DNA from: Cytophagales bacterium | GTDB taxonomy: Bacteria > Bacteroidota > Bacteroidia > Cytophagales > UBA9547 | Reading direction: 5' to 3' | Length of the DNA stretch: 64,000 nt | NCBI GenBank assembly: GCA_013297755.1 | Contig: JAAFIH010000007.1 | Coordinates: forward strand, 62,001 to 126,000 | The notes under the pieces: model-generated | Database searches by the model: none | What the model was told of the DNA's origin: nothing | Seen by the model: only the letters and a program-made list of their open reading frames with translations | Position numbers and translations under genes: made by a program | Part shown: piece by piece, positions 1-64,000 of the stretch | How positions within the stretch are numbered: position 1 is the first letter of the stretch | Layout of the letters: each line of letters starts with the position of its first letter

Positions 1-3000
1 CCCATGGCAAACCAGCATGGCGAATCGAGCTTATGGGCGATGCCCCTGTGCCTCCATCGTGGCCTGCTATCAATACCACATCTGATTTCGCTTTGGTAAC
101 ACCAGCTGCAATAGTGCCTACACCAGCCTCTGATACCAATTTTACTGAAATACGAGCAGTACGATTAGAATTTTTTAAATCTGAAATCAACTGAGCTAAG
201 TCTTCTATAGAATAAATATCGTGATGTGGAGGTGGCGAAATTAAACCTACACCTGGGGTAGAGTGTCTTACTCGCCCTATCCATTCGTCTACTTTATGGC
301 CTGGTAATTGTCCACCCTCGCCTGGTTTAGCTCCTTGAGCCATTTTTATTTGCAATTCATTGGCATTGGTAAGATAATTGCTAGTAACACCAAATCGACC
401 AGAAGCCACTTGTTTGATGGCAGAACGCATAGAATCGCCATTGGCCATGGTGTCATAACGCATTTCGTCTTCTCCACCTTCGCCAGTGTTTGATTTTGCT
501 CCAATTCTATTCATGGCAATTGCCAAAGTAGAATGTGCTTCGTGCGAAATAGAACCAAACGACATAGCTCCTGTTGCAAATCTTTTTAGAATAGCGTCAA
601 CTGACTCTACCTCGTCAATAGATATTGGTTTTGAAGCCTTGAATTTTAATAAGCTACGCAACGTAATAGCTTTTTTGGATTGGTCGTTGATTACTTTTGC
701 ATATTTTTTGTAAATACTATAATCATTTTTACGAGAAGAAAGTTGTAATAAATGAATAGAATCTGGGTTAAACATGTGTGCTTCGCCTCTGCGTTTCCAT
801 TGATAATATCCACCAACCTCTAATTTTACGTTTGGCACTTGTTTTTCGGGGAAAGCCAACATGTGTTTGATGTAGGCTTCGTTGGCAATGCCATCCAAAT
901 CGAGGCCGCCTATACGAGAAACAGTTCCAGTGAAATAACGATCTACTACTTTTTTGTTTATTCCTAGAGCTTCAAATATTTGTCCACCTGTGTATGATTG
1001 AAGTGTAGAAATACCCATCTTTGACATAATTTTGAGCAATCCATCGCCAATGGCTTTGATGTAATTGTATTGTAGTTTCTCTTCTGTCAAATCAGCTTTG
1101 ATAATATTATCTTTTTTCAACGCATTGATAGATTCAAAAGCCAAATAAGGATTAATGGCAGAGGCACCATAACCAACCAAAAGTGCAAAATGATGTGTTT
1201 CCCAAGCATCGCCAGCTTCTACAATTAGGCCGACTTTGGTTCTCAATCCTTTACGAATCAAGTGATGATGGACTGCTGCTGTGGCTAGCAAAGAGGGGAT
1301 TGGGGCATGGTCAGAATCTATACCTCTATCAGATAAAAGTATAATTTCGTATCCATCCTCTACAGCATCTGCGGCATATTGGCATACTTTTTCTAAAGCT
1401 CGCTCCAACATGCCAGGCTTATTGTTTTGAGCAAAAAACGTGATTGGAATTGTCTTGGTTTGAAAATGAGCATGGTCTACATAGCGCAATCTTTCTAAAT
1501 CTTTGTTAGTAAGAATGGGTTGTTTTAGCGAAACTATATGACAAGCCGTAGGTGCTTCGTCTAGCAAATTGGCCACTCCACCAATATAGCTTACAAGCGA
1601 CATGACCATACGTTCACGTATGGGGTCGATGGGTGGGTTGGTAACTTGGGCAAATAATTGTTTGAAATAACTCGATATGTGTTGGGCTTGGTCTGATAGT
1701 ATGGCCAAAGGTGTATCTTGCCCCATAGAACTGATTGGTTCTTTGCCATCTTCGGCCATTGGAGCAATAATCATTCTTAAATCTTCAGACGTATAGCCAA
1801 AAGAAAGTTGTTTTTTTAGCAATAGTGCATCATCAAGTGGCAAATAACTACGATGGGCAGCAGGCAAATCTTTTAGATTAATTTTAAATTTTTGTAGCCA
1901 TTCTCCATAAGGCTTACGGGTACAAATATCTTTTTTGAGTTCATCATCAGCAATAATTCTACCTTGTTCTACATCTACTACAAACATTTTGCCTGGTTGA
2001 AGACGGCCTTTGGCTACTACTTTGGATGGATCAAAATCTACTACACCTGCTTCTGATGCCATAATTAAAGTATCGTCATCTAATAAAGTGTATCTTGAGG
2101 GACGCAACCCATTTCGGTCTAAGGTAGCACCTACTATTTTGCCATCTGTAAACGAAATAGATGCAGGGCCATCCCAGGGCTCCATGATAGAAGCGTGGTA
2201 TTCGTAAAACGATTTTTTGTATTCCTCCATGCTTTCGTTGCCATCCCAAGCCTCTGGTACTAGCATCATCATCACATGTGGCAATGTGCGTCCTGATAGG
2301 GTAAGAAGCTCTACTACATTATCCAAATTGGCCGAATCCGACATTTTATCATCGCAAACGGGCAATATCATATCCAACTCTTCTCTGGTAAATGTGCCTG
2401 GTTCAAATACATTTTCGTTGGATTTCATCCAATTGATGTTTCCACGAACAGTATTGATTTCGCCATTGTGTGCAATATATCTAAATGGTTGTGCCAATTT
2501 CCAAGATGGAAATGTATTGGTACTAAAGCGTGAGTGAACTACTGCAATGGCAGAGGTTACATCTTTATGTTGCAAATCCGAAAAATAAGGCTCTACCTGA
2601 TTAGTTGTTAGTTGGCCTTTGTAACATATCACTTTGTACGACATAGTAGCAATATAGAAATCGCCTTTGGCTTTGTCTACAGATGCTTTTACTAAATGGG
2701 CTGTGTAATTTCTAAGTACAAAAAGTTTGCGTTCAAATGCTTGAGCGTCTGCAATATGGTCTGGAGCAGCCACAAAAACCTGTTCCATGATAGGTTCTTT
2801 GGATAATGCAGTAGGCCCTACATCAGCCTTTGAGCTACTTTTAGGCAATACTCTATAACCAAGCAATTTCATGCCAAGTTTTTCGATATTGCGATTCAAA
2901 ATTTCTCTACACTCTTCTCTTACTACTTCGTCTGTAGGAAAAAACACCATACCAACGCCATATTTCTCAAATTCTGGTAGTTTAAAACCTAATTTAAGAC

Positions 3001-3226
3001 ATTCTTCAAGGTAAAATGTATGTGGAATTTGGATAAGAATACCAGCACCATCGCCAGTGTTATCTTCACATCCACAGGCGCCACGGTGGTGCATACGAGT
3101 AAGCATGTGTAACGCATCGGCCACTATTTTGTGCGATTTGCGACCTTTGAGGTTTGCTATAAAACCAATCCCACAAGCATCGTGCTCAAATTCGGGGCGA
3201 TAAAGACCTTCTATTTCTTCGTTCAT
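1..3226 (-). CDS. gltB: glutamate synthase large subunit, 5' part only
   Basis: Glutamate synthase large subunit transfers the amide nitrogen of glutamine to 2-oxoglutarate, giving two glutamates, in the cytoplasm with the GltD subunit. About 1075 residues are visible and the reading frame is open to the left edge; the family is usually about 1500 residues. The ATG at 3226-3224 gives a short propeptide followed by DACGIGF. Cys18 fits the N-terminal nucleophile of the class II glutamine amidotransferase domain once the propeptide is removed. The central and FMN-binding synthase domains follow. The last visible residues, near the left edge, include the family motif [11 protein letters not shown] followed the translation through the window and saw no frameshift. 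No gltD is in view; it may lie outside the window. Confidence 0.96.
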
Positions 3227-3541
3227 TGTAAATGTATTACTATATGTATAATAGATTTAAGTACCTAATAAGTTAAAATAATATGTTAATAAAAATGGTT
3301 TAAATTAATTAATTTCCATTATAAATGACATGAAAAATAACTTAGTTTTCAAACATACAAAAAAAATGTTTTATTTACATCAATTTAACATACAAAATAT
3401 ATTAAAAAAATATTTTTTCTATAAAAAATGATAAAAAATATAAAATTAATTATAAAATTTTAAAAATTTTTTTTCTATTTTTTTTGTTTTAATTAAAATT
3501 AAAAAAATTTTTGATGACAAATTCTGAAAATTAAAAAAATA
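3227..3541. other. AT-rich intergenic region
   Basis: About 315 bases of very AT-rich sequence with long A and T runs lie between the start of gltB and the first toxin-antitoxin module. It should hold the gltB promoter, but I found no box pair good enough to call. I see no gene here. Confidence 0.6.
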
Positions 3542-3873
3542 TTACTTCAAAAAAATAGATTCTACCAATGATTTGATTTCGGCATCGGCCATAGATTCTT
3601 GGACGCTTTTATCATAAATAGATAGCAAATAAACAGTTTCATTGGCTACATACACATACGAAATCACTCTAGCACCACCACTTTTGCCTTTATTTTTTGA
3701 TGATATGGCCATTCTGATTTTGTAACAATTTTCAAAAAGAATATCTCCATTAAGAGGGTTTTGTTTAAGCAATTCACCCAATTCTGCCACATCATTTTTG
3801 ATAGAAATATACTTTTTAGCTAGTTTTTTAGTTCTCTATCAAAGTTTGGGATTGTTGTTACATTATAACTCAT
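3542..3873 (-). pseudogene. RelE-like toxin, copy 1, frameshifted
   Basis: The gene should start at ATG 3873-3871, overlapping the antitoxin end by 11 bases, and begins MSYNVTTIPNFDRELK. It then meets a stop because a run of six A residues (T on the plus strand, 3824-3829) is one short. Adding one A restores a 110-residue protein that continues KLAKKYISIKNDVAELGELL and ends with the family core KIRMAISSKNKGKSGGARVI and VYLLSIYDKS. This resembles the RelE/Gp49-like mRNA-interferase family. The uninterrupted part alone spans 3542-3790. It may be a true inactivating mutation, a slippage site or a sequencing error; the sequence cannot say which. Copy 2 is broken at a different place. Confidence 0.8.
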
Positions 3874-4096
3874 CCAATACTTCTTTTAGAGGTCTTGCTT
3901 GTAATTTTCCATCCAAAACCAACTGAAGCTCGTCAAATGCTTGTTTGAAACTTTTAATGAAGGCAGTTTTTTGGGCTTCTTTTTTGGGTTTTAAAACAAG
4001 TTTTGGATATTTTTTTTGTATGTTTTCCCAGTCTTTGATTGGAATAAAAACACCTGCTGGTTTTCCGTTATCGCTATGAATTAATTGTACATTCAT
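3863..4096 (-). CDS. antitoxin-like protein, copy 1
   Basis: A 77-residue protein starting MNVQLIHSDNGKPAGVFIPI, then a basic middle and the acidic end KEVLDEL. It sits immediately upstream of a RelE-like toxin gene with an 11-base overlap, the usual order for a type II antitoxin that neutralises its toxin and represses the operon. The N-terminal part, with KPAGVFIPIKDWENI, resembles the short strand-helix start of Phd/YefM-like antitoxins, but I cannot assign a named family with certainty. It differs from copy 2 at only a few residues (for example IPI versus ISI, and LKEVLDEL versus AKEVLNEL). The frame is intact. Confidence 0.72.
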   Translation of the reverse strand: MNVQLIHSDNGKPAGVFIPIKDWENIQKKYPKLVLKPKKEAQKTAFIKSFKQAFDELQLVLDGKLQARPLKEVLDEL

Positions 4097-4514
4097 TGTT
4101 TTAATTATTGTTCAATACACAAATATACAGATTTTTGAATATAAGTTTGATTCTATAGCCTTATATAATTTGTAACAGGGAAAACTAATTATTGAAAAAA
4201 ATCTACAACTACATATTTAATCGCTTAATTAAAAAATCAAAACTGTTGAAGTTTTAATCAATATCAAGAAATCAAATTTTCTAAGTTGTTGGTTATGAAG
4301 ATAAATTTTAAATTTAGTTATACGTAATATTTATTTAATACATTTTAAGTTTTAGAAAATTATAAGTTCAATTATAAAATTTAGATGATGAACTACATTA
4401 ATTACTATTAGCACTATTTCAATAATAGATACCATAGCTTTTATCTTGGATAAATAATAAATAAAAAATTTAAGTTTTTTTATTTATTTATAAATTCTGA
4501 AAATTAAAAAAATA

Positions 4515-4848
4515 TTACTTCAAAAAAATAGATTCTACCAATGATTTGATTTCGGCATCGGCCATAGATTCTTGGTCGCTTTTATCATAAATAGATAGCA
4601 AATATACCGTTTCATTGGCTACATACACATACGAAATCACTCTAGCTCCACCGCTTTTGCCTTTATTTTTTGATGATATGGCCATTCTGATTTTGTAACA
4701 ATTTTCAAAAAGCATATCTCCATATTTTGGATTTTTTTTCTATTTCATTTAAAAGTTTTTCATAATTCTCTGGGATGGATTTATATTTTTTTGCCAGTCG
4801 TTTCAATTGCTTATCAAAATGACTAATTGTAGCAATTTTATAACTCAT
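4515..4848 (-). pseudogene. RelE-like toxin, copy 2, frameshifted
   Basis: It starts at ATG 4848-4846, overlapping its antitoxin by 11 bases as in copy 1, and reads MSYKIATISHFDKQLKRLAK. The frame is lost at a run of eight A residues (T on the plus strand, 4732-4739). Removing one A restores a 110-residue protein through EKNPKYGDMLFENCYKIRM and the same C-terminal RelE-like core as copy 1. Only the 3' part, 4515-4715, is uninterrupted. The N-terminal half differs clearly from copy 1, while the C-terminal half is almost identical. Both copies reconstruct to exactly 110 residues, which supports the frameshift reading. Confidence 0.8.
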
Positions 4849-5071
4849 TTAACACTTCTTTTGCAGGTCTTGCTTGTAATTTTCCATCCAAAACCAACTG
4901 AAGCTCGTCAAATGCTTGTTTGAAACTTTTAATGAAGGCTGTTTTTTTGGCTTCTTTTTTGGGTTTTAAAACAAGTTTTGGATATTTTTTTTGTATGTTT
5001 TCCCAGTCTTTGATTGAAATAAAAACACCTGCTGGTTTTCCGTTATCGCTATGAATTAATTGTACATTCAT
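4838..5071 (-). CDS. antitoxin-like protein, copy 2
   Basis: A 77-residue near-duplicate of the antitoxin at 3863-4096, with the same ATG context and the same overlap with the toxin gene downstream. It is intact, as is copy 1. A cell carrying both modules as read here would therefore make two antitoxins and, without slippage, no full-length toxin. The leader in front of it is also duplicated, so both copies probably share the same promoter sequence. Confidence 0.72.
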   Translation of the reverse strand: MNVQLIHSDNGKPAGVFISIKDWENIQKKYPKLVLKPKKEAKKTAFIKSFKQAFDELQLVLDGKLQARPAKEVLNEL

Positions 5072-5333
5072 TGTTTTAATTATTGTTCAATACACAAATA
5101 TACAGATTTTTGAATATAAGTTTGACTTTTTGTACTAATTAACAAACAAAATTGCAACAAATTTAACAATCTTGTTTAAAAATCTGTATTAGTAAAAAAA
5201 ATGCAATTTTGGGTTTCATATTTTATTTTCAGGCTACATTTAATTATAATTTATAGCTATTTTTTAATATTTATGAATTAATTATTTGTAATGATTTATA
5301 TTTGTGCCACAATTTATATTTGAATAAGATAGT

Positions 5334-7121
5334 ATGCAAAATATTCGTAATTTCTGTATCATAGCACATATCGACCATGGCAAAAGTACTTTGGCTGATA
5401 GACTTTTGGAGTTTACCAAAACGGTTTCTAATCGTGATATGAAAGCCCAAGTACTCGATGATATGGACCTAGAAAAAGAAAAAGGAATAACCATCAAAAG
5501 CCATGCCATACAGATGGACTACGTTTTTGAGGGGCAAAAATATGTTTTGAATTTAATTGACACTCCTGGCCATGTCGATTTTAGTTATGAGGTTTCTCGT
5601 TCTATTGCTTCTTGTGAGGGTGCTTTGCTAATTGTTGATGCTTCGCAAGGAATCCAAGCCCAAACGATAAGCAATTTATATCTAGCTATTGCAAGTAATC
5701 TTACTATTATACCTGTACTCAACAAAATTGACTTGCCTCATGCCATGCCCGAAGAGGTAAAAGACCAAATCGTAGACCTAACTGGTTGCGATCGATCTGA
5801 GGTTATTGCTGCTAGTGGCAAAGAAGGCAAAGGGATAGATTTGATACTAGAAGCCATCATCAAAAGAGTGCCTGCCCCTGTGGGCGACAAAAACAAACCC
5901 TTGAGAGCCCTAATTTTTGATTCTGTTTTCAATTCGTTTCGTGGCATAGAAGTTATATTTAGAGTGTATGATGGTACCATTAAAAAAGGCGAAAAAATAA
6001 AATTTGTAGCCACTGGCAAAGAATACGGAGCCGATGAAATAGGTATTTTGCGTATCGGCAAAGAGCCACGTGATACCGTAGAGGCTGGCGATGTAGGCTA
6101 CCTCATTTCGGGTATAAAACAAGCCAAAGAAGTAAAAGTGGGCGATACCATTACACATGCTCTAAACCCAACTACCGATGTTATTACAGGTTTCGAGGAT
6201 GTAAAACCTATGGTTTTTGCTGGTCTATACCCAGTAGAAACGTCAGATTTTGAAAATTTGAGAGATGCCATGGAAAAATTGCAACTCAACGATGCCTCTC
6301 TAGTGTGGGAACCCGAAACCTCGGCCGCTCTTGGTTTTGGCTTCAGATGTGGTTTTTTGGGTATGCTCCACATGGAAATTATACAAGAACGATTAGAACG
6401 AGAATTTAATCAAACTGTCATTACAACTGTACCATCAGTGCAGTTTTATGCGTACGATACCAAAGGCAAAAAACATATCATCAATGCCCCCAGCGATATG
6501 TTAGACCCAAATATTTTAGACTATATAGAAGAGCCATTTATAAAAGCTCAAATTATATCCAAAGCCGAGTATATAGGGCCAATTATTGGTTTGTGTATGG
6601 ACAAACGTGGTACTTTGCAAAGCCAAAATTACTTAACAACAGATAGGGTAGAGATTATTTTTCACATGCCACTGGCCGAAATGGTGTTTGATTTTTTTGA
6701 TAAATTAAAAACAATATCTCGTGGATATGCCTCACTTGACTATGAATTAATTGAGTTTAGGCAATCCAACATGGTGCGACTAGATGTGATGCTCAATGGC
6801 GAAAAAGTAGATGCCCTATCGGCCATTGTACACAAAGATAAGGCTTATGCTTGGGGCAAACGCTTGTGCGAAAAACTAAAAGAATTGCTCACACGCCAAC
6901 AATTTGAAATTATTATTCAAGCAGCCATTGGAGCTAAGATTATATCCAGAGAAACACTCTCTGCCTTGAGAAAAGATGTAACTGCCAAGTGCTATGGTGG
7001 TGATATATCTCGTAAAAGAAAATTATTAGAAAAACAAAAAGAAGGCAAAAAACGCATGCGTCAGGTAGGTAATGTAGAAATACCACAAGAAGCATTTATG
7101 GCAGTATTGAAATTGGATTAA
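5334..7121 (+). CDS. lepA: elongation factor 4 (LepA), ribosome-associated GTPase
   Basis: LepA/EF4 is a translational GTPase that binds the ribosome and influences elongation or initiation under stress. The 595-residue length is normal. GTPase motifs are complete: AHIDHGKST at residues 11-19, DTPGH at 76-80 and NKID at 130-133. The EF-G-like domains follow, then the LepA-specific C-terminal domain, with its conserved late segment [20 protein letters not shown]. Two possible -7 boxes, both TATATTTG (5297-5304 and 5315-5322), lie just before the start; neither has a well-spaced -33 box. A strong hairpin follows the stop. The gene appears to be transcribed alone. Confidence 0.97.
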
Positions 7122-7134
7122 GCTATTTTTTTAG

Positions 7135-7177
7135 GTTTAATAAATCTCAAAAATTACTTTTTTGAGATTTATTAAAC
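7135..7177 (+). terminator. hairpin after lepA
   Basis: A perfect 19-base inverted repeat (arms at 7135-7153 and 7159-7177) with loop TTACT begins 13 bases after the lepA stop. The arms are AT-rich and the inner part is A5/T5, so it could act as a terminator or an mRNA 3' end stabiliser. No long T tract follows directly. Confidence 0.6.
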
Positions 7178-7273
7178 TAGAATATTGTAATAAATTTTAT
7201 TTTTTGGCATTAAAAATAATTTTTAGAATATTATATTTTTTTCTTACATCAAATACTTTTATACACTTTTGCG

Positions 7274-9490
7274 TTGAAAGCATTTATTTTTTTAGTAGCT
7301 TTGAAAAGTGAAACATTTTTAATCGTTTTGATAAGGCTCAAAATAGTACTATTTTTTTTGTTTGTTGTTCAAATAATTGCATTTTCTCAAACGCAATTAC
7401 CTGATAAACGCATGGATTTTCAGAAAAAAAAATGGTCTTGGAAAGAAAAACTGCCACGTAGAGTTTCTATCTCTCCATCTGTTGGGTTGGTAGTTTTACC
7501 CAACAATGTACCACTTACCAGTTTTGGATTTGTCAAAAATATATATGCAGGCTTCCCTTTAGGTCTTAGTTTAGGAGTTGGGGCTCATTACTCAATTTCT
7601 GGCCATATATTTGCTCAGGCAGGTATAGATATGATATATGCTAAAAATACTTATAACACACTTTCGGCAATGGCTCTTCATTTTGGCCCAAAGTTATATT
7701 TATTTACTCAAAAGCGTAAGTTTTCTCCATATTTTACCATAGGCGTTACGCTTTCATCTCTTAGATTTGAAGAAAAAGAACACACCAAAACATTCGATAA
7801 GTATGTCCCTAATACAGAATTGATTTCGATAGGAGAAGTAACAAAAGTAGAAAATTATTATCCAGCCCAAAAAATCAATATAGGTCCAGTCTTGGGGGCT
7901 TACATTGGTGGTGGTTTAGAATTTAGACTAAACAATAAATTTTCATTTTTTGGGCAAGCTACTTTCAATCCAACAGTAAATTCACAAAACAAAATCATAG
8001 ATTTTTTTCCAAACAATGATTCACAATTAAAATATTTTAATGTAAAAGCAGGAATTAATATTAAATTATTTAAAAAACCACCACCAACCATAGATACCAA
8101 CACTATATATATACCAGATGAAATAGCAATGATAGATGTACCAGAATCCATCGAACCACGTGGGTTATTAATTAGAGAAGGGGTTTTTGATGTACTCTTA
8201 CGTGAGGGGATGAAACACGATGTGCGTGTAGCTACAAGTTCACACGAGTTGATCATTGATGAAGAGGTGCAAGAACCTTGCAAAGTTACATGTTACCTTT
8301 TTGATGATAATGGCGAAATAATGGCCACTTCAGAATCAACCCCAGAAGGCAAAATTGTTTTCACAGATTTGCCCAAAGGCGTATACGACTTAGCTTTTCA
8401 ACTAGATAAACCCTGTCAATCAGCCAATTTTAAATATAGTTTCCCTGACCCAAGCACTCAAGTTTTAGAGCAATTCAACTCTGATGCCATGCCAGCAGAT
8501 TCTTCTAATTATAATATTGAAGGGTTTGTTGATATACCAGACACTGCAGATTATAGCTTTGTTTACAAATCGTCTGCACTTTTTGTGGCTACAGACGAAA
8601 GGCTAAATAAGAAAAATTTTGATGTACATGTCATGCTTGCCAATGCCGACAATAGAGTAATCAGGCACTATGACCCCAAAAGTGATGAAAAATTTAGCTT
8701 TAAAAAACTACCGCCAGACAACTACGATGTTATCTTTAAAGCACCTGATATGGAAATGAAATCAGGATACAAATATACATTATTTAATAGCAACAAAAAA
8801 CCACTAAAAAAATATGCTAAAGATAACACTTGTGATAGCATATCATCTGACAAAAATGAAGCTGGAGAAAACTTAAAATACACAATGCGTGGTAAAATTG
8901 ATTTTATTGACTCGCTGACAAAGGCCGAAGATGTAACTTTATACCTGGTTAATTGCTACAAAAAAGTAGTAAGCACACGCAAACCTGATGCCAATGGTAC
9001 TTTTGTTTTCAAAAATTTGCATAATAAAAATGATTATACAGTTTTTTATGAAATAGAAGATACTAAAAAGAAAATAGAACTCCTGTATCGTATCGAAGAC
9101 CCTCAAGCCCTAGCCATTGCTAAAAATGTAGCAGCCCTTACTGAGGTTAAAGTAATCAATGGCGATATGCAAATATGGAATGAAAACACAGAATATAACA
9201 CTTCTGGCACTATTACCCATAGTCATGGCTTGGCCATCCAAGTTGGGGCTACCGACAATGTAGCAAGTGTAAATGCCCTTTGCAAAAAATTAATGGACGA
9301 TGGTTTTTCTGATATCAATATTCAAGTTTTGGGTACAGGAAACCTCAATAAGCGTTTTTCGTTTTCAAAATCTTTTAAACTATTTAGGGTTTTAGTAGGA
9401 AATTTCCAAGATGATAAAGCTGCTAAAAAAGAAAAATCTAAACTAGATTTTTATGGATACGATGCTTATATTGTAAAACATTTTGATTAA
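7274..9490 (+). CDS. outer-membrane beta-barrel protein with C-terminal SPOR-like domain
   Basis: The open frame codes for up to 738 residues. The N-terminus has a signal-peptide-like hydrophobic stretch ending IIAFSQTQ. Next comes a region resembling an outer-membrane beta-barrel (about residues 60-265, many alternating aromatic/Gly strands). Several Greek-key-like repeats with the pattern KLPPDNYDV/LPKGVYDL follow. The C-terminal 88 residues (651-738) look like a SPOR domain (AIQVGATDNV, FRVLVGNFQDD, GYDAYIVKHFD), a fold that binds denuded peptidoglycan. It therefore probably links the outer membrane to the wall. There is no ATG at the front: TTG at 7274 or, better placed before the signal peptide, TTG at 7328. 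The exact start is uncertain. Confidence 0.75.
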   Translation: MKAFIFLVALKSETFLIVLIRLKIVLFFLFVVQIIAFSQTQLPDKRMDFQKKKWSWKEKLPRRVSISPSVGLVVLPNNVPLTSFGFVKNIYAGFPLGLSLGVGAHYSISGHIFAQAGIDMIYAKNTYNTLSAMALHFGPKLYLFTQKRKFSPYFTIGVTLSSLRFEEKEHTKTFDKYVPNTELISIGEVTKVENYYPAQKINIGPVLGAYIGGGLEFRLNNKFSFFGQATFNPTVNSQNKIIDFFPNNDSQLKYFNVKAGINIKLFKKPPPTIDTNTIYIPDEIAMIDVPESIEPRGLLIREGVFDVLLREGMKHDVRVATSSHELIIDEEVQEPCKVTCYLFDDNGEIMATSESTPEGKIVFTDLPKGVYDLAFQLDKPCQSANFKYSFPDPSTQVLEQFNSDAMPADSSNYNIEGFVDIPDTADYSFVYKSSALFVATDERLNKKNFDVHVMLANADNRVIRHYDPKSDEKFSFKKLPPDNYDVIFKAPDMEMKSGYKYTLFNSNKKPLKKYAKDNTCDSISSDKNEAGENLKYTMRGKIDFIDSLTKAEDVTLYLVNCYKKVVSTRKPDANGTFVFKNLHNKNDYTVFYEIEDTKKKIELLYRIEDPQALAIAKNVAALTEVKVINGDMQIWNENTEYNTSGTITHSHGLAIQVGATDNVASVNALCKKLMDDGFSDINIQVLGTGNLNKRFSFSKSFKLFRVLVGNFQDDKAAKKEKSKLDFYGYDAYIVKHFD

Positions 9491-9501
9491 GAATACTTTA
9501 A

Positions 9502-9550
9502 TTATAAGTTATAAGTTATAAGTTATAAGTTATAAGTTATAAGTTATAAG
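9502..9550. repeat. heptamer tandem array, (TTATAAG)7
   Basis: Seven perfect copies of TTATAAG directly precede the left edge of the MmeI/SIR2/HerA island. The last copy runs straight into TACCTAAC. A different heptamer array lies at the island's right side (16121-16276). Confidence 0.95.
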
Positions 9551-9551
9551 T

Positions 9552-9559
9552 TACCTAAC
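9552..9559. repeat. TACCTAAC, left candidate boundary of the island
   Basis: The octamer TACCTAAC occurs here, at the end of the heptamer array, and again in the same orientation at 16070-16077 beyond the HerA gene. It could be a trace of an integration site. Eight bases are too few to be sure. Confidence 0.3.
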
Positions 9560-9625
9560 CGCCAATGCTAAAAAGACAACGAAAGTGAACAAAATGAATG
9601 ACAGAAATAAAATGCCAACAGCACA

Positions 9626-9686
9626 TTCAGGCTCATTTGTATGCCCCAACACACGGGCGACCGCTCCCCAAGCAAAAGAGCCTGAA
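9626..9686. other. long stem-loop upstream of the defence operon
   Basis: Arms 9626-9639 (TTCAGGCTCATTTG) and 9673-9686 pair at 13 of 14 positions around a 33-base GC-rich loop. The surrounding 200 bases (9553-9753) are noncoding and less AT-rich than the host intergenic DNA. It resembles cassette-boundary hairpins such as integron attC sites, but I cannot identify the full set of attC boxes. Confidence 0.5.
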
Positions 9687-9753
9687 TTTTTGTCAACGCA
9701 CAGAATGACATTAGGACTTTAAATAATTACCTTAGCAACCTTACAATTTAAAA

Positions 9754-12534
9754 ATGGTATTAAGCTGGAACGAAATAAAAGATAGAGCATTAAATTTCTC
9801 AAAAGAATGGGCTGACACTTCAAACGAAGAAGCAGATGCAAAACCATTTTTAGTTGAGTTTTTTAACGTGTTTGGCATTAGCAGTAAACGTGTTTCGACC
9901 TTTGAACATAGAGTAAAAAAACTGGACGACAAAGACGGTTACATTGACTTGCTTTGGAAAGGAACAATTTTAATTGAAATGAAAAGTCGGGGCAAAAACC
10001 TTGACAAAGCCTACCAACAAGCCAAAGACTACACACATGGACTGAAACAACACGAATTACCGAAATACATTCTAATTTCTGACTTTGAAAATTTTAGACT
10101 TTACGACCTTGATGACAATTCAGCTTTAGGAATTGAAAATCAAAAAATAATAGAATTTAAAATAAGCGAACTTGTAAATAATGTTCAGCATTTCGGCTAC
10201 ATTTTAGGTTATCAAAAAAAGGTTTACAAAGAACAAGACCCTGCAAACATAAAAGCAGCCGAGTTAATGGGTAAACTTCATGACAGACTTGAAGAAATTG
10301 GATATACAGGACATCCGTTAGAAGTTTACTTGGTTCGTATTCTGTTTTTATTGTTTGCCGAAGACACAACCATTTTTAATAAACAACAATTTGAAGAGTA
10401 CATAGAACAGAGGACAGCCGAAGATGGAAGCGACCTAGCAGCCAAATTACAAGAGTTATTTCAAGTATTAAACACACCAAAAGAAAACCGTTTTAAAAAT
10501 TTAGACGAGCAGCTTGCCGACTTTCCGTATGTAAACGGAAAACTTTTTGAAGAAAACTTGCCTACTGCAAGTTTTGATAGTAAAATGCGTCTAGCCTTGC
10601 TTGACTGCAGTTACATTGATTGGAGCAAAATATCGCCTGCCATATTTGGTTCAATGTTTCAAAGTGTAATGAACCCAAAAGAACGTAGAAACTTAGGAGC
10701 ACATTACACAAGCGAAACCAATATTTTAAAATTGATTAAACCTCTTTTCTTGGACGACCTTTGGAAAGAATTTGAAAGCATCAAAGACAACAAAAACAAA
10801 CTTCCCGAATTTCACAAAAAACTAAGCACTCTCAAATTCCTAGACCCTGCTTGTGGTTGCGGAAATTTCTTAATTATTACTTACCGTGAATTACGTTTGT
10901 TAGAACTAGAAATTCTAAGAGCCACTTACAAAAGTGGGCAAGGCGTGTTAGATGTAAGAGAAATTATGTTACTAGATGTTGATATGATGTGCGGAATTGA
11001 ATATGAAGAATTTCCTGCACGAATTGCCGAAGTAGCCATGTGGCTTATCGACCACCAAATGAATATGCAAATTAGCAATGAGTTTGGACAATATTTTGTT
11101 CGTTTACCACTTAAAAAAGCGGCTAAAATTGTTCACGGTGACGCTTTAGAAACGGACTGGGAAAATATTGTTTCAAAAAATGAACTCTCTTTTATTCTTG
11201 GTAATCCGCCTTTCATTGGTTCTAAAATAATGAAGCAAAGCCAACGTGACCAAATTGTAAAACAGTTCGACAACGCAGACGGAAGCGGAGTGTTAGATTA
11301 TGTAACTGGTTGGTATATTAAAGCAGCTAAATTTATTCAAGACACAAAAATTAATGTGGCGTTTGTTTCAACAAACTCAATTGTTCAAGGCGAACAAACG
11401 AGTATACTTTGGGGGCGGATGCTGAATAAATACAAAATCAAAATTCAATTTGCCCACAGAACTTTTAAATGGAGCAACGAAGCAAAAGGAAATGCAGCTG
11501 TTTTTTGTGTAATAATTGGTTTCGCTAACTACGATACTAACAACAAAAGTATTTATGAATATGAAGATATTAAAGGCGAAGCCCATGAAATAAAAGTAAA
11601 AAATATCAATCAATATTTAGTTGATGCAAAAGATTTCTTTATTACCAAAAGAACAAGTCCACTTTGTAGCGTTCCTAAAATGTTTAAAGGTAGCCAACCG
11701 ACAGATGGCGGAAATTTTCTTTTCACAGAAGAAGAGAAAAATGAATTTTTAGCAAAAGAGCCTAAAGCCAGTAAATATATTAAACCTCTAATTTCTGCAC
11801 ACGAATTTATAAACAGTGAAAAAAGATATTGTTTATGGCTTATTGACTCAGAACCAAGCGAACTAAAACAAATGCCTCATTTGCTTAATAGAATTGAAGG
11901 AGTTAGGCAAATGCGATTAAAAAGTTCAAAACAAGCTACTGTGAAGTGGGCAAGCCAGCCAACTCTCTTTTCTGAAAACAGACAGCCAAAGGATAATTAC
12001 ATTTTAATTCCTTCTCATTCTTCTGAGAATAGAAATTATATTCCAATTGGTTTTATGACCAAAGACGACATTCTAAATAACTCTTGCTTATCTGTGCCTA
12101 ATGCTACATTATTTCATTTTGGAATTATGACATCCTTAATGCATATGGCTTGGGTAAAATCAATTTGTGGTCGTTTAGAAAGTCGTTATAGATATTCAAA
12201 TGAAATTGTCTATACAAATTATCCTTGGCCAGACAATCCAAACGAGAAACAAGTAAAAGCTATAGAAAAAGCTGCACAAAAGGTTTTAGATGCAAGATTG
12301 CAATTTCCTACAAGTTCATTGGCTGATTTGTACGCCCCTTTAACAATGCCACCAGCCTTGGTAAAAGCACACAACGAGTTAGACAAAGCGGTGGACTTAG
12401 CGTATCGTTCACAACCTTTTACAAGTGAAGCTAACCGTATGGAGTTTTTGTTTGAGCTTTACGAAAAATATACGGCAGACCTTTTTACAAAAGAGAAAGC
12501 GAAGAAACCAAAATCATTAAAAAGCAAACAATAG
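9754..12534 (+). CDS. MmeI-like (type IIL) restriction-modification enzyme
   Basis: A 926-residue single-chain enzyme joining an endonuclease, an N6-adenine methyltransferase and a target-recognition region; MmeI itself is of similar length. The nuclease motif is D65-X9-E75-M-K77, the same spacing as the D-X9-E-X-K site of MmeI. Methyltransferase motif I is FLDPACGCGNF (361-371) and motif IV is GNPPF (482-486). The C-terminal third, with SRYRYSNEIVYTNYPWP, fits the recognition domain. By family knowledge it would methylate one strand of an asymmetric site and cut at a distance when the site is unmodified. It is the first gene of an operon; the SIR2 gene starts one base after its stop. Codon use differs from neighbouring host genes (fewer GGC Gly codons), which suggests transfer. 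Confidence 0.88.
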   Translation: MVLSWNEIKDRALNFSKEWADTSNEEADAKPFLVEFFNVFGISSKRVSTFEHRVKKLDDKDGYIDLLWKGTILIEMKSRGKNLDKAYQQAKDYTHGLKQHELPKYILISDFENFRLYDLDDNSALGIENQKIIEFKISELVNNVQHFGYILGYQKKVYKEQDPANIKAAELMGKLHDRLEEIGYTGHPLEVYLVRILFLLFAEDTTIFNKQQFEEYIEQRTAEDGSDLAAKLQELFQVLNTPKENRFKNLDEQLADFPYVNGKLFEENLPTASFDSKMRLALLDCSYIDWSKISPAIFGSMFQSVMNPKERRNLGAHYTSETNILKLIKPLFLDDLWKEFESIKDNKNKLPEFHKKLSTLKFLDPACGCGNFLIITYRELRLLELEILRATYKSGQGVLDVREIMLLDVDMMCGIEYEEFPARIAEVAMWLIDHQMNMQISNEFGQYFVRLPLKKAAKIVHGDALETDWENIVSKNELSFILGNPPFIGSKIMKQSQRDQIVKQFDNADGSGVLDYVTGWYIKAAKFIQDTKINVAFVSTNSIVQGEQTSILWGRMLNKYKIKIQFAHRTFKWSNEAKGNAAVFCVIIGFANYDTNNKSIYEYEDIKGEAHEIKVKNINQYLVDAKDFFITKRTSPLCSVPKMFKGSQPTDGGNFLFTEEEKNEFLAKEPKASKYIKPLISAHEFINSEKRYCLWLIDSEPSELKQMPHLLNRIEGVRQMRLKSSKQATVKWASQPTLFSENRQPKDNYILIPSHSSENRNYIPIGFMTKDDILNNSCLSVPNATLFHFGIMTSLMHMAWVKSICGRLESRYRYSNEIVYTNYPWPDNPNEKQVKAIEKAAQKVLDARLQFPTSSLADLYAPLTMPPALVKAHNELDKAVDLAYRSQPFTSEANRMEFLFELYEKYTADLFTKEKAKKPKSLKSKQ

Positions 12535-12535
12535 A

Positions 12536-13876
12536 ATGGAACTATTTTTTTACAAGGGAAATGAAAACATAATAGCCAACACGAAAGGTAAAGTCGAGGA
12601 TGGTGTAACACAAGATGTAGCAGATTTTAAAGCACAAACTTTAAAAATGCAAGAGGCTTTCTTGAAAGTGTTAGATAATAAAAATCTTTCTTTTCTATTG
12701 GGAAGCGGTTGTTCTTCTTATAAATTGGAAACTGATAGTTTTAAAGAAATTGGTATTCCAGTAATGGCTCCGTTAGCCAAAGAATTTTATACACTTCTTG
12801 AATTTGCAGAACAAAAGGAATGGCTAAAAAAGGAACTTTCAATTGATGTTTCACATTCCAATTTTGCTACAAACCTTGAAACGTTTTTGTCTACGCTTCA
12901 TAGTTTATCGTTTTATCATTCTAAAATTAATGAACCAAAGAAACAAGATGAAACAATTAAAAAGTTTTCTGAACTGACAAGTTCTGAAAAAATTGATTTC
13001 ATAATAATTCAAGCAAGAAACTTCTTGTTAGAAAAATGTTTAAACTCTACAAACTCCAAAACAGAGAAAGACAAACCAAGTGTTGACAAGCCTTTGATTG
13101 AGCTTTACAAACAGTTTTACAGAAAATTACTTTCAAGAAATCCAACATTACCGAGACTAAATATTTTCACTACTAATTACGACTTGTATTCAGAAAGAGC
13201 AATGGATTTGCTTGGAATTCATTATGTAAATGGTTTTACGGGTGGTATCAGCAAGTTCTTTAATCCTGCTATTTTCAATTATGCCTTAGCAGAGAAAATG
13301 GATTTATCACAGTCAAAATGGAGCGTTATAGATAATTTCTTTTACTTGTATAAAATTCACGGTTCAGTTAATTGGATTGAAGCAGATGGAGAAAATAAAC
13401 TTTTTAAGGTTAAAGAAATTCAAGAGCCAACAATAGAAGAACTAAAAGGGAAGGACAACATAATGATTCATCCAACCCCTTTAAAATATAACGCAAGTTT
13501 AGGCAGTCCATATTCTGACCTTTTCAGGGAGTTTCAAAAAAAGTTAATGCAGAATAATAATATTCTTGTCACCATTGGATACAGTTTTAGTGACGAGCAC
13601 ATTAATAACTTAATTTTTCAAGCATTTACAATTCCCTCATTTCGTTTAATAGTTATCGGGGAACCAACGGACAAAAACGTAATCGGTAAACTACTAGAAT
13701 TAAATGATACACGAATATGGATAATTGGCGAAAAGTGGCCTACTGGTGTAGCTAATTATACTCCGCTGTATTTCTTCAAAAAATTTGTAGAACAAATTTT
13801 ACCTGATTTAACAGCCCAAGATTTAGACCACAAAATGGACGATACAATCAATAACTTAAAGAACTTATTGAAATGA
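12536..13876 (+). CDS. SIR2-family protein (probable NAD-degrading defence effector)
   Basis: A 446-residue protein with SIR2 fold motifs: LLGSGCS (54-60) in the glycine loop, FTTNYD (211-216), KIHGSVNW (273-280, with the catalytic-type His275) and GYSFSDEHIN (348-357). In prokaryotic defence systems such proteins usually cleave NAD+ on phage infection and stop cell growth. It follows the MmeI-like gene by one base and overlaps the HerA-like gene by four bases (ATGA). The pair therefore matches the known Sir2-HerA anti-phage architecture, in which the two proteins assemble into one complex. The frame is complete and the motif residues are present, so it is probably functional. Confidence 0.85.
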   Translation: MELFFYKGNENIIANTKGKVEDGVTQDVADFKAQTLKMQEAFLKVLDNKNLSFLLGSGCSSYKLETDSFKEIGIPVMAPLAKEFYTLLEFAEQKEWLKKELSIDVSHSNFATNLETFLSTLHSLSFYHSKINEPKKQDETIKKFSELTSSEKIDFIIIQARNFLLEKCLNSTNSKTEKDKPSVDKPLIELYKQFYRKLLSRNPTLPRLNIFTTNYDLYSERAMDLLGIHYVNGFTGGISKFFNPAIFNYALAEKMDLSQSKWSVIDNFFYLYKIHGSVNWIEADGENKLFKVKEIQEPTIEELKGKDNIMIHPTPLKYNASLGSPYSDLFREFQKKLMQNNNILVTIGYSFSDEHINNLIFQAFTIPSFRLIVIGEPTDKNVIGKLLELNDTRIWIIGEKWPTGVANYTPLYFFKKFVEQILPDLTAQDLDHKMDDTINNLKNLLK

Positions 13877-15849
13877 CAAAAGATGATAAACAAAGAGTTA
13901 TTGGCAAAGTTGTAGCAATTAATTCCGACCGATTTTCAGTAGAATTACTAAGTGGTTTGGAAAACTTTAATGTAAGTGGTTTTGATGATATTCATTACTT
14001 TGCCCAATTAAACAGTTACGTTATCGTACCATATCAGAATTATTACTTGGTTGCCGAAGTTTCAGGTGTTAGGGAAAAAGATTTAAATGTTCCATTTTCA
14101 AATCCAACAGACCAAATTCTAAGTAAAGTTCAAGCAGGTAAGTTTTTAGAAGTACTTCCAATTGGTACAATCAAATCAACAAAAGACGAAGTATTAAATT
14201 TTGAATTTGGCGTAAGTGTTTACCCAACACTTTATTCTGATGTTCTTTATATCAAAGAGAAAGAGCTTGATACAATTTTCAAGACAGATAACGTCAAGAT
14301 TAAAATTTGTAAAAATACCGATAATGATTGTAAAAAGGAAAACTGCGATTGTAATTATAGATATACATCTTTACCAATAGGAAAATCAACAATATTTCCA
14401 GACTATGAAGTTAAACTTGACATTGATAAATTCTTTGGTAGTCATTCAGCAATACTAGGAAATACAGGTAGCGGAAAATCTTGTACCATTGCTTCAATGA
14501 TTCAAACACTTTACAAACTTGAAGAAAATAGTGCAGCAGGTAGTACGTTCATTTTTCTTGACGTAAACGGTGAATATCGCCAAGCTTTTGAAAAACTTAA
14601 TGAAAACAACAGTAACATTGAAGTAAAAAACTTTACCATTGAGGAAATCGCAGATAAAGACAATCAAACGCTAAATAAATTCACACTTCCGCATTGGTTT
14701 CTTAATATTGATGAGTGGGCATTATTGCTCAAAGCCAGTGATAAATCTCAACTTCCTCTATTGAGAAATGCACTTGGATTTACTCAAAATCTATCTGAGG
14801 AAACTCTTTATCACATTTATGCTTGTAGCATAATGTACGTTTTTGACCATTGGGAAAGTCCAGTAGCAAAAAGACAAAAAATAGTTTCACTAATTCAGAC
14901 TGCAAAATTTCCAACTGATAAAGAAGTTAATTTCTCAACATACAATGCTCAATATGGTAGCTTTTCAGATAGACCAGGAGACCCAAGTGCAGGTATTAAA
15001 GAAGAAGCATTTAAAAAATCTGTAAGGTTATTTATAAAAGAAGATTTAGCAATAGACCCAAAATATAATTCTGAAAAATTTGAATTTACCAAACTCGGGC
15101 TTGCAATTGAAAATGCCCTTTTGTATGAAGAATATCACGGTAATAAACAAATACGAGATTATTGTTCATCGATGATAACTCGATTTAAAAGTATTAAAGA
15201 ACGAGACGACTTTAGTTTTCTTACTAAAAACATTGCTGAGATAGACCAAAAATCTTATTTAGACCAATTTTTAGGCATAAACACAACATTAAAAAAATCA
15301 CAAGTAATAATTATTGACTTAAACTCTGCCAAAGATGAAATGGTAGAAGTAATATCTTGTGTGTTATCACGAATGATTTTTGAAAAACTTAGAAATGCTA
15401 AAGAGAGAAATAAATATCCAGTTAATTTAGTACTGGAAGAGGCTCATAGATACATCTCAAATGAATCAGGAAAAGTATTTGGTGACGCCAACAAGATTTT
15501 TGAACGCATCGCTAAAGAGGGTAGAAAATACGGAATGTTTTTACTTGTTTCATCTCAAAGACCGAGTGAACTTTCAAAAACGGTTTTATCTCAATGCAGT
15601 AATTTTATTGTACACAGAATCCAAAACCCAGAGGACTTATCTCATATAAGACAAATTACTCCTCATATTTCGGAGACAATTTTACGAAGAATGCCATCTA
15701 TACCAACTCAACACGCTTTAATATTTGGACACGCTGTTAACTTACCGACAACCTTTAAGGTAAATGAGGCAAACCCTAAACCTAAAAGTGATAACAATGA
15801 AATAAGTAAAAATTGGTTTAAAGAAAAAGATTTTAAAATTGAAAAATAA
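13873..15849 (+). CDS. HerA-like FtsK-superfamily ATPase
   Basis: A 658-residue hexameric-type ATPase. The N-terminal part (about 1-140) looks like a HAS-barrel domain. Walker A is GNTGSGKS (196-203), followed by FLDVNGEY. Walker B is LVLEEAH (519-525), and SQRPSEL (561-567) is typical of HerA/VirB4-like enzymes. In Sir2-HerA systems HerA is the ATPase/translocase scaffold that assembles with the SIR2 subunits. An oddity is a cysteine cluster just before the P-loop (C146, C153, C158, C160; C-X6-C-X4-C-X-C) that could bind zinc. The start overlaps the SIR2 stop, so expression is probably coupled. It is the last gene of the operon. Confidence 0.87.
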   Translation: MTKDDKQRVIGKVVAINSDRFSVELLSGLENFNVSGFDDIHYFAQLNSYVIVPYQNYYLVAEVSGVREKDLNVPFSNPTDQILSKVQAGKFLEVLPIGTIKSTKDEVLNFEFGVSVYPTLYSDVLYIKEKELDTIFKTDNVKIKICKNTDNDCKKENCDCNYRYTSLPIGKSTIFPDYEVKLDIDKFFGSHSAILGNTGSGKSCTIASMIQTLYKLEENSAAGSTFIFLDVNGEYRQAFEKLNENNSNIEVKNFTIEEIADKDNQTLNKFTLPHWFLNIDEWALLLKASDKSQLPLLRNALGFTQNLSEETLYHIYACSIMYVFDHWESPVAKRQKIVSLIQTAKFPTDKEVNFSTYNAQYGSFSDRPGDPSAGIKEEAFKKSVRLFIKEDLAIDPKYNSEKFEFTKLGLAIENALLYEEYHGNKQIRDYCSSMITRFKSIKERDDFSFLTKNIAEIDQKSYLDQFLGINTTLKKSQVIIIDLNSAKDEMVEVISCVLSRMIFEKLRNAKERNKYPVNLVLEEAHRYISNESGKVFGDANKIFERIAKEGRKYGMFLLVSSQRPSELSKTVLSQCSNFIVHRIQNPEDLSHIRQITPHISETILRRMPSIPTQHALIFGHAVNLPTTFKVNEANPKPKSDNNEISKNWFKEKDFKIEK

Positions 15850-16120
15850 ATAAGCAAAACGCATTTTGCAAGCACATTTAAAAACCGCACAGGCAAACGC
15901 ACAGACCAAAGTTTTTAAAAGAGCTTGCAAAGCCAACCCAAAAGAAAATTGAATTAAAATAAATCCTTCCCTTCTGAAAATAAATAATTCGCAACGCACA
16001 GCCGACACTCAATGACACGATAACTCAATAACGACAATGGTTTACAAACAAGGTGGACAGAAACGCCAGTACCTAACAGCACCTATCCAAAAGGCGGGGT
16101 TTCGTGTAGCTACAAATCGC
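15850..16120. other. noncoding right flank of the defence island
   Basis: About 270 bases with no credible gene. It contains the second TACCTAAC (16070-16077), closely followed by a GC-richer patch with AAAAGGCGGGGTTTCGTG. It leads directly into a heptamer array. The composition is like 9553-9753 on the other side of the island, which supports one transferred unit. Confidence 0.5.
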
Positions 16121-16276
16121 ATTACACATTACCCATTACGCATTACACATTACGCATTACACATTACGCATTACACATTACACATTACACATTACACATT
16201 ACACATTACACATTACACATTACGCATTGCACATTACACATTACGCATTGCACATTACACATTACGCATTACACAT
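16121..16276. repeat. heptamer tandem array, ATTACAC/ATTACGC/ATTGCAC
   Basis: About 22 copies of a 7-base unit, mainly ATTACAC with ATTACGC and ATTGCAC variants. An open frame runs through it, but only because the repeat lacks stops; it is not a gene. Confidence 0.95.
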
Positions 16277-16361
16277 TTTTATTACTTTATTGAATATCAA
16301 AATTTTTTAATTTATTTGTCGTTGCATTTTTTTTGAATTAATATTTATTTTCTAATCAATT

Positions 16362-16397
16362 TTTGTATACAACTAAATTAAGAATGTATTATATTTG
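16362..16397 (+). promoter_or_regulatory. candidate promoter for nuoBC
   Basis: A perfect -7 box TATATTTG (16390-16397) follows a TTTG (16362-16365) at 24 bases, somewhat longer than the usual 19-21. It would give a leader of about 75 bases before nuoB. Confidence 0.4.
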
Positions 16398-16478
16398 GAA
16401 ATTAAATATTGAGTAGATATTTATATAGAAAAACAAAAGTGCCAAAAACCTGTTTTAAAAGAAATAGAAAATAAAAAT

Positions 16479-17039
16479 ATGTCGCAGATAACCACAAAAG
16501 TAAACAATGTACCTGCTCCACCAGGTTTTGAAGGACCAGGATTTTTTGCCACTTCATTGGACAGCGTTATTGGTATGGCACGCAAAAATTCGTTATGGCC
16601 TTTGCCCTTTGCTACCTCTTGTTGTGGAATAGAGTTTATGGCGAGTATGGCTTCTCATTACGATTTTGCTCGATTTGGCTCCGAAAGGGTTAGTTTTTCG
16701 CCACGCCAAGCCGATGTTTTGATGGTAATGGGTACTATTGCCAAAAAAATGGCACCCATTGTTCGCCAAGTTTACGAACAAATGGCCGAACCCAAATGGG
16801 TAATGGCTGTAGGAGCTTGTGCCTCGAGTGGTGGTATTTTTGACACCTACTCTGTGCTACAAGGCATAGACGAGATTATCCCAGTAGATGTGTATGTGCC
16901 TGGATGCCCACCAAGACCAGAGCAAATTATTGATGGTTTTATGCGTATACAAGATTTGGCAGCCAGCGAATCTCTTGGGCGAAGAGAATCAAAACAATAT
17001 CAAAATTTGTTAGAAAAATATAATTTTAATGAAAAATAA
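16479..17039 (+). CDS. nuoB: NADH-quinone oxidoreductase subunit B
   Basis: NuoB carries the N2 [4Fe-4S] cluster that passes electrons to quinone in respiratory complex I, at the cytoplasmic face of the inner membrane. The 186-residue protein has the four cluster cysteines: Cys48-Cys49 (in [10 protein letters not shown]), Cys114 (VGACASSGG) and Cys143 ([14 protein letters not shown]). nuoC follows after nine bases. nuoA would normally precede it, but here noncoding repeats and the defence island lie upstream. Confidence 0.97.
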
Positions 17040-17048
17040 TATTAAAAA

Positions 17049-17549
17049 ATGCCCATTTCAAACGAAATATTAATCGAAAAACTTACATCAAAATTTGGCT
17101 CAGCTATCATTAAATCTGAAACCATGTATGATATACTTTGTGTAACCGCAAATAAGGATATAAACTTAGAAATCTTACATTTTTTATACGATGATTCTGA
17201 ATTGCAATTTCAATTTCTTACTGATATATGTGGTGTTCATTACCCAGATGCTTTGATGCCTTTGTGTGTTGTGTATCATTTGCATAGTTTATCTACCAAC
17301 ACAAGAATAAGGTTCAAGTTTTATTTGACTATCGATAATCCAAGCATCAAATCGGCCACACCAGTATATGCAGCTGCCAACTGGATGGAAAGAGAAACGT
17401 ATGATTTTTATGGAATAATTTTTGAAGGGCATCCAAATCTAAAACGAATACTTAATGTAGACGAAATGACTGTTTTCCCTATGCGCAAAGAATATCCTTT
17501 GGAAGATCCAAATAGGGTAGATAAAAAAGATTTTTACTTTGGACGATAA
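17049..17549 (+). CDS. nuoC: NADH-quinone oxidoreductase subunit C
   Basis: NuoC is a peripheral-arm subunit of complex I that packs against NuoD. The 166-residue protein ends with the family signature: ERETYDFYGIIFEGHPNLKRI, then FPMRKEYPLEDP. It is read with nuoB. Unlike most complex I operons it is not followed by nuoD; the next gene (17558) is an unrelated unknown. The other subunits must lie elsewhere in the genome if complex I is complete. Confidence 0.94.
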   Translation: MPISNEILIEKLTSKFGSAIIKSETMYDILCVTANKDINLEILHFLYDDSELQFQFLTDICGVHYPDALMPLCVVYHLHSLSTNTRIRFKFYLTIDNPSIKSATPVYAAANWMERETYDFYGIIFEGHPNLKRILNVDEMTVFPMRKEYPLEDPNRVDKKDFYFGR

Positions 17550-17557
17550 AAATAATC

Positions 17558-18502
17558 ATGGAAAACAAGCTTATAAGCACTGAATTGGAATCGTACGCAC
17601 GCAATTGTGCTCGTAAGCAATGTTTAGATTATTTTGGTGATACTAAAATTTTTATCAAAGGCGAAGAAATATTACACTTCTGTAATATAAAACAAGTCAA
17701 TTATTTTATATTAAAAATCATTTTTCAGAAGTGGAAAGAAGAGATAGGATTGCTCAAAAAAAGTACTTTTTTTGATTACGACCATCAAGATGTCATTCAG
17801 AGCATAGAACTACTCAGCAATACATTATCCAATCATATTCTGATAAAAAGAGATATTTTTGAAACTTTTTTATCTAAATCAATCGAAGAAACTTTATATT
17901 TATCGCTTTCTCCTTACAACTATTTTAAAAATTACTTTTTTTCTTCAGATATTCAAAAAGTAACGATGACTGAGTTGAGAGAAAAACAAAAATATTTAAA
18001 AATTAATAATGCTTTCTTCGAAGAGTTTGTTCAAAAGCTAGATTCTTATAAAATTCATACTTTTTTTGTATCTGATATTATGGGGCATTTGCAAGAATCT
18101 TACTACAATCATAACTCAAATTTTGATGATTTTGATACAGTAGTTCAAGATTTTTCTAGAATATTGCCACTTGATCTATCAAAAATAGTAACTGATCCTA
18201 AGAAAAAAGATACAGCAGCACCTACGCCTCTCGAAATATTTGAATCAGAAAAAGCCGAAATACAAGCTACTGTTGTTCAAAATAAAAATATTACTCCTAT
18301 AAAATTATCTTTGAATCAAAAAATTATGTTTTTGAAAGATGTTTTCAAAAACGATATGGGACAGATGAATAATACCATGGCTAGGCTCGAATCGGCAGGC
18401 AACAAAGACAACGCATTGAATATTTTGAGTTATTTGCATCTCGACAAAGAAAACGAAAGTGTGATAGAGTTTCTAGAATTGATAGAAGCTAAATATAAAT
18501 AG
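17558..18502 (+). CDS. conserved hypothetical protein
   Basis: A 314-residue protein starting eight bases after nuoC and probably transcribed with it. I do not recognise a function. The N-terminal two thirds are helical-looking and rich in Phe, Tyr and Lys, without a signal peptide or membrane segment. A low-complexity linker (about 215-240, KKKDTAAPTPLEIF) leads to a C-terminal segment, LSLNQKIMFLKDVFKNDM. That segment resembles a short motif found at the end of several uncharacterised Bacteroidota proteins. Confidence 0.7.
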   Translation: MENKLISTELESYARNCARKQCLDYFGDTKIFIKGEEILHFCNIKQVNYFILKIIFQKWKEEIGLLKKSTFFDYDHQDVIQSIELLSNTLSNHILIKRDIFETFLSKSIEETLYLSLSPYNYFKNYFFSSDIQKVTMTELREKQKYLKINNAFFEEFVQKLDSYKIHTFFVSDIMGHLQESYYNHNSNFDDFDTVVQDFSRILPLDLSKIVTDPKKKDTAAPTPLEIFESEKAEIQATVVQNKNITPIKLSLNQKIMFLKDVFKNDMGQMNNTMARLESAGNKDNALNILSYLHLDKENESVIEFLELIEAKYK

Positions 18503-18562
18503 TAATTTTTTGGATATTATATTGTCTAAATTACTGCTCAAAAAGTAACTACAAAATTTAAC

Positions 18563-18593
18563 TTTGATTAATCAAATATTACAATTATTTTTG
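18563..18593 (+). promoter_or_regulatory. promoter of the arginine decarboxylase gene
   Basis: TTTG (18563-18566), a 19-base spacer and TATTTTTG (18586-18593) match the Bacteroidota -33/-7 consensus exactly. Transcription should start near 18600, about 37 bases before the ATG. Confidence 0.65.
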
Positions 18594-18636
18594 CATCAAT
18601 TTTATATTATTTCAACCAATAAAGGGTAAAAAATTA

Positions 18637-20028
18637 ATGGATAGATATGTAGACCTCATTCACCAAAACTATGAATTTCCTACTGTAGAGTTCAAAGAGT
18701 TGAAAAATGAACTCTATTTTCATGACATACCGCTCATGAAATTAATCAAAAAGTATGGTACTCCACTACGTCTTACCTATTTACCCAAAATTACCCAACA
18801 GATTCAAAAAGCAAGGCGACTTTTCAGAAACGCCATGAAAAAATACGATTTTGAAGGCGATTATACGTATTGCTATTGCACAAAATCATCGCACTTTTCG
18901 TTTATTGTAGAAGAAGCCCTCAAAAGTGATATTTATTTGGAAACTTCCTCTAGCAATGATATAGAAATAGTGAAATTGCTGGCTGCCAAAGGCAAAATGG
19001 ACGATGACATATATATATTATGTAATGGTTATAAACAAAAAAAATATACTGATTCTATTTTAGATTTGTTTAATAAAGGCTTCAAAAACATAGTTCCTAT
19101 TTTCGATAATATGAAAGAGGCCGATGCCTATGCCAACAAAACTGAAGCTGTAATGCAAATTGGAATTAGACTGGCTGCTGATGAGGAACCAAAATTTGAA
19201 TTTTACACCTCTCGTTTAGGAATAAGACCTAGTGAAGTAGTAAGTTTTTATAAAAATAAAATAGCAAAAACAAAGAATTTTAAATTAAAACTATTACATT
19301 TTTTTATCAATACTGGTATCAAAGACACACCTTATTATTGGAACGAATTTACAGAGTTTTTGCATCTTTATTGCGAACTAAAACAAATTTGCCCATCGCT
19401 CGATACTATTGATATTGGTGGTGGGTTTCCTATCAAAACCAACATCAATTTTGAGTACGATTACAAATATATGACCGAGCAAATTATTGAAAATATTGTC
19501 AATATTTGCAAAGAATACAATGTGCCACATCCAAATATTTTTACCGAGTTTGGAAGTTTTACTGTGGGCGAAAGTGGTGCTATCATTTATGAAGTAATTG
19601 ATTGCAAAGCCCAAAACGACAAAGAGTTGTGGTATATGATTGATAGCTCGTTTATGACAACCCTGCCAGATATTTGGGGTATGAAGCAAAGATTTATCAT
19701 GCTTGCCATTAATCATTGGCAAAAAGAATATAACAGAGTCAATTTGGGAGGAATCACTTGCGATAGTATGGATTATTATAATTCTGAGGCCGAAGGCCAA
19801 GACTTATTTTTGCCCGAATATGAAGAAAAAGAGCCATTATATGTTGGTTTTTTCCACACAGGGGCTTACCAAGAATCAGTAGGCGGCTATGGTGGCGTGC
19901 AACATTGCTTAGTACCTGCTCCAAAACATATTTTAGTAGACTTAGACGAGGACGACAATATCCAAACTAGGCTTTTTGCAGGCGAACAATCTACTGATAC
20001 TATGATGAAAATATTGGGATATAAGTAA
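18637..20028 (+). CDS. arginine decarboxylase, alanine-racemase (fold III) type
   Basis: A PLP enzyme of the fold type III decarboxylase family; by family resemblance to Bacteroidota SpeA-like proteins it makes agmatine from arginine, feeding polyamine synthesis. At 463 residues it is shorter than E. coli SpeA (about 630) but normal for this lineage. The PLP lysine is probably Lys83 in YCYCTKSSHFSF. DTIDIGGGFP and the late GAYQESVGGYGG are typical of the family. It has its own good promoter. Diaminopimelate or ornithine decarboxylase is less likely, given the overall pattern. Confidence 0.85.
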   Translation: MDRYVDLIHQNYEFPTVEFKELKNELYFHDIPLMKLIKKYGTPLRLTYLPKITQQIQKARRLFRNAMKKYDFEGDYTYCYCTKSSHFSFIVEEALKSDIYLETSSSNDIEIVKLLAAKGKMDDDIYILCNGYKQKKYTDSILDLFNKGFKNIVPIFDNMKEADAYANKTEAVMQIGIRLAADEEPKFEFYTSRLGIRPSEVVSFYKNKIAKTKNFKLKLLHFFINTGIKDTPYYWNEFTEFLHLYCELKQICPSLDTIDIGGGFPIKTNINFEYDYKYMTEQIIENIVNICKEYNVPHPNIFTEFGSFTVGESGAIIYEVIDCKAQNDKELWYMIDSSFMTTLPDIWGMKQRFIMLAINHWQKEYNRVNLGGITCDSMDYYNSEAEGQDLFLPEYEEKEPLYVGFFHTGAYQESVGGYGGVQHCLVPAPKHILVDLDEDDNIQTRLFAGEQSTDTMMKILGYK

Positions 20029-20051
20029 TAATATTGCTTATTTTAATTGTA

Positions 20052-20150
20052 ATGACTCAATCCCTTAATTTAAGAATTAGATTCTCTCTACTTTGGAGAA
20101 AGACAAAGATAGAAGTAATATAAAATGATTAACGAAATGATATTGCGTTA
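20052..20150. repeat. degenerate family B palindromic element
   Basis: The interior (ACTTTGGAGAAAGACAAAGATAG and the TTAAGAAT before it) matches the interiors of the elements at 39255-39343 and 59881-59969. The terminal repeats have decayed. The edges are approximate. Confidence 0.55.
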
Positions 20151-20194
20151 TAATTTCTAAATCTTACTATATTTAATGCTTTAATTGTTTTTTT

Positions 20195-20734
20195 ATGCCA
20201 TTAAAAATAGTGTTATTTGGGCCAGAAAGCACTGGCAAAACTACACTTTGTATGCAACTAGCTGAGCATTTTGACACAAAATGGTTGCCTGAATATGCAC
20301 GTATATATCTAGAACACAAATGGAATACAGGTAATATTTCGGACGAAATATGCCCAGAATCTGACCTCAAGCCCATTGTTGAAGGACAATTAAAGCAAGA
20401 AAAAAATATTGAAAGTAATTCTAAATTTGTGTTTTTAGATACAAATCCACTCGAAACATTGGTTTATGCCAAATATTATTTTGGAAAAACATATCCTTGG
20501 CTCGAAAAAATAGTACAACAACATAATTACGATTTTTATTTACTTACCGATATTTCTGTGGCCTGGCAACCAGATATTTTGAGAGATAGACCCAAAAACA
20601 GAACAGAAATATTCGATCTTTTTTTAAAAGAATTGCAATCTAGACAATTGCCATTTGGGATAGTTTCTGGAATCGAAAACGAAAGATTCATTAATGCTTT
20701 AGCATTGATAAACAAGCAATTTGGGAATATTTAA
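20195..20734 (+). CDS. NadR-like nucleoside kinase / P-loop ATPase
   Basis: A 179-residue protein with an N-terminal P-loop, GPESTGKTT (9-17), then WLPEYAR and a DxNPLET segment. These are features of the NadR C-terminal ribosylnicotinamide kinase domain (AAA_28). The likely role is phosphorylation of nicotinamide riboside in NAD salvage. The adenylyltransferase domain found in fused NadR proteins is absent; in Bacteroidota the kinase is often a separate protein. It stands alone between two repeat elements. Confidence 0.8.
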   Translation: MPLKIVLFGPESTGKTTLCMQLAEHFDTKWLPEYARIYLEHKWNTGNISDEICPESDLKPIVEGQLKQEKNIESNSKFVFLDTNPLETLVYAKYYFGKTYPWLEKIVQQHNYDFYLLTDISVAWQPDILRDRPKNRTEIFDLFLKELQSRQLPFGIVSGIENERFINALALINKQFGNI

Positions 20735-20760
20735 CTTTGAAAGTTCTTACTAAAATTAAA

Positions 20761-20955
20761 GGCAAATTCATTTAAGATATTTTTTTTCAATAAAATTACC
20801 TTTTATTTTAATAACCCCACACCCCACCCAAAATCCAATTTCTGTTTGATCCACAGAATCCAAAGGGAGGGACTTTAGATTAAACTATTAAAAAAACATA
20901 CTTTCTTAGTAATATTTTATTTTTTAATTAAATAATATTTTTAAATGCGTTTGCC
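20761..20955. repeat. family C palindromic element
   Basis: Ends GGCAAATTCATTTAA (20761) and TTAAATGCGTTTGCC (to 20955) are imperfect inverted repeats shared with 31072-31209 and 53356-53538. The interior carries ACCCCACCC, AATTTCTGTT and CCACAGAATCC, a cassette also found in family A copies. It has no coding capacity, so it is MITE-like. Confidence 0.75.
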
Positions 20956-21231
20956 ATGACTAAGAATCCATTATAAATAAATATTTTTAAATTTTTATTA
21001 AAGTTTCTAATGTTATGATTTATAAACTTAGTTTCAATTTTATTTATTATCCCAAAATCGAATTTATATGTTGGATTTAAGATGCTAAATGTTTAATTTA
21101 TTAAGCATATTTTTTTACGAAAATTTTAGTTTTAATTTATTTTTTAATAAAAAAAACTTTTTATGATTTTTTTTGTAATTTTGCAAACTAATGTGATTTG
21201 AGAATCGTAGTAATATACGAAAAAACAATTT

Positions 21232-21589
21232 GGGGCCGACCGGTATTGACGGTTTGAGTGATTGTATGTATAAGCATGTCGGGAGTGATTTATCTCCTGT
21301 CAAAAATGAATCAAAACATTAGCTGGCGAAGAATCTTTTGCCCTTGCTGCTTAATCGGAGATTAAGTAATCGCATGTGTCTCTCCACACTATTTCCTGAT
21401 GTGTGGGTCGGAGGCATCGTAAATCAGGAATGCTCTTGTGGATGTTATTAAAACAAGCTAAGATAAATAAATAAGCTACACATTGGTCGTTTCCAACCTG
21501 TATGTAGACGAAAATTAACGTGAAACTAAACATGTAGAAGGCATATCGGTTGCCTTGTCCGGACCAGGGTTCGAATCCCTGCGGCTCCA
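21232..21589 (+). ncRNA. ssrA: transfer-messenger RNA (tmRNA)
   Basis: tmRNA rescues stalled ribosomes and adds a degradation tag. The 5' end GGGGCCGACCGGTATTGACG and the 3' end GTTCGAATCCCTGCGGCTCCA form the tRNA-like part with a paired acceptor stem. The tag frame runs from GCT/GGC at 21322/21325 to TAA at 21352-21354 and reads (A)GEESFALAA, ending in the usual ALAA. The CCA end is not encoded. A bidirectional hairpin follows. Confidence 0.96.
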
Positions 21590-21610
21590 CAATTCATTCC
21601 CCAAAAAAAC

Positions 21611-21647
21611 AAAAAATGGTTGTAAATGTATTTTTACAACCATTTTT
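21611..21647. terminator. bidirectional terminator between ssrA and the E1 gene
   Basis: The inverted repeat AATGGTTGTAAA/TTTACAACCATT, flanked by A and T runs, lies between the convergent tmRNA and keto-acid dehydrogenase genes. It ends just at the stop of the latter. Confidence 0.8.
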
Positions 21648-24065
21648 TTATTCATAAATCTTAGGAAATTCCTCTGGATTGGTTTCGTGCATGATATGGT
21701 ATGCTGCATCAAATATATCTTCAGCATTGGGTTTAGAAAAATAATCTCCATCTGATGAGTACGCTGGGCGATGTTCTTTGGCTGTAATAGTTATCGGTTT
21801 TGCATCTAAATAGGTGTAAGCACCTTGTTTTTCTAGCACTTGTTGCATCATATAAGCAGTGGCACCACCAGGCACATCTTCGTCAGCAAATATTACTCTG
21901 TTGGTTTTTTGGATAGACTTTAAGATTGTCGCATCCAAATCAAAAGGCATAAGAGATTGCACATCTATGACCTCGCAAGAGATTCCCAACGGCAATAATT
22001 GCTGGGCGGCATCTAACACAATGGCACACATGGCGCCATAAGTAACAATGGTAATATCTGAGCCATCTTGTAAAATTTCGCACTGGCCAAGTGGTAGTAA
22101 TATTTCGCCAATGTTGCGTGGCATTTTTTCTTTTTTGCGATAGGCATTGAGTGTTTCTATCACTATTGCTGGGTTATCAGATTGCAAAAGTGTGTTATAA
22201 AAACCAGTAGCTTGCGTAAAATTACGTGGTACAAGCAAGTAAATACCTCTTGTAATAGCCAAAATCATAGCAATTGGTGAGCCAGAATGCCATACACCCT
22301 CGAGCCTGTGGCCTCGTGTACGAATAATCAAAGGGGCTTTGTGGCCACCCTTGGAGCGATAATGAATAGAAGCCAAATCATCGGCAATGGGTTCGAGCCC
22401 ATAAATGAGGTAATCTAAATATTGAATTTCGCAGATAGGTTTCAGGCCACGCTGTGCACATCCTATACCTTGACCAATGATAGTTTTTTCTCTGATTCCA
22501 GTATCAGTCAGTCGCCATTCGCCATATTTTTCTTGCAATCCTGCCAATCCTTGATTGACATCTCCAATTTTTCCTACATCTTCGCCTAGTGCAAATATGC
22601 GTGCATCACGAGCAAATGCTGCATCAAAACAGGCATTTATTACTTCTCTACCATCTACTAAAGGTGCATTATCATCGTATTGTGGCAAAATTTGTTTTAC
22701 CAATAAAGGCGAAAATTCGCTTTCTGAGTAGGTATGTGAGTTGTATCGTTCCTTATTTTCCTCTCCTGTTCTATCAATCCATTGTATCAGTTGTCGTTTT
22801 TCGATATTGTTGTTTTCATATCGCAATATGCGTAAGGCTTTTTTTACGGCTATCACTGCATCCATACGAATAGGATTCAATGTTTTTCGTAAAGTTTCTT
22901 TTATGCCAAGCAAAGATTCTTTATGAGCAGGAATGGCAGTGGCTACATTTTCTAAGCAAACTAAGGCAGCATCAAAATCTGATTTCATGGATGCGTTGAA
23001 CTCGTCCCAAGCCTCGTCTCGGGCTTTTTTTACATCATATTTTGATTTTGTTTCTATGTCTTCAAGTTCTTTTTCGGTGGCTATGTTTTGTTTCAAAATC
23101 CAAGATTTGAATTTTTTGATACAATCATTTTCGGCCTCCCAAGCCAGCCTTTCTTTGGTTTTGTATCGTTCGTGCGAGCCAGATGTGCTGTGTCCTTGCG
23201 GCTGAGTGAGTTCGTCTACGTGTACCAATACAGGCACATGTTCGTCTCTACATACAGAAGCTGCATAACGATAAGCCCCACATAAATTGACATAATCCCA
23301 GCCTTTTACTTTCAAAATTTCTATGCCTTTTTCGTTTTCGGTTCGTTGAAAGCCCTCTAGAGCCTTAGAAATCTCTTCTTTGGTGGTGGCTTTGCTTCGT
23401 GGGGTTGATATTGCATAACCATCGTCCCAAACCGAAATCAACATGGGTACTTGTAGCACCCCAGCTGCATTGATGGCTTCGTAAAAAATACCTTCGGCAC
23501 AAGAGCCATCGCCAATGGTGCCTATGGCAATTTCGTTGCCATTGTTCGAAAAATTTTTGCTATATGGTTTTAGTTGTTTGTTTTCTCTATATAATTTTGA
23601 GGCGTAAGCGAAACCCAAAAGCCTAGTCATTTGGATAGAGGTAGAACTCATATCAGTGGCAGAGTTTTTTATTTCCAACAGATTGAGCCAGTCTCCGTTG
23701 GCATCGAGGCTGCGTGAGCCATAGTGTACATTCATCAATCTGCCGCCCGTTTGGGGTTCGGCTTCTAGGCAAGTGTGGGCATATAGTTGGGCAAAAAATT
23801 GTTTTAAATTGGTGTTGCCAATGGCAAACATCAAGGTTTGGTCTCTATAATAGCCAGATCGCCAATCGCCTTTTTTGAAAACTTTGGATAAAGCCACCTG
23901 GGCTACTTCTTTGCCATCGCCAAAAATACCAAATTTGGCTTTGCCCATAAATACCTCTCTACGCCCCATCAAACTGGCTTGTCTACTTTCATAACAGATT
24001 TTGTAATCGGTCAGGATAGTGGCTTTGTCGAGTTTGGTGTCTGATATAGATGTTTTTTCGTTCAT
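21648..24065 (-). CDS. 2-oxo acid dehydrogenase E1, fused alpha and beta subunits
   Basis: An 805-residue fusion of the E1 alpha (about 1-380) and E1 beta (about 470-805) subunits of a thiamine-diphosphate-dependent 2-oxo acid dehydrogenase. The ThDP/Mg site is GDGS (185-188) through DDGYAIS (214-220). The beta half has LGEDVGKIGDV, FADEDVPGGA and the final transketolase C-terminal domain. It decarboxylates a 2-oxo acid and passes the acyl group to lipoyl-E2. The substrate is branched-chain 2-oxo acid or pyruvate; the sequence alone does not decide. Such fusions are common in Bacteroidota. No E2 or E3 gene is adjacent. Confidence 0.9.
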   Translation of the reverse strand: MNEKTSISDTKLDKATILTDYKICYESRQASLMGRREVFMGKAKFGIFGDGKEVAQVALSKVFKKGDWRSGYYRDQTLMFAIGNTNLKQFFAQLYAHTCLEAEPQTGGRLMNVHYGSRSLDANGDWLNLLEIKNSATDMSSTSIQMTRLLGFAYASKLYRENKQLKPYSKNFSNNGNEIAIGTIGDGSCAEGIFYEAINAAGVLQVPMLISVWDDGYAISTPRSKATTKEEISKALEGFQRTENEKGIEILKVKGWDYVNLCGAYRYAASVCRDEHVPVLVHVDELTQPQGHSTSGSHERYKTKERLAWEAENDCIKKFKSWILKQNIATEKELEDIETKSKYDVKKARDEAWDEFNASMKSDFDAALVCLENVATAIPAHKESLLGIKETLRKTLNPIRMDAVIAVKKALRILRYENNNIEKRQLIQWIDRTGEENKERYNSHTYSESEFSPLLVKQILPQYDDNAPLVDGREVINACFDAAFARDARIFALGEDVGKIGDVNQGLAGLQEKYGEWRLTDTGIREKTIIGQGIGCAQRGLKPICEIQYLDYLIYGLEPIADDLASIHYRSKGGHKAPLIIRTRGHRLEGVWHSGSPIAMILAITRGIYLLVPRNFTQATGFYNTLLQSDNPAIVIETLNAYRKKEKMPRNIGEILLPLGQCEILQDGSDITIVTYGAMCAIVLDAAQQLLPLGISCEVIDVQSLMPFDLDATILKSIQKTNRVIFADEDVPGGATAYMMQQVLEKQGAYTYLDAKPITITAKEHRPAYSSDGDYFSKPNAEDIFDAAYHIMHETNPEEFPKIYE

Positions 24066-24587
24066 TGCTAAGCTATTATGCTTTCCAAATTTTGGGTATT
24101 AAGTTTCCTTATTCAAATATACAAACATTTATTCATGTTCAAATAAATAATAAAATTACTTTTACTAATTTTATACACTTACACTGATATTCAGGTATTT
24201 AGTTAGGAAAATGGTTAGGAAAAGAATAAAAAAGGCTCTATTTTTTTTAAAGCCCCAAGCCTATTTTGAATCGAAGCCATAGAATCCAAAAGGGTGGGGC
24301 ATTTGGTACAGCTATTTCATAAAAGATTATTATTAAAGTAAGATTCTTGTTTTTTAAAAATAAGAATCTTAAATATATTTGCCTTTGTATTAAGTTTCTT
24401 TATTAAAATATATAGTTTTTTTGATACAAATAGAAATTTATAATAGATATTTTATTAAGTAGGCAAATGTATATTATTTACAGGACTAAAGTTTAAATTT
24501 TTAAAAAAATCTTATTGAAAGTACAAAATTCTAGTCTCTTATTAAAGCCTTGATTTTACAAATTAATACTTACTGTTTGTTCTTTGT
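24066..24587. other. intergenic region with a decayed palindromic element
   Basis: 520 bases with no gene. Around 24220-24390 lie GCCATAGAATCCAAAAGGGTGGGG and a terminal ATATTTGCC, a degenerate match to family C elements. A hairpin AAGATTCTT...AAGAATCTT is at about 24340-24372. The rest is AT-rich. Confidence 0.5.
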
Positions 24588-25069
24588 CTATCCTAAGTTT
24601 AGTAATCCAAATGTTTCGTTGTAAGGTATATTCAAGTCAATGAATTGGAACTTTGGATTTGTTTGTTGTCTCAAAAGGTTATATATTTTTAAACTTTCTG
24701 TATCTGAAGAAAGGTAAAATTGAATAGATTTTTCACAATCAGCTTGTGCAAATAATTTTGTATCGTTTGGAATTATATTTCTTTCATTAAGTTTGAGTTT
24801 TGCTTTATTTTGAAACACAATTTTAGCAAATTCTGCAGTTCTTTTTGAATGGTCGAGATTGAAAGGAACTATTTGCAAGTTTTTCAAAGGCAGTTCGTGA
24901 ATGTCTCCCCCTACACAATATTCTGCAATAGCTATTGTGCTTATTGCTAATTCAAAACCGTTTTCTGCAAAGTACTTAAAATACTCTTTTGCGTTTAAAT
25001 GCAAATTACTTGTTTTATCTAACAAGCGAATAAAAAACTTGTGCCAAGAAATATTGTTTTATGTGTCAT
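24588..25069 (-). pseudogene. PIN-domain nuclease, frameshifted and missing a catalytic Asp
   Basis: The expected start is ATG 25069-25067, overlapping the upstream 266-residue gene by 11 bases. It reads MTHKTIFLGTSFLFAC and then stops. One extra T would join it to LDKTSNLHLNAKEYF and the rest of a PIN domain, which includes ISTIAIAEY and IPNDTKLFAQAD. PIN nucleases normally begin IFLDTSFL; here the first metal-binding Asp codon is GGC (Gly). The gene therefore has two independent defects. The longest uninterrupted part is 24588-25025 from a TTG. It was probably the toxin or nuclease partner of the gene at 25059-25859. Confidence 0.7.
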
Positions 25070-25859
25070 AACTTCCTCTAATTTCTTTTAACCAAGAATC
25101 TTTATTCTCAACTATAGACCAAGAATTTTTAGTAGCTTTTTCAATAAGCATGTTTAAGTAATTTTCGTCATATTTTGGTTGATAATCTATAAGCTGTACA
25201 AATTTTAATGAAGCTAGATCAATTTCTCCTGTTTCGGAATGTTGTTTTCCTAGTGCTCTTAATCCCAGTGTTTTATAAAGTAAGTTTTCTTTATACTCTT
25301 CTAAAAAACTAATGGGAGTTTGAACTCTAACATTGCCAAAATCTTCTGTAAAAATGTGAATATTTGCCTTGTCCTTTCCTCCTGCATTTGTTACTTTTCC
25401 ATAAAAATAAAATTCAGCATCAACCCAAACAGCTTCTGTTCGTTTATAATTTGTTGTTCTATCCAGTTTTACTTCATTAGAGTTGCCAAGTGAAGTTTTG
25501 ATAATAAAAACATAATCATTTTTTGATGCAATGTCTTGTAAACTTTCAAACGCCTTGGCTGTTGAAAGATCTAAAAAATCAATAGTTTGATTTTGGTTAA
25601 TTTGTCCAATTATTGCATTAAAACCAATAATATATTGCATAGGTGTTTTGAATACATGTCTTACAGAGCCTTTTTCAAGGCTATAAGTAATAATTGGTCT
25701 TGATTTTTTATTATCTATATTTAGTAAGTTTTCTGTATTTTCTAGGATAGAAATAATCTCACGAATATCATAATTGTCGGGGTTGAGTTCAAGATTACCC
25801 TTTGAACCATTAATTTTTATCTCTATGTAACCTACTGTGTCCATAATACAAATAAACAA
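25059..25859 (-). CDS. hypothetical partner of a PIN-domain protein
   Basis: A 266-residue soluble-looking protein that I do not recognise. The likely start is the Met at residue 6 (MDTVGYIEIKINGSKG), since the first residues, MFICI, add nothing. The region 145-190 (AVWVDAEFYFYGKVTNAGGK, then ANIHIFTEDFGNVRV) looks beta-rich. The 3' end overlaps the PIN pseudogene by 11 bases, so the two formed an operon, possibly a toxin-antitoxin or defence pair. The frame is intact although its partner is broken. Confidence 0.65.
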   Translation of the reverse strand: MFICIMDTVGYIEIKINGSKGNLELNPDNYDIREIISILENTENLLNIDNKKSRPIITYSLEKGSVRHVFKTPMQYIIGFNAIIGQINQNQTIDFLDLSTAKAFESLQDIASKNDYVFIIKTSLGNSNEVKLDRTTNYKRTEAVWVDAEFYFYGKVTNAGGKDKANIHIFTEDFGNVRVQTPISFLEEYKENLLYKTLGLRALGKQHSETGEIDLASLKFVQLIDYQPKYDENYLNMLIEKATKNSWSIVENKDSWLKEIRGSYDT

Positions 25860-26092
25860 ATTATTTTTTAAAATGTTACTTCTGTTTTGTAAAATATTAA
25901 ATTTTAAGGCTAGATTTTTGAAATTAAAGTTAAAATATCAACATTTATTCATTAACATTGATAATCAAGCAATTAGAATTTAATAAGAGAAAAATATGAT
26001 TTTTTGAAAATGATTGATTAGTGTGGTTTGAAAAAATAGTTTAGCAAATTGCAGAATTTGTTTCAGTAGGTGTATTCCAAAATATACATCCA
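25860..26092. other. AT-rich intergenic region
   Basis: No gene or clear repeat. It should contain the promoter of the 266-residue gene. It ends at the terminator at 26093. Confidence 0.5.
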
Positions 26093-26128
26093 AAAAAAAG
26101 CCCTACAAAAACTTGTAGGGCTTTTTTT
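26093..26128. terminator. Rho-independent terminator of the type IX-secreted protein gene
   Basis: Perfect 16-base arms (AAAAAAAGCCCTACAA) around the loop AAAC, with A and T runs on both sides. It works in either direction; its position fits the minus-strand gene ending at 26186. Confidence 0.88.
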
Positions 26129-26185
26129 AAATATGATTTATTTATCTTGTTATTAAACTGATAAATAAGTATAATTGATTTTAGA

Positions 26186-28651
26186 CTAGTTTTTAACTAC
26201 AGTTTTGCGAACTACACCATCAGCAGTTGTTACTTCTAAGATATATAAACCAGAAGACAAACCACCCAAAGAAATAGAAGAAGCAGTAGAAGTAGCTACC
26301 AAAGTACCAGTTGTGCTGTATACTTTAAGACCAACCACAGCTGCACTAGCAGTAACCGAAACCACATCAGATGTAGGGTTTGGAGAAACTACTACTGAAG
26401 AAGCAACAGCAGAAGAAGCATTGATACCAGTTGAAGTACCAGCAACAGTTGATACTGGCAATAAAGTAACTGTACCATCTGCTTGAACTGCTATTAAACC
26501 AAATGCTAAACCAGCAGCTGTGTTTCCAAAGCTACCACTTGCTAATACTGCAATTGACTGACCTGCAAATAAATTTAAAGGTGCATCAAAAGAAGCAACA
26601 GTTGCTCCAGTAGAGCTTCCAGCTTTTATATCTAGTATATAACCAGTAGATTGTACACTAACGTCATTTGCTACTTGTGTATAAGAAAAATCACTTACAA
26701 GAGTGGCTACACCTCTAGCTACCACACCCACTTTTGGAGCGTTAGGAGAAGAGTGATAAATATCTAAATTAGTTTTACCTGTCATTGTTGTAAGCATTAC
26801 ATCGTCAGCTACTAAATCTAAAGCAGAACCAAAAGTAGTATTTACAAAACCTGTAGCTATAACTCTGTAGTTCATTCCATAACCAAGATTTAAAACTCTA
26901 GTTAATACAACAGCGTTGTTGCTGCTCAAAGAAAGTTGTACAGTAGTAGGCATTGTAGTAGGTACAGTTAAGAAAGCAGATGCTTTGCGGAAAGTAACAT
27001 TACTTGCAACTGTAGTTCCGTTTACCCAAACATTAACTGCTGGTGCATCAGGGCTATTGTGAATTACTTGAACTTTTGCTGGAGTAGCTGGTACAGGTAT
27101 TAAAATTTTGCTTGTAACAGTACTACCAAACATAGAGCCTATAACAGTAACTACACCAGATTGAGTACCATTAGGATCTTCATATTGTAAAAGAACTGAA
27201 TTAGAAGTTGAGGAAGAAATAACAACCATACCTGCAGCATTTGCTGGATTCATTACTTGCCAGCTAATCTCTTCAATCACATTTTTGTCAAAGTTACCTG
27301 CTTTTACAGTCATTTGAGAACCAAAAGATTGTACTAATCCACCCATAGTTTCTAGTGAAAACATTGAAGGAACATTAAAACCTACATTGATAGAATGAAT
27401 AGCCAAGTTTCCATTAAAATTGCTTGTTCCCATACTAATTGCACCTAAAACAGTGGTCATAGAAGTTGGCAGAGTTACTAATTTACGTACACCACCTGCA
27501 ATAGTAGTTTCAAAAGCAGTTCCATTTGTACCTGTTGAACCCACTTCATTAATGGCAAACTCTTTTGTATTATTATTGTCATGTAAGTAAAATTTAATTG
27601 GCATTGGTAAAGAAGAAAGATTACTTACTTCTACCATGGCTGTTTGATTTGATGAAAGATTAATTCCACAATCATCTTTAGCAAAATTGAAAGATAAACG
27701 AGTAGTTCCATCAACCCAACTTGGTTGGAAATCATCTGGGAAACCCAAACCTAAAGTGGTTGCAGTTACAAATATACCATTTTCTGTAGAACCAGTTAGT
27801 AAGCCAGCAACTGTTTTATTGGTAAGAGTATATGGCAAATTTGCTGATACAAACCATCCATTATCATTTCCTAACAAGTCTTTTGGTATAACACCAAACT
27901 CTTTTGACCTAACATTATAAGTAGGAGCTAATCTGCCATCATTTCCATCCCATTGTCCAGGAAATGTTTCTCTGTAACCTGTTTGACCTGTTACAGTAAA
28001 AGTAACAATGTTTGAAGTCAAACTTGGGTTTCCAATTTGAAGAACCTCTAAAAAAATGTTTGCAGTTCCATTATTTTTTGCTTTTAATAAACCATTATCA
28101 GAATTCGTAGACAATAAAGTGCACTTAGCTGAGCTTCTTACAAATAAGCCAGGTTTAGTAGCATTAGATGGTTCATATCTGAAAGTAACTGTTTCTTGTC
28201 CTAGAAGAGTAGAAATAGAACCACTACCCGCTATAGTTGCACCAGTAACACGAACAAAGCCAGAAACAGTAACTAAAGCTGTATTAGAACGAATACTAGG
28301 ATTGGCTTTAGAGAAAGCTGTAATTGTGTAAACTCCATCTGCTCCAAATTGAAATTGTTTAAAGCCTTGAGCTACTCCTGCAGTTGTAGGTAAAATCTCC
28401 CAACTATACTTTACATCTAAACCTGCCCATCCTTCTTTTGTATTATTATTGTCTAATAAATAAGGCTTAGCGTTTCCACTAGCATTACTATTTGCTTCAG
28501 GAGTACCAGTACCAGTAACTGTAGCTATAAAGCCATCATTTTCGCTTGTAAGCACAACAGAAGAAGGTATGTTTATCCCCAGAGTGCTTATCTGCCCATT
28601 TGCCGCAAAGGCCGCACAGGCCACTGCAATTGTTGTAATTAATTTACGCAT
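26186..28651 (-). CDS. secreted protein with two DUF4397 repeats and a type IX sorting domain
   Basis: An 821-residue secreted protein. Residues 1-20 form a Sec signal peptide ending FAANGQ. Ig-like/cadherin-like segments follow (about 20-220), then a middle domain. Two DUF4397-type repeats are marked by VIHNSPDAPAVNVWVNG and IYHSSPNAPKVGVVARG. The last 70 or so residues, with VVSPNPTSD, GLKVYSTTG and LSSGLYILEV, are a type A C-terminal sorting domain. That domain directs export through the type IX system and surface attachment. Function is unknown; adhesion or envelope structure are possible. It is monocistronic, with its own promoter and terminator. Confidence 0.9.
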   Translation of the reverse strand: MRKLITTIAVACAAFAANGQISTLGINIPSSVVLTSENDGFIATVTGTGTPEANSNASGNAKPYLLDNNNTKEGWAGLDVKYSWEILPTTAGVAQGFKQFQFGADGVYTITAFSKANPSIRSNTALVTVSGFVRVTGATIAGSGSISTLLGQETVTFRYEPSNATKPGLFVRSSAKCTLLSTNSDNGLLKAKNNGTANIFLEVLQIGNPSLTSNIVTFTVTGQTGYRETFPGQWDGNDGRLAPTYNVRSKEFGVIPKDLLGNDNGWFVSANLPYTLTNKTVAGLLTGSTENGIFVTATTLGLGFPDDFQPSWVDGTTRLSFNFAKDDCGINLSSNQTAMVEVSNLSSLPMPIKFYLHDNNNTKEFAINEVGSTGTNGTAFETTIAGGVRKLVTLPTSMTTVLGAISMGTSNFNGNLAIHSINVGFNVPSMFSLETMGGLVQSFGSQMTVKAGNFDKNVIEEISWQVMNPANAAGMVVISSSTSNSVLLQYEDPNGTQSGVVTVIGSMFGSTVTSKILIPVPATPAKVQVIHNSPDAPAVNVWVNGTTVASNVTFRKASAFLTVPTTMPTTVQLSLSSNNAVVLTRVLNLGYGMNYRVIATGFVNTTFGSALDLVADDVMLTTMTGKTNLDIYHSSPNAPKVGVVARGVATLVSDFSYTQVANDVSVQSTGYILDIKAGSSTGATVASFDAPLNLFAGQSIAVLASGSFGNTAAGLAFGLIAVQADGTVTLLPVSTVAGTSTGINASSAVASSVVVSPNPTSDVVSVTASAAVVGLKVYSTTGTLVATSTASSISLGGLSSGLYILEVTTADGVVRKTVVKN

Positions 28652-28690
28652 TGTTTTATTGTTTAAGTTAAATTATTGTTAAAACTGTTG

Positions 28691-28721
28691 CAATAATAGA
28701 TATAAAAAATTTACTATGCAA
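28691..28721 (-). promoter_or_regulatory. candidate promoter of the type IX-secreted protein gene
   Basis: Read on the minus strand, TTG is followed by 20 bases and TATTATTG, one mismatch from TAnnTTTG. It lies about 40 bases before the ATG. Confidence 0.45.
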
Positions 28722-29421
28722 TCTTTAATAAATAATATTTTTTAAAAAAACTAAATAAAATAATTCTTTAAGTATTGGTTCAAAAAAGATGTAATAAAAA
28801 ATTAATATAATTGCTTAATAATCACCAATTTACAAAATTTGTAAAAAATGTTTCAATACTATTTTTCAATTTAATTTTACAAATTAAATTGAAAAAAACC
28901 TAAAGTATATTTTCCTAATATTAACACTTACTTCAACCCATAGTAGCATTCAAAACTTTCGTTTTGCAATGTATGTGAGGGATTAATCGAAAATAAGTTT
29001 AGTATAAGATTCCATTAATGCATAGTACAAAGATATTTCCATTTTGTATTGTTTTGTTTAAATCTTAAATAATTATTTTAAAATTATAATCTTTTTAATC
29101 AGCTTTTCTAATCTATTTTAAATTAAAATAAGTTTAAAAAAAAGATGTAATATTTAATTTATATAACTAATTTTTTTATAAAATTTTGAAATATTAATAA
29201 TTGGTTTTATTGTGTAATTATTTATTTTTAAAAATAAATGATGACGTTTAAAATCAATATTTTATTTCAATTAATCAAATATTTATTACTAAAATAGCTT
29301 TTAAATCTTTTTTTTTGAAAACAATTTTCACAAACAATTTAATTATTCAAATTAGGTTTATATTTTTACACGATTTTATAAAAAAAATAGTTTTTCAGTA
29401 CATAACATATAAAAAACAAAC
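28722..29421. other. long AT-rich intergenic region
   Basis: About 700 bases with no gene. The only distinct element is the palindromic 16-mer CAAAACTTTCGTTTTG at 28951-28966, whose reverse complement occurs inside the repeat at 54339-54490. The region should hold the mdh promoter, but no good box pair was found. Confidence 0.5.
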
Positions 29422-30351
29422 ATGAAAGTAACCGTAGTAGGTGCTGGTAACGTAGGAGCTACCTGTGCCGATGTATTAGCTTACAAAGATATAGTAAACG
29501 AAGTGGTGTTACTCGACATCAAAGATGGTGTAGCCGAGGGCAAATCTTTGGACATTTTCCAAAAAGCCCCCATCGATTTGTACGACACTCGATTGATAGG
29601 TTCTACCAACGATTATAGCAAAACGGCCAATTCTGATGTTGTAGTTATTACTTCTGGGTTGCCACGCAAACCAGGCATGACTCGTGATGATTTGATAGCT
29701 ACCAACGCTGGTATAGTGAAAACTGTAACCGAAAATGTGGTTAAATATTCGCCAAACGCTATCATTATAGTAGTATCAAATCCGTTGGATGTGATGACTT
29801 ACCAAGCCCATTTGACATCGAAAATGCCTAGAAACCGTGTAATAGGTATGGCTGGTATTTTGGATACAGCCAGATATAGGGCTTTTATTGCCGAAGAACT
29901 CAATGTATCGCCCAAAGACATACAAGCTGTGTTGCTTGGTGGTCATGGAGATACTATGGTGCCGCTGCCTCGCTATACTACTGTGGGTGGCATACCAGTA
30001 ACAGAGTTAATAGATGCAGATAAATTGCAAGGTATTTTGGAAAGAACCAAGCGTGGTGGTGGCGAGTGCGTAAAATTGATGGGCACTTCAGCTTGGTATG
30101 CTCCAGGCTCGGCAGCCGCTCAAATGGTAGAGGCAATCGTAAAAGACCAAAAACGTGTATTCCCTGTATGTATGCAACTCAAAGGTGAATTTGGTATCAA
30201 CGATTGCTACCTTGGTGTGCCAGTAGTTCTTGGCAAAAACGGTGTAGAACGTATTTTAGAAATAAAACTCAATGATGCAGAATTACAATTATTAAAAGAC
30301 TCAGAAAAAGCCGTAAAAGTGGTAATGGGTGTTTTGGATAATATTAAATAA
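29422..30351 (+). CDS. mdh: malate dehydrogenase
   Basis: Interconverts malate and oxaloacetate with NAD in the TCA cycle. The 309-residue protein is of the lactate-dehydrogenase-like type. It has the Rossmann loop GAGNVG (7-12), substrate arginines Arg82, Arg88 and Arg151, Asn120 (SNPLD) and catalytic His175 (GGHGDTM). Arg82 at the specificity loop (LPRKPGMTR) argues for malate rather than lactate. A large tandem hairpin array begins soon after the stop. Confidence 0.96.
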   Translation: MKVTVVGAGNVGATCADVLAYKDIVNEVVLLDIKDGVAEGKSLDIFQKAPIDLYDTRLIGSTNDYSKTANSDVVVITSGLPRKPGMTRDDLIATNAGIVKTVTENVVKYSPNAIIIVVSNPLDVMTYQAHLTSKMPRNRVIGMAGILDTARYRAFIAEELNVSPKDIQAVLLGGHGDTMVPLPRYTTVGGIPVTELIDADKLQGILERTKRGGGECVKLMGTSAWYAPGSAAAQMVEAIVKDQKRVFPVCMQLKGEFGINDCYLGVPVVLGKNGVERILEIKLNDAELQLLKDSEKAVKVVMGVLDNIK

Positions 30352-30397
30352 GTTTTGAGTTATAAGTTGTAAGTTATGAATTCAATGCGTTAGCTAA

Positions 30398-30820
30398 GCC
30401 CCCTTCTGGGGTTTGGGGGCTTTTAAAAATTGCTATAAACGCAATTTTCCCCTTCGGGGGTTTGGGGGCTTTTAAAAAAATTGCTATAAACGCAATTTTC
30501 CCATCGGGGGTTTGGGGGCTTTAAAAAATTGCTATAAACGCAATTTTCCCCTTCTGGGGTTTGGGGGCTTTTAAAAAATTGCTATAAACGCAATTTTCCC
30601 CTTTGGGGGTTTGGGGGCTTTTTAAAATTGCTATAAACGCAATTTTCCCCTTCGGGGGTTTGGGGGCTTTTAAAAAAATGCTATAAACGCAATTTTCCCC
30701 TTCGGGGGTTTGGGGGCTTTTAAAAAATTGCTATAAACGCAATTTTCCCCTTTGGGGGTTTGGGGGCTTTAAAAAATTGCTATAAACGCAATTTTCCCCT
30801 TCGGGGTTTGGGGGCTTTAA
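30398..30820. repeat. 49-base tandem array with two hairpins per unit, about 8 copies
   Basis: TTGCTATAAACGCAA recurs at 30430, 30481, 30529, 30579, 30628, 30678 (one base changed), 30728 and 30777, a period of about 49 bases. Within most units AAAATTGC and GCAATTTT form a perfect 8-base stem with a 7-base loop. The rest of the unit, CCCCTTCGGGGGTTTGGGGGC, forms a second, GC-rich hairpin. The G-rich half resembles the interior of the dispersed palindromic elements. It lies between mdh and a small ORF. Confidence 0.95.
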
Positions 30821-30855
30821 AAAAATTAAATAAACTATTAAATTAAAATTAAATC

Positions 30856-31041
30856 ATGGAAAACAAAAATTATGGTATCGCTCAAATAAGTAAATTTATC
30901 AGTAATACTGACTTGTTTGATGGCAAAGACGAAGTGGCTCAAAAATATGCCGAAAAAATCAAAGCTGGCAGCTATTCTAACATGGCAGGTTATGATTTAA
31001 AATCATATAAAAACAATATGGCCAAAGTAATTACTTTTTAA
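30856..31041 (+). CDS. small hypothetical protein
   Basis: 61 residues beginning MENKNYGIAQISKFISNTDL, charged and soluble, with no signal peptide. I do not recognise it. It starts 36 bases after the hairpin array, so it is either read through the array from mdh or has its own weak promoter. Its length and AT-rich codons leave some doubt that it is real. Confidence 0.5.
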   Translation: MENKNYGIAQISKFISNTDLFDGKDEVAQKYAEKIKAGSYSNMAGYDLKSYKNNMAKVITF

Positions 31042-31071
31042 TAGTATCTAGCTAGAGAAGTTCTACTTACA

Positions 31072-31209
31072 GGGCAAACGCATTTAAAAAGATAGTTGTT
31101 ATTTTACAATACTATTTGCTTAAAATTACAAAATGACAAAGCCCTTTCCCCCTTGGGGAAAGGGTTGGGATAGGGGTTTTTGAGCGAAATTTTTTAAATG
31201 CGTTTACCC
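31072..31209. repeat. family C palindromic element
   Basis: Ends GGGCAAACGCATTTAA and TTAAATGCGTTTACCC are near-perfect inverted repeats. The interior carries CCCTTTCCCCCTTGGGG, then AGGGTTGGGATAGGGG. It is noncoding. Confidence 0.8.
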
Positions 31210-31243
31210 TGTTCTACTTATTCTTATTTTTAGAATTGATTTA

Positions 31244-31279
31244 TATACTAAGCCATTTTTTTGGAAGTGGCTTGGTATA
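31244..31279. other. hairpin between two palindromic elements
   Basis: TATACTAAGCCA (31244-31255) pairs with TGGCTTGGTATA (31268-31279) with one mismatch around a T-rich loop. It may be a terminator for the small ORF upstream or another repeat fragment. Confidence 0.5.
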
Positions 31280-31286
31280 TTATTAA

Positions 31287-31405
31287 GGGAACTTCTAAAA
31301 ACCCATAATTTAATTTCAAAAACCCCACCCAAACCAATTTCTGTTACGATGCCACAGAATCCAAGAGGGAGGGCTCTATAGGAATTAGGGTTTTTAGAAG
31401 TTCCC
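31287..31405. repeat. family A palindromic element
   Basis: Ends GGGAACTTCTAAAAACCC and GGGTTTTTAGAAGTTCCC are perfect inverted repeats, flanked on both sides by TTAA (a possible target duplication). The interior has ACCCCACCC and CCACAGAATCC, as in family C. It lies upstream of ftsY. Confidence 0.88.
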
Positions 31406-31493
31406 TTAATTTCAAATTTGCTTTTTTTTATTTTTATTTCTAATTCAAAGTTTACAAAAAAAGATTTAATTTGCATTTTTATACATTATATAA

Positions 31494-32447
31494 ATGGGAT
31501 TATTCGATTTTTTCAAAAAAAATACAACCGAAAATAAAAAATCACTTGACGAGGGTTTAGAAAAAACCAAAACTGGATTTTTGGGTGGACTAGCCAAATT
31601 GGTGCTTGGCAAATCAACGGTTGATGCTACTGTGCTTGATGGCCTAGAAGAGATGCTAATCAAAGCTGATGTAGGAGTTGAAACAACACTCAAAATTATT
31701 GCTCGCATAGAGGCTCGTGTGGCCAAAGATAAGTATCTGAATACCAGTGAGTTAGACAAAATTCTAAAGTCAGAAATAGCAGCATTGTTGGCTCAAAATA
31801 TAGCCTCTGATTATAACGATTCGGCCATAAAATTGCCTTATGTAATTATGGTTGTAGGAGTTAATGGAGCTGGCAAAACTACTACTATTGGCAAACTAGC
31901 CCATCAATTTCATAGTGAAGGCAAAAAAGTAATATTAGGTGCAGGCGATACTTTTAGGGCTGCAGCAGTAGATCAACTCAAAAATTGGGGTGATAGGGCA
32001 GGGGTTACTGTGATAGCTCATGGCATGAATACAGACCCAGCAGCAGTAGCTTACGATGCAGTAAAACAAGGGGTTGAAAAAAACGCAGACATAGTCATAG
32101 TAGATACAGCAGGCCGCCTTCACAACAAAATAAATTTGATGAATGAGTTGTCGAAAATAAAAAATGTGATGAAAAAAGTTCATCCTGAGGCACCACACGA
32201 GATATTGTTGGTCTTGGATGGTAGCACTGGCCAAAACGCAATCAATCAAGCTCGAGAATTTAGCAAAGCCACTGATGTAACTGCCCTAGCCATCACAAAA
32301 CTAGATGGTACAGCCAAAGGCGGTGTAGTTATTGGTATTTCTGATCAATTCCAAATTCCTGTAAAATATATTGGTGTAGGTGAGAAACCAACTGATTTGC
32401 AAATGTTTAATAAAGAAACTTTTGTAGAAAGTATTTTTGGAAAGTAA
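31494..32447 (+). CDS. ftsY: signal recognition particle receptor FtsY
   Basis: FtsY docks the SRP-ribosome complex at the inner membrane for co-translational insertion. The 317 residues comprise a short basic N-terminus, the N domain (about 30-110) and the G domain. G-domain motifs are GVNGAGKTT (122-130), DTFRAAA, DTAGR (204-208) and TKLDG (268-272). It lacks the long acidic A domain of E. coli FtsY, as is usual in this phylum. Transcription is likely separate from the small gene upstream because two palindromic elements intervene. Confidence 0.96.
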   Translation: MGLFDFFKKNTTENKKSLDEGLEKTKTGFLGGLAKLVLGKSTVDATVLDGLEEMLIKADVGVETTLKIIARIEARVAKDKYLNTSELDKILKSEIAALLAQNIASDYNDSAIKLPYVIMVVGVNGAGKTTTIGKLAHQFHSEGKKVILGAGDTFRAAAVDQLKNWGDRAGVTVIAHGMNTDPAAVAYDAVKQGVEKNADIVIVDTAGRLHNKINLMNELSKIKNVMKKVHPEAPHEILLVLDGSTGQNAINQAREFSKATDVTALAITKLDGTAKGGVVIGISDQFQIPVKYIGVGEKPTDLQMFNKETFVESIFGK

Positions 32448-32494
32448 TATTTTTTATTTCATGTTTTTAAAAAATGTTGTTGGAACAGTTTTAT

Positions 32495-33109
32495 CTAAAC
32501 GGCAATATTTGTCAAGCACCACAAAAAAAGTGCATTACGTTCGTTGGGTATATCCAATTTCCTGATGATGTTTCTGCGATGGGTTTCTACAGTTCTGTCA
32601 CTAATAAAAAAAGTATTTGAAATTTCTTTAGACGTTTTTTGAGATGCAATTTCGAACAATATTTTTTGTTCTGTGGTAGTTAGTTTATCTTTCCAAATTT
32701 CGTTTTCTTTTTCTGCTTTGAAATTAAGTTGATTGCTAAAATAAATTTTATTATTTAATACAATTTCTATACAATTGGCCAATTCTTCTATCGCAAAATC
32801 CTTGAGTAAATATCCTTTTACATCCAAAAGTTGAGCCTCTCTGAAAAAAGATATTTCTTTGTGCATAGTGAGGAGAATTACTTTAGTAGAAATGTTAGTC
32901 TGGAGCATTTTTTTTGCAATTTCTAAACCATCTAAGCCAGGCATTGAAATATCTAAAATGGCAATATCAGGTGTTTTTAATTTTATATTATTATAGGCTT
33001 CAAGTCCGTTGGTGTACGTTCCAATAATAGTATATCCTAAACTTTGAATATAATCAGATGTGCCTTTGAGAATCAAAGGATGGTCGTCAGCTAGTAGTAT
33101 ATTGATCAT
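32495..33109 (-). CDS. NarL/LuxR-type response regulator
   Basis: A 204-residue response regulator. The receiver domain has the acidic pair at Asp8-Asp9, phosphoacceptor Asp53 (AILDISMPG) and Lys103. A C-terminal LuxR-type helix-turn-helix (about 143-187) contains LTTTEQKILF and ISDRTVETHRRN. The start overlaps the histidine kinase gene by 23 bases, so it is the cognate regulator, phosphorylated by that kinase. Targets are unknown. Confidence 0.93.
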   Translation of the reverse strand: MINILLADDHPLILKGTSDYIQSLGYTIIGTYTNGLEAYNNIKLKTPDIAILDISMPGLDGLEIAKKMLQTNISTKVILLTMHKEISFFREAQLLDVKGYLLKDFAIEELANCIEIVLNNKIYFSNQLNFKAEKENEIWKDKLTTTEQKILFEIASQKTSKEISNTFFISDRTVETHRRNIIRKLDIPNERNALFLWCLTNIAV

Positions 33110-34907
33110 TGTAGGGGATATTTATAGTAATAATAGTGCCATCTGAGTTTGATTTTATATTGAAATATCCATTCATCGATTTGGACCTTTGTAGCATACT
33201 TTGAAGACCAAAACTTAACTCACTTTGTAATTTCTTTTCTACATCAAAACCAATTCCATTGTCATAAATAAGAATAGATAAATGAGTGGTTTCTTCGTGT
33301 AAACACAATTTTACAGCCTTTGCCTTTGCATATTTAAGGGCATTATTTGTGGCTTCTTGGAATATACGAAATACTTGCAATTCTTGTTGTTTTGACAATG
33401 AATTATTATAAAATATATCACAACTGATAAAAATAGGGTGAGTTTCCATCACTTGTATAGTAATATTTTCTATGGCTTGTGCCAATCCTACTTTTTCTAA
33501 TGCAACTGGATACAAATTTCTGCTAACTAAACGCACATTTTCGATAATATGTTCCACATTTTCGGTATTTATAGACTGATTTTTTAAGCTTCTTTTTAGC
33601 AAAAGCAAATCTTGGCCTATGCCATCGTGTAAATCTTGAGCTATTCTTTTTTGTTGTTCTTCTTGTATAAATATTACTTTTTGCTGTGAAAGACTAAGGT
33701 CTTTTTGAATCGAAATATACTTCTTGTTTTGGTCTGAAAACTGAAATGAAACACCCAAAAGCATGCAAAAAATCTCAATTAATGGGATTGAATATCCTAA
33801 GTCGTAGTTTTGATTGATATCATCAATCACACCTATGTTTCCTAAAATAAGTGTTGTAGTTCCTATCAAAGAAAATAAGAAACCTACCAAATAAAAATAT
33901 ACAAATATTTGCTTTTTTTTGATGCAATATATGAGTGATGTTGCTACATAAACATCCATAATGAATACTATATAGTAAGAAAATTTAATTATTAAACTTC
34001 TAAATAAATTCTCAACAAACGGAAATATAAGCAATATGCCTAGAATGATGAAAAATAAAGTAATATTAATGCCAATATAATAGAGCCATGTAGAATCTTT
34101 TTGGTTGATTTTCAATAAAACTATAGTAAGATAAATGTGGCTTCCAACAACTGCATAGAAAAATATACTTGTAAGATTATTATTTAAGTATAAAATTTGA
34201 GGAAATGGAAAATAGCTGTGTCCATATCCAGCATCTACCACAGCCACAAAAAAAGTGCAAATACAGTAAATACTATATACTAAGTACATTTTTCTATGAA
34301 AAAATAGAAATAAAAAAAATCCAGCAATACTTATAATAATACAAATCCCAGAAATAAAGGCTAAATAATGGTTAAAATAAATTTCTTTTAAATAGAAATT
34401 ATCAAGCGTTGCAATACTAACTATGGGAGCATGTGACCCATATTTGCGTCCAGAGTAGAGTTTGCAATTTATTTTTTCGTTTTTTTTTAAAGAAAATTTA
34501 TAACAAAAATCTACACTTTTTAATGGTCTTTGTAAAATCCCAATCGTTTTATTAATCAATGGCAAAGAATCAATTTTGCCACTTTTATAATAAATATATA
34601 ATTGAACAAAATCAACTTTTGATTGCTGTATTCTTACTACATATTGGTTTTCGATATCAGTGTTTTTGAGTTCAAAGTTACATTCCCCTTGTGGGGTATT
34701 AAATCCAAACCCAACCTCTTGATTACTATTGTTTTTCTTAAATTCTCCATTGGCCATTCTTATCAATACTCTGTTGTTGATAGACATATTTGTGTTTCTA
34801 TCAAGGAGAATAATATCTGATTTAACAACTAAGGATGAAAAAATTAAAATAGATATACAAAAACGATTTAATTTTGTCATTTTTATCTCTAAAATCGAAA
34901 TATACAA
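33087..34907 (-). CDS. 7TM-DISM sensor histidine kinase
   Basis: A membrane sensor kinase of the 7TMR-DISM type. An N-terminal signal segment precedes an extracellular domain (about 35-175), then about seven membrane helices (about 180-395). A coiled coil follows, then the HisKA_3 dimerisation box RIAQDLHDGIG with phospho-His427. The HATPase_c domain has N box Asn521/522 and DNGIGF (549-554). The probable start is Met10 (34880), which puts the signal segment at the very N-terminus. It is the first gene of the pair with the regulator at 32495. By family it senses a carbohydrate or other external ligand; which one cannot be told here. Confidence 0.92.
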   Translation of the reverse strand: MYISILEIKMTKLNRFCISILIFSSLVVKSDIILLDRNTNMSINNRVLIRMANGEFKKNNSNQEVGFGFNTPQGECNFELKNTDIENQYVVRIQQSKVDFVQLYIYYKSGKIDSLPLINKTIGILQRPLKSVDFCYKFSLKKNEKINCKLYSGRKYGSHAPIVSIATLDNFYLKEIYFNHYLAFISGICIIISIAGFFLFLFFHRKMYLVYSIYCICTFFVAVVDAGYGHSYFPFPQILYLNNNLTSIFFYAVVGSHIYLTIVLLKINQKDSTWLYYIGINITLFFIILGILLIFPFVENLFRSLIIKFSYYIVFIMDVYVATSLIYCIKKKQIFVYFYLVGFLFSLIGTTTLILGNIGVIDDINQNYDLGYSIPLIEIFCMLLGVSFQFSDQNKKYISIQKDLSLSQQKVIFIQEEQQKRIAQDLHDGIGQDLLLLKRSLKNQSINTENVEHIIENVRLVSRNLYPVALEKVGLAQAIENITIQVMETHPIFISCDIFYNNSLSKQQELQVFRIFQEATNNALKYAKAKAVKLCLHEETTHLSILIYDNGIGFDVEKKLQSELSFGLQSMLQRSKSMNGYFNIKSNSDGTIITINIPYNDQYTTS

Positions 34908-35249
34908 TTTTAAAAGAAAACATCTTAAATAAAAACTACTAAATTGGTTTATTTGTATTGATATTTGTCTACTTTATTATCAACTGTCTGCCAAGTCAAT
35001 TACATAAATTAGAAATAATTGAATAAATATAACAATAAATTAGCAAAAAAATAAAAATTTTAGTATTTTTTAAATTAAATATTTATAATTAATTATTACT
35101 ACAATAGCTTTATAGAATGTAGTAAAATTGTATAAAAAAATGGGTTGAGTCTGAAGATTAAAAAAAATGAAAATGTATCTTTAGTATTTTACTAAAATAT
35201 TTTAGCAAAAAAAATTAAAAATATAAAATAAAAAGAAACATTACGAATT
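34908..35249. other. AT-rich intergenic region
   Basis: About 340 bases with no gene, repeat or hairpin that I can support. It should hold the promoter of the kinase-regulator operon. Confidence 0.5.
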
Positions 35250-36497
35250 TTACTTTCTTACTTGCCCATCGCCTTCAATCAGCCATTTGTAGCTTGTAAG
35301 TTCAGGCAGAGCCATTGGCCCACGAGCGTGTAGTTTTTGAGTACTTATGCCAATCTCAGCTCCCATTCCAAATTGTGCACCATCAGTAAATGCAGTAGAA
35401 ACATTGGCATACACAGCTGCTGCATCTATAAGTTGAAAAAACTTTTGTTTGTTGGCTTCATTTTCGGTAACTATACATTCGCTATGTTTGGAGCTATATC
35501 TTACTATATGATCAACAGCAGAATCAAAATTTGGCACTGTTTTTATGGCCATTTTATAATCCAAAAACTCTGTACCAAAGGCCTCATTTGTGGCCAATTC
35601 TAACAAGTCTGAAGGATAAATATTTTTTAGTACGCTATAGGAGGCCTCATCTGCATAAATTTCAACTTTTGATGATTGCAAAGGTTCTACCAAAGCTGCC
35701 AAATCGTTGAGTCTGTCGGCATGCACAACCAAGCAATCTAAGGCATTGCAAACACTTACACGTCTTGTTTTGGAATTATTGATGATATTTTTTCCTTTTT
35801 CTACATCTCCAAACGCATCAAAATACACATGCACAATTCCTGCACCAGTTTCTATGACAGGTACTTTTGCATTATTTCTTACATGATCTATCAAACTTTG
35901 GCTTCCACGAGGAATCAATACATCTACAAAACCAACAGCCCCAAGCAACTCTTCGGTGGCTTGCCTATGTGGTGGCAAAAGTGTACATATATTGGCATCT
36001 AATTGGTTTAATTTTAAGACTTTGTGTATTATTTCTACAATAGCAATGTTAGAATAATTGGCATCGCTACCACCTTTGAGTACAACTGCATTTCCAGATT
36101 TTAAACACAACGAAAAACAATCAAATGTTACATTTGGACGGGCTTCGTATATAATACCAACTACCCCAAGTGGAACAGTTATTTTGGTAAGTTTTAGTTT
36201 ATTTTCTAGTATTTTTGATTCTACTATTTTGCCAACAGGATAGGTAAGCGTAGCTACTTGTCTGATTTCATTTGCAATAGATTTGATACGAGCTTCTGTC
36301 AATAACAATCTATCATATTTGGGGTTTGATTTTTCCATCAAAGCCAAATCTTTGGCGTTTGCAGACACAAGCAAATCAATATTTTTTTCGGCTTCTAAGG
36401 CCAAATCTAGTAATATTTTATTAATAGTTTTTACATCAAGAATTGCTATTTTTCTAGATGCAATCACAGCCAGTTCTAAACTTTGTTTTATTTCCAT
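35250..36497 (-). CDS. proA: glutamate-5-semialdehyde dehydrogenase (gamma-glutamyl phosphate reductase)
   Basis: Reduces gamma-glutamyl phosphate to glutamate-5-semialdehyde with NADPH, the second step of proline synthesis. The 415-residue length is standard. It has the motif [10 protein letters not shown] (115-124) and catalytic Cys250 in [12 protein letters not shown]. It starts five bases from the end of the upstream beta-barrel gene, on the same strand, so the two may be co-transcribed. proB is not in the window. Confidence 0.96.
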
Positions 36498-36502
36498 AAA
36501 AT

Positions 36503-37219
36503 TTAAAATTTTACGCCCAAATCTAATGAAATAAAATCGTTATACATTTCAAATTTGGTTTTTTGACTTTCAATATTTGTTTTTTGATTATCCACATCGC
36601 TAATTCCTCTTGAATAAGTAATGCCAAGCATCAAAATCATGTCGCCTTTCCATTTATATTCAGTACCAAGTGAAAATATAAGTGATGAATGCAAATTATT
36701 GATATAATCTGTGGTTTGGATTACCTGGGGACTGCCCAATAATTGCACAGATTTTTCGCCTCGTACCCTAGAACCTACCATATAATCTGCACTTGCACCT
36801 AATTTGGTATAAAAAGAAAAATTATCTACAACTTCGCCAGTTTGCAATTTGAGTAAAAAAGGTATTTGTACATATTGTATAGAGTAAGAATTTTCTTCTG
36901 TTTGAGTTGTGGCCGAGGCACCAGTGCCAGTGGTTTTGGATACTTGATATCCACTGCCATTTAACAAAAAATTAAGACCTGTACTAAATCCATAATTATT
37001 ACCAACCATGTAATCTAAAATTACCCCAACACCAAATCTACCTTTTAGTCCATCGCCACTGTATACATAAGTAGTGTTGTTGGCTTGGTCGTTGTAGGTA
37101 GATGGGCTAACTCTCGAAAAAGCAAACGATGGGCTTAATTTTAAGCCTATCGAAAATCCTTGTTCGGCTTTTGATACATATATTATGCCACAAACTATTA
37201 TTAATGCTAACTTTTTCAT
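36503..37219 (-). CDS. outer-membrane beta-barrel protein
   Basis: A 238-residue protein with a signal peptide ([20 protein letters not shown]). It has a repeated amphipathic strand pattern typical of porin-family barrels of Bacteroidota: [48 protein letters not shown] and a last strand ending in LGVKF. Function is unknown. It lies five bases upstream of proA and is divergent from gldB. Confidence 0.85.
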
Positions 37220-37255
37220 TTTTTTATATAATTTTACGCATCAAAAATAGTATTT

Positions 37256-38266
37256 ATGAAAAACATTTGTGCAATTATTAGTATTTTATTTTTATTAATT
37301 TTTATAAGTTGCAACAATAACAGCACACAAAGTACTGATAATGAGGTAGTTAAGCAAAAAATTGAACTCCAAAATGTACGATTAATAAGACTAGAGCAAG
37401 AGCTATGGGCCGACAAAACGCCAGCTGGCGTAGAAAAATTATTAAAAAAATATCCTGATTTTAATAGGAAATATCTTGGTAAAATTTTTCCAAACGACAA
37501 AATTTCTATTAAAGAAATTGGTCTTGGCATCAATAATGCGGCAGTGGATACATTATTCAATATATCTCAAACCGAATTTGGAGATATGCAGGAGCTTAAA
37601 AATCAATTTGCTGAAGCAGCCACAAATATCAAAAAAAATTACCCTAATTATTACGTTCAAGATTTTTATACTTTTATATCTGGCATGGGTTTTTGGGGAC
37701 AAGATTTTCTTATTTCTGATAGTATGATAGTAGTAAGTTTGGATTATTTTTTAGGAGAAAAATGCAAATATCAACCACAATTACCTCAATATATTTTGAA
37801 AAGATATAAAAAAGAATTTGTTGTGCCCACGATAGTAGCTTCTATTGGCAATCATTTTATTCAAGGCGACCTTACAGACAATTCGCTTGTTGCAGAAATG
37901 ATATTTTTTGGCAAAATGTATTATTTTGTAGAAAAAACCATGCCTACTGTACCAGAGGAGATTATTGCAGGTTATTCAAAAGATGATATAAAAGAAATTA
38001 AAACACATCAAAACATTATTTGGGCTCATTTAGTAGACAAAAAATTGCTCTTCGAAACCAAAGCCGAAATCACAAATCGATATATTGGTGAGCGACCAAA
38101 TGTGCAAGAAATTGGTAATAAATGTCCTGGTCGTATTGGGCGATGGCTAGGTTGGCAAATAGTAAGAAAATATATGGAATTGAATAAAAATATTACACTC
38201 AAAGAATTGATGAGCGAAAAAGATGCGAAAAAGATTTTTATAAATTCTAAATACAAGCCAGAATAA
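37256..38266 (+). CDS. gldB: gliding-motility lipoprotein GldB-like
   Basis: A 336-residue lipoprotein with lipobox Cys19 (LIFISCNNN) after a short signal peptide. The C-terminal signature with ERPNVQEIGNKCPGRIGRWL, then GWQIVRKYME, is that of GldB. In Flavobacterium GldB is needed for gliding motility and works with the type IX machinery; in non-gliding relatives its role is less clear. It is divergent from the beta-barrel gene with a 36-base gap. Confidence 0.87.
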   Translation: MKNICAIISILFLLIFISCNNNSTQSTDNEVVKQKIELQNVRLIRLEQELWADKTPAGVEKLLKKYPDFNRKYLGKIFPNDKISIKEIGLGINNAAVDTLFNISQTEFGDMQELKNQFAEAATNIKKNYPNYYVQDFYTFISGMGFWGQDFLISDSMIVVSLDYFLGEKCKYQPQLPQYILKRYKKEFVVPTIVASIGNHFIQGDLTDNSLVAEMIFFGKMYYFVEKTMPTVPEEIIAGYSKDDIKEIKTHQNIIWAHLVDKKLLFETKAEITNRYIGERPNVQEIGNKCPGRIGRWLGWQIVRKYMELNKNITLKELMSEKDAKKIFINSKYKPE

Positions 38267-38375
38267 AATTATAAAATTTTACTTTTTTTACTCTAACTTA
38301 TTTTTTTAATATTTATGATTTTTTTTTAAAATCTGGGGCTTTAATGTGTCATTTTTTATACAAATAATAGTTTTT

Positions 38376-39050
38376 TTATTCTTTATTTTGATTAAATTCA
38401 GTTATATAATTTTGAATATCTTTAGCGTCTTTTACATCAAAATCTCCAATTCTTGTTCTTCTGAGGGCCGACATAAAGCCACCTGATTGCAAAGATTTTG
38501 CAAAATCGTGTGCCAAAGAACGTATATATGTTCCTTTAGAGCATATAATTTTACAAGTTATTTTTGGTAAGTTTATTTCAATTATTTCAAAATATTTTAT
38601 TTCTACTTGTCTATCAGGAACGTCAATTTTTTTGCCCTTTCTGGCTAATTCATACAGCCTTTTGCCATTAATTTTTATGGCAGAATACATGGGTGGTTTT
38701 TGGGTAATAGTTCCTATAAACTGGCTTACATTAGCGTAAATCATGTCATTAGTGATGTGATTATAGCCAAATTCTGCATCTGGTTCAGTTTCAGAGTCGT
38801 AAGAAGGTGTAGTTTTACCAAAAGTTATTTCAGTAATATATTCTTTTTCTTTTGCTTGAAACTCATCGATTTTTTTAGTCCACTTTCCTGTACAAAGAAT
38901 AAGCAATCCTGTAGCCAAAGGGTCTAAAGTTCCTGCATGGCCAATTTTTTTTATTTTTAAAACATATCTCAACTTATTAACCACATCAAATGAAGTCCAA
39001 TTTTGAGGTTTATCTATCAAAATGACAGCTCCATCATTATAATCTATCAT
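38376..39050 (-). CDS. truB: tRNA pseudouridine-55 synthase
   Basis: Converts U55 in the T-loop of tRNAs to pseudouridine. The 224 residues carry the TruB motif GHAGTLDPLATGLL, with catalytic Asp43. The PUA domain is short or absent, as usual in this phylum. It is convergent with gldB. Confidence 0.95.
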   Translation of the reverse strand: MIDYNDGAVILIDKPQNWTSFDVVNKLRYVLKIKKIGHAGTLDPLATGLLILCTGKWTKKIDEFQAKEKEYITEITFGKTTPSYDSETEPDAEFGYNHITNDMIYANVSQFIGTITQKPPMYSAIKINGKRLYELARKGKKIDVPDRQVEIKYFEIIEINLPKITCKIICSKGTYIRSLAHDFAKSLQSGGFMSALRRTRIGDFDVKDAKDIQNYITEFNQNKE

Positions 39051-39254
39051 AAAAAGGTAATTCTAAAGAAATTAAATTTAGTACAAATTTATCATTAAAA
39101 GTGATTATAGCTTTCTATACTTTTAATATTTTTTATTTTAATTTTTAATGATATTATGAAAGTTTTGTAACAATTTATAACTAATTCAAACTAATTATTA
39201 TAAAAATTGGATGATTTCATTTAATTTTGTTTTGAAATTTTTATGATTCAATTC

Positions 39255-39343
39255 AATGTCGTTTACTTAAGAATCCTATTTACTTTCTCTATTGGAGAAA
39301 GACTAAGATAGAGGCAATAAAAAATGCTTAAGTAAACGACATT
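39255..39343. repeat. family B palindromic element with target duplication
   Basis: The perfect 17-base inverted ends AATGTCGTTTACTTAAG enclose an 89-base element. TTATGATTCAAT occurs on both sides (39241-39252 and 39342-39353, slightly overlapping the right end), as expected for a target-site duplication. The interior has a small hairpin CTTTCTC/GGAGAAAG. It is noncoding. Confidence 0.88.
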
Positions 39344-39448
39344 ATGATTCAATAAGTTAAAAAATCAACAGTTTATATTATTATCAATTATATTTACAAA
39401 ATCAAATAGCTGAAAATTTATAATCATCACAAAAGATAAAAATAATAC

Positions 39449-39784
39449 ATGGCAAAACAAGCACAAAACTCACAAGAACCCATACAAGATGGTCAGATAA
39501 ATATAGAATTAACAGAAGAGATAGCAGAAGGTATTTATTCAAATTTGGCCATGATTGCCCATTCCAATAGCGAATTTGTGGTAGATTTTATCAGAATGAT
39601 GCCTGGTTTGCCTAAAGCAAAAGTAAAAGCTAGGATTGTGCTCACACCAGAGCATGCCAAAAGACTGCTTCAGGCCTTAGCTGATAATGTAAATAAATAT
39701 GAAGAAAATTTTGGTTCTATAAATATGCCAAACCAATTTCCATCTTTTCCAATGAATTTTGGTGGCACAATGGGCGAAGCCTAA
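39449..39784 (+). CDS. DUF3467 family protein
   Basis: A 111-residue protein with the core IYSNLAMIAHSNSEFVVDFI and LTPEHAKRLLQALADNV that define DUF3467. Its function is unknown; a link to transcription or translation has been suggested by its distribution. It is followed after five bases by the sugar dehydrogenase gene, so the two are probably co-transcribed. Confidence 0.88.
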   Translation: MAKQAQNSQEPIQDGQINIELTEEIAEGIYSNLAMIAHSNSEFVVDFIRMMPGLPKAKVKARIVLTPEHAKRLLQALADNVNKYEENFGSINMPNQFPSFPMNFGGTMGEA

Positions 39785-39789
39785 GCAAA

Positions 39790-41079
39790 ATGTACGAAAA
39801 ATTATTAAATAAGAAATCCTCTTTAGCAGTTATTGGCTTAGGGTATGTAGGTTTGCCAGTAGCACTCGAATTTGCCAAAAAAATAAGAGTTATAGGCTTT
39901 GATATTAATCAAAATAGAATCCAAAAATTACATCTTGGACAAGATCCATCAAGCGAGCTTTCTGATAAAGATTTTGAAAACACTGACATATTATTTACAT
40001 CAAATATTACTGATTTGGTAGATGTTGGGTTTTATATTATAGCAGTTCCAACGCCCATTGATGAGTATAATCAGCCAGATTTATCTCCACTTTTGGCTGC
40101 AACAAAGACTGTGGCTCAAGTATTGAAAAAAGGCGATTATGTGGTTTTTGAAAGCACAGTTTACCCTGGATGTACAGAAGAAAAATGTGTGCCTATACTA
40201 GAACAACAATCTGGGTTGGTATTCAAAAATGATTTTAAAGTTGGATACTCACCAGAAAGAATTAATCCTGGAGATAGAGAACATACGCTTAAAAATGTCA
40301 TAAAAGTAACCTCTGGTTGCGATACAGAAAGTGCCAATATAGTAGCCAATGTTTATGAATTGATAGTTGATGCAGGTGTTCATAGAGCCTCTTCAATAAA
40401 AGTGGCAGAAGCATCAAAAGTGATTGAAAATACGCAAAGAGATTTGAATATTGCATTAATGAACGAGCTTTCAATGATTTTTGATAAACTAAACATCAAT
40501 ACTTACGAAGTTCTAGAGGCTGCTGGCACAAAATGGAATTTTTTGAAGTTTTTCCCTGGTTTAGTTGGTGGACATTGTATTGGTGTAGACCCTTATTATC
40601 TTACTTTTAAGGCTGCCCACATGGGGCATTTTCCTAAAGTAATTCTTAGCGGACGTGAGATAAATGATAGTATGGGTGCTTATATTGCAAAAAAAACCCT
40701 AAAAACTTTGATTGCCCAAAAAATTGAAATATTAAATTCTAGGATATTGGTCATGGGGGGCACTTTTAAAGAAAATGTAGCTGATATTCGTAATTCTAAA
40801 GTAATAGATATGGTAAAAGAACTAAAATCTTTTAACTTAAATGTAGATATTATTGATCCTCATGCTTCTAAAGAAGAGTTTGTGCATGAGTATGGATTAA
40901 CACTTTCTGAAAATCCTACTGGTTTATACGATGCCATTATCTTGGCAGTTGCCCACAAAGAATATGCAAATAAATCAGAGAGTTATTTTCAACAATTTGC
41001 TAATAAAAATGCAATTTTTATTGATTTAAAAGGTGTTTATCGTAATAAAATATCAAATTTCTTGTATTGGAGTTTGTAA
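39790..41079 (+). CDS. nucleotide-sugar (UDP-N-acetylhexosamine-type) 6-dehydrogenase
   Basis: A 429-residue NAD-dependent enzyme that oxidises C6 of a UDP-sugar to a uronic acid for surface polysaccharide. The Rossmann segment is VIGLGYVGLPVALEF (14-28). Catalytic Cys263 lies in GLVGGHCIGVDPYYL, and the SPERINPGD segment is typical of the WbpA/TviB/WecC branch rather than UDP-glucose dehydrogenase. The exact sugar is inferred only from that resemblance. No other polysaccharide genes are adjacent. Confidence 0.9.
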   Translation: MYEKLLNKKSSLAVIGLGYVGLPVALEFAKKIRVIGFDINQNRIQKLHLGQDPSSELSDKDFENTDILFTSNITDLVDVGFYIIAVPTPIDEYNQPDLSPLLAATKTVAQVLKKGDYVVFESTVYPGCTEEKCVPILEQQSGLVFKNDFKVGYSPERINPGDREHTLKNVIKVTSGCDTESANIVANVYELIVDAGVHRASSIKVAEASKVIENTQRDLNIALMNELSMIFDKLNINTYEVLEAAGTKWNFLKFFPGLVGGHCIGVDPYYLTFKAAHMGHFPKVILSGREINDSMGAYIAKKTLKTLIAQKIEILNSRILVMGGTFKENVADIRNSKVIDMVKELKSFNLNVDIIDPHASKEEFVHEYGLTLSENPTGLYDAIILAVAHKEYANKSESYFQQFANKNAIFIDLKGVYRNKISNFLYWSL

Positions 41080-41314
41080 TATATGGCATTAATTTATTAG
41101 ATATTTCATTTTCATAACCAAAAAAGGTGTTGATTAGCGTAAAAAAAATAGGTATCTACTGAAAAGCTCCATTTTTGCATAACCCTACCTCTAGGATTTT
41201 TTGCGATAAGACTAAAATAAAAATCTAAAGCCAAGCAATTGTGGTTGCAAATTGATTAAGCAGGTTTTTTTTAATATTTTTATGGTTTTTAGGATTTTTC
41301 AAAAGTAAAATTAT

Positions 41315-42685
41315 TTAGTTTTTATTTTTATTCTCAATATACCAATCTCTAAAACTTTGTTTTGGTGCTATGGGCAGTTCTCTTTGTTTGCCCCAAACGT
41401 TGAGATTGTTATACATCATAAAACGTGGCATAATACTTACCATTTTTCGGCCAATCTTACCTGCCAATCTATACATCCAGGGAGTAGAAAGTAAGAAACC
41501 CATAGCTTTCATGCTTATTTTTTTGCTCAAAGGTAGTTCGCCTTCTTCTGATATAATTTGCCTCCATTTATATAATTGTTGATGAATATCAATTTTTACT
41601 GGACACACATCAGTGCAAGAGCCACACAAAGTACTGGCGAATGGCAGTGAACTATGCTTTTTTAGGTCTATATTTGGCGAAAGTATAGCCCCAATGGGGC
41701 CTGGCACAGTATATCCATAACTATGGCCACCACTTCTACGGTACACTGGGCATGTGTTCATGCAAGCACCACAACGAATACAATACAAAGATTTGCGAAA
41801 ATCGGCTCTACCTAACTGCTCTGTGCGGCCATTATCTACAATGATATAGTGCATCTCTTGCCCATCAATAGGTTTTAAGAAATGAGAAGAAAAAGCTGTA
41901 ATAGGCTGTCCAGTGGCATTTCGACCCAAAAGTCGTAAGAAAACGCCTAAATCTTGGTTGCGTGGCAGTATTTTTTCCATTCCAAAACTTGCAATGTGTA
42001 CTTTTGCCAAATGCACGCCCAAATCAGCGTTACCTTCGTTGGTGCAAACTGTGATACCACCAGTATCAGCTATGGCAAAGTTTACGCCCGTAAGGGCAGC
42101 TTCGGCAGCCAAAAATTTCTCTCTTAAATGGTTTCGAGCTACTTCAGCCAAATATTTTGGGTCAGAAGCACCTTTGTTGCTACCTAAAATTTGATGAAAA
42201 GTTTCGCCAACTTCTTCTTTTTTGAGATGAATGGCTGGTAATACAATATGGCTTGGGGCTTCGTCTCTGAGCTGAACTATACGTTCGCCAAGGTCTGTAT
42301 CTACTACTTCTATGCCATTTTCTATCAAATATGGATTCAAATGACATTCTTCAGTGAGCATAGATTTGCTCTTGACTAACTTATTTATTTTGGCATTATT
42401 GAGGATAGAAAGCACAATTTTGTTGTGCTCTTCTGCATCTTTAGCCCAATGTACGGTAACTCCGTTTTTGATAGCGTTAGATTCAAATTCTATCAAATAA
42501 GTATCCAAATTGGCCAATACATTAGCCTTGGTTTGAGAGGCAATTTCTCGCAACTCTTCCCATTCTGGCACTTTTTTTACTGCATTATCTCGTTTATATC
42601 TTACAAACCACAAAGCTCCATCGTGCCAATCGGTGCGGGCTTCGTCTTCTATAAATGTTTCGGCAGCAGTAGCGTGAGTCATCAT
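41315..42685 (-). CDS. lutB: LutB-like iron-sulfur protein of lactate utilisation
   Basis: A 456-residue protein with two iron-sulfur motifs. One is CIRCGACMNTCP (Cys302, 305, 308, 312); the other is CGSCTDVCP (Cys354, 357, 361), with a further conserved region LSTPWMYRLA. LutB works with LutA and LutC to oxidise L-lactate to pyruvate. The Bacteroidota usually encode the partners next to it or elsewhere; neither lutA nor lutC is adjacent here. Confidence 0.9.
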   Translation of the reverse strand: MMTHATAAETFIEDEARTDWHDGALWFVRYKRDNAVKKVPEWEELREIASQTKANVLANLDTYLIEFESNAIKNGVTVHWAKDAEEHNKIVLSILNNAKINKLVKSKSMLTEECHLNPYLIENGIEVVDTDLGERIVQLRDEAPSHIVLPAIHLKKEEVGETFHQILGSNKGASDPKYLAEVARNHLREKFLAAEAALTGVNFAIADTGGITVCTNEGNADLGVHLAKVHIASFGMEKILPRNQDLGVFLRLLGRNATGQPITAFSSHFLKPIDGQEMHYIIVDNGRTEQLGRADFRKSLYCIRCGACMNTCPVYRRSGGHSYGYTVPGPIGAILSPNIDLKKHSSLPFASTLCGSCTDVCPVKIDIHQQLYKWRQIISEEGELPLSKKISMKAMGFLLSTPWMYRLAGKIGRKMVSIMPRFMMYNNLNVWGKQRELPIAPKQSFRDWYIENKNKN

Positions 42686-42939
42686 TTTTGAATATAAATG
42701 TAAATATTACAATAAAAACTATTTTATTTAATAGTTCTACAACGATACTATATTTATTAATGTTTAAAAAATAAATTGTAAAAAATACACAGTTTTTTTG
42801 CCCTTTCATTAGTAAACTTTGCTTTACTTAGATTTATAGAGCACATAAATATATAGTATAAATGTATTATCATAAATAATATAATCAAATTGCAAGCAAC
42901 TTAAAACATATTAAAATTAAGTATTTTTTAAATATATTA

Positions 42940-43329
42940 TTACTTAATGAGGTGCTTTTTCAACTCAATTAAATTGTTATTGGCACTGTTTGCCTTTGTA
43001 TCAGAAACTTTATAATTATTGTATCTCGAACTCATACAAGCATCGTGCAACCACCTGTAATAGGAAGAGCATAGAGGTAAATTTGATTTGACAAGTTCTA
43101 TCGTTGCAGCGTGTTTTGAAGTTTTTTTATTCTTATTCTTCAAAACTTTATCAAAGTAAACATTGAAATCATTGTATTCATGTCCATTAAATGACAATGG
43201 AAATAGCTCATGTTGCACAAAGTGTAAAGCTGAATAAAATGCAGTTGTAACAACCCAATCGTTAAACTTTTTACTAGTGAGAAGAAATTTACAGGCTTCT
43301 TCGTTATGTATAGCGTGTAGTTTCTTCAT
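42940..43329 (-). CDS. hypothetical protein with possible HEPN-like fold
   Basis: A 129-residue helical protein. The segment NDWVVTTAFYSALHFVQHEL and the late SSRYNNYKV resemble HEPN/UPF0332-like proteins, which act as ribonucleases or as partners in toxin-antitoxin and defence pairs. The catalytic R-X4-6-H motif of active HEPN RNases is not evident. It shares its start with the stop of the gene upstream (43329), so the two form an operon. The family call is tentative. Confidence 0.5.
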   Translation of the reverse strand: MKKLHAIHNEEACKFLLTSKKFNDWVVTTAFYSALHFVQHELFPLSFNGHEYNDFNVYFDKVLKNKNKKTSKHAATIELVKSNLPLCSSYYRWLHDACMSSRYNNYKVSDTKANSANNNLIELKKHLIK

Positions 43330-43847
43330 TAATTCATTATATGTTTTAAATTAAAACCCTCTGACACTACATAATTTTCGTCAATATTATCTTCGGTATC
43401 GCAAATTGATATTTGAATTTGATAGAGCTCTTCTTTTTCTTTATTTTCTAGAACTGAAATAAAATCATAAACACTAAAAATCTTTTTATCAATGAACTCT
43501 AGTTGAGGTAAGACAATTAAAACAGCAAAGTCGTCAAAAGAATTTATTTTGAGGTAAGCAGCGATAGGATTAAAACTCTTTTTTCTAATAAAGTCTATGA
43601 TTGTTGTGGTATTGTTGCTAGCCTTGTTTATGTTTGAAACAAGTTTTTCTAATATAAGTCTCTGGGCTTGTTCTAGTCCAGATTTTTGCCCCTTCATATA
43701 TGCATCTATTACATGGTCGCTAGAAAACAATTTTTCACTAGGAGAGGTAAATTCCCAATTTGCAGGTGCTAAAATCTCTTCAATGACATTCATAATTTTT
43801 GGTTTTATAAATTCTTCAAATGTAAATATTTTAAAAGTCTCAAACAA
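43329..43847 (-). CDS. hypothetical protein, partner of the HEPN-like gene
   Basis: A 172-residue protein that I do not recognise. The start could be residue 1 or residue 19 (MNVIEEILAPANWEF). It is acidic, with a region reading FDDFAVLIVLPQLEFIDKKI that suggests a mixed alpha/beta fold. It is translationally coupled to the HEPN-like gene, which suggests a two-gene module. Confidence 0.55.
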   Translation of the reverse strand: MFETFKIFTFEEFIKPKIMNVIEEILAPANWEFTSPSEKLFSSDHVIDAYMKGQKSGLEQAQRLILEKLVSNINKASNNTTTIIDFIRKKSFNPIAAYLKINSFDDFAVLIVLPQLEFIDKKIFSVYDFISVLENKEKEELYQIQISICDTEDNIDENYVVSEGFNLKHIMN

Positions 43848-44120
43848 ATACTATTTTTTTTAAAAGTCGATAAAACTTTAACCATAGATAAAATAATTAT
43901 TGTTTATAATATTACTTAAACAATATTTTTGTTCAGTCCAAAAATAGACATCAAAAAAATAGATTATTACTTCCTTAAAAACTAATAAAATCAAAGTTGT
44001 GCAAGTTTTGATTAGATGTAAAGTATCTTTTTTTTAATAAAAATTCAACTAAAAATGGTAAAGTGAATAAGTTTATTTTATAATAGACTAAATTTACAAA
44101 TTAAATTACTAATACTTATT

Positions 44121-44894
44121 TTGAAAATACAATTTCCAAAGTTTAAAATTAAATCTTCTGTTATTGCCCTTTTTTGGGTAATTACAATTTTTAGTTTAAT
44201 GGCTTTTGTGCATAAGCGACAACAAAATAAAATTTGCCAAAAAGTAAATATTTCTATAGAAAACGATTATGACAATTATTTTATAGAAAACATAGATGTT
44301 CAAAATTTGATGACAAAAAATGAAAACGAAAATTTAATTAATAATATTCATGCTTTTATTACCCTCAAAACATTAGAAAAAAGAATTAAATCTCATGGAT
44401 TTGTAGAAAAAGTAGTGGTATGCAAAGATTTGGCTGGTAGTATTGATGTAGAAGTAGTGCAATATCAGCCCTTGGTAAGACTAGGAGTTCCAGGAAACGA
44501 AGATGCTTATGTGAGTTCTTCTGGCAAAATATTACCTATGTCTAATAGATTTACAGCCCGTTGTATGGTCTTGACTGGTGCTTTTACATCGCTTTTGGCC
44601 CAAAAAGATTGGACAAAAGATAGTATCAGAACGCCTTATTTCGATTTTGTAAAACGAATAAATAATGACGAATTTTTATCTACTTTGATGCCTCAAGCTG
44701 ACATTAATTGGAAAGGTGAAATATTTATTTATCCACAACTAGGAAAGCAAGTTATAGAATTTGGAAAACCTACAGAATTAGATATTAAATTTGCTAAATT
44801 ACAATCGTTCTACAAAAAAATAATTCCTTCCAAAGGTTGGAACGCTTATTCGTTTGTATCTTTAAAATATAAAAATCAAATTATTTGCGAATAA
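44121..44894 (+). CDS. ftsQ: cell division protein FtsQ/DivIB
   Basis: A bitopic inner-membrane divisome protein. The 257 residues have a short cytoplasmic N-terminus, one membrane helix (about 13-32, VIALFWVITIFSLMAFV) and a POTRA-like region. The FtsQ beta domain follows, with VVQYQPLVRLGVPGNEDAYV then SSSGKILPMS. The start is TTG at 44121. ftsA follows after 42 bases. Confidence 0.85.
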   Translation: MKIQFPKFKIKSSVIALFWVITIFSLMAFVHKRQQNKICQKVNISIENDYDNYFIENIDVQNLMTKNENENLINNIHAFITLKTLEKRIKSHGFVEKVVVCKDLAGSIDVEVVQYQPLVRLGVPGNEDAYVSSSGKILPMSNRFTARCMVLTGAFTSLLAQKDWTKDSIRTPYFDFVKRINNDEFLSTLMPQADINWKGEIFIYPQLGKQVIEFGKPTELDIKFAKLQSFYKKIIPSKGWNAYSFVSLKYKNQIICE

Positions 44895-44936
44895 TTTACT
44901 GAAATAGTCTTATTTATAAAAAAATAATAGCTTATT

Positions 44937-46289
44937 ATGAGCATAAACACTGACAAAATAGAAGTTGGACTTGATATTGGTACCACAAAGATTTGTGCCA
45001 TTGCAGGACGAAGAAACGAGTATGGGAAATTAGAAATTTTGGGTATGGGCAAGGCTATTTCTGAGGGTGTTACTCGTGGAATGGTTACCAACATAGACAA
45101 AACTGTAGATTCTATCAAAGCTGCCATAGCCGAGTGCGAACTACAAGCTGGGCTCGATATCCAAGAAGTTAGTATTGGCATAGCTGGTCAGCACATTCGT
45201 AGTTCTAAGCATCGTGGTAATATTATTTTGTCAGGCAACGAGCATGTAATATTGATTGAAGATATTGAAAAATTAAACCTAGAAATGCATCGTCTTTTGG
45301 TGCCTCCAGGCAACGAAATCATCCATGTTATGCCCGAAGACTACACAGTAGATTATACAGATTCTATCAAAGATCCAGTAGGCATGGTAGGCAATAGGTT
45401 AGAAGCCGATTTTCATATCATTACTGCCCATACAAGTGCTGTAAACAACATTTATAGATGTGTAAAAAAAGCTGGTGCAGAGCTTGGAAAAGCTGATTTT
45501 ATATGCAAAAATCTTATATTGGAACCTCTAGCATCGTCTATCTCTGTATTGAGCGAAGAAGAGATGGAGGCTGGCGTGGCTTTGGTAGATATTGGTGGTG
45601 GCACTACTGATATAGCTATTTTTCATGAAAATATTTTGAGACACACGGCTGTCATTCCTTTTGGTGGAGCTATCGTAACTGCTGATATCAAACAAGGTTG
45701 TGCATTGCTGCACCAACAAGCCGAAATGTTGAAAGTAAAATTCGGCTCTGCCCTACCAGATGAAGAAAATCCAGACCATATTGTATCGATTCAAGGTCTC
45801 AGAAATAGACCAGCCAAAGAAATCAGTATCAAAACACTGGCTCAGATTATTCATTCTAGGATAAATGAAATCATAGAGCTTGTGTATGCAGAACTTATTG
45901 CATCTGGCTACCACAAAAGATTGGCAGGTGGCATAGTAGTAACAGGTGGTGGAGCTATGCTAAAAAATATAAAACAGCTCTTTGAATACAATACAGGCAT
46001 GGATACACGCATAGGACACCCCAACGAGCACCTAGGCAAATGCAAGTCTGATGAAATCAAAAGTCCTATGTATGCTACCTCTGTTGGGCTGGTATTGGCT
46101 GGGTTTAGGGCTTTGGATTCTAGAGAGATGCGTTACCAAGAATTAAAAGATAAAGTTCAACCCATAGTATCTCAGGCCAAACCTGTCAAAAAATTTGATA
46201 TTAACAATACTTCTAATTTGCTAAATAATATTTTATCCAAAACAAAAGGATTGCTCATGGATGATTATGATGACAAAACTGGGTATTGA
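44937..46289 (+). CDS. ftsA: cell division protein FtsA
   Basis: An actin-like protein that tethers FtsZ to the membrane. The 450 residues have the phosphate-binding loop VGLDIGTTKICAIAGR near the N-terminus, VALVDIGGGTTDIAIF and VVTGGGAML. The C-terminus (about 400-450) is extended. The amphipathic membrane tail is probably the Lys/Asn/Leu-rich segment with LLNNILSKTKGLL. In most bacteria ftsZ follows; here it does not, and the next gene is an unrelated secreted protein. Confidence 0.96.
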   Translation: MSINTDKIEVGLDIGTTKICAIAGRRNEYGKLEILGMGKAISEGVTRGMVTNIDKTVDSIKAAIAECELQAGLDIQEVSIGIAGQHIRSSKHRGNIILSGNEHVILIEDIEKLNLEMHRLLVPPGNEIIHVMPEDYTVDYTDSIKDPVGMVGNRLEADFHIITAHTSAVNNIYRCVKKAGAELGKADFICKNLILEPLASSISVLSEEEMEAGVALVDIGGGTTDIAIFHENILRHTAVIPFGGAIVTADIKQGCALLHQQAEMLKVKFGSALPDEENPDHIVSIQGLRNRPAKEISIKTLAQIIHSRINEIIELVYAELIASGYHKRLAGGIVVTGGGAMLKNIKQLFEYNTGMDTRIGHPNEHLGKCKSDEIKSPMYATSVGLVLAGFRALDSREMRYQELKDKVQPIVSQAKPVKKFDINNTSNLLNNILSKTKGLLMDDYDDKTGY

Positions 46290-46403
46290 TATTGGTGTTA
46301 GCTGTAATTACAAGAGAATTGTATTAAATTATTTAGTGGAGACCAGAACCCACTTAAAATAAACGGATATTTCTTAAAAAAAGTGGCGACTACGCAAAAC
46401 AAA

Positions 46404-46886
46404 ATGAAAATAAAATTATATACAATTATAACTATGTGGTTTATTTTTTTGAGCATGTTTTCAAAAGCTCAAAATAATTATGACAAATATTGCAATTCAA
46501 GATTTGAATATTGCATAGAATATCCAACTGAACTCAAAGGAATGGGAGAATCAGGCAACGGAGATGGACAAAAATTTATTTCAAAAGATAATAAAGCAAC
46601 TTTAATAGTTTACAGAGATTCTCGTATAGGAGATTTCGAAAACATTGCTGAATGTAAAGCAGATTGTTTCAGAAATGATAGTCAAATAGAAGCAGGTAAG
46701 AATGTAACATATAAAAAAGAAGGAAATAATTTCTTTGTAGTATCAGGTTATAGAGGAAATAATATTTTTTATCAGAAAACAATTTTTAGAAATGGAGAAA
46801 TGGTTACAGCTGTAATTGAATATAGTACAAGTAAAAAAGCAAAATATAACGCCTACTGTACATATTTATTTAATAATTTCAAATAA
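46404..46886 (+). CDS. small secreted hypothetical protein
   Basis: 160 residues from the ATG at 46404. It has a signal peptide (MKIKLYTIITMWFIFLSMF then SKAQN) and a mature domain with EYCIEYPTEL and FISKDNKATLIVYRD. This resembles periplasmic proteins of unknown function that carry a beta-sandwich. An in-frame GTG at 46383 would add seven residues but would bury the signal peptide start. The location is periplasm or cell surface. Confidence 0.65.
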   Translation: MKIKLYTIITMWFIFLSMFSKAQNNYDKYCNSRFEYCIEYPTELKGMGESGNGDGQKFISKDNKATLIVYRDSRIGDFENIAECKADCFRNDSQIEAGKNVTYKKEGNNFFVVSGYRGNNIFYQKTIFRNGEMVTAVIEYSTSKKAKYNAYCTYLFNNFK

Positions 46887-47164
46887 TAAATGACCTGCTT
46901 AAAACAAATAGTATAAGTTCAAAAGTGTATATTCAAAAGACAATTACAGCTTATAGTACATTTTAAATATGAGGGTTTATTACATAGCTGACTGTTTAGT
47001 TGTAGCCTAAATCTTTATAATCTGCGTAAGTTTACTTGGTAAAAATCTTGATTATATCAATTTTTAAAAAACAAAATGAATTACTTTTAATAGTAATAAT
47101 CTTACATATATACAAATGCAATATTCTATTATTTTTGATATATAATAATCACTAATATTACTGT

Positions 47165-47845
47165 ATGATCGAAATATCTGCCCCTGTCATTACCCTCGAA
47201 AATGTATCAATATTTCAAGAAAATAATCCTGTGCTTCAGGATGTAAGTTTTACTATACAAAAAGGCGAGTTTGTGTATCTTATAGGTAAGACTGGCAGTG
47301 GCAAAAGTTCGCTCTTAAAAACATTGTATGCAGACTTGCCTCTGATAGTAGGCGATGCCGAAGTGGTAGGATTTAGTATTAGAAAACTAAAACGTAGCCA
47401 AGTACCCAAACTGAGACGCAAGTTGGGTATTATTTTTCAAGATTTTCAACTGTTATCAGATCGAACAGTAACCGAAAATTTAGTGTTTGTGATGAAGGCT
47501 ACTGGATGGAATAATAAAATCAAAATTCGAGAAAGACTTACAGATTTGCTCGTGCAAGTAGGTCTAGGGTCGGCTGGTAGCAAATACCCACATCAGTTGT
47601 CTGGTGGCGAGCAACAACGAGTAGCCATAGCTAGAGCCTTGGTCAACGAACCACAAGTTTTGTTGGCAGACGAGCCCACTGGAAACCTCGACCCCGAAGT
47701 GGCCGAAGAGATTTTAAACCTTTTTATCAATATCAATAGAAATGGTACTGCAGTAGTAATGGCAACTCATAATAGAGAGTTTCTTACTAAATTTCCACAC
47801 AAAACATTTATTTGCAAAGATAGAGAAGTAAGTATTTTGGAATAA
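47165..47845 (+). CDS. ftsE: ABC-type ATPase, FtsE-like
   Basis: A 226-residue ABC ATPase. Walker A is GKTGSGKSS (41-49), the signature is [15 protein letters not shown] (145-159) and Walker B is [12 protein letters not shown] (with Asp169, Glu170). The length and the close match to Bacteroidota FtsE support a divisome partner of FtsX, which activates wall hydrolases. LolD-like or MacB-like ATPases share these motifs. ftsX is not adjacent, so the symbol rests on sequence resemblance. Confidence 0.75.
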
Positions 47846-48117
47846 TATATTAGCTAAGAATGTTTCTTTAGCAACGAATATAAGATTGTTTTTACAGCCA
47901 CGAATCTACGAATGGATAGTATTATTAGTGCATTCGTGCCAAAAATATCATTTGTTTATTCATGGCATATTTTATCTTTTGGTAATATTGCCAAAGCACA
48001 AAAGATTTTTAATTTTGTAATATTTTTTGATACCAATTAATAAATTTTGCTTATTTGCTCGGCAATTGAAATATGTATTTTAAATTATTGTGTGAAACAA
48101 CACTTTTACTTATATCA

Positions 48118-48216
48118 AACCGAAAAATTAAAATTACATTCTTATAATTTTTCTCCCACTTGGGGAGAAATTAAAAGAGGGGTTTAAAATAAAATTGTAA
48201 TATTTGTTTTTCGGTT
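48118..48216. repeat. palindromic element, family E
   Basis: AACCGAAAAA (48118) and TTTTTCGGTT (to 48216) are inverted ends; the inner flanks pair partly as well. The interior has TCTCCCACTTGGGGAG and AGAGGGGTTT, like the interior of the element at 31072. It lies between the FtsE-like gene and the type ISP gene. Confidence 0.6.
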
Positions 48217-48275
48217 CACTTAATTCACTTTTTTAAAGTTTTATATTTCAATATTTACGATAAATCATCTGGCTC

Positions 48276-51200
48276 ATGTCATTAGATTCAATCCTACAAA
48301 AATACAGAACAAACGCCACCTCAGAGCGCGATAAAGGCAATATGTTTGAAAAACTAATGCTCGCTTATTTGCAAACCGACACTTTTTATGCTACCAAATT
48401 TAAAACTATATGGCTTTGGAACGATTTTCCTGCTCGCTAAGAATTAGGAAGTGTAGATACTGGCATAGACCTGGTGGCTCTTGAACAAAACGGTGATTAC
48501 TGGGCTATTCAATGCAAATTTTTTGATAAAAATACCACTATCGACAAACCTGCCGTAGATTCTTTTTTATCTACATCGAGCCGTAAATTTACAAATACCA
48601 ACAACCAAACCGTAGAATTTGCACACAGACTCTGGATTTCTACAACCAACAACTGGGGCACCAATGCCCAAGAAGCCATCAAAAACCAACAACCACCCGT
48701 AACTCGCATTAGCTATACTGACTTAGAACAATCTGCCATTGATTGGCAAAAATTAGACGCAGGAAATATTGGCGAAAATGCTAGACTTACTCAAAAATCC
48801 CTTTTCCCTCACCAAGAAGTGGCTCTAAATGCCGTGCACGAGCATTTCAAAACCAACGATAGAGGCAAAATAATTATGGCTTGTGGCACTGGCAAAACTT
48901 TTACCTCACTCAAAATTGCCGAAAACGAAACCAAACACTATCAAAATAACTCAAATACTGGCGGTTTTGTATTGTTTTTGGTGCCTTCTATTGCTCTTTT
49001 GGGACAAACTTTGAGAGAATGGATGGCAGAAGCTAGCCAAAACATCAATGCTATTTGTATTTGCTCTGATGCCAACGTGAGCAAAAAAAGTGCACAAAAC
49101 GATGATGGCGATATTAGTACCCTCGACCTTGCTTTGCCTGCATCTACCAATATAGAAAATATCATCAAACAACTGGAGTTTATCCAAAATTCAGAAAACA
49201 ATAATCTTACAGTCGTTTTTTCTACTTACCAATCCATTGAAGTAATTGCCAAAACACAAAACGAATTAATAAAAAAACAACTAACAAAAGCCGAAAATCA
49301 AACAGAAAATCAAACAATTGAAAGTATGGGAACTTCTAAAAACCTCAATTCCTTTGAAGCCCTCCCTTTTGGGGAGGGTTTGGGTGGGGCTTTTAAAAAT
49401 GAGTTTGGGGCTTTTAGAAGTTCCCATACTATTTTTGGGATTTTTGATCTGATTATTTGCGATGAAGCACACAGAACTACTGGTATTACCCTAAACAATG
49501 AAGATGCCTCAGCTTTTGTGCGTGTGCACAACAACGATTTTATAAAAGCAAAAAAACGCCTTTATATGACCGCCACACCACGTTTATATGGCGAAGATGC
49601 CAAATCTAAAGCCAATAGATATGGTGCTGAACTTTGTTCTATGGACGACAAAGAAATTTATGGCAAAGAAATTTATAGAATTGGCTTTGGCGAAGCAGTA
49701 GAGCGTGGGCTACTTTCTGATTACAAAGTGCTCATTCTTACTCTCAAAGAAGAAGATGTGCCGCAAGCAGTGCAAGATATGATTGCTGACGATGACGAAA
49801 TAAACACTGACGATGCCTCAAAACTCATTGGCTGCATCAATGCGTTTTCTAAACAACTGATTGGCGACAATACCATTGCAGAAACCGATCCTACACCCAT
49901 GAAACGTGTAGTGGCGTTTTGTAGCAAAATAAAAGATTCGCAAAATATTACCAAAACTTTTAATTCGCTCAACAACGCTTATTACAACAATTTATCCAAA
50001 GAAAAACAAGAAAAAATAGTATCTGTGGCTGCTCAGCACGTAGATGGCACCATGTATGCCATGGCTAGAGAAGAGAAATTGAGCTGGCTCAAAGAAACAG
50101 TAAACCAAGCCAACCAATGCCGCATTCTTACCAATGCTCGCTGCTTGAGCGAGGGTGTAGATGTGCCCTCGCTGGATGCCGTTATTTTTCTCTCCGCTCG
50201 CGATTCGCAAGTAGATGTGGTGCAATCTGTTGGTCGAGTGATGCGCAAAGCCCCAAATAAAAAATATGGCTACATTATTATTCCTGTGGTTGTGCCTAGT
50301 GCTATTTCGCCTGATACTGTGCTGGACGATAACCAAAGATACAAAATTATTTGGAGTGTACTCAATGCCTTGCGTGCCCATGACGACCGATTTAATGCCA
50401 CAATCAACCAAATAGAACTCAACCGCAAAAAACCACGTGCAATAAGTGTAGTATCCACACCAACAGGCACTGGCTCTGGCACAGATACTCAACCCAATTC
50501 TGATGTTCAAAAAGCCATAGAAAAAAAACTTGCCCTCCAATTTGAACAACTGCAAGGCGTGATTTTTGCCAAAATGGTAGAAAAAGTTGGCGACCGCAGG
50601 TATTGGGAACAATGGGCAACTGATGTAGCCCTGATTGCCGAGAAATATATAGATAGAATTACTATTTTGAGCAAAAAAACAAACTACCAACCCCATTTTG
50701 AGGCTTTTCTGGTAGGGCTGCAAAAAAACATCAATCCTGCCATCTCGCTAGAAGAAGCCATAGAAATGCTGGCGCAACATCTTATCACAAAACCTGTGTT
50801 TGAAGCACTTTTTGAAGGATATTCTTTTGTTAAGAGCAATCCTGTGTCTATTGCTATGCAGAAAATGGTGGACATTTTGGAAAATAAAGTCGTTGAAAAT
50901 GAAACAGATACACTCCAAAAATTTTATGAATCTGTCAAAAAACGTGCCTCTGGGATAGATAACGCTGAAGGAAAACAGAAAATTATTGTAGAACTTTACG
51001 ACAAATTTTTCAAAACTGCTTTTCCAAAAATGGTGGAAAAACTAGGTATTGTTTATACGCCTACGGAAGTGGTGGATTTTATTGTGCAGTCTGTTGATGT
51101 GGTGCTGCAAAAAGAATTTAATAGAAATATCTCTGACGAAAATATCCATATTCTTGACCCATTCACAGGAACAGGCACTTTTATTACTCGCCTGCTGCAA

Positions 51201-53345
51201 AGCGGACTTATCAAAACCAAAGACCTCAAACGTAAATTTACCAAAGAAATTCACGCCAACGAAATTGTATTGCTTGCCTATTACATTGCTGCTATCAATA
51301 TTGAAAATGCCTACCACGAAATAATAGAAAAAGAAGAAGAAACAAATTCAACAGAAAAAACCCCCGCAGAATACCAGCCTTTTAATGGTATTGTGCTAAC
51401 GGATACGTTTCAGTTGGGCGAAAATGACAATAACAACGAGCTTTTTTCTAAAATGTTCCCTGAAAATTCAGAGAGAGTTTTAGCCCAAAAGAAAGCTCCA
51501 CTACGCATTATTATAGGAAATCCGCCCTATTCTGTTGGGCAAAACTCTGCCAACGACAATGCCCAAAACCAAGAATATGAAAAACTAAACAGAAGAATTG
51601 ACGAAACCTACGCCAAAGCATCAAAGGCAAATTTGAATAAATCAAATTATGATTCTTATATGAAGGCTTTTCGTTGGTCGTCTGACCGTTTGGATAAAGA
51701 TGGGGGCATTATTGCCTTTGTTTCTAATGGCTCGTGGCTTGATGGAAATAGTACAGACGGTTTTCGCAAAACCATAGAAAAAGAATTTACGGCTATTTAT
51801 GTTTTTAATTTGAGAGGAAACCAACGCACAAGTGGCGAACTTTCTCGCAAAGAAGGCGGCAAAATATTTGGCTCTGGCTCTCGTACGCCTATTTCTGTCA
51901 CTTTTTTGGTCAAAAATCCAAGCATTACCACCGACAAAGCCACTATTTATTATTTTGATATTGGAGATTATTTGAGCCGTGAAGATAAATTGCAACGCAT
52001 CAAGGAACTAAAATCTGTGGAAAATATTGAATGGCAAATGTTGCAACCAAACACAGAAGGCGACTGGATAAGCCAACGAAATGATGCTTTTGCAGAACTT
52101 GTGCCACTTGCGCCTGACAAAAAATTTGATTTCAAAACTAAATCATTTTTTAATACATACGTGATTGGCGTAGCTACCAATAGAGATGCTTGGGTTTGTA
52201 ATTTTTCAAAAAACGAAATTGAAAAAAATATGACCCAAATGATTGACTATTACAACGAGCAACAAAAAGATTTTCAAATTGCAAAGCAAGAGAATGAAAA
52301 ATTAGATGTTGAAAGTTTTATAAATCAAGATGCGCTACAAATTAGTTGGACACGAGCATTGAAAAATGGTTTAGCAAATAATATAAAGCATCAGTTTGAT
52401 GAAAAATATTTTAGAACGAGTTATTATAGACCATTTTGTAAGCAAAAATTATATTTTGACAAACGGTTTATAGAAAGTCCTGGATTAAGTTCTCAACTTT
52501 TCCCAAACGCTGATTTAAAAAATATTGTGATTGGTATTTCTGGGGTTGGTGCGCAAAAGCCGTTTTCTGTGTTGGTTTCTAATCATATTACAGATTTGCA
52601 AGTGGTGGATAAAGCACAATGTTTTCCGTTGTATTATTACGAAGAGCGGGAGAAAATGCAGGGAAATTTGTTTGACAAAAGCAAGACAGAATATACCCGC
52701 AGAGATGGTATTTCTGATTTTATTTTGGGTTATGCCCGCCAATTGTATGGCAATACAGTAATGAAAGAGGATATTTTTTATTATGTGTATGGCATTTTGC
52801 ATCAGCAGGAGTATCGCACACAGTTTGAGAATGATTTAAAAAAGATGTTGCCACGTATTCCGCTGGTGGCGTTGGGCAAAGATTTTTGGCTGTTTAGCAA
52901 AGCAGGCAGAGATTTGGCTGGTTGGCATTTGGATTATGAAACCATAGAACCCTCAAAAGAAACTACTGTAGTTTTTAGAGCAACTAAAAATATCAATTAT
53001 CAAATAGAAAAGATGCGTTTTGGCAAGAAAAATGGCGTAGTTGATAAAACGGTGATTGATTTTAATAGTGAAATTACGGTAGAAAATATCCCTTTGGTGG
53101 CTTATGCGTATGTGGTAAACGGAAAAAGTGCCATAGAATGGGTAATGGAGCGTTATCAGAAAACTACGCACAAAGATAGTCAGATAAAAAATAATCCAAA
53201 TGATTGGTGTGCAGAGGTTGATAATGAGCGTTATGTGCTGGATTTGCTGCTTCGTGTGATACGTGTGAGCGTGGAAACGGTGGCTATTGTGGCGAGTTTG
53301 CCTGCGTTGGTGCTGGCTGGAGAGAAAGCCGAAGGGAATAATTAG
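48276..53345 (+). pseudogene. type ISP-like restriction-modification enzyme with an early stop codon
   Basis: A very large single-chain enzyme resembling the LlaGI/type ISP group. An Mrr-like nuclease has Asp65 and Gln79-X-Lys81. The helicase has MACGTGKT (about 201-208), DEAH (CDEAHRTTG, about 393), YMTATPR and VQSVGRVMRK. The methyltransferase has ILDPFTGTGTF (about 958) and GNPPY (about 1081), followed by a recognition region. ATG 48276 starts MSLDSILQKYRTNATSERDK, but codon 55 is TAA (48438-48440), just before the nuclease core. The frame then runs uninterrupted to 53345. Restart at GTG 48474 would lose Asp65 and so the nuclease. A palindromic element adds about 36 codons in frame before the DEAH box (49328-49435). 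Confidence 0.85.
49328..49435 (+). repeat. family A palindromic element inside a coding frame
   Basis: The ends GGGAACTTCTAAAAACC and GGCTTTTAGAAGTTCCC match the family A elements at 31287 and 54339. The 108-base length is a multiple of three and the read frame has no stop, so the type ISP gene is not interrupted. It codes for about 36 residues, roughly 352-387, rich in Gly, Phe and Ser. Confidence 0.9.
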
Positions 53346-53355
53346 AGAATAGTAT

Positions 53356-53538
53356 GGGCAAACGCATCTAAGATTTTTTTAAACAAATACCTGTAATTCT
53401 AAGCCACACCTGAATTTCTGTTACTAAACCACAGAATCCCAAAAAGAGGGGATTTTAACATTACTATTTCTTAAAATATTAATTTTAAAAGTAATATTTT
53501 ATTGTTTTAATTTAGAATATTTTTATATGCGTTTGAAC
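53356..53538. repeat. family C palindromic element
   Basis: It begins GGGCAAACGCATCTAA and ends ATATGCGTTTG, degenerate inverted ends of family C. The interior has AATTTCTGTT and CCACAGAATCC. It lies 10 bases after the stop of the type ISP gene. Confidence 0.65.
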
Positions 53539-53655
53539 TGAGGTAAATGTTAAAAAGCTAATATTTGTTCTCATTAGCTACTGAGCCAATCTATCAAATC
53601 ATTTTAAACGATTGATTTGAAAAATTTATCAGATTGAAAACTAAAACGATAGGAC

Positions 53656-54189
53656 TTATTTTTCCAAAATCCCTTTCAATTTCTTAAGTCCAAATTCAAA
53701 ATCATCTCCAATCATTTTTTCAAAATTCATAAACAACAAGAGTAAGTTGATTGGATAATTCATTTTTCCATAATAGCCCCATTTTACTTTTGTAGTTGAA
53801 TCAGAAACTGATTCAGTTTTTAGATACGCATTATCAGTTCCTTCAATTGGTTTAAAAAAACGCAACTCTAAATCTATTTTTTCGCCTTCAACTATGTTTT
53901 TTATTTCTTGTTCACCTTTCCCAACTTCGTCTTTTTCAGAATCCCAACCTGCTATTGCCCCCACAGTACCATCTGTTCCACTAAAAGAATTTTTTACATT
54001 AGGATCCATTGTAGCCCATTTACTATAATTATCTTGATTTTTAAGATACTTTATATAATTAAAAACCTCGTTTTTGGGCTTATCAATTATGATTTCTTTT
54101 TCAATAGCATATTCTTTTTTTACAAATAGTGCAACTACAAATGGCAATATCAATAGGATTGCAAATCCAATAAGTATTTTCTTGATCAT
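53656..54189 (-). CDS. SRPBCC-family (START-like) protein with membrane anchor
   Basis: A 177-residue protein with an N-terminal membrane segment (about 5-22, LIGFAILLILPFVVALF). It is followed by a SRPBCC fold (EIIIDKPKNEVFNYI, then YSKWATMDPNV, to the C-terminal helix). Members bind hydrophobic ligands, and many act as polyketide-cyclase/dehydrase-like proteins of unknown substrate. It is monocistronic. Confidence 0.85.
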   Translation of the reverse strand: MIKKILIGFAILLILPFVVALFVKKEYAIEKEIIIDKPKNEVFNYIKYLKNQDNYSKWATMDPNVKNSFSGTDGTVGAIAGWDSEKDEVGKGEQEIKNIVEGEKIDLELRFFKPIEGTDNAYLKTESVSDSTTKVKWGYYGKMNYPINLLLLFMNFEKMIGDDFEFGLKKLKGILEK

Positions 54190-54338
54190 ATTTTTAAGGA
54201 TTAATTTTTCAAATAAAATAAAAAAAATACATCAAAAAAACTTTTTAGCTATTTTTTTGATTGAAGTTCCTTTAAATTAGAGTTGCAAATATAGAGATTT
54301 ATCAAAAAGTATAATTTCGTTAGCACATATATATACAT

Positions 54339-54490
54339 GGGAACTTCTAAAAACCTCAATTCCTATGAAGCCCTCCCACTTGGATTCTGTGGCATGGGGG
54401 CAAAACGAAAGTTTTGAGCCAGGTTGTGAGGTTGTAAAATTGGTTTGGGTGGGGTTTTTGAAAATAAATTTGAGGTTTTTAGAAGTTCCC
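54339..54490. repeat. family A palindromic element, longest copy
   Basis: 152 bases with perfect inverted ends GGGAACTTCTAAAAACCTC and GAGGTTTTTAGAAGTTCCC. The interior has CCTCCCACTTGGATTCTGTGG (the CCACAGAATCC cassette in reverse). It also contains CAAAACGAAAGTTTTG, the reverse complement of the 16-mer at 28951. Confidence 0.9.
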
Positions 54491-54624
54491 ATTAGACTTT
54501 AGGTTAATTTAAAAAGAAAATTAAAACATAAAAAAAGTTTATATATATTATATAAAACATAAATGAAAATATATGAATTAAGCCAATTATCTTTGCATCA
54601 TCAAAATTTAAACAAAAGCAAAAA

Positions 54625-56061
54625 ATGAGAAAAATAACAGTTGCAAAAGGTGATGGCATAGGGCCAGAAATTATGGATGCTACATTAGAAATAATAATGG
54701 CAGCAGGTGCAAAAATCGAAATAGAAGAAATTGAGGTTGGCGAAAAAGTATATCTCGCTGGCAATACTTCAGGCATTGCCAAAGAATCTTGGGATGTAAT
54801 TCGTAGAAACAAAGTTTTCTTAAAAGCTCCTATCACAACTCCACAAGGTGGTGGTTACAAAAGTTTGAATGTAACAACTCGTAAGTTTTTAGGATTATAT
54901 TCTAATGTTCGTCCATCAACAAGTTATCACCCGTTTGTAAAAACCAAACATCCTGTGATGGATATAGTGATGATTCGCGAAAACGAAGAAGATTTATATG
55001 CAGGTATTGAGCATCAACAAACAGATGAAGTAGTACAATGTTTGAAACTAATCAGCCGTCCTGGTTGCGAAAAAATAGTAAGATATGCCTTTGAATATGC
55101 CAAACAATATGGTCGCAAAAAAGTAACTTGCTTTACCAAAGACAATATAATGAAACAAACTGATGGCTTGTTTCATCAAGTGTTTGACGAAATTGCTAAA
55201 GAATATCCAGAAATCGAAAACGAACATTGGATTATTGATATTGGAGCTGCAAAAATGGCGGATACACCTGAAGTTTTTGATGTAATCGTTACTTTAAATT
55301 TATATGGCGATGTGCTTTCTGATGTAGCTGCACAGATTGCAGGTTCTGTAGGGTTGGCTGGTTCGGCCAATATTGGTGAAGAATGTGCTATGTTTGAGGC
55401 TATTCATGGTTCGGCTCCACGCAGAGCAGGTCAAAACTTAGCAAATCCATCTGGACTTTTGCAAGGTGCAATTATGATGTTGAACCATATTGGAGAAACA
55501 GAAGTAGCCGAAAAAATCCAAAATGCTTGGCTCAAAACTATAGAAGATGGTATACATACTTATGATATTTTCAAAGAAGATACAAGCAAACAAAAAGTAG
55601 GAACTAAGGAATTTGCCAAAGCTGTAATTGCTAATTTGGGCAAAAAACCAAGTACATTGAAAGCAGTGTCGTATGCCAAAGGTTCGGCTTTGAATTTGCC
55701 AAAATACAAAAAGAAACCAGCCGCCAAAAAAGAACTTTTGGGAGTAGATTTGTTTGTACACTGGAACGGCACAGATGCCAACGAAATTGCAGCAAAAATA
55801 CAAGCACTCGATTCTAAAGAAATCAAACTTTCGATGATAACCAACCGTGGAATCAAAGTATGGCCAGAGGGTTTCAAAGAAACATTTTGTACCGACCATT
55901 GGAGATGTCGTTTTAAACCAACAGAGGGCAACTCAATATCAAAAACTGATATTATAAAATTGCTTTCTGGTGCATTAGACAAAAATATCGATTGCGTAAA
56001 AACCGAAAATCTGTACAGCTTTGATGGAAAACCTGGTTTTTCGCTCGGACAAGGACAGTAA
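54625..56061 (+). CDS. icd: isocitrate dehydrogenase (NADP-type)
   Basis: Oxidatively decarboxylates isocitrate to 2-oxoglutarate in the TCA cycle. The 478-residue protein has GDGIGPEIMDATLEII, the NEEDLYAGIEH segment and NLYGDVLSDVAAQIAGSVG. AIHGSAPRRAGQNLANPSG is the nucleotide-binding region. The length and the C-terminal extension (about 360-478) are like the rickettsial and alphaproteobacterial-type enzyme, longer than E. coli Icd (416). NADP preference is likely but not proven here. Confidence 0.92.
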   Translation: MRKITVAKGDGIGPEIMDATLEIIMAAGAKIEIEEIEVGEKVYLAGNTSGIAKESWDVIRRNKVFLKAPITTPQGGGYKSLNVTTRKFLGLYSNVRPSTSYHPFVKTKHPVMDIVMIRENEEDLYAGIEHQQTDEVVQCLKLISRPGCEKIVRYAFEYAKQYGRKKVTCFTKDNIMKQTDGLFHQVFDEIAKEYPEIENEHWIIDIGAAKMADTPEVFDVIVTLNLYGDVLSDVAAQIAGSVGLAGSANIGEECAMFEAIHGSAPRRAGQNLANPSGLLQGAIMMLNHIGETEVAEKIQNAWLKTIEDGIHTYDIFKEDTSKQKVGTKEFAKAVIANLGKKPSTLKAVSYAKGSALNLPKYKKKPAAKKELLGVDLFVHWNGTDANEIAAKIQALDSKEIKLSMITNRGIKVWPEGFKETFCTDHWRCRFKPTEGNSISKTDIIKLLSGALDKNIDCVKTENLYSFDGKPGFSLGQGQ

Positions 56062-56062
56062 T

Positions 56063-56327
56063 AATTGTTAATTGTTAATGGTTAATGGTTAATTATTAAT
56101 TATTAACTGATGTTACGCAAAACTATAATTTTATCAAAATTTTAATATTGTTAATAGCCTATAAAAGCTTGAAATAATAGAACTGACAATGATTTAAAAA
56201 ATTTTCTGTGTAACATCAGTTATTAGTTATTAATTAATCCAATTTTTGATTAGAAAAAAATTAACCCTTAACCCTTAACAACTAACCCTTAACAACTAAC
56301 CATTAACCATTAACCATTAACCATTAT
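56063..56327. repeat. inverted heptamer arrays around a family D element
   Basis: TTAATGG-type heptamers (56063-56104) and AACCATT/AACCCTT-type heptamers (56261-56327) are inverted relative to each other. Between them lies the 117-base family D element 56105-56221, with ends AACTGATGTTACGCA and TGTGTAACATCAGTT (14 of 15 paired). The whole could fold into one long hairpin. It separates icd from the small gene at 56333. Confidence 0.85.
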
Positions 56328-56332
56328 CAATT

Positions 56333-56578
56333 ATGAATATTCCATTAATACAAGGCATGTTTAGTGCCAGCGATGCCATAGATTTGATTACACAAATGAT
56401 TCATGTAAAAATCAAATTTCAAGAAAGTAAAATAAATAGCACAAGCAGCGAAGAGGAAATAAAAATGCGTGAAAGGCGTATCAAAGAATTGCAAAAAGAT
56501 TTGTACGAAGCTCGCAAAGAAATAGAATCTAAATCTGGCTCAGCTATGGAGATGCAGGCAATTATTGAAGTTAAATAA
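56333..56578 (+). CDS. small hypothetical coiled-coil protein
   Basis: An 81-residue protein. The N-terminal half (MNIPLIQGMFSASDAIDLI) is followed by a charged helix with heptad-like pattern, EEEIKMRERRIKELQKDLYE. I do not recognise a function. Its start lies six bases after the heptamer array, so the array may affect its expression. Confidence 0.6.
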   Translation: MNIPLIQGMFSASDAIDLITQMIHVKIKFQESKINSTSSEEEIKMRERRIKELQKDLYEARKEIESKSGSAMEMQAIIEVK

Positions 56579-56592
56579 TTCTTTAGTGAATA

Positions 56593-56630
56593 GATATAAA
56601 GCCACTTTGTAATAAAAGTAGCTTTATATC
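56593..56630. terminator. bidirectional terminator
   Basis: GATATAAAGC and GCTTTATATC form a hairpin extended by ACTT/AAGT inside. It lies between two convergent genes (56333 and 56638). Confidence 0.7.
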
Positions 56631-56637
56631 ATTATTT

Positions 56638-57267
56638 TTATTTCTCTTTGCCAAACAAAAGGATTCCAAAAGTTAATCCAACTGCATTGTAAGAAGCTGC
56701 ACCAAAAAATCCATGTGTATATTCTAGCGTTAGTCTAATGCCTTGTGTACTAAAACCAGCACGTAGTTGCGAACCTAAACCACTATTAACTCCAACAGTT
56801 TGAGTTACTCCATTAGCAGATTGAGTTATGCTACCACCTGTAGAATTTACTGTTACTGATTGATTCACAGAATTGTTGCTAGACGAATTGTCTACTTCGG
56901 CTCCTGCAGACCCCACAGATAAGTTTCCTATACTTATACCTACAAAAGGCCTAAATTTTTTGTAACCATTAACAAAACGGTAATCTCCTGTAAGATAATA
57001 GGCTGAAGAAGCCGACAATCCAGAGCCATAAATACCAGCTTTGATACCTAAAGCAACATCAAATTTTAGACCAACTTGTATATTATCTGTAAGATTTGCT
57101 CTCAGAGCAGAATAAAATGGCATGGCATTGTATAAATTGTCGACTCTATATCCAAAACCTATCACTTCCCATTCGATAAGTTGATAATTTTGGGAGGGAA
57201 TAGAAAAATCGGCCGCTTGTAGTGCCATAGAAGTAATTAAAGATGCTGTAATGAATAATTTTTTCAT
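56638..57267 (-). CDS. outer-membrane beta-barrel protein with Ser/Asn/Thr-rich loop
   Basis: A 209-residue protein with a signal peptide (MKKLFITASLITSMALQA). Barrel-like strands include GFGYRVDNLYNAMPFYSALR and KFRPFVGISIGNLSV. A low-complexity insert (about 128-160, SSSNNSVNQSVTVNSTGGSI) probably forms an extracellular loop. The final strand ends FGILLFGKEK. Function is unknown. It is divergent from the PorE-like gene. Confidence 0.8.
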   Translation of the reverse strand: MKKLFITASLITSMALQAADFSIPSQNYQLIEWEVIGFGYRVDNLYNAMPFYSALRANLTDNIQVGLKFDVALGIKAGIYGSGLSASSAYYLTGDYRFVNGYKKFRPFVGISIGNLSVGSAGAEVDNSSSNNSVNQSVTVNSTGGSITQSANGVTQTVGVNSGLGSQLRAGFSTQGIRLTLEYTHGFFGAASYNAVGLTFGILLFGKEK

Positions 57268-57389
57268 TTTTTATTATTTAATTTAAGCTCCAAAAGTACC
57301 CAATAAAATTGATTTTAAAATTTAAACACTTTTTTTTTGAAAACGTATATATTTGTAATGTTTAAAAAATTATAAATATTCTTTAAAAA

Positions 57390-59519
57390 GTGAATATAAA
57401 TCTAAAAATATCATTTGCCTGTGTATGTTTATTACAGGTTGTATTTTGTTTTGCTCAAAAACAAAATGTAAAAGTTACCAAAGGGGTCGAGTATTTTAAT
57501 AATGGCGATTACTCAGATGCCAATGCTTATTTCAAAAGCTTGGTAAACCAAGATTCTACCAATGCCGATTACCATTTTTGGTTGGCAAGGTCTTACGAAG
57601 AAACATCGTTTAACGAACTAGCTTTGTATCATTACAAAAAATCGTATCAATTCAATCCCAAAATAGCTACCAATATATTATATCTAATAGCAAGAGCTTA
57701 TCAAGAAAACCTGTTTTTTTCTGATGCCATTGCACATTATAAAATGTATAAAAAAACGCTCGAAAAAATGACAACTGGCGATGTGATGGACGAAAACATG
57801 AAAGTCGCCAAAAGGCTCAACGAGTGCGAAAATGGAAAAATAATAGTTGCTAATCCATACCAACATAAAATATATCATTTATCCAAAATTTTGAACTCGG
57901 AGTATGCAGAATACACCCCCTCAGTGTCGGCTGATAATAAAAAAATGATTTTTACTTCACGCAGGCCCAATGGCATTTCAGAAAAAAAAGATATTGATAA
58001 TGGCTATTTTGAAGACGTTTGGATGTCTACCAAAAATGCAAATGGCGAGTGGGGCGAACCCATAAACTTAGGTGTACCCATAAATTCAGAATATCACGAT
58101 GCTTGTATTTCGATGAATGCAGCTGGTAATGAAATGTTTTTGTATAAATCTACCAATGGTGGAGATTTGTTTGAGTCTGATTTGGTTAATGGCAAATGGA
58201 CAAAACCAGAGCCACTCAAGCATCTCAATACCAAATATAAAGAACCCTCAGTGTGTGTGTCGGCAGATAATAAAATCATGTATTTTTCGAGCGATAGACC
58301 AGGCGGACATGGTGGATTGGATATATATATGTGTATCAAAGATAAAAATAATGAATGGGGCCATCCTATCAACATGGGTTCGCAAATAAATTCAGATTAT
58401 GATGAAGATAGCCCATTTTTGTCGCCAGACTCCAAAACATTATTTTTTAGTTCCAATGGCCATAGCAGTATGGGCGGATATGATATATTTAGTGTCCATT
58501 TTGATACAAGAAAAAAGACTTGGAGTAAGCCACATAATATGGGCTTTCCTATCAATTCGGCCGAAAATGATATTTATTTTAATATCTCTGGCGACCACAA
58601 AACGGCCTACTATTCTTCTGCCAAAAAAGATGGTTTTGGCGAAAAAGATATTTATATGATACTTATTGATAGCACTTATGCTGATAAACCGCTACCAACA
58701 GTAGAACTTGGCACAGAAGCACCAAAACATATTGTGGCAGTGCATCCATCGCTACTCAAACACCACGAAGGCCATAAAATTGTGCCTCATCCTTCGGTGG
58801 CTGCTCAGCATGAGGCCAGTCTAAAACCAGCCATAGAAATTGTAGAATACAAGGGTACTGTGCTAGACGAAAATCAAAACCCCATCGAATCTGATATACT
58901 TGTAAAAAAAGAAAATTCAACCGAACAGCCAAAGTCATATCATACAGCTACCAATGGCGAGTTTAATGTGCCTTTAGAAAAAGGTTTTCAATATGGTGTA
59001 GATATTCAAAAAGATGGTTATGTGTTTGCATCCAATCATATTGATTTGACACCAAATTCTAAAACATTCAGTACCACAGCTACCTCAAACAATACTGGTT
59101 CTGGAAATGTAGTTACCCCAAAAGTAATTATACCTAAAATAATTTCAGAAAAAGTAATATTGAAAAAACCTAAAGCTGGCGATAAAATAGAGCTAAAAAA
59201 TGTATTTTATAAATCTGGTAGTGCATCACTTACCGATGATTCTTATGCTGAAATACAAGTTTTGATTCAATTTTTGAAAAAAAATCCTACTATTAAAATC
59301 CAAATTATGGGCCATACAGATAATAGAGGAGCCGTTTTGTTAAACAAAAAAGTGTCTACCAATAGAGCAGTAGCTATTCAAAATTTATTAATCTCGAAAG
59401 GGATAGCTCAAGAGAGAATCAAAGCTATCGGTTTTGGCCCTGAAAGGCCTATTGCTGACAATAATACAGAGCTTGGTAGAAGTAAAAATCGAAGGACTGA
59501 ATTTGAAATTGGATTCTAA
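57390..59519 (+). CDS. PorE-like TPR/PD40/OmpA envelope protein
   Basis: A 709-residue envelope protein with four parts. TPR repeats lie at about 25-140 (FNNGDYSDANAYFKSL and similar). PD40/WD40-like beta-propeller repeats lie at about 165-420 (MIFTSRRP, MYFSSDRPGG, LFFSSNGH). A carboxypeptidase regulatory-like domain spans about 500-570. A C-terminal OmpA peptidoglycan-binding domain includes IQIMGHTDNRG. This is the domain order of PorE, which anchors the type IX core to the wall, although many paralogues share it. The start is GTG at 57390, before a signal peptide ending VVFCFAQ; no lipobox position is convincing. Confidence 0.85.
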   Translation: MNINLKISFACVCLLQVVFCFAQKQNVKVTKGVEYFNNGDYSDANAYFKSLVNQDSTNADYHFWLARSYEETSFNELALYHYKKSYQFNPKIATNILYLIARAYQENLFFSDAIAHYKMYKKTLEKMTTGDVMDENMKVAKRLNECENGKIIVANPYQHKIYHLSKILNSEYAEYTPSVSADNKKMIFTSRRPNGISEKKDIDNGYFEDVWMSTKNANGEWGEPINLGVPINSEYHDACISMNAAGNEMFLYKSTNGGDLFESDLVNGKWTKPEPLKHLNTKYKEPSVCVSADNKIMYFSSDRPGGHGGLDIYMCIKDKNNEWGHPINMGSQINSDYDEDSPFLSPDSKTLFFSSNGHSSMGGYDIFSVHFDTRKKTWSKPHNMGFPINSAENDIYFNISGDHKTAYYSSAKKDGFGEKDIYMILIDSTYADKPLPTVELGTEAPKHIVAVHPSLLKHHEGHKIVPHPSVAAQHEASLKPAIEIVEYKGTVLDENQNPIESDILVKKENSTEQPKSYHTATNGEFNVPLEKGFQYGVDIQKDGYVFASNHIDLTPNSKTFSTTATSNNTGSGNVVTPKVIIPKIISEKVILKKPKAGDKIELKNVFYKSGSASLTDDSYAEIQVLIQFLKKNPTIKIQIMGHTDNRGAVLLNKKVSTNRAVAIQNLLISKGIAQERIKAIGFGPERPIADNNTELGRSKNRRTEFEIGF

Positions 59520-59880
59520 TTCTACTAAATTAAACTATATAAAATCGACTAATTTTTTATGAATTTTATTACCTTTTACCTTTTGTGGAAATCAGAAATA
59601 ACTTATTCAAAAAATATATTTGGATATATTAAATAGAATCAAAATTATTATAAAAAATTAAGAAAATTAAATTGGATTGTAAATACAACAAAATAATTAT
59701 CATTAATTTTTTATTTAATTATTACTTTTATTTACCTTTTGTTTCAAAGAAATATAACTTTTTATTTACAAAATATAAAAAAACTATTTACATTAGAAAT
59801 AGCCTTTATCATATTTTTTTAAGAAAAGAATTGGATTGAGGCCTTAGAATACAATAAATAGCAGTTTGAACTATTTAATC

Positions 59881-59969
59881 AATGTCGTTTACTTAAGAAT
59901 CTGATTATCTATCTCTTTTGAAGAAAGCCTAAGATAGTGGCAATAAAAAATGCCTAAATAAATTACATT
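59881..59969. repeat. family B palindromic element with a decayed right end
   Basis: 89 bases, the same length as the copy at 39255. The left end AATGTCGTTTACTTAAG is exact; the right end CTAAATAAATTACATT is degenerate. The region 59520-60026 around it has no gene. Confidence 0.8.
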
Positions 59970-60026
59970 GGGTAATTAATCAAAATCCTAAAGTTGTAAT
60001 TGGTTGATTAGAACCTAAAAGTTTGG

Positions 60027-61049
60027 TTAAATATGTTGAAATTGCCTTAAAAAGCGAACATCGTTTTCAGAAAATAAACGTAAATCTTTGATTTGATATT
60101 TGAGCATTGTAATACGCTCTATACCCATACCAAAGGCAAAACCAGTATATTTTTTGGAGTCTATGCCACAATTTTCTAGTACATTGGGATCTACCATACC
60201 AGCACCCATGATTTCGACCCAGCCTGAATGTTTGCATACATTACAACCTTTGCCCCCACATATCTGACATGATATGTCTACTTCTACGCTTGGTTCGGTA
60301 AATGGAAAATAGCTTGGCCTCATTCTAATATTTGTTTTTTTGCCAAAAAATTCTTGTGCAAAATATAAAAGAGTCTGCTTAAGGTCTTTTACACTTACAT
60401 TTTCGTTGATATATAAACCTTCGATTTGATGAAAAAAACAGTGAGCACGTGCTGTAATGGCTTCGTTTCTGAATACACGTCCTGGAGAGAGTATTCTAAT
60501 GGGTGGTTTTTGGGTTTCCATGGTTCGCACCTGTACTGACGATGTATGTGTACGAAGAGCAATATCAGGGTTGAGATTGACAAAAAAAGTGTCTTGCATC
60601 TCTCTTGCAGGATGGTTTTCGGCAAAGTTAAGTGCCGAAAAATTATGCCAATCGTCTTCTATCTCTGGGCCTGTGGCTATGCTAAAACCCATACGTTCAA
60701 AAATTTCAATTATTCTATTTTTAACCAACCAAAGCGGGTGCCTTGTACCTATCTGATGTGGAATTGTGGGCAGTGAGTAATCAAAGTGGTCGTCTTTTAA
60801 GTCATCCCCTTGATTTGAAAGCATCTCTTGTAAAAGTGCCAATTTGGCTTCGGCAGCTTGCTTTAGTTTATTGAGTTCGCCCCCTATGGCTTTTTTTTGG
60901 TCGTTGGGCACGGCCTTAAAGTTTTCAAATAGGGTAGAAATCAATCCTTTTTTACTCAAATAAGTTATTCTAAAGTCTTCGAGGGCAACTTTATTTTGGG
61001 GCTGAATAGCAGCTATTTCGGCTGCATATTGGTTTATTTTATCTAGCAT
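60027..61049 (-). CDS. pheS: phenylalanine-tRNA ligase alpha subunit
   Basis: The catalytic subunit of PheRS, which charges tRNA-Phe. The 340 residues have an N-terminal coiled coil (about 1-100) and class II motifs. The cysteine cluster SCQICGGKGCNVCKHSGW precedes EIMGAGMVDPNVL, and motif 3 is FGMGIERITMLKY. pheT is not adjacent. It is divergent from the tRNA-Ala gene. Confidence 0.96.
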   Translation of the reverse strand: MLDKINQYAAEIAAIQPQNKVALEDFRITYLSKKGLISTLFENFKAVPNDQKKAIGGELNKLKQAAEAKLALLQEMLSNQGDDLKDDHFDYSLPTIPHQIGTRHPLWLVKNRIIEIFERMGFSIATGPEIEDDWHNFSALNFAENHPAREMQDTFFVNLNPDIALRTHTSSVQVRTMETQKPPIRILSPGRVFRNEAITARAHCFFHQIEGLYINENVSVKDLKQTLLYFAQEFFGKKTNIRMRPSYFPFTEPSVEVDISCQICGGKGCNVCKHSGWVEIMGAGMVDPNVLENCGIDSKKYTGFAFGMGIERITMLKYQIKDLRLFSENDVRFLRQFQHI

Positions 61050-61092
61050 TTTGCAAAATTAATTTTATTTTTCAATTCTTTTCAAACTTTAT

Positions 61093-61123
61093 TTTGAGTA
61101 TGTGCACAAAGTGATTAGTTTTG
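61093..61123 (+). promoter_or_regulatory. promoter of tRNA-Ala
   Basis: TTTG (61093-61096), 19 bases and TAGTTTTG (61116-61123) match the Bacteroidota consensus exactly. The tRNA begins 12 bases later. Confidence 0.7.
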
Positions 61124-61135
61124 CAGCACAATCAA

Positions 61136-61209
61136 GGGGGATTAGCTCATTTGGCTAGAGCGCTTGCCTGGCAGGCAAGAGGTGACCGGTTCGAATCCGG
61201 TATTCTCCA
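61136..61209 (+). tRNA. tRNA-Ala (GGC)
   Basis: A complete cloverleaf of 74 bases. The anticodon arm CTTGC-CTGGCAG-GCAAG has anticodon GGC. The acceptor stem pairs GGGGGAT with ATTCTCC and includes the G3-U70 pair that identifies alanine tRNAs. The T arm has GGTTCGAATCC. CCA is not encoded. A T run follows. Confidence 0.95.
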
Positions 61210-61434
61210 CTTTTTTTCTAGGATTATTTTTTATAAATATTAGTTCATAATTTTTAGTTTTTTAATCAAAGAATAGCAAATTTTATCCTTTATTGACTTT
61301 TGGTATAAGTTGTTTAGCATTTTTTTTGTTTTCATTTAATAATTATCCAAATCAATTCTTATTAATAGTATTTTTACTAATAGTATTTTTATTAAAAATT
61401 TCTTTTTTAAAATTATAAATTCAAAAAAAATATT

Positions 61435-61674
61435 ATGTTTGCAAAGTCAAATACAGTAAATAAATTGAGAAAAGTAGGTAATCCAGACGATAATTTAAAA
61501 AGACGAAACCAAAATAGAAAAAATTATGTCGAAAATTTAAAACCTGAAGATATGGCACGCATCCTAAAACACCCTTTTATTCGTGGTGTTTTTACAGAAG
61601 AAGCCAATAAAAGAAGAAAGCAACATTTTATTCAAAATCTAGGTAAAAAAATGGAAAAATTCATTCATTCATAA
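61435..61674 (+). CDS. small basic hypothetical protein
   Basis: 79 residues, strongly basic (MFAKSNTVNKLRKVGNPDDN at the start, many Lys and Arg in the middle), with KPEDMARILKHPFIRGVF. No family recognised. The charge suggests nucleic-acid or ribosome binding, but this is speculative. Confidence 0.55.
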   Translation: MFAKSNTVNKLRKVGNPDDNLKRRNQNRKNYVENLKPEDMARILKHPFIRGVFTEEANKRRKQHFIQNLGKKMEKFIHS

Positions 61675-61986
61675 ATTTGTGGAAATAACTAGATAGACAC
61701 ATTTAAAACTAAAGGGAACTTCAAAAAAAATACTAATTTATTAAACCTCTCCCTAGCAAATTCTATAAATTATGTAGAACACTAAAAAAGAAAGGATTTT
61801 TTTCAGCGAAAATAGCGATACGAGTTATTCCATGATTTATAAAACCATCTCATTTTTTTCTTAACATCGTACATTGTTTCGCTTTTTACATCATTTAAAA
61901 GTCTTTACTATTGATTTTTTTAATTTATAAGTATAACTATTTTTATTTTTTATGGTATAATACTTATAAATAAACGATTTATCTAT
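61675..61986. other. intergenic region with a possible element remnant
   Basis: No gene. A GGGAACTTCAAAAAAAATAC sequence at about 61715 resembles one end of family A, with CCTCTCCCT nearby, but no matching second end was found. Confidence 0.35.
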
Positions 61987-63753
61987 ATGAAAATCTCTAG
62001 AGTTTTTGATATTCTAGCCTATCAAAACCAAAAATTCCCTCTTGCCGATGCCCTTGCTAGCAAAGTTGATGGGCAATGGCACAAGTATAGTACGGCCGAG
62101 TATATAGACATTGTAAATAAGACAAGTTTGGGTTTGTTGGAAGCAGGTATTGCGAAAGAAGACAATATTTGTATTATTTCGCCTAATCGACCTGAATGGA
62201 ATTTTGTAGAAATGGCAATTCAACAAATTGGGGCCGTGAGTGTGCCAATTTACCCAACGGTAACTATCGATGATTTTAAATTTATTTTTAATGATGCAGC
62301 CGTGAAAATGGTGTTTGTGGCCAACAAAGATTTGTTTGAAAAAGCCATACAAGCGGCCAAAAGTTGCCAAAATATACCCAAAATATATAGCTTTGATACC
62401 ATTTCGGATTGTGATTCTTGGAAACTATTACATAAATCTACCCAATCGCTTTCAGTGCTAGAGGGCATCAAAAATACAATTTTGCCTTCGAATACACTTA
62501 CTATTATGTATACATCTGGCACTACTGGTGTGCCCAAAGGTGTGATGCTGAGCCACTCCAATTTGGTAAGCCAGTGCGAAGCAGCTGTTTTGATTTTGCC
62601 AGTTTCGGCTGGCTCTAGAGCCTTTAGTTTTCTGCCCTTGTGCCATGTGTACGAGCGTATGTTGTGCTATGTGTATCAATTTACGGGTTTATCTATTTAT
62701 TATGCCGAAAGTTTAGAAACCATAGCTGATAATTTAAAAGAGGTAAAACCACATATTTTTGTAACTGTGCCACGCTTGTTAGAAAAAATATATGACAAAA
62801 TTATAGCCAAAGGACAGGCACTGACAGGCATAAAACGAAAATTGTTTTTTTGGGCTGTAAGTTTGGGCATGCGTTATGAAATCAATGTTAATCAAGGATT
62901 TTGGTATAATTTGCAGTTAAAACTGGCTAATAAAATTATTTTTAGCAAATGGCGTGAGGCCTTGGGTGGCAATGTAGTAACGATAGTATCTGGTGGGGCA
63001 GCCCTTCAACCACGCTTGGCACGCATATTTTCGGCTGCTCAAGTGGTAATAGAAGAGGGATATGGACTTACAGAAACATCGCCAGTGATAGCAGTAAATA
63101 GATACCAAGAAGTTGATAGACGTATAGGCACTGTGGGGCCTATATTTCCAGGAGTAGAGGTTAAGATTGCTGCCGATGGCGAAATTTTGACTCGTGGCCC
63201 ACATATTACCAAAGGTTACTACAAAAGGCCAGACCTCACTGCCGATGCCATAGATGCCGATGGGTGGTTCAAAACGGGTGATATAGGCCAAATGGTTGAG
63301 GGACGTTTTTTGAAAATTACAGACCGCAAAAAAGAAATGTTCAAAACCTCTGGGGGCAAATATATAGCTCCTGGAAATATGGAAAATAAATTTAAAGAAT
63401 GTAAGTTTATCGAACAAATTATGGTAGTTGGCGAGGGTAGAAATTTTCCTGCTGCACTCATAGTACCAGCTTTTGGTATGCTTAAAGATTGGTGTAGTAT
63501 CAAAAATATAGCCTACACTACACCACAAGAGATGGTAAACCACGAAGCTGTGTTTGCAAAAATGAATGAAGAAGTAGAAAAATTAAATTCAAATTTTGCT
63601 CAATACGAAAGAATAAAAAAAATAGCACTCTTGCCAACAGAATGGACAATCAACAATGGCGAACTGACCCCAACATTGAAACTCAAAAGAAAAGTAATAA
63701 TACAGAAATATACAGATAAAATAGAACTACTGTATATCGATAAAAATTTGTAA
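61987..63753 (+). CDS. long-chain acyl-CoA synthetase (AMP-forming)
   Basis: A 588-residue ANL-superfamily enzyme that activates fatty acids to acyl-CoA through an acyl-adenylate. The P-loop-like A3 motif is MYTSGTTGVPKG (174-185). EGYGLTETSPV, GWFKTGDIG and TDRKKEMFKTSGGKYIAP are the A5, A7 and A8 motifs. It is membrane-associated in function, without a membrane segment of its own. It appears to be monocistronic. Confidence 0.93.
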   Translation: MKISRVFDILAYQNQKFPLADALASKVDGQWHKYSTAEYIDIVNKTSLGLLEAGIAKEDNICIISPNRPEWNFVEMAIQQIGAVSVPIYPTVTIDDFKFIFNDAAVKMVFVANKDLFEKAIQAAKSCQNIPKIYSFDTISDCDSWKLLHKSTQSLSVLEGIKNTILPSNTLTIMYTSGTTGVPKGVMLSHSNLVSQCEAAVLILPVSAGSRAFSFLPLCHVYERMLCYVYQFTGLSIYYAESLETIADNLKEVKPHIFVTVPRLLEKIYDKIIAKGQALTGIKRKLFFWAVSLGMRYEINVNQGFWYNLQLKLANKIIFSKWREALGGNVVTIVSGGAALQPRLARIFSAAQVVIEEGYGLTETSPVIAVNRYQEVDRRIGTVGPIFPGVEVKIAADGEILTRGPHITKGYYKRPDLTADAIDADGWFKTGDIGQMVEGRFLKITDRKKEMFKTSGGKYIAPGNMENKFKECKFIEQIMVVGEGRNFPAALIVPAFGMLKDWCSIKNIAYTTPQEMVNHEAVFAKMNEEVEKLNSNFAQYERIKKIALLPTEWTINNGELTPTLKLKRKVIIQKYTDKIELLYIDKNL

Positions 63754-63928
63754 CTTTTTACAAAATTATACCTCATGCTAAGGCAAGTTTTTTGCTCACC
63801 ATGATTTATTTGTTAGATCAATTTAGGTAATAATATGATAAATGTTGATTAATTATAAAAGTTTTTAGTTTTTAAATTTTTATTTTAATTAAAATATAGC
63901 CAAATTGCTTAGGAATTGATTTGATAAA

Positions 63929-64000
63929 ATGGCAAACATTACTGATATATCCCAACTCGACCTTACAAAGCAATACACTTATGCAGATTATCTTACTTGG
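63929..64000 (+). CDS. Uma2-like protein, 5' end only
   Basis: The first 24 codons read MANITDISQLDLTKQYTYAD, then YLTW. This resembles the start of Uma2-family putative endonucleases (DUF820, PD-(D/E)XK fold), abundant in Bacteroidota and cyanobacteria. The catalytic part lies outside the window, so the call is provisional. Confidence 0.5.
   Translation, partial: MANITDISQLDLTKQYTYADYLTW

Follow-up and report, generated by a model that had tools for sequence, protein, structure and literature searches.

The 64,000-nucleotide stretch of DNA analysed here (the window) comes from a 4.24 Mb Bacteroidota genome in 70 contigs and carries a type ISP (LlaGI/LlaBIII-like) restriction-modification gene, which Pfam, PADLOC and an alignment of homologue N-termini place on the forward strand at 48276-53345, from a probable ATG to the stop codon. 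Pfam found the domains Mrr_cat_2, ResIII, Helicase_C, ISP_coupler, Eco57I and Type_ISP_C, and PADLOC matched the gene to Type IIG REase_MTase from profile position 68 of 1646. All the domains of a type ISP enzyme are present (Mrr-type nuclease, helicase, coupler, methylase and specificity), with the N-terminal nuclease split by an in-frame TAA at codon 55 (48438-48440, forward strand; ...WNDFPAR*ELGSVDTGID...) that was identified from the sequence, its translation and the homologues. The translation from the ATG at 48276 up to this stop, MSLDSILQKYRTNATSERDKGNMFEKLMLAYLQTDTFYATKFKTIWLWNDFPAR, aligns with homologue N-termini in the same frame, and most of the homologues compared have a lysine at the stop position. 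The TAA falls between the probable ATG and the PD-(D/E)xK residues, with TGID lying between the TAA and a GTG at 48474 and QCK just after that GTG. The 1623 codons that stay open from the GTG (48474-53345, forward strand) keep the helicase, coupler, methylase and specificity domains, and an earlier ORF call began at the GTG only because of the upstream TAA. Either the gene gives no full product, or it gives a product with a later start and no complete nuclease, or the TAA is a sequencing error.

Within this open part lies a palindromic element of what we term family A, whose 98-bp core (49328-49425, forward strand) was delimited by a pair of terminal inverted repeats (TIRs) and by alignment with 31 other copies. 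An earlier note on this DNA had given the element 108 bases, from 49328 to 49435, and about 36 added residues; its start stands, its 3' end overshoots by about 10 bp, and the addition comes to 34 codons. The TIR, GGGAACTTCTAAAAACC, is about 17 bp long and is found at both ends of most copies. Together with the flanks AGTAT and ATACT, the inverted repeat around the ISP copy forms an extended palindrome without strand at 49323-49430, in which the 26-nt arms (49323-49348 and 49405-49430) are 92% complementary, and the insert transcript is predicted to form a hairpin of -57.5 kcal/mol (z -9.1). The copy translates (frame offset 1) as GTSKNLNSFEALPFGEGLGGAFKNEFGAFRSS and is free of stops in the frame read, as the note had said, being open within the 1623-codon ORF. 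The two other copies that the note had listed as noncoding are both real and intergenic by alignment and flanks: a 119-bp form on the reverse strand (31287-31405) with the target site duplication (TSD) TTAA, and a 152-bp form on the forward strand (54339-54490). A second palindromic family, with arms AACCGAAAAATTAAAATTACATTCTTAT, is represented at 48118-48216, just upstream of the ISP gene.

Unlike most fresh copies, the ISP copy has inverted flanks and no direct 4-bp duplication, with GTAT on its left and ATAC on its right. Since there is also no close empty site, we infer the exact length of this insertion, which is consistent with a 4-bp duplication (98 + 4 = 102 bp, or 34 codons). The DCC1-like copy described below (L037 4088-4192) is likewise flanked by an inverted AGTTT/AAACT instead of a direct 4-bp duplication; the seeming excess of inverted 4-bp flanks comprises these two copies only.

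Absence of the segment from type ISP homologues

The element segment is absent from seven homologue loci of other organisms (Spirochaetia, Verrucomicrobia, Bernardetia and others) and from LlaGI and LlaBIII (PDB 5ffj, 4xqk), which share their domain order and a long homology with the host gene, whereas the latter has the insert and, in its nuclease domain, the TAA. Absence from every homologue examined indicates that the segment was inserted, in agreement with what the note had foreseen from such an alignment, and the equivalent segment that it thought unrelated homologues might carry was looked for and not found in them. The insertion site is a variable loop between the helicase motif STYQSI..Q and FDLIICDEAH, just before the DEAH box. 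This loop is short in the homologues and in both solved enzymes and about 50 residues longer here; 34 of the extra residues correspond to the element plus a 4-bp duplication, and a further dozen or so are non-element sequence that includes a 12-bp tandem repeat (GAAAATCAAACA twice). The peptide across the region reads NLNSFEALPFGEGLGGAFK, and in a low-confidence model from an 8-sequence alignment the insert forms a disordered loop that joins a helix to a strand (pLDDT about 31-40).

That pre-DEAH loop length varies among homologues could be read as a sign that type ISP enzymes had a variable loop here ancestrally, one that resembles a repeat by chance. We find this scarcely credible: the dispersed copies, which have full TIRs and share 93% DNA identity with the ISP copy, refute it, and the homologues have at most a short loop at this place. 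The same family of genomes yielded no close ISP orthologue and the MITE is specific to one genus (see below), so insertion in this lineage is the simplest explanation. An apparent ISP remnant in a congener (G002:C317) was rejected, as it had been chained by chance across murI and an intergenic element.

Family A in the genome, genus and phylum

A sequence search matched the element 46 times in the source genome (G000), and the TIR with at most one mismatch matched 60 times, compared to 2 for a reversed-pattern control. A census that combined a covariance-model search with nhmmer on fetched stretches of G000 and the congeners G001 and G002 gave 191 matches, 135 of them near full length (54 in G000, 2 in G001 and 79 in G002). 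Nearly all of these 135 are shorter than 160 bp with no transposase inside, and most lengths fall around 98 and 119 bp, forms of about 150 bp being rarer. An exact 4-bp direct repeat is present at the ends of 50 copies, where 8.6 would be expected and 1000 shuffles never gave more than 17, while no duplication of 5 bp or more was found among the 135; the target duplications are almost all A+T (TTAA, TAAA, ATAA etc.). Whole copies are confined to one genus among 59 related genomes searched, and a phylum-wide source search found the exact 17-bp TIR at one single site among 394 other Bacteroidota genomes sampled. Given its TIRs, 4-bp TSD signature and dispersed copies without transposase, family A is a MITE, that is, a non-autonomous TIR transposon, with more than 100 copies over two species.

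No IS-sized TIR pair enclosing a transposase was found in the fetched loci or the matches listed for these draft genomes. On contig 36, two TIRs separated by 1224 bp were considered as the ends of a parent IS and rejected, as they enclose no transposase, and single unpaired TIRs (C12, C22, C23:177252 and C15) were set aside as half elements or mosaics. At G000:C22:34847, a left half related to the AACCGAAAAATTAAAATTACATTCTTAT family is joined to a family A right end, and these fused halves suggest that mosaic elements exist. Another family A element (G002:C108:8582-8810, L092) is split by a different inverted-repeat element beginning AATGTCGTTAAGTTAAG, which shows that insertions of different families can be nested. 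At G000:C34 (L030, L031) and in a more distant genome, G017, the G+C-rich interior GCCCTCCC...GGGTGGGG is present but the family A ends are missing, and this interior may be an older shared repeat.

In-frame copies in other genes

The search for in-frame genic copies that the note had proposed turned up three more in the genome. A diverged copy lies in frame in alaS, the gene for alanyl-tRNA synthetase (G000:C9:25796-25893), ahead of the editing-domain HxxxH motif, where it encodes METLKNYNSVDSLSFGEGKGEVSNDKFGVFESFH. The corresponding site is empty in the alaS of G001, whose flanks are 84% and 80% identical in DNA and which differs by exactly 102 bp (34 codons). One alaS was found in G000, and since this gene is essential, the insert-bearing AlaRS presumably works. 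The model of its insert is likewise a disordered loop, flanked by a helix and a strand, with residues 553-585 below pLDDT 50 (low-confidence model, 8-sequence alignment). The two arms of the alaS copy (L119) share an identical pair of changes (GGAAACTTT), a pattern that would fit either a variant subfamily or correction between palindrome arms.

The second copy lies in frame in a gene for a DCC1-like oxidoreductase (PF04134; G000:C67:134091-134188). Orthologues in G002, G001 and G006 are without the insert, and the empty site in G002 differs by 34 codons. The third, a 119-bp form with the TSD TCAT (G000:C26:7090-7207; 123 bp with the TSD), sits in frame in the gene for a secreted protein of 1349 aa, where it falls within the apparent signal peptide, after the first residues and ahead of the hydrophobic part. 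A peptide-profile search of the whole genome gave no further long-frame case in that frame, two copies upstream of genes aside, and open frames at C1:57430, C70:63746, C7:18392 and C45:135685 were left out of the coding count, as each precedes a gene that has a better start further downstream. The alaS and DCC1-like copies, both outside the window, are more convincing as coding cases than the ISP copy, which is weakened by the TAA.

Reading frame and stop content

All four intragenic copies are in frame: those in the ISP gene, alaS and the secreted protein use one sense frame, and the DCC1-like copy uses the other sense frame, so no single peptide is conserved. Element length plus four is divisible by three in the 98-, 119- and 152-bp classes and in 84 of the 135 copies (about 0.62), and with about half of the frames open, perhaps one random insertion in three would leave an open frame. 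Four of four in frame against about one third expected fits selective loss of frame-breaking insertions. Genic copies make up 4 of the 54 near-full copies in G000, a count built on profile and pattern searches and fetched stretches that coding copies too diverged for these would escape, while ORFs of at least 150 aa cover 73% of the window, indicating a strong bias to intergenic DNA, either in where the element inserts or in which copies survive. Of the 79 copies in G002, none was found to be intragenic. The ISP copy has four of six frames open (P 0.05, dinucleotide shuffles), and the same shuffles gave P 0.14 and P 0.0035 for two other copies, the latter being a 119-bp form with 4 open frames; the absence of stops from the ISP copy is only mildly unusual.

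Because three to four of the six element frames are open anyway, an open frame in the ISP copy needs no selection, and together with the TAA in the nuclease domain this raises the question of whether the ISP gene is a pseudogene and the element junk in a dead gene, open by accident. We give this reading somewhat less than even weight, as the 1623 uninterrupted codons with all helicase, methylase and specificity domains mean that any decay is recent, and it leaves the in-frame alaS and DCC1-like copies unexplained. The ISP copy may be riding in a decaying gene or in a methylase/helicase-only product. The note was right that a mobile palindromic element, which has TIRs and is missing from every homologue examined here, sits in frame just before the DEAH box of a type ISP gene in Bacteroidota; its description as coding sequence in a defence enzyme holds for the in-frame insertion and may not extend to a full working enzyme.

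The lengths divisible by three after duplication, the P value of a 119-bp form and the four in-frame intragenic copies could also mean that the element itself was selected for frame-neutrality, through length plus TSD and several open frames, because some of its spread passes through genes. This appears rather unlikely: the length bias was inherited from few master forms and is not independent, the other forms gave P 0.05 and 0.14, no intragenic copy was found in the congener, and stops interrupt a sense frame in many intergenic copies. We consider it quite improbable that the insert is useful in the host protein as a regulatory loop, RNA hairpin or new interaction surface. The predicted transcript hairpin is very stable and the frame of the alaS copy has survived sequence divergence, but the models give a disordered loop, different genes use different reading frames, and the alaS frame must be kept whatever the insert does. 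No positive evidence for the usefulness of the inserts was found.

Relation to known elements

In-frame fusions of MITEs with genes are already known, with the Rickettsia palindromic elements (RPE) as the extreme case and ERIC, YPAL and the 107-bp Correia elements as others (PMC10969869, PMC2229807). RPE resemble family A as palindromes of about 100-150 bp that are found between genes and in frame in unrelated genes, including housekeeping genes, where the inserts are tolerated. However, RPE belong to a different phylum, and the family A TIR is limited to one Bacteroidota genus; the RPE TSD is listed as unknown (PMC2229807), in contrast to the clear 4-bp TSD of family A; and family A has far fewer coding copies (4 of 54), in two sense frames instead of one conserved peptide. 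On host phylum, genus-restricted TIR and TSD, we regard family A as probably a separate family, one whose likeness to RPE lies in behaviour and does not amount to membership, and the rickettsial parallel drawn by the note is to be kept to the behaviour of the four in-frame copies. ERIC/RU-1, YPAL/RU-2 and the 107-bp Correia elements (PMC2229807; Delihas 2007, PMC2759123) are likewise bacterial MITEs with open frames that fuse with genes; compared by description only, they differ in their hosts and from the ~17-bp TIR and 4-bp A+T-rich TSD of family A. BrickBuilt of Porphyromonas gingivalis is also a Bacteroidota MITE and, again by description only, is reported as strictly intergenic (PMC4596501), unlike family A. 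No report of coding MITEs in Bacteroidota was found in the literature searched, a search to which most subscription papers were out of reach. Family A joins a known class of in-frame intragenic MITEs, and its insertion in alaS is the case that we find of greatest interest.

Discussion

Taken together, it is very probable that a genus-private MITE inserted in frame into the ISP gene, and did the same in alaS, the DCC1-like gene and a signal peptide, as inserts that were tolerated. In the ISP case, the element would have been cut or copied into the gene by a transposase supplied in trans, after the lineage already had the gene. The 102 bp of element and duplication are divisible by three and the interior is G+C-rich and stop-poor, so the frame was kept and a 34-residue loop resulted, one that is probably disordered. 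With the TAA at codon 55, the ISP product would be lost or would start downstream without a complete nuclease. The coding copies would then be the tolerated insertions left once selection had removed the frame-breaking ones. A bolder version, which we hold to be unlikely, is that frame-neutral, stop-poor master forms (98, 119 and 152 bp, each plus 4) repeatedly lengthen host proteins by 34-41 residues, one of these proteins being an essential tRNA synthetase, and that the element was selected for harmless passage, a process of the rickettsial type that would have arisen independently in Bacteroidota.

The best-known mobile palindromes that lie in frame within protein genes are those of Rickettsia and Wolbachia, whose genomes are small and decaying, which offered a possible excuse. 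Here, a 4.2-Mb Bacteroidota genome has a 34-residue insert in its sole detected alaS at a site that is empty in a close congener, which makes for a case, open to dating and testing, in which mobile DNA has been built into an essential protein. Together, the four coding cases give a simple rule that can be tested, namely that element length plus target duplication is divisible by three.
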